In this document: positions 1 through 36,492 of the stretch, piece by piece
Layout of the letters: every line of letters starts with the position of its first letter
Numbering within the stretch: position 1 is the first letter of the stretch
Source: Spirochaetota bacterium
Lineage (GTDB): Bacteria; Spirochaetota; Brachyspiria; Brachyspirales; JACRPF01
Assembly (NCBI GenBank): GCA_038043445.1
Contig: JBBTBY010000004.1
Location: 1 to 36,492, forward strand
DNA: 36,492 bases
Direction: 5' to 3'
Notes under the pieces: model-generated
Seen by the model: only the letters and a program-made list of their open reading frames with translations
Told to the model about the DNA's origin: nothing
Database searches by the model: none
Made by a program: the position numbers and the translations under genes

Positions 1-1
1 G

Positions 2-883
2 GTCGATGGATCGGTATCCGAAACGCTCGGCCACGAAGCGGTCGGCATCATCGCTGATACTTCGGGGCGATCGTCGTTCAAACCCGGCGACCGTGTCATC
101 GTCATGCCTGAGAACGGATGCGGGACATGCACGCTCTGCCTCGCCGGAGAACATATACACTGTGAACACCCTATCAATGCGCTTGCCGTTGCCGGCAGTT
201 CTACCGGACGCGCGACATACGCACAATACTGCATTCAGCAGGAGCATCTCCTGCTGCGAATCCCTGATGATATTTCGGACGACCATGCTGCGATGGCATT
301 ATGCGCTCTCGGCCCCACGTTCAATGCAATGCAGAAGATGCAGGTACATGCGGGAGAGACCGTTCTCATTTCCGGGCTCGGTGCTGTCGGCCTCGGCGGT
401 GTGATCAACGCCGTCGCGCGCGGCGCGCGTGTCATCGCGCTTGAGATGCATCCCTACCGCACGAAACTCGCGCTTTCGCTCGGGGCGGAAGCGGTCATCG
501 ATCCGAAAGACCCCGGCGCGCTCAAACACATACTCGCGCTCACGAACGATCGCGGCGCAGACGCCTCCGTCGAAACAAGCAGCGCGCCGGACGCACTTAG
601 CTTCATCGCAGAGGCGACACAGCGCATGGGGCGTATCGCCATAGTCGGCTGGGCGGGATCGATAATCGGGGCACAGCTTGTCAAGAAAGGGCTCACTGTC
701 TTCGGCGCATGGCATTGGAATCACCTCCGCGATGCAGAAGCGATGTTCACGACCATTCGAAGATCACGAGCGCTTCTCGACCGCTTCATCACGCATCGAT
801 TCCCGATGAGCAGGATCGAGGACGCATGGACGGCTCAGCGATCGGGGGAATGCGGAAAGATACTTGTCGATCCTTGGCAGTAA
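2..883 (+). CDS. Zinc-dependent alcohol dehydrogenase family protein (5' end outside window)
   Basis: Medium-chain dehydrogenase/reductase, predicted to oxidise an alcohol or polyol with NAD(P). The frame is open from base 2 with no start in the window, so the N-terminus lies upstream. The visible part starts with the GHE motif of the catalytic zinc site (LGHEAVG). A structural-zinc cysteine cluster follows (C-x2-C-x2-C-x7-C, bases about 119-163), then the Rossmann motif GLGAVGLGG with a downstream acidic residue (ALEMHPY). The C-terminal part is ordinary for the family. The stop at 881-883 abuts the Shine-Dalgarno of the next gene, so the two are probably cotranscribed. Together with the Gfo/Idh/MocA neighbour this suggests a sugar or cyclitol oxidation pathway; the substrate cannot be read from sequence. 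Confidence 0.85.
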   Translation, partial: VDGSVSETLGHEAVGIIADTSGRSSFKPGDRVIVMPENGCGTCTLCLAGEHIHCEHPINALAVAGSSTGRATYAQYCIQQEHLLLRIPDDISDDHAAMALCALGPTFNAMQKMQVHAGETVLISGLGAVGLGGVINAVARGARVIALEMHPYRTKLALSLGAEAVIDPKDPGALKHILALTNDRGADASVETSSAPDALSFIAEATQRMGRIAIVGWAGSIIGAQLVKKGLTVFGAWHWNHLRDAEAMFTTIRRSRALLDRFITHRFPMSRIEDAWTAQRSGECGKILVDPWQ

Positions 884-893
884 GGAGTTGCCC

Positions 894-1916
894 ATGAAAC
901 GATACAGATCCGTCATCATCGGGTGCGGGCATCGTGCAGCCGCGCATATCGAAGCGTACCGGCACATCGATAATGCAAAGATCGTCGCCTGTGCAGCGCC
1001 GACACCGACACGGCGAGACGCCGTTGCCGCAAAATACGGTCTCACGCCCTATGCTGACGCACGCGAGATGATAGCAAAAGAACGACCGGACTGCGTGCAT
1101 ATCGTCACCTGGCCTGACACGCGTGTGGAGCTCATGACGCTCGTATCGGAAATGAACGTTCCGCTCTGCACGACGGAAAAACCGCTTGCGACGAGCATTA
1201 CCGACTATAAAGCGCTTTGCGCATTGGCAGACCACACAAGGACGAAATTCGCCGTCTGCCATCAAATGCGCTGGCAGAAAGACCTCATCGCCTGCAGGGA
1301 GGCGATAGCCGCGGGCAGTATCGGATCAATTCCCTTCATCGATATTTCATGCGGGATGAACATTGCCGGACAAGGCACGCACACGCTCAACTACGGGCGC
1401 TCGCTTATCGGCGATCCGAAAGCGGTGACGGTATTCGGGAACACGAACGGATGGGATGATGCCGACCCCGGCCACCCCGCACCACGCTCTACCGAGGCTT
1501 ATATCACCTTCGATAATGGCGCACGGGCGCTGTGGACGAGCGGACCGATATCCCCGCGGGCGGGCGATCCGAAGACCACGTGGCAGCATATTCGAATCGG
1601 GGCGCATGCATCGAAAGGGCACGTTCTTTGGGAGGAATTCGGGAAATGGGAGATAGAAGGGGCCGCCCCCAGCGTCGGTGATTTCGGCGGCATGGACACA
1701 TGGGCGAAAGAAAATTCGTTTGCGCAGGCACGATTCCATCAGGCGATGTTCGGCTGGCTCAACGACGATACAAAGATCCCGGGCACATCGTTCACGGCAT
1801 CGCTCCATGAATGCGCCGTTATTTTCGCGCTCTATCAGAGCAGTGTGGAGCATCGTCCGATATCGATGGAGGACTATGTCCCGCCGGACAATCTTATGGA
1901 GAGGATGCGGTCGTAG
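894..1916 (+). CDS. Gfo/Idh/MocA family oxidoreductase
   Basis: NAD(P)-dependent oxidoreductase of 340 residues, the usual family length. The N-terminal Rossmann fold has the nucleotide motif VIIGCGHRAAAH at residues 6-17. The EKP motif (TTEKPLATS), which carries the conserved active-site lysine, is present, followed by the C-terminal alpha/beta domain. I chose ATG 894 rather than an in-frame TTG at 864 because AAGGAG at 882-887 lies six bases upstream of it and because 864 would overlap the dehydrogenase. These enzymes act on sugars, inositols or amino sugars; the specific substrate is unknown. About eleven bases after its stop the palindromic element at 1928-2297 begins. Confidence 0.88.
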   Translation: MKRYRSVIIGCGHRAAAHIEAYRHIDNAKIVACAAPTPTRRDAVAAKYGLTPYADAREMIAKERPDCVHIVTWPDTRVELMTLVSEMNVPLCTTEKPLATSITDYKALCALADHTRTKFAVCHQMRWQKDLIACREAIAAGSIGSIPFIDISCGMNIAGQGTHTLNYGRSLIGDPKAVTVFGNTNGWDDADPGHPAPRSTEAYITFDNGARALWTSGPISPRAGDPKTTWQHIRIGAHASKGHVLWEEFGKWEIEGAAPSVGDFGGMDTWAKENSFAQARFHQAMFGWLNDDTKIPGTSFTASLHECAVIFALYQSSVEHRPISMEDYVPPDNLMERMRS

Positions 1917-1957
1917 CAAGGCCCGCTCACTCATCCCCCGCCGCGAAATACGCGGCA

Positions 1958-1999
1958 CCCCCTTCCCTCTCTCACAGGGAAGTGAGAGAGGGAAGGGGG
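1958..1999. repeat. 18-bp perfect hairpin, left repeat of decayed element
   Basis: The arms are 1958-1975 and 1982-1999 with a six-base loop (agggaa). The core CCCTCTCTCAC/GTGAGAGAGGG is shared with the hairpins at 2236-2277, 7974-8009 and 8404-8434. It is not followed by a T-run, so it does not look like a simple terminator, although it could still act as one for the upstream gene. Confidence 0.9.
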
Positions 2000-2166
2000 A
2001 AAGAGGAGACAGGGAAATAATATGATGCAATGAGAGTCAACTGTATTGGCACGTTATTGCGATAAGAGCAGGCTTTCGCTAAGCAAGAATTTCGAAAGCA
2101 CCTTCATGACAGAATGCTTGATGATAATAAATTTATATGCAATGCTTCGATATATGGAAAACGGCA

Positions 2167-2229
2167 GACGTATTGCTTTATGCTTATTTCTACTACGCAC
2201 AACTGAAGATGTATATTAAAATTGAACTC
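2167..2229 (+). pseudogene. Remnant of DUF559 endonuclease core
   Basis: This frame reads YFYYAQLKMYIKIEL (2185-2229), which lines up with DFYCAAAKLCIEVDG of the intact DUF559 protein encoded at 8373-6802. At base level TGCTTT and ATTTCTA are shared, and a one-base gap between them suggests a frameshift. Upstream in the same frame there are several stops and only a very weak match to the N-terminal part (NESQLYWHVIAIRAGFR). The nuclease would be cut off just after the catalytic E-x-D region, where the right hairpin starts. This is inactive if the interpretation is right. Confidence 0.5.
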
Positions 2230-2235
2230 TCTTCT

Positions 2236-2297
2236 CCCCTTCCCCTCTCTCACATCCCCGTGAGAGAGGGGAAGGGGCCGGGGGATGGGGTGAGTGT
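2236..2297. repeat. 18-bp perfect hairpin plus terminal GGGGTGAGTGT, right repeat of decayed element
   Basis: The arms are 2236-2253 and 2260-2277 with loop atcccc. A G-rich linker leads to the terminal GGGGTGAGTGT at 2287-2297. The same order (hairpin, G-rich linker, GGGGTGAGTGT) occurs at both ends of the cassette at 7957-8448. Confidence 0.9.
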
Positions 2298-2367
2298 CCT
2301 CCGCCACATTCCATTTTCACCCGTTCCGATATATACTCCAACCATTGCTAACAAATGAGGCGCTCCC

Positions 2368-3246
2368 ATGGGTTTATTCGACGCATTCAAAAGGACCGGC
2401 ACGAAAAAGGGATTCTCCCTCCGCGATATATTCACCCGTATCGACGGATCGCTCTACCAAACGCTCGAGGAACGCCTTGTCGATGCGGACGCGGGGCCCG
2501 ATACGGCGCGCGAGATAGTATCCCTGCTCAAGGCCGCGGTCGACACGAAAAAACTCCGCGAGAGCGATGCGGTACGCGCGGAGCTCGCCGCGATATTGAA
2601 GCAGATGCTCCATACCGGAACGCTTGCCATCGACGGCAAAACGCTTCTCTTCATCGTCGGCGTCAACGGTGTGGGAAAGACCACGTCCATCGCCAAGCTC
2701 GCGTCATGGATAAAGCCCACGACCGTGCCGCTGCTCGTCGCTGCCGATACGTTCCGTGCCGCGGCGATAGAACAGCTCGATGAGTGGGCGACAAGGATAT
2801 CCGTGCCCATCGTGAAAGGGCAGCCTGCGGGCGACCCTGCCGCCGTGCTTTTCGACGCGCTTACGAGCGCAAAGGCGAAGAACATCGATTGCGTCATCGC
2901 CGACACGGCCGGACGCTTCCACAACAAGGAAGGATTGGTGCGTCAGCTCATGAAGATGAAAACGATAGCCGTCGAACGCTTCCCCGAATTCCGCTTCGTC
3001 CCGCTTCTCGTGCTCGATGCCACCGTCGGCCAGAACGGCTTCGATCAGGCGAAGGTGTTCTTTGAAGCGCTCGCAGTACAGGGGATAATCCTCAGTAAAT
3101 TCGATTCATCGGCAAAGGGCGGCATACTCTTCGCGATAAGCCGCCGATTGTCCATTCCCGTGCTCTTCATCGGCACCGGCGAGAAGCCGAGCGATATCTC
3201 CCCGTTCAATGCAGCATCGTTCGTCGATGGTATCGTGAGCGGCTGA
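2368..3246 (+). CDS. ftsY: Signal recognition particle receptor FtsY
   Basis: SRP-receptor GTPase that docks ribosome-SRP complexes at the inner membrane for cotranslational insertion. It is 292 residues, a short FtsY lacking the long acidic A domain. The N-terminal helical N domain covers about residues 1-85. The P-loop GVNGVGKTTSIAKLA is at 98-112, followed by the SRP-GTPase insertion motif DTFRAAA (127-133), DTAGR, and SKFDSSAKGG in place of the usual TKLDGTAKGG. The C-terminus GTGEKPSDISPF matches the family. ATG 2368 follows GAGG at a suitable distance. Its stop TGA overlaps the ATG of the DUF58 gene by one base (TGATG), so translation is probably coupled. Confidence 0.95.
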   Translation: MGLFDAFKRTGTKKGFSLRDIFTRIDGSLYQTLEERLVDADAGPDTAREIVSLLKAAVDTKKLRESDAVRAELAAILKQMLHTGTLAIDGKTLLFIVGVNGVGKTTSIAKLASWIKPTTVPLLVAADTFRAAAIEQLDEWATRISVPIVKGQPAGDPAAVLFDALTSAKAKNIDCVIADTAGRFHNKEGLVRQLMKMKTIAVERFPEFRFVPLLVLDATVGQNGFDQAKVFFEALAVQGIILSKFDSSAKGGILFAISRRLSIPVLFIGTGEKPSDISPFNAASFVDGIVSG

Positions 3247-4121
3247 TGGCGCTTGCTGACCACCTCAACGAAGGCGACATCGCGAAACTTTCGCGCATTC
3301 GCACCGCGGAACGGCGTGCGAGCGCCGATCATCGCACCGGTGATTTCAAGAGCGTGCACGCGGGCGACGGCATCGAGTTCTTCGAGCATAAGCGCTATGC
3401 CCCCGGCATGGACGTTCGCGCGATAGACTGGCGTCGGTATGCGCGCACCGATGAGCTTCACGTGAAGCGCTACGAGCGCGAAGAGAGCCGCTCGATGGCC
3501 GTCATACTCGATGTGAGCGCATCGCTCGGAAAAAAGACCGTCGCCGGGCCGGCTAAATCGAGCGCCGCCGCAAAGCTCGCGCTGGGCGCGGCCTATATCG
3601 CCGTGAACAACGGGCTCCCGGTATCGTTCATGGCGATCGCTGACACCGTACGCGATACGGTGCATGCCTCCGCCCATTTCTCCCAGCTCGCCGCCATCGC
3701 GGACATCATCGACGGGACGCCGTTCAGCGCACGGTCATCGGCGGCATCGTTCGCCGCGCTCATCCCGCCGGCATGCCCCGTGCGTTCCGACGCATATATC
3801 ATATCTGATTTTCTCTTCATGGATAATGATGCGCTTGCACCGCTCTTCACATCGCTCCATGCCCGCCGTGTCCGCTTCCGTCTCCTGCAAGTGCTTTCGC
3901 GCGAGGAAACCGACCTCCCGTTCACCGGCGATATGATGCTCATCGATGCGGAGACAAAAGCCTCGTGCATGATAGCACCCGCATTGATGCGAGGCACGTA
4001 TGCGCGCGCGCTCGCCGACCTCACGAACGCGCTCACCGAGGCGGCCGCTTCCCACGGGGGGCGATACCGGCTCTGCCGCACCGGCGGCGCTTTGATCGAC
4101 GATCTCATCGCGGTGGTGTGA
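3246..4121 (+). CDS. DUF58 domain-containing protein (vWA-like)
   Basis: The 291-residue protein carries the DUF58 signature DVRAIDWRRYARTDELHVKRYE (about residues 56-77), then a vWA-like strand with a MIDAS-type motif DVSAS in VILDVSASLGKKT. In characterised neighbourhoods DUF58 proteins partner with a MoxR AAA+ ATPase and Bat/vWA membrane proteins in envelope or stress functions. Here the BatA-like partner follows one base after the stop, but no MoxR ATPase is present in the window. No signal peptide or membrane segment is seen, so it is probably cytosolic. The start overlaps the ftsY stop. Confidence 0.85.
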   Translation: MALADHLNEGDIAKLSRIRTAERRASADHRTGDFKSVHAGDGIEFFEHKRYAPGMDVRAIDWRRYARTDELHVKRYEREESRSMAVILDVSASLGKKTVAGPAKSSAAAKLALGAAYIAVNNGLPVSFMAIADTVRDTVHASAHFSQLAAIADIIDGTPFSARSSAASFAALIPPACPVRSDAYIISDFLFMDNDALAPLFTSLHARRVRFRLLQVLSREETDLPFTGDMMLIDAETKASCMIAPALMRGTYARALADLTNALTEAAASHGGRYRLCRTGGALIDDLIAVV

Positions 4122-4122
4122 C

Positions 4123-5997
4123 ATGCTTACCGCAGCAGCATGGCCCTTCCTCGCCCTCGCCCTCGCCGCTGTACTTGTGCTCGTCATTCATTTCATCATG
4201 CGTACGCGTATGCGCACGGTCGTGTTCCCGTCCAATGCGCTCATCGACATGATACGCCGCAACGAGGGCATGCGCTCGCGCCTTGCGCATATACTGCTCC
4301 TTCTTATCCGCATGCTCATTATCCTGCTTCTCGCCCTTGCCGCTGCCCGTTTTTTCTTCAGCATGCAGGGCTCATTGGCAAACGCATCGCACGGGTATTT
4401 CCTCATCGACAATTCCCCGAGCATGGGGCGGCCGTACAAAGGCGCACGCATCATCGATTCCGTCCGCGAACGCGCCGATATCATCGCGCGGCGCTTTCAT
4501 ATGCGGGCGGGCGCGGTCGTTACCATTATCACCGCCGACGGCGCTCTGGCGAACAGCACACGCTATGAGGATACACGCCGCACCATCCTTGCAGTAAGCA
4601 ACAGCGAAGCCCCATTCCATCTTTCGGATGCGTTCGGGGAGATAGCCCGTATCGCCTCGCCGGGAGAGCGTGCCGCGATCGTGCTTTTCTCGGATGCGCA
4701 GCCGTCCGTGTTCAGCAATGTAGTGAAGATAGACATGCCGTCAGCGCTGTACACCCCCCAAGCGGAAGATAACGGCAATGCCGCCATCATCGATGTTGCC
4801 GTTCCGAAGAAGATACTCTTCACTCGTACGGTCATTCCGCTGTCGATACGCGTGGCGCGAACGCAATATCCGCCGGGGAGGATCATTCGCGCGTTCCAGG
4901 GCGGAGCGCTCGCCTCAACGGCAGCCGTACCCGCCGGCGACGGCATCGCGATCATACGCCTCTCCGTCAATGTACGATCGCCCGGCACCGCATACATGAC
5001 CATTGTCCTCGACAATGACACCTGTGATACCGACAACGTGTTCCATTGCGCATTCTCCGTCGTGAGCGGTTTTTCCATCGCCGTCGCTGACAGCACCGGG
5101 GATATCGCTGTTGAACGCCTGAAGGCCGCTATTACGCCGGGGAACGACCCCATCGTCTTCTCCCCGGCGGGGGGCACCCCGGATGCGGTCTTGTGCGTCG
5201 CAGGTGCGGCAGAGCCGTCTTCGGCACGTTCAGCGCCGATACGCATCATCATCCCTGCGGTGAACGCCCGCGCGGAAGAGGTGAGCGCCTTCATCGCGAA
5301 TGCCGCTTCGTTCGGTGCAGGCACTGTGCGCCGAGAGCAGAGCGTGATATCGATGCATGCATCCGCCAATGACCTCATCTCTCTGCTGCCGGACATGAAC
5401 GAACGCATCGGCACACGCTATGTCGTGAACGCACTCCCGCCGGACGTCGACACCCCGCTCATCGCCGATGACGGGAGTGCGCTCCTCATGATCCGCCGCA
5501 ATGAGGTACAGCGGACGACAAGCGTCTTCATAGCCCTGCCGTTCACCCCGGACAACGATGCGTTCTACTCGTCAGCAGCCTTCGTCGTCCTCGTTAATCG
5601 CGTATTGTCCGATGCCCATGTGTTCCGCTCGCGAATAGTTGAGCGCTCCGTCGGTGAAAGAATCACCGGGCTTGATGCCGTCTACGCATCCAACGGCGTC
5701 ATCTTTTCGCCCATCAGCTCCGAACGGGCAGCGCGTCCGGGGTTCTACCGTACCGATACGATCATAGCAGCCGTGAATGCGGCGAGCGGAGAACACATTT
5801 ATGGGCGCGAGAACGCCGGGAGATATTTTTCATCCGGCATCGATGTCAGCGATCTTCGCGATGAGGAAACCCTCGCACGCATCGCCGACGGCATGGAATT
5901 GACGCCGGCATTCATCGCCGTACTGCTTATCCTGCTTGCTCTGGAAATGGCTCTCTCATCGAATCTGCGCATTCACCGAAAAACTCGCGGTCAATAG
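4123..5997 (+). CDS. BatA-like N-terminal domain / vWA membrane protein
   Basis: The 624-residue inner-membrane protein starts with the BatA/aerotolerance N-terminal domain: a first membrane helix (residues about 3-25), the basic linker, then RMRTVVFPSNALIDMIRRNEG and a second helix around 57-82. A vWA domain follows with a MIDAS motif DNSPS in GYFLIDNSPSMG. A long periplasmic beta-rich region is followed by a final helix (AFIAVLLILLALEMALS) and a short basic cytosolic tail. It follows the DUF58 gene by one base. The role is probably protein-protein assembly at the envelope with DUF58. The last codons lie in a 17-base sequence repeated 35 bases downstream. Confidence 0.85.
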   Translation: MLTAAAWPFLALALAAVLVLVIHFIMRTRMRTVVFPSNALIDMIRRNEGMRSRLAHILLLLIRMLIILLLALAAARFFFSMQGSLANASHGYFLIDNSPSMGRPYKGARIIDSVRERADIIARRFHMRAGAVVTIITADGALANSTRYEDTRRTILAVSNSEAPFHLSDAFGEIARIASPGERAAIVLFSDAQPSVFSNVVKIDMPSALYTPQAEDNGNAAIIDVAVPKKILFTRTVIPLSIRVARTQYPPGRIIRAFQGGALASTAAVPAGDGIAIIRLSVNVRSPGTAYMTIVLDNDTCDTDNVFHCAFSVVSGFSIAVADSTGDIAVERLKAAITPGNDPIVFSPAGGTPDAVLCVAGAAEPSSARSAPIRIIIPAVNARAEEVSAFIANAASFGAGTVRREQSVISMHASANDLISLLPDMNERIGTRYVVNALPPDVDTPLIADDGSALLMIRRNEVQRTTSVFIALPFTPDNDAFYSSAAFVVLVNRVLSDAHVFRSRIVERSVGERITGLDAVYASNGVIFSPISSERAARPGFYRTDTIIAAVNAASGEHIYGRENAGRYFSSGIDVSDLRDEETLARIADGMELTPAFIAVLLILLALEMALSSNLRIHRKTRGQ

Positions 5998-6026
5998 GCT
6001 TATGGCAGTACCGAAAAACTCGCGGT
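5975..6026. repeat. Pair of 17-base direct repeats at the 3' end of the BatA-like gene
   Basis: ACCGAAAAACTCGCGGT occurs at 5975-5991, inside the last codons of the BatA-like gene, and again exactly at 6010-6026 after its stop. The spacing is 35 bases. This looks like a small local duplication at the gene end; no regulatory role can be shown. Confidence 0.85.
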
Positions 6027-6077
6027 TTTGTAGTTCCCAATGTGAAGATCTGGCATGCTTTCCCGCTTGTATACTAT

Positions 6078-6800
6078 TCACAATAATAATGCCGCGACCG
6101 CACCTATTGCGGCTGTCTCCGCACGAAGTATGCGGCTCCCGAGCGTGACCGGTGTGACGCCGCGCTGTCGCGCAAGCGCTATCTCATCATCGGTGTACCC
6201 GCCTTCCGGCCCGATAAAAAGCGAAAGCCTCCCCGCTGCACGATAGTCCGTAAGCCGCGCATCTGTCCGCCCCTCATAGGCGATGATGCCCGTATCACCG
6301 GGCGAGAGCGACGCGAGCGCGTCCGCGAACAGCTGCATCTCATGAATGACAGGGATGTGCACGCCGCCGGAAAGTTCCGTCGCTTCACGAACGATGGCCG
6401 TAAGGCGCGAGCGTTTCGCGGCCGAAAGCGAGGTGACCACCGTGCGGGCGGTACTGACCGGCACGAACGACGCGACCCCAAGCTCGGCGCATTTCTGTAT
6501 GAGAATGTCGTTCTTATCGCTCTTGAGGAGCGAGAAATAAAGCGATATACGCATGCGTGCCTCGCGCTCACCGCAACGCCGGTCCTCGATAGCGCATATT
6601 ATCCGCATTGTGTCGATGCTTCGAATGACCGAAATGAATTCGCTGCCGCTGCCGTCGAAGAGGACGATGCGGTCGCCTGCTTTTCGCCTGAGCACATGTG
6701 CGATCTGATGGACTATCGCAGCATCTTCAATGACCGCTTCCGAACCGTTGATAGAATCGGGTGATACGGCAAAACGTATCGTGTTGATCATCACCCCCAT
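6078..6800 (-). CDS. rsmE: 16S rRNA (uracil(1498)-N(3))-methyltransferase RsmE
   Basis: SPOUT-class methyltransferase that modifies U1498 of 16S rRNA using S-adenosylmethionine. It is 240 residues, the usual length. The N-terminal PUA-like part (HVLRRKAGDRIVLFDGSGSEF) is followed by the SPOUT knot, with LFIGPEGGYTDDEIALARQ and the C-terminal LGSRILRAETAAIGAVAAL, all diagnostic. ATG 6800 lies one base after the stop of the upstream beta-barrel ORF; ATG 6791 (MINTIRF) is an alternative start. It is the last gene of the long minus-strand run. No clear terminator follows. Confidence 0.93.
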   Translation of the reverse strand: MGVMINTIRFAVSPDSINGSEAVIEDAAIVHQIAHVLRRKAGDRIVLFDGSGSEFISVIRSIDTMRIICAIEDRRCGEREARMRISLYFSLLKSDKNDILIQKCAELGVASFVPVSTARTVVTSLSAAKRSRLTAIVREATELSGGVHIPVIHEMQLFADALASLSPGDTGIIAYEGRTDARLTDYRAAGRLSLFIGPEGGYTDDEIALARQRGVTPVTLGSRILRAETAAIGAVAALLL

Positions 6801-6801
6801 A

Positions 6802-7956
6802 TCAGAACTTCACCTGCGCGCGCAGGCCGTATTCCAGTTTCAGCGGCTCGGCACCGGTGAACATCGCTATCTGCGCCGCGGAAAGGCCGTTGATGTTCCG
6901 GTCATAATAGCGGACATAGGCGGTGATATCGGTGTTCTGGAACAGGTTGTAGTGGAACATGAGCGTGTACATACCCCAGAGCTCCGGCAGATCGAGTATG
7001 CCAATCATCGATACATCGGTGAGATCGTCGAGCTTGAACATGATGCTGCCGAAGAGATAATGCTTGCCGAAGAAGGTTTTCTGCACGGAAACGAGCGCTG
7101 TCGGTGTGAGCGATGATGCAATGACGGCATCCTCATTGTAATAATACTCGAGCCGGAAGAACCATTTCTGCTCGATGGAATAATCCGCGCCCAGCATCGC
7201 CTCGACATGGCGTTTCGCAAGATAGTCGGTAAAGCGGAAAACGAATTCGCCGTAGATGCCGACCTCCACGTCGCCCTTGAAGTCGATGCCGATGGTCGTC
7301 TCGTACCCGTTGAAGTTGTACATGCCGAGCGCGGAAAGGTCCCATCCAAAAATATTGCCGAAGAGCTTGACTGCGGTCTTGATATTCGTCATCTTCGAGG
7401 AAAGCGTCGTCATCATGTCGAGCCCGGCGGTGTCACCGAAGGGCACCTTGACCCGCAGCACATCGCTTCCGTCCCGGCGGAACGAAAGATCGGCAGGGCT
7501 GACCGATGAGAACGCATCGATAGGCGAGAACATCATGCCGCGTCCGAAATTGATCACCTGCCGCCCGAACGATATGTCCGCCCAGTCGAAGAACAATGCA
7601 ACATAGAGCTTCCTCAGATCGACGGTGAGAAAGAGCTCACGCGACATGAAGGCGAACAATGTCGAGGCATTCGATATCGATGCGAACGCCGGTGCAACAC
7701 GATTGTAGAGAAGCCCCGCGGAGGCACCGTACCAGAGATTCACATCGATGCTCGCCTCAATCTTCGCCCGCTCGTCATTGGCATTGCGTATGTTGAACGT
7801 CGCGACCGCAGCGCCCGCGTACGAGAACGAATCGCCCATGCTCTGCTGTGCGATGATGTCCTGGTAGACGCGGCCGTGGAGTATGAGGCCGTCTTCCTTT
7901 TCTTTGGCGGCGGGGTAGAGGGAAAGTGAGAGAAGGAGAATAACCCCTATCGTAAC
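6802..7956 (-). other. Outer-membrane beta-barrel portion of the fused ORF (original gene lacking its own start)
   Basis: This is the pre-insertion gene. It starts with a signal-peptide hydrophobic core directly at the cassette edge (7957), with no ATG, GTG or TTG of its own. The mature part is about 365 residues, rich in alternating amphipathic strands with many aromatics (RLEYYYNED, LMFHYNLFQNTDITAYVRYYDRN). It ends LEYGLRAQVKF, with the terminal Phe typical of substrates of the Bam machinery. It lies downstream of the LolA-like gene and two LolCDE-like modules, so it may belong to that envelope system. I do not recognise a specific porin family. Confidence 0.65.
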
Positions 7957-8373
7957 ACACTCACCCCCTCTAACTCCCCCTCTCTCGCGCAAATGCGAGA
8001 GAGGGGGAGAACCGGCTAACTCTGTGCTGATCGTTTTAATTACACTTTCTATATTGTCAGAGACGTCGGCATTTGAAAATCGGATCACTTTAATTCCGCA
8101 TATCGCTATAATTTCACTACGCCTTGTATCGTATTCCTGTTGCGCTTCATGGACACCGCCGTCCACTTCAATGCATAATTTCGCCGCAGCACAATAGAAA
8201 TCGGCAACAAAGCATTTTTGCGTATCGTCCTGACAATACCGTATCACATGCTGTCGATTGAACTTACTCCCAAGTAATTGTCGATTTCTTAGCCGCTTCC
8301 ATAGTGTTTCTTCCGCATTCGTCTGACGCGCTCTCAGATCTCTTGCCAATACGGTAGATTTTCTTATCTGCAT
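6802..8373 (-). CDS. DUF559 endonuclease fused in frame to an outer-membrane beta-barrel protein
   Basis: The single open frame of 523 codons combines two unrelated genes. Residues 1-121 are a complete DUF559 (PD-(D/E)XK, Vsr-like) nuclease: NAEETLWKRLRNRQ (19-32), then FVADFYCAAAKLCIEVDGG with the likely catalytic D58 and E69/D71, H75, and GIKVIRFSN. Residues 122-139 are read through a terminal hairpin of the mobile cassette (SPPLSHLRERGG). From residue 140 a secretion signal core (VTIGVILLLSLSLYPA) starts an outer-membrane beta-barrel protein that ends in Phe. ATG 8373 has GAGG seven bases upstream. The only other start codon between the cassette edge and the signal is TTG 128 (7992), inside the hairpin and without a ribosome site. 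Whether the barrel is made as a fusion, from TTG 7992, or not at all is open. Confidence 0.8.
   Translation of the reverse strand: MQIRKSTVLARDLRARQTNAEETLWKRLRNRQLLGSKFNRQHVIRYCQDDTQKCFVADFYCAAAKLCIEVDGGVHEAQQEYDTRRSEIIAICGIKVIRFSNADVSDNIESVIKTISTELAGSPPLSHLRERGGVRGGECVTIGVILLLSLSLYPAAKEKEDGLILHGRVYQDIIAQQSMGDSFSYAGAAVATFNIRNANDERAKIEASIDVNLWYGASAGLLYNRVAPAFASISNASTLFAFMSRELFLTVDLRKLYVALFFDWADISFGRQVINFGRGMMFSPIDAFSSVSPADLSFRRDGSDVLRVKVPFGDTAGLDMMTTLSSKMTNIKTAVKLFGNIFGWDLSALGMYNFNGYETTIGIDFKGDVEVGIYGEFVFRFTDYLAKRHVEAMLGADYSIEQKWFFRLEYYYNEDAVIASSLTPTALVSVQKTFFGKHYLFGSIMFKLDDLTDVSMIGILDLPELWGMYTLMFHYNLFQNTDITAYVRYYDRNINGLSAAQIAMFTGAEPLKLEYGLRAQVKF
7957..8009. repeat. Left terminal repeat of the DUF559 cassette (edge plus 15-bp hairpin)
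   Basis: Edge ACACTCACCCCCT at 7957-7969, linker, then arms 7974-7988 and 7995-8009 with loop gcaaat. The minus-strand reading frame stays open through it, encoding SPPLSHLRERGGVRGGE. It is the 3' side of the nuclease gene. Confidence 0.9.
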
Positions 8374-8403
8374 GTCGAAACCTCAATATAACTATATGGA
8401 GAA

Positions 8404-8448
8404 CCCCCTCTCTCACATTCTGTGAGAGAGGGGGCAGGGGGTGAGTGT
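8404..8448. repeat. Right terminal repeat of the DUF559 cassette (14-bp hairpin plus edge)
   Basis: Arms 8404-8417 and 8421-8434 with loop ttc, linker CA, then GGGGGTGAGTGT at 8437-8448. It lies between the nuclease start (8373) and the stop codon of the LolA-like gene (8450-8452), so it is the 5' side of the nuclease gene and could also act as a 3' hairpin for the LolA-like transcript. Confidence 0.9.
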
Positions 8449-8449
8449 C

Positions 8450-9172
8450 TTATCTCTGCAAATACCGCACCGTGAATTCCGATTCGTTCATCGGCGTATC
8501 GAAAACAAGGTCGGTCTGCTCGAATTCCGTCTTCGTGTCCTTACGAAGCTTGTTCACCATCTCCACCTTGACAGGATATATCCTCCCGCCGATGGTCTCG
8601 ACCTTAAGCGTCCGTGATTCCTTGAGGAGTTTACCGCTCTTCGCGTACATCTCCTGTTTCCAGCCGACGAACGTCTCCTTGTCGACCCACATCTTCCGTT
8701 TCTCATACGGCACGTCCTTCACCTTCGCATCGAGCGTGAGCACATAGCAGGCGCGGCCGCCCGCGTTCTCCTCGCCGCTTATCGAGATAGCATACTTCGT
8801 CGTCAGCGTATCCGATTCGAGCGCATCTTCGTAGGAAATATCGCTTCCCATCATGCCTTCCTTGAGCATATGCCCCGATATCTTCACCGTTTCCTGATCC
8901 TCCGGGAAATATATCCACATATCTTTATTGAGCTTAAGGTATTTCGTCCCCTCATCCTCGGGGTTGGTGAATTTCACGATGGCTTTCGTTTCGCCGATGC
9001 CCTTCATGAACATCTTCTTCGTCCGTACTTCCTTGCCCTGGGTAATGCGCATCATTGCAGTGCAGGTGACCGTCTTATAGACGCGGTTGCCGTCCATACG
9101 GGCGAGTATTTCCTCGCCGGTGACGGCGTACATGGCCGCCGCCGCTGAGAACAGGATGATGATGTTTTTCAT
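8450..9172 (-). CDS. Outer membrane lipoprotein-sorting protein (LolA-like)
   Basis: The 240-residue secreted protein has a short signal peptide (MKNIIILFSAAAAMYAVTG). It matches the LolA-like family annotated as outer-membrane lipoprotein-sorting protein: repeats of beta strands with M-R-I-T-Q-G-K, KAIVKFTNPEDEGTKYLKL, DMWIYFPEDQETVKISG, MGSDISYEDAL and KMWVDKETFVGWKQEMY. These proteins form a half-barrel that carries lipid or lipoprotein across the periplasm. GGAGG lies upstream of the start. It directly follows the two permeases of an ABC exporter, which supports a transport partnership. Its stop codon is one base from the edge of the DUF559 cassette. Confidence 0.87.
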   Translation of the reverse strand: MKNIIILFSAAAAMYAVTGEEILARMDGNRVYKTVTCTAMMRITQGKEVRTKKMFMKGIGETKAIVKFTNPEDEGTKYLKLNKDMWIYFPEDQETVKISGHMLKEGMMGSDISYEDALESDTLTTKYAISISGEENAGGRACYVLTLDAKVKDVPYEKRKMWVDKETFVGWKQEMYAKSGKLLKESRTLKVETIGGRIYPVKVEMVNKLRKDTKTEFEQTDLVFDTPMNESEFTVRYLQR

Positions 9173-9187
9173 GAGTAGCCTCCGTTG

Positions 9188-10417
9188 TTATTTTGACCCG
9201 TCGCGGATAGCGAATGCGGGGTTGAGTTTCAATGCGCGCAACGCGGGTATCATACCCGCGATGACCGAGATGAAAATACCGAGCGCGGCTATCGTGAGCG
9301 CGGTAGCCGGAGAGAGTTCGGGGTATATCACGGCCTTCATCGGTATCGGCATACCGCGTGCGATCGATCCGAGGACATAGCCGTGCTTCGAGAGATAGAG
9401 CGCTATCGGTGCGCCGACGGCCGAGCCGATGAGGCTCCCCACGACGCCGAGGGCGAGCGCTTCAAAGAGGAATGACGCGGCAATGGCGCGTGCCTTCATG
9501 CCCATGGCGGCAAGTACGCCGATCTCGGCGGTACGTTCGAGCCCGCTCATCATCATCGTGTTCGCGATGACCACGACGGATACGGCAAGGAAAAGCGCGA
9601 ATATCATCCGTATGATGAACAGTATGTACACGAACATCGTCTGGAAAAGACCTACCTCGTCGGCACGGAACACGTCAAGCCCGCGCGATGTTATCGTGCT
9701 GTCCTTAAGGAGAGCGCGCTTGACGGCCGATGCACGGGAGAAATCGGAGATCACCACCGCGAGGCGCTGCGGCGCATTGCGGGAATCAAGGAGCTTCCAT
9801 GCCTTCTCAACGGGGATATAGAACGTACGATTGAGCGGATACGCGCCAAGATCGATGATGCCGCGCACGGTGAAGCGGCTCCCTTTGAAACCGCCGAAGC
9901 GGTCGCGGGTGAGGAGTGTAAGCGTTTCGCCGGGAGCGATCGAAAGTGTCCGGGCGAGCTCAACGCCGATCATCATCTCCTTGCCGCTGCCGGTGAAGTA
10001 CGATCCGCTGACAACGGCATCCGTAAGTTTTACGAAATTCCTCTCGCGCACCGCATCGAACGCATGCCCGAGCGATTTTGACGACCGTTCGCCCTTGATG
10101 AGCACTGCGCCGAACGTGAATCGCGCTGACGCATAGAGTGCGCCGTGCTTTTCTATGGCGCGGATAACGATGTCCATGTCCGGTATCGACTCATTGAGCG
10201 GGAGCGTGCGTTCGTTCTTTGTGTATCCTTTCGTCTGCACGATGATATGGCCATTGTCGCGTATCGATTGTCCGACAAGATTGCCGAGTATGCCGTTGAG
10301 GTTCGCATTGCCGAGGAGGAGTATCGCCACGGCAATAGCGATGCTGAAGAGCGTGAGCGCGGTACGCCGTTTGTTGCGAAGGAGGTTCTTTACCGCATAC
10401 ACGATGAGGTGCATCAT
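9188..10417 (-). CDS. ABC transporter permease, FtsX/LolCE/MacB-like (module 2, second permease)
   Basis: This is a 409-residue permease with the LolC/MacB topology: the N-terminal basic stretch KNLLRNKRRTALTLFSIAIAVA leading into the first membrane helix (about 17-37), a large periplasmic domain, and three C-terminal helices. The FtsX signature is ANTMMMSGLERTAEIGVLAAMGM. The C-terminus IPALRALKLNPAFAIRDG is typical. I chose ATG 10417, because its ATGA overlaps the stop of the upstream permease by four bases; the longer frame from 10531 would lie within that gene. It is the last permease before the LolA-like gene. Confidence 0.88.
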   Translation of the reverse strand: MMHLIVYAVKNLLRNKRRTALTLFSIAIAVAILLLGNANLNGILGNLVGQSIRDNGHIIVQTKGYTKNERTLPLNESIPDMDIVIRAIEKHGALYASARFTFGAVLIKGERSSKSLGHAFDAVRERNFVKLTDAVVSGSYFTGSGKEMMIGVELARTLSIAPGETLTLLTRDRFGGFKGSRFTVRGIIDLGAYPLNRTFYIPVEKAWKLLDSRNAPQRLAVVISDFSRASAVKRALLKDSTITSRGLDVFRADEVGLFQTMFVYILFIIRMIFALFLAVSVVVIANTMMMSGLERTAEIGVLAAMGMKARAIAASFLFEALALGVVGSLIGSAVGAPIALYLSKHGYVLGSIARGMPIPMKAVIYPELSPATALTIAALGIFISVIAGMIPALRALKLNPAFAIRDGSK

Positions 10418-11661
10418 TTCCCCCTGAGCACGGCGGCGATGTTGAGCGATGCCGCTTTCATGGACGGGTAGAGCGTTGCCGCTACGGATACCGCGGTCCC
10501 GATGACGATCGCTCCCGGATAATACCACCATTCGATATGCCCGTACAGGCGGCTTGACACCGGGACATTAGCAAGCACATCGGTGCCGAACACGGGTATG
10601 CCCACGACGCTCATGAGCATGACCGGTATGAACGTGATAACGATCGCGATAGTGCTCCCGACGATGCCGATGAGCATGCCCTCGGCTATAAAGAGCCGCA
10701 CGATATCGATCTGCTTCATGCCCATGGCCGCAAGCGTACCGATCTCCTTTGTCCGCTCGAACACCGCCATGAGCATCGTATTCGTCACACCGGCGACGGC
10801 GACAAGGAGCAGCAGCACGAGTATGACGCGCTGCATCACTTTTCTGATCGTAAAGAACAGGAGCACGTCGGCAAGCTGTGTGCGCCAGCCGTAGACCTCT
10901 GCGGATGACGGGAGCACCGGGCGTATGCGTTCAAGGAGCGCTCGTATGCTGTCATCGCGCGAGGGTAATGCTGCCGCGATCTCGCTTACGCCGTTCTCCG
11001 TATCGGCAAGGCGCATGGCGTCGGGGAGCGATATCACAATGCCGAATGAATCATATTCGGGATTATCGCTGAAAAACACATCGGCTACCGTGAACGTGTC
11101 CGCATTATTCGCGCTGTAGCGTGTCCGTGCATTGACCGTGATCTCATCGCCGGGCACGACACTGAGCGCCGCGGCAAGCTTTTTTCCGATGAGACAGCGG
11201 TTGGCATTGCTCGCAAGCGCGTTTTGAGCGTTCAGGGCACCATGCTCCGCGGTCGGCAGAATGTTGAAGACCGATCCGTCCCGTGCGGGATCTATGCCGG
11301 TCACCGAACAGAAGAGCTCATCCGATTCGCGTATCACCGATGCGGCGAATTTCAGACGTGCGCATGCGCGGATGCGCGGCGAGTCCCCTGCTGAAGCCCT
11401 GCTGACGATGGACTCATAGCGGTAGATGAGGTTGGTGAGCGGTTTGTCCGTCCGTTCGGCGAAATAGTTCGTATCCATGATCTTCGCATGCGCCGTCTCC
11501 GAGCGCAGATAATTCCTGAGCGATGTCTCATCGATGCCGCTGATGATGGTGCTTGAGAGCATGAATGCCGTTATGCCGACGGTAATCGCGGCGAAGGTGA
11601 GCGCCGTACGGCGTTTATTGCGGCGTATGTTCCTTGAAGCGAGCGTGAATATCCCCATCAT
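10414..11661 (-). CDS. ABC transporter permease, FtsX/LolCE/MacB-like (module 2, first permease)
   Basis: The 415-residue permease resembles its neighbour: SRNIRRNKRRTALTFAAITVGITAF into the first helix, a periplasmic domain of about 220 residues, then FtsX helices with VAGVTNTMLMAVFERTKEIGTLAAMG. Both ends overlap the adjacent genes by four bases (ATGA), so this ATPase-permease-permease set is a coupled translation unit. It probably forms a heterodimer with the 9188-10417 product. Substrate is unknown; the LolA-like protein downstream suggests lipoprotein or lipid export. Confidence 0.88.
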   Translation of the reverse strand: MMGIFTLASRNIRRNKRRTALTFAAITVGITAFMLSSTIISGIDETSLRNYLRSETAHAKIMDTNYFAERTDKPLTNLIYRYESIVSRASAGDSPRIRACARLKFAASVIRESDELFCSVTGIDPARDGSVFNILPTAEHGALNAQNALASNANRCLIGKKLAAALSVVPGDEITVNARTRYSANNADTFTVADVFFSDNPEYDSFGIVISLPDAMRLADTENGVSEIAAALPSRDDSIRALLERIRPVLPSSAEVYGWRTQLADVLLFFTIRKVMQRVILVLLLLVAVAGVTNTMLMAVFERTKEIGTLAAMGMKQIDIVRLFIAEGMLIGIVGSTIAIVITFIPVMLMSVVGIPVFGTDVLANVPVSSRLYGHIEWWYYPGAIVIGTAVSVAATLYPSMKAASLNIAAVLRGK

Positions 11662-12344
11662 CGACGCACATCCCCGACGATGGCGCCGTCCTCGAGCGTT
11701 ATGACGCGGCGGGCGAAATTCATGATCTTCGGGTCGTGGGTGGAAAAGATGAACGTTGTCTTAAGCTCTTCGTTCATCGTACGCATGAGATCGAGCGTCT
11801 CCCCTGCGGACTTCGAATCGAGATTGGCGGTCGGCTCGTCGGCAAGCACTATCTTCGGACGCTTGACGAGCGCACGTGCAATGGCCACCCGCTGCTGCTG
11901 TCCGCCGGAAAGCTGTGATGGAAGACGGTGAGAATACTGTTCTATGCCGACCCGGCGGAGCATGTCCAGAACCGCTTCCTTCCGCTCATCAGATACCTTT
12001 ACACCGGCGATAATGAGCGGAAATTCCACGTTCTCGAACGCGGAGAGCACCGGGATGAGATTAAAGCTCTGGAAGACGAAGCCGAGCAGTTCATTGCGTA
12101 TCTCGGCAAGGCGGTCACGCGGGAGGCCGTGCACCGGCCGGTCATCGAGCGATATTGTGCCGCTGTCCGGCGTGTCGAGCAGCCCCATGAGATTGAGCAC
12201 GGTTGTCTTGCCGCTCCCCGAGGGGCCGACGAAAGCCGCCATATCCTCAGCATCAACGGAGACCGTGATGTCCTTGAGAACGGTTACACCGACTTCGCCC
12301 GTGCGGTACGTCTTTGAAATATGTTCGAACGCTGCGATGGCCAT
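11658..12344 (-). CDS. ABC transporter ATP-binding protein, LolD/MacB-type (module 2)
   Basis: The 228-residue ATPase has the complete motif set: Walker [11 protein letters not shown]-loop FVFQSFNLIPVL, signature [15 protein letters not shown], Walker [13 protein letters not shown] and the H-loop FSTHD. The phrase FNLIPVLSAFENVEFPL is characteristic of the MacB/LolD branch. GGAG lies upstream of ATG 12344. It overlaps the next permease by four bases. It would energise the two permeases that follow, extracting a lipidated or hydrophobic substrate from the outer leaflet of the inner membrane. Confidence 0.9.
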   Translation of the reverse strand: MAIAAFEHISKTYRTGEVGVTVLKDITVSVDAEDMAAFVGPSGSGKTTVLNLMGLLDTPDSGTISLDDRPVHGLPRDRLAEIRNELLGFVFQSFNLIPVLSAFENVEFPLIIAGVKVSDERKEAVLDMLRRVGIEQYSHRLPSQLSGGQQQRVAIARALVKRPKIVLADEPTANLDSKSAGETLDLMRTMNEELKTTFIFSTHDPKIMNFARRVITLEDGAIVGDVRR

Positions 12345-12368
12345 TGCGGGCTCCTTTGCGCCAGTATA

Positions 12369-13607
12369 TCACACGCTCTTGATCGCGTCGATGGGCGCCA
12401 TCGAGGCGGCGCGGGAAGCGGGCAGGAACGAGACAATGGCTGCGGTCACAGCACCGAGCACACACGCGGTAAGTACGGAGAAAAGGCTTACCGTCGGGAA
12501 TATCACGGTGTCAAGCGGGAAATTCCCGAGCGCCGATGATGCACTCCCAAGATCTACCCCCTTTATCATAAGGAGCCCGGTGATAAGGAGCCCGAGGGCT
12601 GAACCGGCGATACTGCCGGCAGCGCCGAGAAGAACCCCTTCAGAAAGAAATAATCCCAATATTTCAGCACGCGAGAACCCCATCGCCTTCATGATGCCTA
12701 TCTCGCGTTTGCGTTCGAGCACGACCATCATGATCACATTGGTGATGATGAATGCACCGAGGAGCGCAATGACGAAATACATGATATTGTAGGTGGCGGT
12801 CATGAACTGTGCGAGGCGTCCGATCTCGCTTTTCGTCTGCCAGGGCAGTACCGCAAGCGTATCGTCCTTGAGCTTCTTTTCAAGCCGCGCACCCACCGCC
12901 GCTGAATTGCGGTAGTCATTGAGCATAATGATGATCTCCTGTGTCCGTTTCCCTGCGCGAAGGAGCTTTCGCGCATCGTTGATCGAGACCTGAAAGAGCA
13001 TCTTATCAAGGCCGACGGCGCCGGTCTTGAAAAGTCCGACGATGGAAAAGCGCCGCACTCGGAGCGATCCGTCACTCCCCTCGGTCATGAGCACCAGGTT
13101 CGAGCCGACAGAAATCCCGAGCGACCGGGCAAGCGCCTCACCGACGATGACATCACGCTCGGCGGAAAGATAGCGCCCCGCGGTAATGGCTTTGTTGAGC
13201 ATGAGCATCTTCGTTTCATTCGTGATGTCGCCGGCGATGCAGAGCCCGGGGACGGAGCGGTCGCGGTTGTTGAGGAGCACGCCGAAGCGAATGCGTTCCG
13301 TGACGAGCGCAATATCACGCGAGAGCGACCTGTCTGCCGCGACTGCGGCGGCGATGCGTCCGGGGTCGTCGACGAGCTTGTTCACCGGCAGGAAGCGCTC
13401 ATTCTCGCTGTACTCCTTCGTGGTGATCTTGATGTGGCCGCTTTCCTGGCGCGTGGCATTGCGTATGATGGAATCCATGAAGCCGCCGTAAAATCCCTGC
13501 ATGAACACGATAAGCGTAATGGAGAACATTACCGAGCTCGCCGCAAGGAGCGAGCGCCGTTTATTGCGGAATAAATTCCGGTATGCCATCGAAAGTAGGA
13601 TACCCAT
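12369..13607 (-). CDS. ABC transporter permease, FtsX/LolCE/MacB-like (module 1, second permease)
   Basis: The 412-residue FtsX-family permease starts MGILLSMAYRNLFRNKRRSLLAASSVMFS. A periplasmic domain follows, then AFIITNVIMMVVLERKREIGIMKAMGFSRAE, the FtsX signature, and two more helices. The C-terminus LPASRAASMAPIDAIKSV is typical. I preferred ATG 13607 to the longer frame because AAAGGAGG ends four bases upstream of it and overlaps the stop of the upstream permease. A 24-base gap separates it from the module 2 ATPase, so both modules probably share one transcript. Confidence 0.88.
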   Translation of the reverse strand: MGILLSMAYRNLFRNKRRSLLAASSVMFSITLIVFMQGFYGGFMDSIIRNATRQESGHIKITTKEYSENERFLPVNKLVDDPGRIAAAVAADRSLSRDIALVTERIRFGVLLNNRDRSVPGLCIAGDITNETKMLMLNKAITAGRYLSAERDVIVGEALARSLGISVGSNLVLMTEGSDGSLRVRRFSIVGLFKTGAVGLDKMLFQVSINDARKLLRAGKRTQEIIIMLNDYRNSAAVGARLEKKLKDDTLAVLPWQTKSEIGRLAQFMTATYNIMYFVIALLGAFIITNVIMMVVLERKREIGIMKAMGFSRAEILGLFLSEGVLLGAAGSIAGSALGLLITGLLMIKGVDLGSASSALGNFPLDTVIFPTVSLFSVLTACVLGAVTAAIVSFLPASRAASMAPIDAIKSV

Positions 13608-13617
13608 GATGCCTCCT

Positions 13618-14874
13618 TTATTGGAAACGAAGCGCACTCGTGACGGTTATCTTCCCCGCCCTTCGCGCCGGTATAATGCTTGCAATAAGCGCAATGATCA
13701 TCCCGAAGAGCGCGCTCTGCACGAAGGCCTTTGCGTTCCATACGCTTTTCATCGTCCCCCATACCGGGAGCGATGAGGCCATCTTGTCGGCACCGGGCAT
13801 TGCTGTCACATCCATGCCGACATTGACGAGATAGAGATTGATGAGTATCCCGAGTATGACCCCGCCGATACTGCCGAGCGTGCCGACGATGAACCCCTCG
13901 ATGACGAACATCCGTACGACCTCTTTCGGCGTGAACCCGAGCGCGCGGAGCACACCGACCTCGCGTACGCGTTCGTAGACGCTCATGAGCACCGTGTTCA
14001 CGATGCCCACCGCGGCAATGAGCATGACGACGAGAATAACGATGCCTGAGAACTTTTTTTTCTGCGCCATGAGCCCCACGAAAGCCGCATTGCGTTCCTC
14101 GACCGTCGCTGCCGTCAGCGATGGATATCGGTTCGTGAGATCGATCTTCAATGCGCGCACGGCGGGATACAGCTCCGTGAACGGCTTGTCCGGCGGATGC
14201 TTGAGCGACACGAAGAGCTCGGTGACCGATCCTTCAAGGTCGAGAAAGTCGTCGGCGAGCGTATAGCTCATAACGACCGCTTCGTTGAGCGCAGGGTTGG
14301 TCGTCTCGAAAATGCCTGCGATCGGAAAGTCATCGGCATTGTGGCTCTCGTATCGCGTCCGCGCGGACACGGTGATCGTTCCGCCGACGGAGAGCGCGAG
14401 GTCACGTGCGAGCTTTGCCCCGACAAGCACCGATGATCGGTTGCTGCCGGTGAGATACGCGCCGCGGATGAAATTCGTGAGCGCAAATACAGTAGGGTCG
14501 CGCTCCGGGTCGATGACGATGCCGCGAATCGGTATCGATCGTTCGCCGTCTGTCGCTTCGGCGCGGAACACAGTTCGCGGGGTAGCGCCTGCGACACGCG
14601 AGTCCTTTGCAAGATATGCGCGTATCGTGTCGGCAGGCATCCCGAGCGAGAGCGGTGATGAATCGCGCTCGTCATCGTATGCCTTTGTCGCTATGGAGAG
14701 AGCACCGTCGGTGAGCGTGACCGTGTTCCTGAGCGAATCGCCGTCCCACCCGGCGAACATGCCGTCGATGACGACAAACCCCGCGATGCCGATCGCGATG
14801 GTCAGTGCAGTAATGAACACTCGCCGCTTCTGGCGTGTCACATTGCGGAGCGCGATAATAAGAATGGTGTTCAT
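13618..14874 (-). CDS. ABC transporter permease, FtsX/LolCE/MacB-like (module 1, first permease)
   Basis: The 418-residue FtsX-family permease starts IIALRNVTRQKRRVFITALTIAIGIAGFVVIDG. A large periplasmic domain is followed by VGIVNTVLMSVYERVREVGVLRALGF and two further helices. AGGAGG is placed upstream of ATG 14874. It sits nine bases after the module 1 ATPase stop. The arginine-rich N-terminal cytosolic stretch is shared by all four permeases here, which suggests that the two modules arose by duplication of one three-gene set. Confidence 0.88.
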   Translation of the reverse strand: MNTILIIALRNVTRQKRRVFITALTIAIGIAGFVVIDGMFAGWDGDSLRNTVTLTDGALSIATKAYDDERDSSPLSLGMPADTIRAYLAKDSRVAGATPRTVFRAEATDGERSIPIRGIVIDPERDPTVFALTNFIRGAYLTGSNRSSVLVGAKLARDLALSVGGTITVSARTRYESHNADDFPIAGIFETTNPALNEAVVMSYTLADDFLDLEGSVTELFVSLKHPPDKPFTELYPAVRALKIDLTNRYPSLTAATVEERNAAFVGLMAQKKKFSGIVILVVMLIAAVGIVNTVLMSVYERVREVGVLRALGFTPKEVVRMFVIEGFIVGTLGSIGGVILGILINLYLVNVGMDVTAMPGADKMASSLPVWGTMKSVWNAKAFVQSALFGMIIALIASIIPARRAGKITVTSALRFQ

Positions 14875-14883
14875 CGCCCCCTC

Positions 14884-15570
14884 CTATTTCCGGTCATCCG
14901 AGGATATGCGTCCGTCCTTGAGCCGCACGATACGCCGCGCATGGTCCATGACGAGGGTATCGTGCGTCGAGAATATGAACGTCGTCTGAAAGCGTTCGTT
15001 CACCGCATGCATGAGCGATACGATCTCCTCGGCGGTAACGCTGTCAAGGTTCGCCGTCGGTTCATCGGCAAGCACGAGGAGCGGCTTCTTCACGAGCGCC
15101 CGCGCTATGGCAACGCGCTGCTCCTGCCCGCCGGATATCTCCTTGGGTAACCGATGCTCCATCCCGGAAAGCCCCACCGCATCGATAAGTTCGGCGCATC
15201 GCGAATCGATATCCTTCTTCGAATGCGTTCGCATGATGACAAGCGGCAATTCTATGTTCTCCTTCACGGTGAGCACCGGTATCAGATTGTACGACTGAAA
15301 AATGAAGCCGATGTTCTCTTTGCGGTATTTCGCGAGCGCATCCTCTTTCATGGCGGAAAGCTTCTGCCCGTTATAGACCACCTCTCCTGATGTCGGCGTA
15401 TCGAGGCAGCCGACGATATTGAGGAGCGTCGTCTTCCCGCTCCCCGACGGCCCTATCGCAGCAAGGAATTCGCCTTTCTCGATCGACAGGTTCACATTAT
15501 CGAGGGCGTGCACCTCGCTCGCTCCCTTCTGATAGGTCTTCCGAATGCCGGTCATTTCGAGGATACTCAT
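14884..15570 (-). CDS. ABC transporter ATP-binding protein, LolD/MacB-type (module 1)
   Basis: The 228-residue ATPase has Walker [14 protein letters not shown]-loop [12 protein letters not shown], the signature [15 protein letters not shown] (Glu where the other module has Gln), Walker [14 protein letters not shown] and H-loop FSTHD. ATG 15570 is chosen over a start at 15663 because AGGAG precedes it and the alignable protein begins [13 protein letters not shown]. It is the first gene of the minus-strand run that includes both ABC modules, the LolA-like gene and the beta-barrel gene. It is the same length as the module 2 ATPase and very similar to it. Confidence 0.9.
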
Positions 15571-15602
15571 GTTTCGCTCCTGTTCCTGATATAAAACGCT
15601 CG

Positions 15603-15842
15603 TCATCTCAGTACTGGTCGGCGTAATTCCAATAATATACTGTTCCCGCGAATCCCGCCACACCGGTGCATGCCAGAATGATGTAACTCACAAGGGGCAG
15701 ATGATGTTGTCGTTTTCCCTGCGCCGTTCAGTCCCAGAAATCCATATATCTCGCCCTTCCCTACCCGCAGCGTTACGCCGTCAACCGCCTTGACACGTCC
15801 GTACACTTTGGCCGCATTCTCGGTTGCGATCATCGATTCCAT
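15603..15842 (-). pseudogene. ABC transporter ATPase truncated just after Walker A
   Basis: ATG 15842 with GAGGAG upstream (overlapping the regulator's stop) begins a normal DrrA/CcmA-type ATPase: ENAAKVYGRVKAVDGVTLRVGKGEIYGFLGLNGAGKTTT. Homology stops abruptly after Walker A at about base 15703. The frame then runs 26 unrelated codons to a stop at 15603. Everything after Walker A is missing, so the product cannot be a functional ATPase. The lost part seems to have been removed together with most of a following permease gene by one deletion. It would have been the third gene of the operon 16865-15603. Confidence 0.7.
15608..15700 (-). pseudogene. C-terminal remnant of a membrane (permease-like) protein
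   Basis: In the +1 frame relative to the truncated ATPase, starting right at the break (15700), the DNA reads [20 protein letters not shown] and then [10 protein letters not shown] followed by a stop at 15608-15610. This is a membrane helix plus short tail, as expected for the end of an ABC-2-type permease. There is no start codon of its own in a sensible place. I infer that it is the other side of the deletion that truncated the ATPase. Confidence 0.5.
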
Positions 15843-15852
15843 GCCACGCTCC

Positions 15853-16161
15853 TCATCGTATCGCCCCGAGCAGCATATCCATCTCTGCGAGATAATCCTT
15901 AAGCGCCCTTCTCCCCGCCGCCGTGAGCGATATCCCGGTAAAAGGTTTCGCTCCGCGGAATTCCTTTCGTATCGTGATAAGTCCGCTTCGCTCAAGTGTT
16001 CTCATCTGGATCGAAAGATTCCCTGCCGACATGGAAAGTTCGTTCTTCAACTCATTGAACGCAATCTCCTTCGCTTGTGCCGATGCGAGATAGGTCATGA
16101 TAAGGAGCCGCGCGCGTTCATGGATGACCCTGTCGAGTTTCGGAGGCCGTATCCCGCTCAC
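15853..16161 (-). CDS. Winged-helix transcriptional regulator (HTH_34 / ArsR-MarR-like)
   Basis: The 102-residue DNA-binding protein has LDRVIHERARLLIMTYLA, then the winged helix FNELKNELSMSAGNLSIQMRTLERSGLI, the wing ITIRKEFRGAKPFTGISLT and a C-terminal dimerisation helix. This matches the family of small winged-helix regulators (Pfam HTH_34) that are often encoded beside ABC exporters or membrane proteins. GTG 16161 overlaps the stop of the membrane protein gene by four bases (GTGA), which supports this short start over an upstream frame extending to 16533. It probably represses its own operon through the palindromes at 16876-16897. Confidence 0.82.
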   Translation of the reverse strand: MSGIRPPKLDRVIHERARLLIMTYLASAQAKEIAFNELKNELSMSAGNLSIQMRTLERSGLITIRKEFRGAKPFTGISLTAAGRRALKDYLAEMDMLLGAIR

Positions 16162-16865
16162 CGGCTGTCCTTGCGCCGCATCCGTCGATTTGCATCGACA
16201 TCGCCGTTCCTGCGTATCATCGCTGCAAACGCGAACAGAAGGAATCCCACCCCGAACACGAACGCTATGCTGATGAGCGGCGGCAGACGGAAGAACATCG
16301 CAGCGATACCGGCACCCGAGAACCAATAGCCGAGGATGTAATATTCCGGGACGAATGTATTGCCCCCGAAAAAGCTCATGAGAATGCCGAACAGTATCGC
16401 CGTTGCCGGGACGATATAGAGCGGCTGACCGATATGCACAAGAAATACGATCACAGCGGCAAGTATGCCGGTTACGGTAAGTATCATACTGCTCACCGAC
16501 GAGGTGAAGATGAATTCCCGCGCAATGGTCCATTGCGAATATGATCGGTCTATCGCCTTTGCCGAGCGGTACAGCCCGACCTGCTTACTTATGCCCGCCG
16601 AGATCGCGAGAGTTATGGCAAAACCATACCATACTGCGCGCATCCACAACGGTATCGCATCATGCGATCCATACGATCTGATGAGTATGTACATGACAGG
16701 GAATAGTACCGTAAGCACGGAACCGAATAGAAGCCCTGACAGCGCTAATGTCGGCGGTACGCCTATCTCCCGCATAATGCTCATATTGCGGCGAATGGCG
16801 CTTCGAACATAGGCGATATCCGCCGCGACTTTGCGCACCTGCTGATCGGTGACCATTCGTTCCAT
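16158..16865 (-). CDS. Polytopic membrane protein of unknown function
   Basis: The 235-residue protein has a cytosolic N-terminal helix (MERMVTDQQVRKVAADIAYVRSAIRR), then about six hydrophobic segments, and a basic tail (RRNGDVDANRRMRRKDSR). I do not recognise the family. It is the first gene of an operon with the winged-helix regulator (four-base overlap) and the truncated ABC transporter. Such regulator/membrane-protein pairs are common with HTH_34 proteins, so the membrane protein may be a sensor partner or part of the exporter. GGAG precedes ATG 16865. Confidence 0.7.
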   Translation of the reverse strand: MERMVTDQQVRKVAADIAYVRSAIRRNMSIMREIGVPPTLALSGLLFGSVLTVLFPVMYILIRSYGSHDAIPLWMRAVWYGFAITLAISAGISKQVGLYRSAKAIDRSYSQWTIAREFIFTSSVSSMILTVTGILAAVIVFLVHIGQPLYIVPATAILFGILMSFFGGNTFVPEYYILGYWFSGAGIAAMFFRLPPLISIAFVFGVGFLLFAFAAMIRRNGDVDANRRMRRKDSR

Positions 16866-16875
16866 AGCAACTCCG

Positions 16876-16897
16876 TAAACTAGTTTATACTATAAAC
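16876..16897 (-). promoter_or_regulatory. Overlapping palindromic operator candidate upstream of the membrane protein/regulator operon
   Basis: Two perfect palindromes overlap: TAAACTAGTTTA (16876-16887) and GTTTATACTATAAAC (16883-16897). Together they give three half-sites of the TAAAC/GTTTA type. They lie 11-32 bases upstream of ATG 16865, and the second contains TATA-rich -10-like sequence on the minus strand. This is where a small winged-helix autorepressor would be expected to bind. No experiment supports this; it rests on symmetry and position. Confidence 0.55.
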
Positions 16898-16941
16898 CAT
16901 AATATAACGCACACCTTTCCGAAAGTCAAGCGCGCATGGCT

Positions 16942-17841
16942 TTACCTGCCGCGCCGCCGCGATTCTAGTTCCGCGACCGTCGATGGCCAATCGCTTTTCA
17001 ATAGCCGCGAAAGAGCGCGATCGGCAAGAAGTTTCCCGTTCGTCTGACATGTCGGGCAGTAATTCGTCTCATTCGATGCATAGCGTATCCGCTGCACGGA
17101 TGTTCCGCAGGCCGGACACGGCTTTTCGTACTTTCCATGCACGGCCATTTCCGGACGGAACGCCGTAACCTTGTCGGGGAACCCCTCCCCCGCTTCAGCG
17201 CGAAGGCGCTCTGTCCATTCCGCTAGAACGGACCGTATCGCGTCATAGAGCCGGGCGACAGCATCATCGTCAAGCGATCTCGTGAGCGATACCGGCGACA
17301 GACGCGCGCGATGCAGTATCTCATCGGAATACGCATTGCCTATCCCCGAGAAGAGCGTCGGATTGGTAAGCGAACGCTTGAGCGTATGGTTCTCAGAACG
17401 AATGCGCGCACGGAATTCGTCGAGCGTGGATGAAAGCACCTCGAGACCGCCGGGATCGATCGCGGAAAGCGCATCAGCGCCGTGTATCGCATGAAGCGAT
17501 GCCCGTTTCTCCTTCCCCTGCTCGGTGAGCAGCAGAACGCCGTTCGTGAATGCAAGACCGGCAAGCGCGCTTTTCGGCACGTCGGTCCCGCTTTCCTTCC
17601 AGTGAAGCCTACCGAGTATCATGAGATGGAAAACAAGAAAATAGTCATCGGAGAAGTCGAATACGATGCGCTTCCCCATGCGCGCTACCGACCGTACGGT
17701 TCGACCGTGAAATGCAGCGAGCGGCGGCGTGACCGTTCGCAACAGAAAGAAAGAGCGAAGCTGTATCGTCTTCAGCACCGTCCCGCGGGTACGTGCGGAA
17801 AGGCGTTCGACATAGACGGTAATATCGGGATATTCCGGCAT
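16942..17841 (-). CDS. Formamidopyrimidine-DNA glycosylase family protein (Fpg/Nei-like)
   Basis: Base-excision repair glycosylase/AP lyase of 299 residues. ATG 17841 is chosen because the family needs Pro2 as the catalytic amine after Met removal, and this start gives MPEYPDITVYVERL with P2 and E3. The conserved lysine (MGKRIVFDF), the H2TH region (GIGNAYSDEILHRARLSP) and a zinc finger (C-x2-C and C-x2-C in KPCPACG and NYCPTCQT) are present. In the finger the usual arginine five residues before the third cysteine is Asn, as in the PDI-type subfamily. Its targets may therefore differ from those of MutM. It is divergent from the HAD gene, with 89 bases between. Confidence 0.87.
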   Translation of the reverse strand: MPEYPDITVYVERLSARTRGTVLKTIQLRSFFLLRTVTPPLAAFHGRTVRSVARMGKRIVFDFSDDYFLVFHLMILGRLHWKESGTDVPKSALAGLAFTNGVLLLTEQGKEKRASLHAIHGADALSAIDPGGLEVLSSTLDEFRARIRSENHTLKRSLTNPTLFSGIGNAYSDEILHRARLSPVSLTRSLDDDAVARLYDAIRSVLAEWTERLRAEAGEGFPDKVTAFRPEMAVHGKYEKPCPACGTSVQRIRYASNETNYCPTCQTNGKLLADRALSRLLKSDWPSTVAELESRRRGR

Positions 17842-17930
17842 ACAAGAAAGTGTACACCGTGGAGGAAAAATCTTCAAGGCATTGCACTGGCGCTTGCATC
17901 AATCTCAATGGCGCGATACACTCACAGCCG

Positions 17931-18650
17931 ATGAAACATCCGGCACTTTTCCTCTTTGACATTGACGGCACCATAGTACGGACCAACGGCGCCGGCATGC
18001 GTTCCTATAAGCGCGCATTCAGGCGCATATTCTTCTCCGACAGTGCCGTCATCGAGGAAACGGTGGACTTCGCCGGCAAGACCGATCGTGTGATATTCGA
18101 TCACCTTGCGCATCGCAACAATATCGTACCGACCGAGAACGACTGGCTGTCGTTCCTTGCCGAGTACGGATCGCTCCTTGCCGCGGAAGCAAAGGATATC
18201 TCCCGCTGGGAAATATGCCACGGCGCAGAGGATGTCATCCATATGCTCTCCGAGCGGTCGTACATCGGTCTTCTCACCGGGAACGTCGGTATCGGTGCGC
18301 GTATTAAACTGTCCGCTATCGGCCTGTATGGATATTTCCCTGTCGGCGGGCTCGCAGACGACGGATATTCGCGTGAAGAGATCGCCGAGGCGGCACTTTT
18401 AAAATGCCGCATTCATTATCATATCGATTTCTCGCCAGAACACGTATGGGTCATCGGTGATACGGTACACGACGTCCGCTGTGCGAAACACATCGGCGCT
18501 CGTTCCATCGCGGTCGCCACCGGCGGCTCATCCGTCGATGAATTACGGCGCTCATCACCGGACATCGCGATCGAGCATCTCGGAATGCTTGCTATTGATG
18601 AATTTGTTCCTCCGCCGCGAGCAGCCGATAATGGTGGCAGTTGCGCATGA
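17931..18650 (+). CDS. HAD family hydrolase (phosphoglycolate-phosphatase-like)
   Basis: The 239-residue phosphatase has the nucleophile motif FDIDGT (residues 8-13, D9 nucleophile and D11 acid/base). Motif II is in LLTGN and motif III/IV in VIGDTVHDVRCAKHIGA. The cap domain is the helical C1 type. ATG 17931 was chosen because the motif-bearing strand starts directly after it (MKHPALFLFDIDGT); the upstream in-frame extension has no matching sequence. Substrate is unknown, perhaps a small phosphorylated metabolite. Its last 59 bases overlap the convergent lytic transglycosylase gene. Confidence 0.85.
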   Translation: MKHPALFLFDIDGTIVRTNGAGMRSYKRAFRRIFFSDSAVIEETVDFAGKTDRVIFDHLAHRNNIVPTENDWLSFLAEYGSLLAAEAKDISRWEICHGAEDVIHMLSERSYIGLLTGNVGIGARIKLSAIGLYGYFPVGGLADDGYSREEIAEAALLKCRIHYHIDFSPEHVWVIGDTVHDVRCAKHIGARSIAVATGGSSVDELRRSSPDIAIEHLGMLAIDEFVPPPRAADNGGSCA

Positions 18651-20811
18651 TCTTCTCGATGTAGTATTCCGTCTCCGGATAATCGATCAGGCGCGTAAAA
18701 AGATACGGGTTCGATCTGCCGGGGAGCGATCGCCATCGCTTGACGTTCCCGCCGCCGGCATTATACGCGGCGAGCGTAAAGAAATAATCGCCATTATACG
18801 ATGCGAGCAGCGACTTCAGATGCATCGTCCCGAGGATGATATTATGTTCCGGATCGGTAAGCTCTACCGATTCAATGCGCCGCCGTCCCCGCTCACGATT
18901 GGCGCTTGATGCTGTGCTGTAAAGGAGCTGCATGAGCCCGTAAGCGTTCGCCCACGAAACACAGTTCGCGTCGAACGCGCTCTCCCCGCGTATGAGCGCA
19001 TAGACGAACGCGTTCTCGATCCCGTTCTGCTGCGCCTCGGATTCCACCGAAGCCTGATAATACTCCGGATACATGAAACGCCGGAGTACCGCCGGGAGCA
19101 GATAGGGATTCGAGCGGTAGGGATAACCGAAGTGATCCCCGATCGTTCCGGTATATCTGAACAATGCCCCGTAACTCCCCGCATTCGAACTTATGAGCAT
19201 GAGCGCACGTATCACCGTCGCCGATGAAGGATACGCTTTCCTCATCGCAACGATCTCATTCTCCGCGTTCTCATGATCTCCATATGATGAAAGGATGAAC
19301 GCCTTACGCGCTCGGTCCGGGGAGAGATGCACCGCATTGCTCACGATCGATGCGTCGCTCATCGGCATGGTGAGCGCCCGAACGAACGGGTGCTCGTTGA
19401 TGGCAAGTGAGGCCATGTCCCGCGCACGGAGCAGGTCCGGCGACGGCAGATCGGTACGCGCGGTATCGATGAACTGCACGCGGTTAAGCGCATCGAGCAT
19501 CCTTTTATTATTGGTCACCGCACGATATGCCCGTGCATCAGCGAACGCCGCCGCATTGCTCCGCGCGACCGATGCAAGCATATTGTCATCGGCATCGGAA
19601 AGCGCCTCGACGATAAGGAACGGGTTCTTGCTCGTATGGAGCGTCGCCGAGACGGCAGCCTTCATTTCGTTCGTTTCACCGAATTTTTTGTGTACCCATC
19701 GCGCCCAGGAAAGATAGTAATCATACCGGTCGCCGCCCGCATGTACCTTCTTCAATTCCCTGAGCGCCCACATCGTTTCATTGGTGTCCGCGCCTTCATA
19801 CATCGTCCGCAGATAATTACGCACCGACATATTCATGTGATCGTCTTTCGGGTACCGCGAAAGTCCCGAACGAAGCACCTCATGCGCCTTTGCCTTTTCC
19901 TTTTTCGCCAGATACGCGAGCACGAGCCTCCGGTAGAGATAGCTCGCCGATGCGCTTTTCGGATATCGGGAGAGATGGTCCGTTATCGCTTCCGCCGCCT
20001 TATCATGCTTCCCAAGCGAACGATACACCTCGATGAGGTTGCGCGCGGCCTGCTCCCGCCGTACTGTATGATCCGCAATGTATCTGCTGTACAGCCGCTC
20101 GGCGCTCTCTTCCCTCCCCTGCTTGTCATAGGCGAGCGCAAGGGAATACAGCGCCTCTTCCGCACAGGAAGGAACGTTCGTAAGCGATGCAGCATAGCGT
20201 GTTACCGCCGCATAATTCCCGGCTTCAAGCAGGCCCCTGACCATCCGTATGCTGAAATTCGTCGGGTACCGGACCGCAGAATCCTTGGCGAATCGGTCGT
20301 GAAAAACAGCTGCCGCATCGCTGTCCGCATAGGTCTCGATAAGTTGAGTGCAGAGCGACCGCGCGATATCCGTATTGGTCATTGCGATCGATTCCGTGAC
20401 CGCTGCGTTCCCGACAAAACGAATGATCCACGCCTCTCCAAGCTTCAGGAGCTCATTGGTAGGTGCACCGCGATAAAGAAAATCGGCAAGCACCGTATAT
20501 TGCCTCGCCTTGCTTCGAAGCAGCGAGTTCGGATGGGCCGCGAGCAGAGAACCGGTAAGCACCCTGGCGTCATCGTATCTGAGCGTTTTCAATGCGCTTC
20601 GCGCGGCATAGTACAGATAATAATCGGCGATGGGGCTTTCGGGGTCAAGAGCAGCGCAGAGACTGAATTTCCGATATGCAAGCTCATAGGAACCGGCCCG
20701 ATATGCGGTCAGCCCCTCGGCGTATTCATCGCTTTCGCATGCGACAATGGATAGGACGAACGCGGCTGCCGCGACGATGGAGAACAGCCTTGCCGGAAAT
20801 GCTAAGGACAT
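18592..20811 (-). CDS. Lytic transglycosylase lipoprotein (SLT domain)
   Basis: Cleaves the MurNAc-GlcNAc bond of peptidoglycan, forming anhydro ends. The 739-residue precursor begins with a signal peptide ending in a lipobox (VLSIVAC, Cys25), so it is probably an outer-membrane lipoprotein. A long helical, TPR-like region follows (superhelix of the Slt70 type). The C-terminal SLT domain has ALIRGESAFDANC with the catalytic Glu, YGLMQL, and LAAYNAGGGNVKRW. ATG 20811 is chosen because it starts the signal peptide; the frame extends upstream to 20868 within the previous gene. It lies four bases after the HTH_36 gene stop and overlaps the HAD gene tail to tail. Confidence 0.9.
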   Translation of the reverse strand: MSLAFPARLFSIVAAAAFVLSIVACESDEYAEGLTAYRAGSYELAYRKFSLCAALDPESPIADYYLYYAARSALKTLRYDDARVLTGSLLAAHPNSLLRSKARQYTVLADFLYRGAPTNELLKLGEAWIIRFVGNAAVTESIAMTNTDIARSLCTQLIETYADSDAAAVFHDRFAKDSAVRYPTNFSIRMVRGLLEAGNYAAVTRYAASLTNVPSCAEEALYSLALAYDKQGREESAERLYSRYIADHTVRREQAARNLIEVYRSLGKHDKAAEAITDHLSRYPKSASASYLYRRLVLAYLAKKEKAKAHEVLRSGLSRYPKDDHMNMSVRNYLRTMYEGADTNETMWALRELKKVHAGGDRYDYYLSWARWVHKKFGETNEMKAAVSATLHTSKNPFLIVEALSDADDNMLASVARSNAAAFADARAYRAVTNNKRMLDALNRVQFIDTARTDLPSPDLLRARDMASLAINEHPFVRALTMPMSDASIVSNAVHLSPDRARKAFILSSYGDHENAENEIVAMRKAYPSSATVIRALMLISSNAGSYGALFRYTGTIGDHFGYPYRSNPYLLPAVLRRFMYPEYYQASVESEAQQNGIENAFVYALIRGESAFDANCVSWANAYGLMQLLYSTASSANRERGRRRIESVELTDPEHNIILGTMHLKSLLASYNGDYFFTLAAYNAGGGNVKRWRSLPGRSNPYLFTRLIDYPETEYYIEKIMRNCHHYRLLAAEEQIHQ

Positions 20812-20815
20812 CCTG

Positions 20816-21616
20816 TCAGCGCTTGATCGATTTTTCCTTGTACGCACGGAGAATATCGCGAATTTCATCGGTCGCTACTTTCCCGTAGATATCCTCACGC
20901 ACATCATCCTCGCTCAGGCGTTCGAGGAGGAATTCGATCGCATTGGGTATCGACTTTCCGTTCACTTTTATCTTGTGCTTCTGGACGATGTACGAGGCAT
21001 CGCACATGAACATGACGGCGCGGAGCTTCTCCCCCTTGTCGGCATATCTCCCGATATGACGCTCGGGACGGTCGACACGGAGCTTTAAGAGCTTCTGACA
21101 TACGCGGAAGAAGAGCGGATGTATCTCAGCCGGCAGCCGCGTATGTTTTCGAACGGCCTTCTTAAGCGATGTGCTCGCGTTCTGATATACCGCGGAAAAA
21201 TCGCGCGGTGCAATGCCGATGATGCCGGCATAATGCCGCTCCTGCTGCGGCATGAGATAATGATGGCGCACCATGTGATTCGATGAGCCCTCGGCAACGA
21301 TGACGATAAGGGTGCCTTCGTCAAGCTCGCGCAGGGCCTTTACTATCGTCGCGCGGGAACCGATGCCCGATTCGTTCTGTATCTCGTTATGGGTGAGCTT
21401 CGCGATGCCGTTCTCGTAATCGTACCCGGTCGCAAGTACGCGATAGATCTCTTTCGCGTTCGCGGAAAGACCCTTCCATGTTTTACGTTCCATGAGCTCG
21501 CGCGGGATGACGACAGCATTTCTCCCGAACTCGTGGAACTCGACACGCTTCTTTTCGATCGCTTCATTCTTCTTTTCTTCTGTTGTGAACGATCGAACGG
21601 CGGCGTATGTTTCCAT
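20816..21616 (-). CDS. HTH_36-type DNA-binding protein, function unknown
   Basis: The 266-residue protein has a charged, possibly coiled N-terminus and a helix-turn-helix at about residues 49-104 (LSANAKEIYRVLA ... LTHNEIQNESGIGSRATIVKALRELDEGTLI). This resembles HTH_36 domains of plasmid and phage replication initiators and some regulators. The C-terminal half is basic with no recognised domain. ATG 21616 has AGGAG upstream and replaces a longer frame with an unlikely N-terminus. It is four bases ahead of the lytic transglycosylase start, so they are probably cotranscribed. It lies after the murF terminator, hence in a separate unit from the cell wall cluster. Confidence 0.6.
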   Translation of the reverse strand: METYAAVRSFTTEEKKNEAIEKKRVEFHEFGRNAVVIPRELMERKTWKGLSANAKEIYRVLATGYDYENGIAKLTHNEIQNESGIGSRATIVKALRELDEGTLIVIVAEGSSNHMVRHHYLMPQQERHYAGIIGIAPRDFSAVYQNASTSLKKAVRKHTRLPAEIHPLFFRVCQKLLKLRVDRPERHIGRYADKGEKLRAVMFMCDASYIVQKHKIKVNGKSIPNAIEFLLERLSEDDVREDIYGKVATDEIRDILRAYKEKSIKR

Positions 21617-21737
21617 CGGGGAGGGCTCCTTAGTCCGTGTATACCGTCCGCCCGCATCATCGTTCCAGCGCCGTGCATGCACATGCCGCGAATCTTTGCT
21701 TCTTACGGACGAAGACGGGCATTCTAAACACATTCCT

Positions 21738-21778
21738 AAAAAAATGCAATAGCGTATGGGAGAAAGTACCCGCGCTAT
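21738..21778 (-). terminator. Rho-independent terminator of the mraZ-murF unit
   Basis: On the minus strand the arms ATAGCG and CGCTAT (21778-21773 / 21754-21749), with an inner GGG/CCC pair (21771-21769 / 21760-21758), form a hairpin. A run of seven Ts follows at 21744-21738. The hairpin overlaps the murF stop codon (21777-21775). It ends the cell wall operon before the HTH_36 gene. Confidence 0.7.
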
Positions 21779-23097
21779 CGAGCGATGACCGATCCATACA
21801 CAGAGGAGAAACCCATACTGTGCGATGCTTTTAAAAGTACGGCCGCCTTGCCGGACACACGTGCGCGTATCGCGTTCACGAGCGAATCACGATCGGTGAA
21901 ATGACGCTTCTCCATGTCGCGTGTGATCGCGCCGATGATGTTCGCCGCTTCATCACCGAACGTGAACACGGTCTCGATGGGAAGCGAATCGATATGCCTG
22001 CCTGCCGCTTCGTGGAGCGTACGCGATTGTTCACCGAGCTCCTTCATGTCGCCGATGACAGCGATGCGTTCATACCCATCGTATGATGCAAGCTCATCGA
22101 GCATGGCATTGAGCGCTGCGGGGTTCGAATTGTACGTATCATTGATTATCACCGAGGCACCGATAGGCACCACCTGCATACGGTCTTTCACCGTCGTGAA
22201 CGATGTGAGCGCCTGCGCGCATGCATCCGCATGTACGCCGTGCATACGTGCCACCGTAAGCGCCGCGATGATGTTCATCCTGCTGAACGAACCCGGGAGC
22301 GTATGACGGAATTCCACCGAATTCCAGCGAAAACGACCCGCCTCGATGACTTCTACCTCTTTGTGCGAGAACTCGATCATGCTCTGCACGCCATATCGCC
22401 GTGCCTCGGAGCGAAGTATGTCCGCAAAGGGGCTGTCCGCATTGATGACGGCGCGCGCATCCGTGCTCATTGATGAAAATATCTCCGCTTTCGCACGGGC
22501 AATGGCTTCCACCGAATCGAAATACTCAAGATGCACCGGCTCCACATTGGTCACAAGCGCCGTCGTCGGCCGCGCAATGCCGGATAAGCGCGCAAGCTCT
22601 CCAGCATGGTTCATTCCCATCTCAATGACCGCGGAGGTATGGCTGCCGTCCAGTCCGAAAAGCGTCTTTGGAACGCCTATCTCATTATTGAAATTCCCCT
22701 CGGTCTTAAGCACATGATATTTTGTCGCGAGGAAAAGAGCGATCAATTCCTTCGTCGTCGTTTTCCCGCAGCTTCCGGTGATCGCGATAACCGGAATGGC
22801 GAACCGCTCCCGATAGGATCGCGCGATAGCGCCGTACGCAGCGAGCGTATTCTCTACGCTGAAGTAGCGGGCATCGTCCCGGGATCGATACGCCCCTTCG
22901 ACCACAAAAGAACGTACCCCTGCTTTATACACATCGGGAATGAAATCATGGCCGTCGAAATGCTCGCCGCGAAGCGCGATGAAAAGCGTATCGCCCCCCG
23001 TCGCATCACGGCTGTCGGTCGATATCCTCGTCACCGCACGTTCGTCACCGGCAGCGGTCTTTGCAGAAAGCGCCTCTGCTATCCATCGCAACGTCAC
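21775..23097 (-). CDS. murF: UDP-N-acetylmuramoyl-tripeptide--D-alanyl-D-alanine ligase
   Basis: Adds D-Ala-D-Ala to the UDP-MurNAc-tripeptide in the cytosol, the last soluble step of peptidoglycan precursor synthesis. It is 440 residues. The N-terminal domain has the STDSR motif. The ATP motif is ITGSCGKTTTKE, followed by TEGNFNNEIGVP, EMGMNHAGELARL, TNVEPVHLEYF and NDTYNSNPAAL in the C-terminal domain, all typical of MurF. ATG 23097 overlaps the murE stop by four bases. The gene ends in a terminator, and mraY, which usually follows murF, is absent. Confidence 0.95.
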   Translation of the reverse strand: MTLRWIAEALSAKTAAGDERAVTRISTDSRDATGGDTLFIALRGEHFDGHDFIPDVYKAGVRSFVVEGAYRSRDDARYFSVENTLAAYGAIARSYRERFAIPVIAITGSCGKTTTKELIALFLATKYHVLKTEGNFNNEIGVPKTLFGLDGSHTSAVIEMGMNHAGELARLSGIARPTTALVTNVEPVHLEYFDSVEAIARAKAEIFSSMSTDARAVINADSPFADILRSEARRYGVQSMIEFSHKEVEVIEAGRFRWNSVEFRHTLPGSFSRMNIIAALTVARMHGVHADACAQALTSFTTVKDRMQVVPIGASVIINDTYNSNPAALNAMLDELASYDGYERIAVIGDMKELGEQSRTLHEAAGRHIDSLPIETVFTFGDEAANIIGAITRDMEKRHFTDRDSLVNAIRARVSGKAAVLLKASHSMGFSSVYGSVIAR

Positions 23098-24569
23098 CGG
23101 TTCGATAATGCCTCCCGCGCGACTTCCCGATCGTCAAAATGCACCGTTCTATCCTTGAATATCTGATAATCCTCGTGGCCCTTCCCCGCAATGAGAACGA
23201 CATCGCGTTCACGCGCGGAGGCTACCGCCTTGGCAATAGCCTCACGTCGATCGATGATGACCTCGTAGGATGTACCGGTCGCATCGATGCCGGGGCGTAT
23301 ATCATCAATGATCTGTTCGATGGCCTCGGTACGCGGATTATCGAGCGTTACAATGGCTGTGTCCGACAATTCGCCGACCGCTTTGCCCATAAGCGGTCGT
23401 TTTTTTCTATCCCGGTCGCCGCCGCAGCCGAATACGGTGATGATGCGCGCAGGCGCAAGCCGCCGTATCGTGGTCAGCACATTACGAAGCGCATCGTCGG
23501 TGTGCGCATAATCGACGATGACCGCGAAGGGATGATGTTCTTCCGTCACTATCTCGAAACGGCCGGGCACCTGCACGCGTGCAATGGCACCGCACACCGT
23601 ATCGAGCGGAAAACCGGCGCTGTCCGCATACGCGATGGCTGCAAGCGAGTTGAGCACGTTGAAATCGCCGGTGAGCGCAAGCTGCACATCCAAAGCGAAT
23701 GCGCCGCGCCGCAAGAGGCGGTACCGTGTCCCGCTGAAGGATATCGACACCGCATCGGCACGATAATCCGCACGCGCATCGATACCATAGGTGACCAGCG
23801 GTGTCTTCCCGATGCGTGCACGGATGATATCGTAGCGGTCGGTATGCACATTGAGTATCGCATGACGTTCGCCTTTGCATGACGATGCGAGGAGATCGAA
23901 CGCTGTCATCTTTGCGTCGAGATAGGCATCCATCGTCTTGTGGAAATCGAGATGGTCCTCGGTGATGTTCGTGAATATGATATCGTTGAAGTTGAGCGCA
24001 TCGCAGCGATGGAGGTAAAGCGCATGCGAGGACGCTTCCATAATAAGGTCGTTCGCACCGCGGCGTTTCATCTCGGCAAGGAATGACTGAAGATCGACCG
24101 ATTCCGGCGTCGTATGGATGCTTTTTATTTTTTCGCTGCCGATGAGATTATGTATCGTACCGATAAGCCCGGCCATCCGCCCGCACGCCTCAAAAATGTT
24201 CTTGATGAGCATGGCTGTCGTGGTCTTCCCGTTCGTACCGGTTACTGCGACTATGTTCATCGATTCGCTCGGGCGTCCGTAGAAGCGCGCTGCGATATCG
24301 GCCATGGCGATCCGTGTGTTTTCGACGGGGATGAACGCAACGTTCGGATATCGCGCAGAAACAGCGCGGACATCGAACGTTCTATTATGAAGGATCGCCG
24401 ATGCACCTGCGGATATCGCTTTTTCCATGAACGCATGCCCGTCCGAGGCGTAGCCGGACACAGCAATGAAAAGATAATTCTTTTTTACCGCGCGGGAATC
24501 GTAAGCGATCCCTTCAATAGCAGCGCTACGGTTCGCGCCGAGTGTCCTCGCGTCGATCATGGATCTCAT
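23094..24569 (-). CDS. murE: UDP-N-acetylmuramoyl-L-alanyl-D-glutamate--diamino acid ligase
   Basis: Adds the diamino acid at position 3 of the stem peptide. About 490 residues. Substrate domain IAYDSRAVKKNYLFIAVSGYASDGHAF, ATP motif VTGTNGKTTTAML, STTPES-like loop IHTTPESVD, carbamylated-lysine region, and VDYAHTDDALRNVL all fit MurE. The amino-acid selectivity loop reads DNPRTE, which in characterised enzymes goes with meso-diaminopimelate; lysine enzymes differ here. The start is uncertain: ATG 24569 or 24560 both overlap the end of ftsL, and 24596 is also in frame. It overlaps murF by four bases. Confidence 0.93.
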   Translation of the reverse strand: MRSMIDARTLGANRSAAIEGIAYDSRAVKKNYLFIAVSGYASDGHAFMEKAISAGASAILHNRTFDVRAVSARYPNVAFIPVENTRIAMADIAARFYGRPSESMNIVAVTGTNGKTTTAMLIKNIFEACGRMAGLIGTIHNLIGSEKIKSIHTTPESVDLQSFLAEMKRRGANDLIMEASSHALYLHRCDALNFNDIIFTNITEDHLDFHKTMDAYLDAKMTAFDLLASSCKGERHAILNVHTDRYDIIRARIGKTPLVTYGIDARADYRADAVSISFSGTRYRLLRRGAFALDVQLALTGDFNVLNSLAAIAYADSAGFPLDTVCGAIARVQVPGRFEIVTEEHHPFAVIVDYAHTDDALRNVLTTIRRLAPARIITVFGCGGDRDRKKRPLMGKAVGELSDTAIVTLDNPRTEAIEQIIDDIRPGIDATGTSYEVIIDRREAIAKAVASARERDVVLIAGKGHEDYQIFKDRTVHFDDREVAREALSNR

Positions 24570-24939
24570 TCGCCTTCGCCACCGGCGCAGATACAAAAAT
24601 ACCGGCGAGCTTCTGGAAAAAGTTCTTGTCTTTCTGTCTGGTCATCACAAGCGGAGCGACCGGTTCTATGCTGAGATAGACGATCGCGCCTTCGTCCGCT
24701 GCCGTCAGTTTCAATCCCGGCGCAAGGGCCGACAGACGTTTGGACGAAGAGAGCGTGTGTATCCGGGAGAGGAGTTTGCTGTTCTCATCGCGAAGGTCGG
24801 AAAGCCGTGCCGCCAGCCGCTTCATCGACATGACGTCGTCATGATAGCGTACCTTCTGCACGAAATACCCCGCCCCGACGGCAAGCACGAACAGTACGGT
24901 GATGATGGTAAATGCCGTGAGGCCGCGTTCGCCTTTCAT
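24526..24939 (-). CDS. ftsL: FtsL-like cell division protein
   Basis: The 137-residue bitopic membrane protein has a short cytosolic N-terminus (MKGERG), one membrane helix (LTAFTIITVLFVLAVGAGYFV), then a heptad-like coiled coil (MSMKRLAARLSDLRDENSKLLSRIHTLSS) and a low-complexity tail. Sequence identity to FtsL is always weak; the call rests on topology and the position between rsmH and murE. ATG 24939 is preferred over TTG 24951 because GAGGAAGG lies directly upstream of it. Its 3' end overlaps the murE start by about 35-44 bases. It would recruit FtsI/FtsW with FtsB at the septum, but ftsI is not next to it. Confidence 0.75.
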   Translation of the reverse strand: MKGERGLTAFTIITVLFVLAVGAGYFVQKVRYHDDVMSMKRLAARLSDLRDENSKLLSRIHTLSSSKRLSALAPGLKLTAADEGAIVYLSIEPVAPLVMTRQKDKNFFQKLAGIFVSAPVAKANEIHDRREDTRREP

Positions 24940-24951
24940 AACCTTCCTCAA

Positions 24952-25848
24952 TTACTTTACCGGGCACATCCGCGCAACACGCAGTTTCGCGCTGCGCGCT
25001 GCCGGATTCGTCGCTGTCTCTTCCGCCTGAGCGGTCACGACGTGTCTCGTAAGCACGGTCAATCTCCCCGTACCGTGCCGCGTATCGTTCTCGTTCATGA
25101 AACGCTTGACGATACGGTCCTCAAGCGAGTGGTAACTTATGACGGCAAGAACGCCTTCGGGTGCAAGCACCCGGAATGCGTTGGTAAGCGCGTTCGAAAG
25201 GATCATCAATTCGTCGTTGACCTCGATGCGTATGGCCTGAAACACCCGCGTCGCGGGATGTATGCGCCCAAAGCGGAGCTTCTTCGGCGTCGCATGGAAA
25301 ACGACCGCCTCAAGTTCTGCTGTTGTGCCGATCTCCCGCGTTCGCCGCGCCGTAACGATCGCCTGTGCGATGCGTCCGGCATACGGCACCTCCCCGAAAT
25401 CGCGGATGACCCGTGCCAATTCGTCCTCGGTGTACCCGTTGACCACATCATGTGCGGTCTTCCCTGTCCGCGAAAGCCGCATATCGAGCGGACCGTCCTC
25501 GCGGAACGAGAACCCTCGCTGTGCGGTGCGGAAATGATACATCGAGACGCCGAGATCAAAGAGCAGTGCGTCGGTAGTGCCGATCCATTCTTCTGGCAAT
25601 ACATCGTAAATGCCGTCGTATGTACAAAGAGCGAATGATACGCGCGAGAACGCTTTCAGGCGTTCACGTGCCTTAGCCACCATGTCCTCGTCGCGGTCCA
25701 CGGCGAACACTGTCCATCCGCGCTCAAGAAAAAGCGCGCTATGGCCGCCCTCGCCTACGGTCGCATCGATGACCTTCACATTATCGGAAGTTGCGCCTAT
25801 AAAATTCACTATCTCGCGGGCAAGCACCGGTGTATGATGAATTTCCAT
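24952..25848 (-). CDS. rsmH: 16S rRNA (cytosine(1402)-N(4))-methyltransferase RsmH
   Basis: Methylates N4 of C1402 in the decoding centre of 16S rRNA. It is 298 residues. HHTPVLAREIVNF, the SAM motif DATVGEGGHSALFLE, DLGVSMYHFRTAQRGFSFREDGPLDMRL and VISYHSLEDRIVKRF are family hallmarks. GGGAGG, which overlaps the mraZ stop, gives better spacing to the second of two consecutive ATGs (25848) than to 25851. Second gene of the mraZ operon. Confidence 0.95.
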   Translation of the reverse strand: MEIHHTPVLAREIVNFIGATSDNVKVIDATVGEGGHSALFLERGWTVFAVDRDEDMVAKARERLKAFSRVSFALCTYDGIYDVLPEEWIGTTDALLFDLGVSMYHFRTAQRGFSFREDGPLDMRLSRTGKTAHDVVNGYTEDELARVIRDFGEVPYAGRIAQAIVTARRTREIGTTAELEAVVFHATPKKLRFGRIHPATRVFQAIRIEVNDELMILSNALTNAFRVLAPEGVLAVISYHSLEDRIVKRFMNENDTRHGTGRLTVLTRHVVTAQAEETATNPAARSAKLRVARMCPVK

Positions 25849-25857
25849 CATGCCTCC

Positions 25858-26319
25858 CTAAAGGCCGATATCCTTCATCTTTTCGGTGATACGTTCGTAC
25901 GCACCGCGCTTCGCATCGATATACGCCTCCGGGTTCTTCTCATATTCGCGGTAATTCGCTATAGAGAAAAGCTCTATCCGGTAGATGGCGCCGAGGAACA
26001 CCGCTTCCTTCTCTATCTCCGCATACGCTAACAGGTTCTGCGGGATATATAAGCGGCCTACTTTATCTTCTTCGGCTTCAACGGCGGGCGACACAAAGGT
26101 GCGTATGAAAATACGGTTTTCCGCGATCATAGGGTTCAACGTGGCTATCCTGGCCGAAATGATCTCCGTCCATTTCGCCTCCGGATATACCAGAAGCGAA
26201 CGGTCAAGACCCTTCGTGACTATCCACGTCTTCTCTTTTTCGTCACGCATCTTCGACGGTACGGCTATCCGCCCTTTCTCGTCGATGGTATGCGTGTACT
26301 CCCCGATAAAAATTCTCAT
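25858..26319 (-). CDS. mraZ: Transcriptional regulator MraZ
   Basis: DNA-binding repressor of the division and cell wall operon. It has two SpoVT/AbrB-like repeats over 153 residues: FIGEYTHTIDEKGRIAVPSKMRDE (residues 4-27) and the second DKVGRLYIPQNLLAYAEIEKEAVFLG. It is the first gene of the operon and lies about 70 bases downstream of a strong promoter that contains AAAGTG repeats, the box type reported for MraZ in mycoplasmas. Autoregulation of mraZ-rsmH-ftsL-murE-murF is therefore likely. Confidence 0.94.
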   Translation of the reverse strand: MRIFIGEYTHTIDEKGRIAVPSKMRDEKEKTWIVTKGLDRSLLVYPEAKWTEIISARIATLNPMIAENRIFIRTFVSPAVEAEEDKVGRLYIPQNLLAYAEIEKEAVFLGAIYRIELFSIANYREYEKNPEAYIDAKRGAYERITEKMKDIGL

Positions 26320-26372
26320 GCGTAGTCCGTTCTTTGAATGTTGCTCTCCCTCCCAGACATGTTGTCAAAGAC

Positions 26373-26425
26373 CACTTTTTACCAAAATTCATTGCCAGTA
26401 TAACACTTTCCCCCACTTTTGTCAA
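26373..26425 (-). promoter_or_regulatory. mraZ operon promoter with MraZ-type AAAGTG boxes
   Basis: On the minus strand TTGACA (26425-26420) and TATACT (26402-26397) are separated by exactly 17 bases, a near-consensus sigma-70 promoter. The spacer contains two AAAGTG boxes ten bases apart (26419-26414 and 26409-26404). A third AAAGTG (26378-26373) lies 31 bases further on, past the predicted transcription start. Repressor bound to the spacer would block RNA polymerase. Confidence 0.75.
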
Positions 26426-26477
26426 TAGTAAATCGTATTTTTTGTATTCCCACCCACAGTCGTCATTCTGCCAACAG

Positions 26478-26553
26478 CAACCATGAAAAACATGAGTAAC
26501 AACGAAAGTAACGAAAAACACGAAAAAAATGACCTGATCATAATTTCGTTGTT
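26478..26553. repeat. A-rich degenerate repeat with a 10-bp inverted repeat
   Basis: In the gene-free stretch upstream of mraZ the plus strand carries a run of loosely repeated AACGAAA/CACGAAAA units (26495-26527). AACAACGAAA (26498-26507) is inverted as TTTCGTTGTT (26544-26553). It may be a decayed dispersed repeat or part of the divergent promoter region. No gene is seen in it. The rest of 26320-26633 holds the mraZ promoter and leader. Confidence 0.5.
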
Positions 26554-26633
26554 GCTACATTGCCTTATTATTGCATCATTCTTTGTTTGATATTCTTGTT
26601 GTCGCATTCATTGCTTTCGGATACAATACGGAC

Positions 26634-27347
26634 ATGCGTGTTTTTTCGATCCTGCTGCTCCTGATCACCACACTCTATGCCGTACCGCATCTGAGTAATG
26701 CACGGCTCCTTACCGAAGCGATCATCCCGGAAAAGAATCGATACGCCCACGAGAGGGCCATCCAATGGCCGTCATCGAACGGCAGCGCCGTTGTCAGCGC
26801 CGATTGCTCGTCGCTTCTTAATGAGCTCTGGACACGGTCGTATCTGAAGAGCGATGCGGGACTCCTTGCCGTGTTCGGGAAGAAATGGCCGAAAGCACGG
26901 GATTGGTATCGTACGATAGACCGTATGAAGTATTTTCTGAAGATCACCAATATCCTCGATATTGCAGAGGGAGATATTATCGCGATATATTATCCGCGCG
27001 GCATGGTGCAGACCGGCGATACGAATACGGGCCATGTCATGCTGGTCAATACGGCCCCGAAAACGATGAAGCCCCGCACGCCGACAGTCCCGGATGCCGA
27101 GCAGTACGCATTATCGGTCATCGACAGCACGGAAAGCCCGCACGGCAAAGATGATACGCGTGCGAAAAGGAAGGATGTTCGGTCCAATGACAGCGGCATA
27201 GGCATCGGTACGATACGGCTGTTCGCCAGAAGCAATGCCATCATCGGCTATGCGTGGAGCATGACATCGACCAATTGGCATGCAAGCAATGACCGCCCCA
27301 TAGTGATCGGACGATACCTGTACGAGAAGATCCGCTCTACGCAGTAA
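26634..27347 (+). CDS. Secreted protein, possible NlpC/P60-like papain-fold peptidase
   Basis: The 237-residue protein has a signal peptide (MRVFSILLLLITTLYA). The mature part shows an order reminiscent of papain-like (NlpC/P60/CHAP) hydrolases: a Cys in SADCSSLLNELW near the N-terminus, a GDI motif (AEGDIIAIYYP), and a His in TGHVMLVN, followed by an acidic/polar VIDST. No confident family match can be made by eye, so it could also be a non-catalytic relative. ATG 26634 was chosen because the signal peptide begins there. It is divergent from mraZ and convergent with the methyltransferase, overlapping that gene by eleven bases. A role in wall remodelling is only inferred. Confidence 0.6.
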   Translation: MRVFSILLLLITTLYAVPHLSNARLLTEAIIPEKNRYAHERAIQWPSSNGSAVVSADCSSLLNELWTRSYLKSDAGLLAVFGKKWPKARDWYRTIDRMKYFLKITNILDIAEGDIIAIYYPRGMVQTGDTNTGHVMLVNTAPKTMKPRTPTVPDAEQYALSVIDSTESPHGKDDTRAKRKDVRSNDSGIGIGTIRLFARSNAIIGYAWSMTSTNWHASNDRPIVIGRYLYEKIRSTQ

Positions 27348-27915
27348 GCGATCGATGCACGAGCATGAGCCATTCTTTTTTCTCGCTTTCCTTCATCATC
27401 GAGCGGCGCACGGGGCTGAACTGTTCATTCAGCGAGCACTCTATGCCTTCGACCGTTTCCGGCTTCTGCGGATACGAGACAAAAACCGATGATATCACCG
27501 CTCCGCCGGGGGCGAGAAAGGCGGCGAAGCGCGGAATGATGGAACGATAGTCACAGTAATACAGGAGCTCATTGAAGATGATAACGGAGAATTTCCTGTC
27601 GGTCGTGAACGCTTCCACCGATGCAACGGCGAAGGATGCCTGTTCGCGCTTGGGCGCACGACGTATCGCCTCGCGCGAAATATCCATACCGAGATACGAT
27701 CGATACGCGGACAGATAGTTGAGCAGTATGCCGGGACCGCAGCCGACATCGAGGATATCGGTATCATTTCCCAGCGATGCTATCGTCCCGGCAAGAGCGC
27801 GGTAGCGCATCCCCTCTTTATCGAGATAATCCCATTGCCCTTCACGATACTCGGCGTTCCAATTGCCGCTTTTTGTGCGGAAGCGGCGTATGCTGAAGAA
27901 GTCCTTGAATCCCAT
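27337..27915 (-). CDS. Class I SAM-dependent methyltransferase
   Basis: The 192-residue protein has SAM motif I ILDVGCGPGILLNYL, the acidic residue after strand 2 (YLGMDISREAI), motif II VIIFNELLYYC and a motif III-like LAPGGAVISSVF. The start region (WNAEYREGQWDYLDKEGMRYRAL) is typical of Methyltransf_11/23-type enzymes. The substrate is unknown; the closest resemblance is to small-molecule or lipid methyltransferases. It stands alone on the minus strand, tail to tail with the secreted protein gene. Confidence 0.82.
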   Translation of the reverse strand: MGFKDFFSIRRFRTKSGNWNAEYREGQWDYLDKEGMRYRALAGTIASLGNDTDILDVGCGPGILLNYLSAYRSYLGMDISREAIRRAPKREQASFAVASVEAFTTDRKFSVIIFNELLYYCDYRSIIPRFAAFLAPGGAVISSVFVSYPQKPETVEGIECSLNEQFSPVRRSMMKESEKKEWLMLVHRSLTA

Positions 27916-28028
27916 GCCCTCACTATATCACGGAAGCTTGCCGTGTGCAACGGCGAAGCGGTTCACGTGTGTGACTTTCTATTGTGGTAACGCAGCGAAA
28001 TAATTGCATGCGGCCGGAATCAGCAGCC

Positions 28029-28087
28029 AGACACGAATTACACTAATTTCCACGAATTATTCGTGGTTATTCGTGCAATTCGTGTCT
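28029..28087. repeat. 59-base imperfect palindrome built of ten-base CACGAAT units
   Basis: The outer eleven bases pair perfectly (AGACACGAATT at 28029-28039 with AATTCGTGTCT at 28077-28087). The inner 18 pair at 14 positions, centred on 28058. Each arm is three near-copies of a ten-base unit. It lies in a 269-base gene-free stretch (27916-28184), which also has a short palindrome TGCCGTACGGCA at 28166-28177. Probably a dispersed repeat or large hairpin; no T-run follows. Confidence 0.8.
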
Positions 28088-28184
28088 ATCCCTCTTAATT
28101 TGGCGTCAATCGATCAGAGCATTTCACCTACAAAAAAATTCACTCACGCGGATCACAGATGACGGTGCCGTACGGCATAAAGCC

Positions 28185-29204
28185 TCACTTCGGGTAGCAT
28201 TCCATCAGTGCGCGTTTTGCCGCCTGAATGTTCACAACCGGTGTGTGCATGGGGAGTATGCCGGATCCGACAAGGAGATTCCGGTGATGCCCGAGCGCAG
28301 AGAGGAAATCCTTCATATGCGATCCTATCGTCTGGGGTGTGCCTTCGGAAATGACCTGCGGATCGATGTTCACGCGTATCGCCGCGTTTGTGCTGCTGAG
28401 TATGCGTTTCATCTCGTCAATGGGCACGGGATAATCAAGGATGAAATGATCGGCGCCTGAGGCTTTCATATCGTCGAATATCGGCGGTGTATTGCCGCCG
28501 GAAATGAGCGCGGTCATCGGGGCGCCGTACGCTTTTGCCGACACCATGATCTCTTTATGGAGCGGCAGCACGAGCGTACGATAGAGCTCAGGGGAGAGCA
28601 GCGGAGGGGCGATGAATGAATCGAACACGAACACGCCTATGCTTCGTTCGGCGAAGGCGCGCGCATAGACGAGAACGGTGTCGGTGCACATGCGAAGGAG
28701 CTTCGATACCGCATGCGGGTCCATCATCATATCGATAAGGAGCTTTTCTTTCGGGTACACATGCGATGCGATCGAGAACGGTCCGCTGATGCTGCCGGCA
28801 ATGACCGCCCCGGGGCACCCCTTTGCGGCGGCAGCGGCTGCTTCGATGAATACCGGCATGCGCCCCTGCGGCGACCGCGGCAACGCGAGCGCTCCGATAT
28901 CCGCGAGCGAATCGATGACAGGGGCAGTTATTTTCGGCATGGGTATATCGGCCGAGCGGTGCACGGTACAGCCGAGCACTTCCGCTTCGACATTGTAAAT
29001 ATCGTACGCGGAGATGAGCACATCGTTCCCAAGCTCGTTCAATTCACGGCTCATCGCAAGGGCGACATCGTCCGCGTTCTGTCCGAAGAGATGCGCCGGC
29101 TTTCCAGCAAGCGCGGGTTTCATGTCGTAGATCGCAGGAGAGAAAAGCGGCGTGCCGTCATTGTTGCGCGCAACGGTCTTCTGCATGCGTTCGAACGGCG
29201 TCAT
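28185..29204 (-). CDS. Uroporphyrinogen decarboxylase (URO-D) superfamily protein without zinc ligands
   Basis: The 339-residue TIM-barrel protein belongs to the URO-D superfamily, closest in pattern to the MtaA/MtbA methylcobamide methyltransferase branch (MTPFERMQKTVAR, GSISGPFSIASH, GADHFILDYPVPIDEMKRIL, GILPMHTPVVNIQAAKRAL). In that branch zinc is held by an H-x-C pair and a later cysteine. Here the pair region reads LISGGNT (233-239) and the later site GSG (313-315), so all three ligands are replaced. It is therefore unlikely to use zinc-thiolate chemistry. Last gene of the operon with the flavoprotein and the OYE enzyme (four-base overlap). True HemE activity is also unlikely because its N-terminal arginine motif is missing. 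Confidence 0.82.
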   Translation of the reverse strand: MTPFERMQKTVARNNDGTPLFSPAIYDMKPALAGKPAHLFGQNADDVALAMSRELNELGNDVLISAYDIYNVEAEVLGCTVHRSADIPMPKITAPVIDSLADIGALALPRSPQGRMPVFIEAAAAAAKGCPGAVIAGSISGPFSIASHVYPKEKLLIDMMMDPHAVSKLLRMCTDTVLVYARAFAERSIGVFVFDSFIAPPLLSPELYRTLVLPLHKEIMVSAKAYGAPMTALISGGNTPPIFDDMKASGADHFILDYPVPIDEMKRILSSTNAAIRVNIDPQVISEGTPQTIGSHMKDFLSALGHHRNLLVGSGILPMHTPVVNIQAAKRALMECYPK

Positions 29205-31123
29205 TGAAAGACCGTTCCATTATCGAACTCGCGCCAGACGGATTCGAACCAGGCGTTCGCTTCCGGTATCGGCCGGCGAGGCCGTGTACTCACGTTGATC
29301 TCCGAGCCATAGGATGTTTCCTGCACGGTATCGGCGCGGGGGTCTGGCTTCGCACTCTCGGCAAGCACATCATGAATGCGCGTACGGTCATTCACGAGGA
29401 CATAGCCGCTCCGGGAAACACCGCCATTATCCATATATTCGATGATCGATGCGGCAAGCATCCGGGAAAGAGCGATAAGCTCACGGGTACGGAAATAGGC
29501 GTACGCATTCTCCGGGCTGACCTTCGTATCCAGCAGCGTCCGTTCTTTTGCAGCAAGCTCGCTCAGGTGGCTTCCGATTTCGCTGCGTGAGCGAATAAAA
29601 GAAAGATAAAGCGAGTTCTTTTTCTGGATATCAATGGCAATGGAAGCATCGAAACCCATGCTGCCCGAGACCTTCAGTGCCGCGATGTTCTTTTTTATGA
29701 GCTCGCTGATCGATGTCCGCTTCTTCAAGACTGGGTTATCGTTCTTGATCGTACCGGCGATGAATGACGCCGCGCGCAATCCGCCGACCTGGCCTGCGTT
29801 GAGCGCTGCCCCGCCGGGACGGTAGACGCCGTGCGTACCGGCGCATTCGCCGACGGCAAAAAGATGCTTCAGGGAAGTCCGCCACCAGTGGTCGACCGCA
29901 ACACCGCCGTTGTGATGCTGCGCGAGAACATCCATGGCAAGATAGTCCTTCGCAAGATCGATGTGATGGTCGCGGTACAATTCGTACGATCTCGGGTTGA
30001 GCGCTTTGAGACGTGCGAGCGGCGTGACCCCGAGCGCATCCGACTTGGCAAGATAATCATGCGCGAGAGAGCCGATGCGCGAGATGCTGAATTTCCCGAT
30101 GCGGTCATCACCGGATGGATCCTTCATGAAGTCGAGATAGACCTCGCGCCCGCGAACATGGCGTTCGATATACACGGCGATATCGATAGTCGATGAGCCG
30201 CGGTCTGTTATTTTCTTCGCATCGAACGGCCATTGATAGCCTTTGAGAAATATCGCCTCGGAGAGCGCTTCGACGGAATCGAAATAGTTGTTGAGGAATT
30301 CACGTTCGGTGCCGCTGGCATCGATGGAAACATAGCGGGGCATCACCTGCTGATAGCTTCCGGAAAGGTTCCAGCGGAATTTCGTCGAACCGAGCCCGTA
30401 CTGCCATTCGCTCATGTTCTGGAAACGCACGCCTTCCGCGGCAAGCACGCCGGATGCGCCGAACTGCGACAATGGATAGACCGAATTCGCATACATGCCC
30501 GCGGGTCCCCCGGTAGCGAAGACGATGTTCTTCGCGCAGTGTACCGTGGGGGCGGTCTTCTTCTTCAGCGAGAGCACCCCGAAGGCCGTGTTCGACCGCG
30601 CGTCGGTGAGAAGCTTTATCACGCGGGTATGATCGATGATGCGTATCTTCCGCTTTGCTGTTTCGCGCTCAAGGCATTCGGTCATCACTTTCGATGTGTA
30701 GGGACCGATGGATGATGCCCGTTCGCGCGGGTCATGGTCGGTCTTGTATCCGGCATATTCGCCGAAGCGGTTGAACGGAAAACGTACGCCGATCGATGTC
30801 AGATGAAAGAATTCCGCGAGCGATTGGGATGCCTCGCAGAGCGCGGTGTCGCCATCCATAGCCCCGCCGGCAAAAAGCGTCTCCGCCATGCGCCGTGCGC
30901 TGTCGTCAGCCGTGCCGCCGACAGATATCTTGTAATAGGTCTGCTTATCGCTCCCGGTGTTGCGCGAAGTTCCCATGCGGCGTCCTTCAGTGACGATCGC
31001 AATGTCGGTCACGCCGAGATCGTAGAGGTGCACCGCGCAGTTGTATGCCGCCGCACCGCTGCCGATGATGAGCGCATCATAGCCATGCGTGTCGACAGCT
31101 ATGGTCTTGCCGAAGAGCTTCAT
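29201..31123 (-). CDS. FAD-binding protein of the fumarate reductase/succinate dehydrogenase flavoprotein type
   Basis: The 640-residue flavoprotein has the dinucleotide motif DALIIGSGAAAYNCAVHL near residues 16-33. GTSRNTGSDKQTYYKISVGG stands where SdhA-type proteins bind FAD. The FAD C-terminal motif is HNGGVAVDHWWRTSLKHLFA and VGECAGTHGVYRPGGAALNA. The helical capping region lies between. No signal peptide is seen, so it is cytosolic. The SRNTGSDKQTYYK form is shared with uncharacterised flavoproteins of anaerobes. It overlaps both neighbours by four bases (ATGA), so it is translated together with the OYE and URO-D-like genes. It probably reduces an unsaturated substrate; which one is unknown. 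Confidence 0.85.
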   Translation of the reverse strand: MKLFGKTIAVDTHGYDALIIGSGAAAYNCAVHLYDLGVTDIAIVTEGRRMGTSRNTGSDKQTYYKISVGGTADDSARRMAETLFAGGAMDGDTALCEASQSLAEFFHLTSIGVRFPFNRFGEYAGYKTDHDPRERASSIGPYTSKVMTECLERETAKRKIRIIDHTRVIKLLTDARSNTAFGVLSLKKKTAPTVHCAKNIVFATGGPAGMYANSVYPLSQFGASGVLAAEGVRFQNMSEWQYGLGSTKFRWNLSGSYQQVMPRYVSIDASGTEREFLNNYFDSVEALSEAIFLKGYQWPFDAKKITDRGSSTIDIAVYIERHVRGREVYLDFMKDPSGDDRIGKFSISRIGSLAHDYLAKSDALGVTPLARLKALNPRSYELYRDHHIDLAKDYLAMDVLAQHHNGGVAVDHWWRTSLKHLFAVGECAGTHGVYRPGGAALNAGQVGGLRAASFIAGTIKNDNPVLKKRTSISELIKKNIAALKVSGSMGFDASIAIDIQKKNSLYLSFIRSRSEIGSHLSELAAKERTLLDTKVSPENAYAYFRTRELIALSRMLAASIIEYMDNGGVSRSGYVLVNDRTRIHDVLAESAKPDPRADTVQETSYGSEINVSTRPRRPIPEANAWFESVWREFDNGTVFQ

Positions 31124-32274
31124 TTCGATATCGTTCTCATCAGTCCTTTATAATACTCATCATACATGATACACCCGTCATTCACCTGCGCAAGCATGAG
31201 CTTGGTGCAGCCTGAGCATGCGGTGCAGTAATTCACATTCTCTCCGCGCTTCACCTTGTCCGGGAAGAGCGGATCGGCGAATGACTGTCTGCCCCATCCG
31301 GCGAAGTCCGTGTAGCCCTTGGATATCATCTCCTCGGCAAGCGTGAGCGAATCCGCTTTTGGGAACGAATATGCCGAACCGAATACGGCGAGCGGGAGTT
31401 TCAGTTCTTTTACCGCTTTCGTGTAGCGCAGGTGATGGAGCTGCAGATGCTTCGACGGCGCGGTGGGCCGCGTGATGTCCGGCGTCGCAGCGGGAATGCC
31501 GGCGGAAACGTTCACATAGTGCATGCCGAGCTTTGCCATAAGACGTATCACATCGAACATCTCCGAGAGATCCTCGACGATCTCATCCTTGCCGACGGTA
31601 CCGCAGCCGCCGCGTATCCCTTCATAGAGCGACAATCGCGAGCCGAGAACGAATGAGCGGTTGTGTATTTTCGCCTTCATCTCCTCAACGCTCTCGCGGA
31701 GGAATCGCGTGCGGTTCTCGAAACCCCCTCCCCACGTGTCCGTGCGTGTATTCGCCGGGCGAAGCATTTCCGCGCCGAAATAACCGTGGCACGATTTCAC
31801 ATCCACACCGTCAGCACCCGCGGCCTCGGCGATGAGCACGCCCTCGACGAAAGCCTCACGTATCGACTCTATTTCGTCGGCGGAGAGGTAGCGCGCGTCT
31901 TTCTCGTGCTCCGGGCATATCGCGGTCTTTTCCGAGAATGAACCGCTGCGATAGCCGGAATGCGTTATCTGAAAGAGGAGGATCGAATCCGGATCGATAC
32001 GCTTGTATTCATCGACGAGCCTTTTGTACGCATCGAGATGTTTCCTCTGTATCACCATGCCGTTCTTACGGGCAAGCGATGTTTCGCTCACCGAGAGTGC
32101 CTCGACAATGACGACACCCCATTTCCCGCGTGCAAGTTTGCGATAGCGTTCACGCGCGCGTTCGCCGGGAACGCCGTTCTCACCGTCATTGGCCTCCATC
32201 GCCTGGGAGACGAAACGATTGGGGGCGGTACGCGGGCCTACCACGCAAGGTGAAAAGAGATGCTCATACGTCAT
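31120..32274 (-). CDS. NADH:flavin oxidoreductase, old yellow enzyme family with 4Fe-4S motif
   Basis: The 384-residue TIM-barrel FMN enzyme begins LFSPCVVGPRTAPNRFVSQAME and has the substrate/FMN motif GADGVDVKSCHGYFGAEMLRP, then NTRTDTWGGGFENRTRFLRE, typical of the dienoyl-CoA reductase/BaiCD branch. A cysteine cluster at the C-terminus (C-x2-C-x2-C-x11-C in YCTACSGC ... NDGC) probably binds a 4Fe-4S cluster. Unlike FadH, it stops there and lacks the FAD/NADPH domain. The adjacent flavoprotein could be the missing electron donor or acceptor. First gene of a three-gene operon, with AGAGGA upstream of ATG 32274. Confidence 0.88.
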   Translation of the reverse strand: MTYEHLFSPCVVGPRTAPNRFVSQAMEANDGENGVPGERARERYRKLARGKWGVVIVEALSVSETSLARKNGMVIQRKHLDAYKRLVDEYKRIDPDSILLFQITHSGYRSGSFSEKTAICPEHEKDARYLSADEIESIREAFVEGVLIAEAAGADGVDVKSCHGYFGAEMLRPANTRTDTWGGGFENRTRFLRESVEEMKAKIHNRSFVLGSRLSLYEGIRGGCGTVGKDEIVEDLSEMFDVIRLMAKLGMHYVNVSAGIPAATPDITRPTAPSKHLQLHHLRYTKAVKELKLPLAVFGSAYSFPKADSLTLAEEMISKGYTDFAGWGRQSFADPLFPDKVKRGENVNYCTACSGCTKLMLAQVNDGCIMYDEYYKGLMRTISK

Positions 32275-32310
32275 ACGATGTCCTCTGTAATTGCTTCGCT
32301 ATCATACCGA

Positions 32311-32336
32311 GAACAGCGGGATGCAACCCGCTGTTC
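32311..32336. repeat. Hairpin of the CAGCGGG/CCCGCTG type, copy 1 (possible terminator)
   Basis: Arms GAACAGCGGG (32311-32320) and CCCGCTGTTC (32327-32336) enclose ATGCAA. It lies between the stop of the sugar isomerase gene and the start of the OYE gene. The same hairpin with one base changed in the centre recurs at 35909-35932. It could terminate the isomerase transcript, but no long T-run follows. Confidence 0.75.
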
Positions 32337-32356
32337 TTTCATACCGCAGCCGATCT

Positions 32357-33160
32357 TCACAACGTTCGAATAAAATCGATATCCCTTCGGATCAATTCTG
32401 TCTCGCTCATGTCCGCTTTGTCGGCCAGGAATTCCACCATCGCATACCCGGTAAAACCGGAGGCCTTCGCCGCCGCACCGAACTTCGCATAATCGACGAC
32501 GCCCTCGGCAAGGAACGTGCGCTTCGGATTTCTCACCGACGTATCGCGCACATAATTCTGCAGGTGCACATGATGCGCGAACGGCATGAGCGTCTTATGA
32601 TCGTCCGCGCTTCGTTTTTCGTAATCCTCCGCCGATGACGGATACGGTATCTGATAATTGAGAAAGATGTTCGGATGACCGATACGCTTCATAAGCACAT
32701 CAACGCCGTCCCATGCGCTCGTTATCGTATTGCAGTGGCGTTCAAGTACAATGGCTATCCCCGCTGCTAGGGCTTTATCACCGATGACACGTATATCGCG
32801 GATCACCGCATCGATGTCCACGGGCGAAAGGTCCTTCTGCTCCTTCTTGCCGGGCCATATCCGTATGCATGGTGCACCAAGCGCGCGTGCTATCGCTAGT
32901 TCGCCTTCCGCAGTAAGTGTGGCGCCGTTGACCTCTACCATACCGCCCGCATTATAATACGAACCGTATGCAGCTACAGCGATCCCCGCATTCCGTGCGT
33001 GCATGCGCACTCGTGCAAGATGCGCTTCATCGATGGGGTACGGTGTGTGCGGCGGTTTGCCCCATATCTCAACGGACTGCGCGCCGGCCGCTTTCGCCAT
33101 ATCGATGGCTTCGAACACCGAGTGTTTTTGCAATGCTATGGTGCACAGTCCTGCTTTCAT
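32357..33160 (-). CDS. Sugar phosphate isomerase/epimerase (xylose isomerase-like TIM barrel)
   Basis: The 267-residue AP-endonuclease-2-type TIM barrel has metal-site residues expected for the family: Glu in QSVEIWGK, Glu/His in IAIVLERHCNTI, His in HHVHLQNYV and Glu in YAMVEFLAD. ATG 33160 was chosen because homology begins there (MKAGLCTIALQKHSVFEAIDMAKAAG); a longer frame from 33307 would run into the U32 gene. Likely isomerises or epimerises a sugar or cyclitol. Tandem direct repeats lie 42-73 bases upstream of its start. Confidence 0.83.
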   Translation of the reverse strand: MKAGLCTIALQKHSVFEAIDMAKAAGAQSVEIWGKPPHTPYPIDEAHLARVRMHARNAGIAVAAYGSYYNAGGMVEVNGATLTAEGELAIARALGAPCIRIWPGKKEQKDLSPVDIDAVIRDIRVIGDKALAAGIAIVLERHCNTITSAWDGVDVLMKRIGHPNIFLNYQIPYPSSAEDYEKRSADDHKTLMPFAHHVHLQNYVRDTSVRNPKRTFLAEGVVDYAKFGAAAKASGFTGYAMVEFLADKADMSETELIRRDIDFIRTL

Positions 33161-33201
33161 GGATATTACTATATCATGCGTGCGAGATTTTGTCTTGGCC
33201 G

Positions 33202-33233
33202 AAAACGACATCGGTTGCAGAAAAACGACATCG
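33202..33233 (-). promoter_or_regulatory. Tandem direct repeats, possible operator of the sugar isomerase gene
   Basis: AAAACGACATCG occurs at 33202-33213 and exactly 20 bases on at 33222-33233, two helical turns apart. They lie between the U32 stop (33234) and the isomerase start (33160). The phasing fits two regulator molecules on one face of DNA. Function is inferred. Confidence 0.45.
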
Positions 33234-35051
33234 CTATTTTTGTTTGAAGATATCCATACCGCAGCGGGCGCAGTCGAATTCCGCACGGAATACATGCCCC
33301 TCTTCATCTTTCAGGTAGAGCGGCTCCGCAGAAGCGCCGTTGAGCATACACATATCGAGCTGATAGCGGATGCAGTAGCGCGTTCTCATCACACGCTTGC
33401 CTTCCATGCTTATCCCGCTTTCGGCAGCATCGCCGATCCGGCCAACGCCGTGGCGACGATAGAACGCCTTTGACTTTTCATTGAGGACATTGCCGGTATG
33501 ATCAAGCTCGTTCCTGATATACGGCGCATCATCCGTCGTAATGCTTCCGGCGAACCGCGGACGATTCTTCTCGCGTTCGGCGACAAGGAGCGATAACGCC
33601 TCTCGGCGCATGGCATTGAGCACGGATGCCGGAATGAAACGATCGCAATCGATATCGACGGACGTGCAGTGAAATCCGCTCCCGCCGGTACGCATAAGCT
33701 GTTTCCGTATCACCGCCTCCGCCTCGTCCTTCTTTTCCGCCGCGGACAATTCCCCCGTCCATGTATATTCTATTGAGATATCATCTTCATCGGAGACACT
33801 AAGCACGACACCCTGAGGGACGTTCTTCATCGTCATGCGTACGGCCACTGAGCGTTCATTCCTGCTCTTCGATAATTGCGTGATGAACCGGTGATCACGG
33901 TTGCGATACAGTTCCATCCCCGCTTTCATCCCGGTCGACTGGCCGACGCGGAGGGTATTCCCCTGAGCACCCTCTACGGCAGTGCCGGAAAGCTCATCAT
34001 TGACGAAGAAGCTGAGGCCGTCCCCCGCGTTGCATTCCGCGTCCGTATCGAGAGTGATGCTCTTATGCGAAACTGACCGCACGGCCCCGACACGCTCACC
34101 GATCATTTTGGGCGTACGCACCGATCCCGCGCGTTCCCGCCCGCCGCGAATGAAATAATCGGTATAGCCGCGATTGAACGTCTTGTGCACGTTCGGTGTG
34201 AATTCGACCGTCGACCGCCCCGACGATGATCGCATCATCCCTTTTTTCGCGAGCACCGTGTCCAGCGCATTCCGATAGAACGCGCATACGTTCGCGACAT
34301 AATTCCTGTCCTTAAGGCGCCCTTCGATCTTGAACGATGTTACGCCGCTGTCGATGAGCGCCTCGATATGCTGCGAGCGGTCAAGATCGGCGAGCGAAAG
34401 CGGATAGCCATGCATGATGCGCTTCCCGCTGCCATCGGCGAGCTCATAGGGCTTTCGGCACGGCTGTGCGCATTCGCCGCGATTACCCGAGCGGCCGCCC
34501 ATGCTTACACTCATGTAACACTGTCCGCTCATACCGACGCAGAGCGCGCCATGCACGAAACATTCGAGCTCTATCGACGGTGCCGCCGAGCGTATCGCGC
34601 GTATCTCGTCGATACTGAGTTCACGGGCAAGCACGGCACGCTGAAAACCGACTTTCTCGAGAAATGCGACTTTCCCGGGGGAGCTATTATCCATCTGCGT
34701 GCTGGCGATAAGCGCGATCGGCGGGAGATCGCATTCGAGAAGACCCACATCCTGAATGAGTACGCCGTCAACGCCTGCCGCATGGTATCGTTTGATAAGA
34801 TCGACCGCAGCATCGATCTCATCATCCTTCAATATCGTATTGAGTGCCGCATATACGTTCACATGGAACCGATGGGCGTATGAAACGAGCGATGCGATAT
34901 CGTCGACGGTGTTTGCCGCGGCCTTGCGTGCACCGAAATCCGGACCGCCGATGTATACCGCATCAGCCCCGGAGTCAATGGCGGCTTTTCCGCAATCGAT
35001 GTCCTTCGCGGGCGCAAGCAGCTCTATCTTGTTTGAATTCACTTCTACCAC
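33234..35051 (-). CDS. U32 family peptidase (RlhA/TrhP-like)
   Basis: The 605-residue protein is of the U32 family, whose well-studied members (RlhA, TrhP) take part in prephenate-dependent or related hydroxylation of rRNA and tRNA rather than proteolysis. The N-terminal TIM-like domain reads KIELLAPAKDIDCGKAAIDSGADAVYIGGPDFGAR. The signature is ELECFVHGALCVGMSGQCYMS followed by GNRGECAQPCRKPY, whose cysteines may bind an Fe-S cluster. LADLDRSQHIEALIDSGVTSFKIEGRLK follows, then a DUF3656-like C-terminal region with further cysteines near the end (FDCARCGMDIF). GTG 35051 overlaps the Nudix gene by seven bases; GTG 35042 is an alternative. Confidence 0.9.
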   Translation of the reverse strand: MVEVNSNKIELLAPAKDIDCGKAAIDSGADAVYIGGPDFGARKAAANTVDDIASLVSYAHRFHVNVYAALNTILKDDEIDAAVDLIKRYHAAGVDGVLIQDVGLLECDLPPIALIASTQMDNSSPGKVAFLEKVGFQRAVLARELSIDEIRAIRSAAPSIELECFVHGALCVGMSGQCYMSVSMGGRSGNRGECAQPCRKPYELADGSGKRIMHGYPLSLADLDRSQHIEALIDSGVTSFKIEGRLKDRNYVANVCAFYRNALDTVLAKKGMMRSSSGRSTVEFTPNVHKTFNRGYTDYFIRGGRERAGSVRTPKMIGERVGAVRSVSHKSITLDTDAECNAGDGLSFFVNDELSGTAVEGAQGNTLRVGQSTGMKAGMELYRNRDHRFITQLSKSRNERSVAVRMTMKNVPQGVVLSVSDEDDISIEYTWTGELSAAEKKDEAEAVIRKQLMRTGGSGFHCTSVDIDCDRFIPASVLNAMRREALSLLVAEREKNRPRFAGSITTDDAPYIRNELDHTGNVLNEKSKAFYRRHGVGRIGDAAESGISMEGKRVMRTRYCIRYQLDMCMLNGASAEPLYLKDEEGHVFRAEFDCARCGMDIFKQK

Positions 35052-35458
35052 GGCAGTAATCGTCGTTTATTCAGATCGGGCAGTATCTTATTGTTCATTA
35101 TCGGCGTCATCTCTTTCGTATCGAGATCTATTCCGCACCACACAAGCGCTGCTATCTCCGACGATGCTGACGGCTCCCCGATCAATGCACCCTGATACAA
35201 TCGTATCGACAGCGTCTTTCGTATCGACGCATCGTCGTTCGCCGCGATGTCCGAGTACTCGCCGATGAACAGAAGACCGGTCGCGGTGACATTGCCAAGC
35301 TCCTCTGAGAGCTCGCGTTCAAGGCACTCGACATCGCTTTCACCGCTCTCGATGGTGCCGCCGGGCAGTATCAGCTTCGATGTCGTATTGTTCTTCCGGC
35401 ACATGAGAAATTCGCCGGCGCGGCAGACAAGGAGAGCGACTTTATTGATATCAGCCAT
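35045..35458 (-). CDS. Nudix hydrolase
   Basis: The 137-residue single-domain Nudix protein has the full box GGTIESGESDVECLERELSEELG (about residues 33-55; G-x5-E-x7-R-E-x2-E-E-x-G), which binds the metal and diphosphate. The substrate is a nucleoside diphosphate derivative, possibly an oxidised nucleotide, which cannot be decided from sequence. It overlaps the U32 gene and lies 44 bases after the DUF6951-like gene, so the three may be cotranscribed. Confidence 0.88.
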   Translation of the reverse strand: MADINKVALLVCRAGEFLMCRKNNTTSKLILPGGTIESGESDVECLERELSEELGNVTATGLLFIGEYSDIAANDDASIRKTLSIRLYQGALIGEPSASSEIAALVWCGIDLDTKEMTPIMNNKILPDLNKRRLLPW

Positions 35459-35502
35459 CGATCATCATCCCCGGGGACGTATCCATCTCTTCACTTTCAT
35501 AT

Positions 35503-35820
35503 TCATTGCTTGACGATGTTCATGATCACATCTTTCGGAAGCGCGAGATTCGCCGCGGCTTCTACCGCCTTGACGACGGTAGCCGGGACCGGACAGGCAC
35601 CGTGCTTGAAATGGCGGTCTGCAGCCTGATATACCGGTGATGCGCCGTATTTTGCGAAGGCGATGGAGTAGGCATCACAGGCGGCAAGTTCAGGTCCGAG
35701 CGCAGCCACGGACTCGCATTTCGAGTCAATGGAAACACGTACGGTCTGACCATCATCGCTTTCGGCACGTATCGTCGACACAAAGCCGCATATTCCGGCA
35801 TCTACGGTCACTGTGATCAT
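35503..35820 (-). CDS. Small cysteine-containing protein (DUF6951-like)
   Basis: The 105-residue protein starts MITVTVDAGICGFVSTIRAESDD and has conserved-looking cysteines at positions 11, 35, 48 and 75 (ICGF, KCES, ACDA, ACPV). This resembles DUF6951, a small family seen mostly in anaerobes. No function is known; metal or Fe-S binding is a reasonable guess from the cysteines. AAGGATG precedes ATG 35820. First gene of the run leading to the Nudix and U32 genes. Confidence 0.6.
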   Translation of the reverse strand: MITVTVDAGICGFVSTIRAESDDGQTVRVSIDSKCESVAALGPELAACDAYSIAFAKYGASPVYQAADRHFKHGACPVPATVVKAVEAAANLALPKDVIMNIVKQ

Positions 35821-35908
35821 AGGTTCATCCTTAAGCTATTGCGGCAGTATAATAATAAAAAGATGCGAATTGTCCAGTATGCGGTTGAGAACACCCATGA
35901 GACCAGAG

Positions 35909-35932
35909 AACAGCGGGTTGCAACCCGCTGTT
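35909..35932. repeat. 24-base perfect palindrome of the CAGCGGG/CCCGCTG type, copy 2
   Basis: Perfect palindrome with arms AACAGCGGGTTG and CAACCCGCTGTT. It is the near-identical partner of 32311-32336. It sits in a 260-base gene-free stretch (35821-36080) between divergently transcribed genes, so a terminator role is not expected for this copy. That favours a dispersed repeat. The rest of the stretch holds the promoter at 36021-36049. Confidence 0.8.
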
Positions 35933-36020
35933 TCGTTATTCCGATGAGATATTGATGCCCGTGGACGTATTGTAAATGGAATATGGCGGCTTTTCAACAA
36001 TATCCGCGCCTGTCGTCGTA

Positions 36021-36049
36021 TTGACTTTTGATGTACCGTGCGGTAGAAT
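36021..36049 (+). promoter_or_regulatory. Sigma-70-like promoter of the 3'-terminal gene
   Basis: TTGACT (36021-36026) and TAGAAT (36044-36049) are 17 bases apart, giving a start near 36056 and a leader of about 25 bases with CGGAG (36069-36073) ahead of ATG 36081. Confidence 0.6.
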
Positions 36050-36080
36050 CGCGGCTCAATCAATTCATCGGAGTTTCGCC

Positions 36081-36492
36081 ATGGATTTCACGTCTTTCGT
36101 CGAATTCACACCGACATTCATCGAGCGTGTCGCACTCGCTTTCCTCATGTTCTCGGCAACCGTACTGTTCATCCAATTCCTCGTCCAAAAGCTCATGCTT
36201 GTTGCAAAGGGCGAGCCGACGAACCGCTTAGACCATCCATTCGCGCGGGCATGGCGCTTTATCCGCGACGTCGCGTTCCAGTACCGCGTCATACGCGGGC
36301 GTCCGCTTCCCGGCATACTGCATGCATTCGTCTTCTGGGGTTTCCTGGCTTTCCTGCTCGAAAAGCTCTATCATTTCCCCCATTTTTTCGGTGTTGTCTT
36401 CCCCCAGCCGATAGTCGATTTCTATCACACGATACTCGTGCGCATACTCTGCGTGTTCTGCTGCGTAGTCCTACTCGGTGTCGTGGGTCTTG
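36081..36492 (+). CDS. Membrane-bound (Fe-S)-binding protein, HdrD/GlpC-like N-terminal domain (3' end outside window)
   Basis: The frame is open from ATG 36081 to the window end, 137 codons without a stop. It has a first membrane helix (ERVALAFLMFSATVLFIQFLVQ), then FQYRVIRGRPLPGILHAFVFWGFLAFLLEKLYHF and DFYHTILVRILCVFCCVVLLGVVGL. This is the NarG/GlpC-like membrane b-type domain (R-x-x-R-x-x-x-G-x-x-H and the WGF helix) found at the N-terminus of heterodisulfide-reductase-related Fe-S proteins. Such proteins pass electrons between a quinone or cytochrome and soluble flavoproteins. It has its own promoter and a ribosome site CGGAG. The CCG Fe-S domains expected later lie outside the window. 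Confidence 0.78.
   Translation, partial: MDFTSFVEFTPTFIERVALAFLMFSATVLFIQFLVQKLMLVAKGEPTNRLDHPFARAWRFIRDVAFQYRVIRGRPLPGILHAFVFWGFLAFLLEKLYHFPHFFGVVFPQPIVDFYHTILVRILCVFCCVVLLGVVGL

Follow-up and report, generated by a model that had tools for sequence, protein, structure and literature searches.

DUF559 genes packed between intrastrand-triplex repeats in many bacterial phyla: a candidate mobile unit

The window, by which we mean the whole analysed stretch of 36,492 nucleotides from a Spirochaetota bacterium, contains two elements in which inverted ends enclose a gene of the DUF559 family or its remnants (Table 1). The ends of the better preserved element, ACACTCACCCCC (7957–7968) and GGGGGTGAGTGT (8437–8448), are inverted relative to each other. 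Both these ends and the perfect hairpins of 15 and 14 bp that accompany them, which had been reported in a first-pass annotation of this DNA, were confirmed at their coordinates. Folded as single-stranded DNA, the two ends are far more stable than shuffled sequences (z −6.7 and −6.2). A search of positions 7900–8500 against Rfam at gathering level gave no match.

Table 1. Positions of the DUF559 element, its parts and a second copy within the window.
Feature	Position	Strand	Remarks
Decayed second copy: both ends and DUF559 remnants	1926–2297	+	coding frame destroyed
Whole element: triplex-motif doublet enclosing the DUF559 gene	7957–8448	−	492 bp; third strands outermost
Left third strand ('TIR'), GAGGGGGTGAGTG on the minus strand	7958–7970	−	13-nt mirror run with own stem
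Left gap between third strand and hairpin	7971–7973		TTA, 3 nt
Left hairpin	7974–8009	−	perfect, 15 bp; arms 7974–7988 and 7995–8009, loop 7989–7994
DUF559/YcjD-family gene, predicted nuclease (PD-(D/E)XK, Vsr-like)	8011–8373	−	PF04480, E 5.8e-31
Probable ribosome-binding site TGAGG	8381–8385	−	predicted from sequence
Right hairpin	8404–8434	+	perfect, 14 bp; arms 8404–8417 and 8421–8434, loop 8418–8420
Right third strand GGGGGTGAGTGT	8437–8448	+	11-nt mirror run; gap CA at 8435–8436

The first-pass annotation described an intact DUF559 gene with its own ribosome site. The PF04480 match (107 bits against a cut-off of 20.6), the ATG at 8373 on the minus strand and a GAGG upstream of it bear this out, but the reading frame has no stop inside the element. 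It crosses the left repeat, where it acquires the tail SPPLSHLRERGGVRGGE, and extends into a downstream porin-like ORF to position 6802, giving 523 amino acids in total. The repeat-encoded tail begins SPPLSHLRERGG... and has counterparts beginning SSPLPLSHFPVREGKG... in other copies. At many loci elsewhere, DUF559 frames likewise often read through the repeat into tails such as SPLPLSHFPVREGKG or PPLTPPIKGGE; a tail of this kind in a predicted protein may point to a translated triplex repeat.

Among 20 DUF559 sequences, residues E21, D58, E69, D71 and H75 are invariant. An AlphaFold2 model of the window protein (pLDDT 87) has its best PDB match in 3hrl, a gonococcal member of the family, followed by the catalytic domain of the homing endonuclease I-Bth0305I (3r3p). 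YcjD itself was predicted to be a Vsr-related PD-(D/E)XK protein in 2005 (PMC1189080), and DUF559 is accordingly treated here as a predicted nuclease.

Judged by its sequence, what had been described as a terminal inverted repeat backed by a hairpin is one structure, the intrastrand-triplex motif of the BoxC/PIT/TM repeats. Both parts are present, yet they are not separate features because the terminal repeat is the mirror image of the purine arm of the hairpin: on the G-rich strand, the arm GAGAGAGGGGGAG is followed by the gap TTA and the third strand GAGGGGGTGAGTG. Catalogues of repeats of this kind, reportedly treated as intrastrand-triplex repeats by Hoyne in 2000, cover hundreds of bacterial genomes, that of E. 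coli K-12 among them, and the repeats are linked to genome instability. They have been known for 25–30 years, and we know of no mobility gene that the literature ties to them. BoxC of E. coli, and later PIT and TM, consist of a pyrimidine arm, a loop, a purine arm, a short gap and a mirroring G-rich third strand (PMC4666352). Triplex formation in solution was demonstrated for the E. coli sequence; Holder et al. did not see a stable triplex in vivo, and their 2015 search for remnants of transposases or integrases at TM sites found none (PMC4666352). The window ends may likewise be able to form a triplex.

Further copies were sought in the 5.1-Mb host genome. A pattern of third strand plus stem, ACTCACCCN{2,28}CCTCTCTC, matches 47 ends, the reversed control pattern none. 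PF04480 has six matches, all of which lie between triplex ends, the right end of the copy on contig C142 being partly beyond the contig. At unrelated loci, gene-bearing doublets coexist with internally deleted elements, gene-less doublets and many single ends. The internally deleted forms retain either the start of the DUF559 gene alone (C40:14533-14958) or its end alone (on C3); gene-less doublets occur on C74 and at C3:29890. Repeat ends at the inspected host loci lie mostly between genes, with a few inside ORFs, and stems are mostly 13–19 bp long (7–11 at most other loci). Third strands match their own stems over a mean of 13.5 nt, against 10.4 with swapped stems (p 0.0005). The decayed copy in the window, which sits directly after a gene ending at 1916, can be aligned by blastn with the element on C66 over its left end and gene start (83%, 129 nt), within the gene (80%, 60 nt) and over its right end (92%, 66 nt). 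With dS at least 0.45, the copies are not of recent origin; the enzyme has been under purifying selection, as dN/dS is 0.13–0.15 in the two closest pairs. The host genome contains no match to PF01797 (Y1_Tnp), the Y1 (HUH) transposase family. With six loci, the fold match and no Y1 match, the earlier description of a REP/MITE-like multicopy unit that carries a Vsr-like PD-(D/E)XK nuclease in place of a Y1/HUH protein holds.

The association is not peculiar to this genome. From a scan of GTDB genomes we took 80 DUF559 loci, chosen by protein similarity with their flanks ignored, from Spirochaetota, Pseudomonadota, Thermodesulfobacteriota, Nitrospirota, Chloroflexota, Planctomycetota, Melainabacteria and others. 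A perfect triplex motif is present in 88 of 160 flank windows (55%) and in 15 of 1425 control windows from the same contigs (1%); 56 of the 80 loci have at least one such motif and 32 have it on both sides. Hairpins with a perfect stem of 8 bp or more are found in 78% of the flanks against 12% of control windows; for left–right inverted repeats of at least 12 bp the figures are 57% and 1.7%. Of 161 pyrimidine/purine hairpins, 107 carry a perfect third strand where 0.4 would be expected, with a gap of 3 nt in 84 of the 107. Where the arms are not mirror-symmetric, the third strand obeys the mirror rule in 71 cases and the direct-repeat rule in none (both in 19, neither in 39); the triplex rule thus fits and an alternative duplex does not. 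A reading of the third strand as a duplex switch by direct repetition was rejected on this 71:0 result. Hairpin orientation was dropped as evidence of direction, since the palindrome reads pyrimidine–purine on both strands.

DUF559 genes are thus specifically packed between triplex motifs in many phyla. Most of the 80 sampled members are hairpin-flanked, and the hairpin-flanked DUF559 proteins do not form a single clade, the point for which a tree had been proposed. Within Spirochaetota, DUF559 is patchy (72 of 296 genomes, up to 11 copies). The strict motif pattern occurs in 14 of the 296 genomes, 13 of them with DUF559; Fisher's test against the overall 72 of 296 gives 5e-8, an optimistic value because one family contributes eight of the 14 genomes and, in some genomes, the pattern hits include those beside DUF559 itself. 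In a sample of the host order, the motif of this lineage was found solely in the two genomes bearing DUF559. Viral contigs scanned with the window protein yielded no relatives. The open-access literature searched (preprints and subscription papers lay outside the search) does not link DUF559 or YcjD to triplex repeats. The suggestion of a new element type needs qualifying: the repeat class (BoxC/PIT/TM, PMC4666352) has already been described, as has the protein family, so that the new part is the link between nuclease and repeat, which appears not to have been reported.

Further repeats were seen at these loci. Three Desulfobacterales copies (L101, L104 and L106) have a common AT-rich palindrome, TTTTAAA..TCGAATTCGA..TTTAAAA, in the upstream flank. 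The ends of L005 and L003, as well as L033 and L037, have other small palindromic repeats (for example GGCATCCNTGCC-like, with 'ATCC' in the loop) inserted in the loops of the triplex hairpins, which thus seem to be the target of a second family of repeats.

Comparisons of occupied and unoccupied loci support the view that DUF559 units insert. Most units are intergenic, but two lie in frame inside hsdM at different sites (L055 and L065), each of these hsdM genes having a short insert where the other gene holds its unit; others lie inside pglX-like genes. Protein-level queries made of the joined flanks matched uninterrupted homologues: over 1000 plasmid records in the case of hsdM, and 39 in that of pglX, covered at least 80% of the query in one place. 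In the related genome G001, the two genes that neighbour the element in the window are present without it; about 200 bp of other sequence take its place, so the comparison of orthologous loci proposed earlier revealed absence of the cassette but no exact empty site. As a separate observation, DUF559 units that lie in frame in hsdM and pglX, which encode restriction and BREX methyltransferases, or interrupt these genes recur in several unrelated genomes (L055, L065, L061, L053 and L076). The unrelated stretch of about 200 bp in G001 (L199, about 2210–2430) is itself an inverted-repeat unit, bounded by GAACAATCCTTCTTCGCACTGCG and CGCAGTGCGAAGAAGAATTGTTC.

DNA comparison of the copies on Synechocystis and Sinorhizobium plasmids revealed no empty allele. 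The E. coli member of the family is ycjD, which has BoxC-motif copies downstream. It is present in 3363 of 5426 E. coli genomes and lies between sapF and fabI in every record inspected. Strains without ycjD have an efflux operon at this site, and E. coli for that reason yields no clean pair of insertion and empty site; this picture is consistent with PMC12817139. Movement of a DUF559 element was not seen in the sequences compared. The first-pass annotation had listed as counting against its proposal a lack of further copies, hairpins unassociated with DUF559 elsewhere, and the cassette at all orthologous loci of distant relatives. We found instead 47 ends in the host genome, hairpins flanking DUF559 across phyla and, in G001, the locus without the cassette.

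The arrangement of the motifs varies. The six loci of the host genome follow one plan, with the gene inside a doublet (one of them at a contig edge). In the 80-locus sample, 20 loci are flanked by a single motif left and right, the third strand in each facing the gene, and at 16 a clear motif is missing. Where two motifs lie on one side, the inner third strand points toward the gene and the outer one away from it in 14 of 21 cases ('io'), and such doublets with third strands outermost resemble REPINs. Because of this variation the motifs are not ordinary, classical transposon ends, and it is the main structural weakness of a mobile-unit model. The type of repeat appears to follow the nuclease tree across phyla. 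The DUF559 tree is built on 105 columns and poorly resolved; on it, the CCTCTCCC repeat type takes 13 changes, compared with 26.9 for shuffled labels, and none of 500 shuffles was as low. The nearest relative from another phylum has the same repeat type in 70% of cases, a share that falls to 53% on shuffling of labels within classes (p 0.001); between classes the test is borderline (p 0.054).

In the reading that we favour, with a probability of about 0.6, this element represents the BoxC/PIT/TM repeats in their gene-bearing form; its DUF559 nuclease would cut beside the motif, and repair would then spread the unit. It builds on the structure of the ends, their specific linkage to the gene, the dispersal, the series of decaying copies and the selection on the gene, all of which were observed; cleavage by DUF559 and mobilisation of the repeats we infer. 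When single-stranded, at a replication fork or during repair, the motif would fold into a hairpin or triplex. The nuclease would recognise the folded motif, or its duplex sequence, and cut beside it, and host repair would copy or paste the motif into the break with or without the gene. In this way the nuclease would propagate the gene that encodes it and, acting in trans, copies without a gene. Insertion through repair, and not of the DDE type, agrees with the absence of clear target duplications: the hallmark of IS elements and MITEs moved by DDE transposases, a target-site duplication at both ends, is absent from the eight elements compared, whose flanks never match over more than 2 bp. DUF559 is the best candidate for spreading the triplex repeats, as a homing-endonuclease-like nuclease whose cuts would lead to copying of the repeat. 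A bolder proposal, to which we give slightly less than even odds, is that of a distinct class of prokaryotic mobile elements present in many phyla, in which a Vsr-like PD-(D/E)XK gene is combined with triplex-forming ends, the folded three-stranded end is the recognition signal and the BoxC/PIT/TM repeats are the product.

The repeats may, conversely, have come first, moving or arising by other means, with DUF559 as a homing-type selfish gene that targets them. The homing-endonuclease-like fold would suit this, as would the varying arrangement, with the gene inside or between doublets, and the existence of E. coli strains without ycjD; insertion sequences are known to target REPs (PMC1525189). 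We regard it as unlikely, given that nearly all genomes with the motif (13 of 14) also carry DUF559, that the repeat type tracks the DUF559 tree, and that some gene-less copies derive from gene-bearing ones by internal deletion, as would be expected of a gene-bearing parent form. Less probable still is a host function, in which DUF559 would act in repair or defence as a structure-specific nuclease, retained beside the repeats or regulated by them, and would not move them. Membership of the Vsr-like superfamily, a weak match in PADLOC (E 5e-9) to a methyl-directed type II restriction enzyme, the several copies in hsdM and pglX genes and the single conserved position of ycjD in the inspected E. 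coli records all point in that direction. A multicopy, patchy distribution with broken copies does not, nor do the neighbours, which are unrelated among the loci inspected.

Mobilisation of the repeats by another transposase (Y1/RAYT or TIRYT), with DUF559 as a passenger, is strongly disfavoured. The tag GGGGTGAG does fit the TIRYT end motif GGGGWSAS (PMC3733652), but the host genome has no Y1_Tnp match, and in motif-bearing Spirochaetota genomes only one of 27 Y1-transposase loci has the motif, compared with 14 of 25 Spirochaetota DUF559 loci. That the motifs are mostly intergenic hairpins could suggest chance, or GC-rich terminators beside an unrelated gene. This reading has a negligible probability and is refuted by the excess of hairpins in the flanks (with motifs in 1% of control windows), the excess of third strands over the 0.4 expected and the 71:0 result for the mirror rule; terminator activity of these repeats was, moreover, not found in earlier work cited in PMC4666352.

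Among known systems, the closest are the BoxC/PIT/TM repeats themselves, which have in common with the ends described here the order arm, loop, arm, gap and mirrored third strand, a dispersed intergenic location and, in some cases, an arrangement as inverted doublets; the copies next to ycjD in E. coli are examples of this motif. What differs is the nuclease gene between the repeats across phyla. As the literature ties no mobility gene to them, DUF559 is a testable candidate for their spreader, and the cross-phylum link offers a testable answer, for instance through E. coli ycjD, to the question of their origin and partner enzyme. If the nuclease does read the folded end, triplex-forming DNA would be the mark of the element and a repair-type nuclease would replace the transposase; if mobilisation by the nuclease is demonstrated, this would be a new element class. 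TIRtrons (PMC3733652) have an end motif that matches GGGGTGAG, but their enzymes, the TIRYTs, are HUH transposases, and the Y1 loci tested here (one of 27 with it) are without the triplex motif. The homing endonuclease I-Bth0305I, of the EDxHD or Vsr-like type, has the closest functionally described fold and is a small, possibly selfish nuclease; DUF559, by contrast, was not seen in an intron or intein, has palindromic ends of its own and is multicopy and mostly intergenic. With REP/BIME/REPIN sequences and their RAYT (the REPtron), the unit has in common a short tag next to a palindrome, occurrence both singly and as inverted doublets, a repeat that flanks one small nuclease gene but is found more often without it, and no visible target duplication, and RAYTs too are thought to spread their repeats. 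The enzyme is a Vsr-like PD-(D/E)XK protein and not a Y1/HUH TnpA_REP, so its route would do without HUH chemistry, and the tag is a mirrored third strand and not GTAG. The DUF559 unit thus works like REP/RAYT and is not a member of that group, whose defining HUH enzyme is missing.
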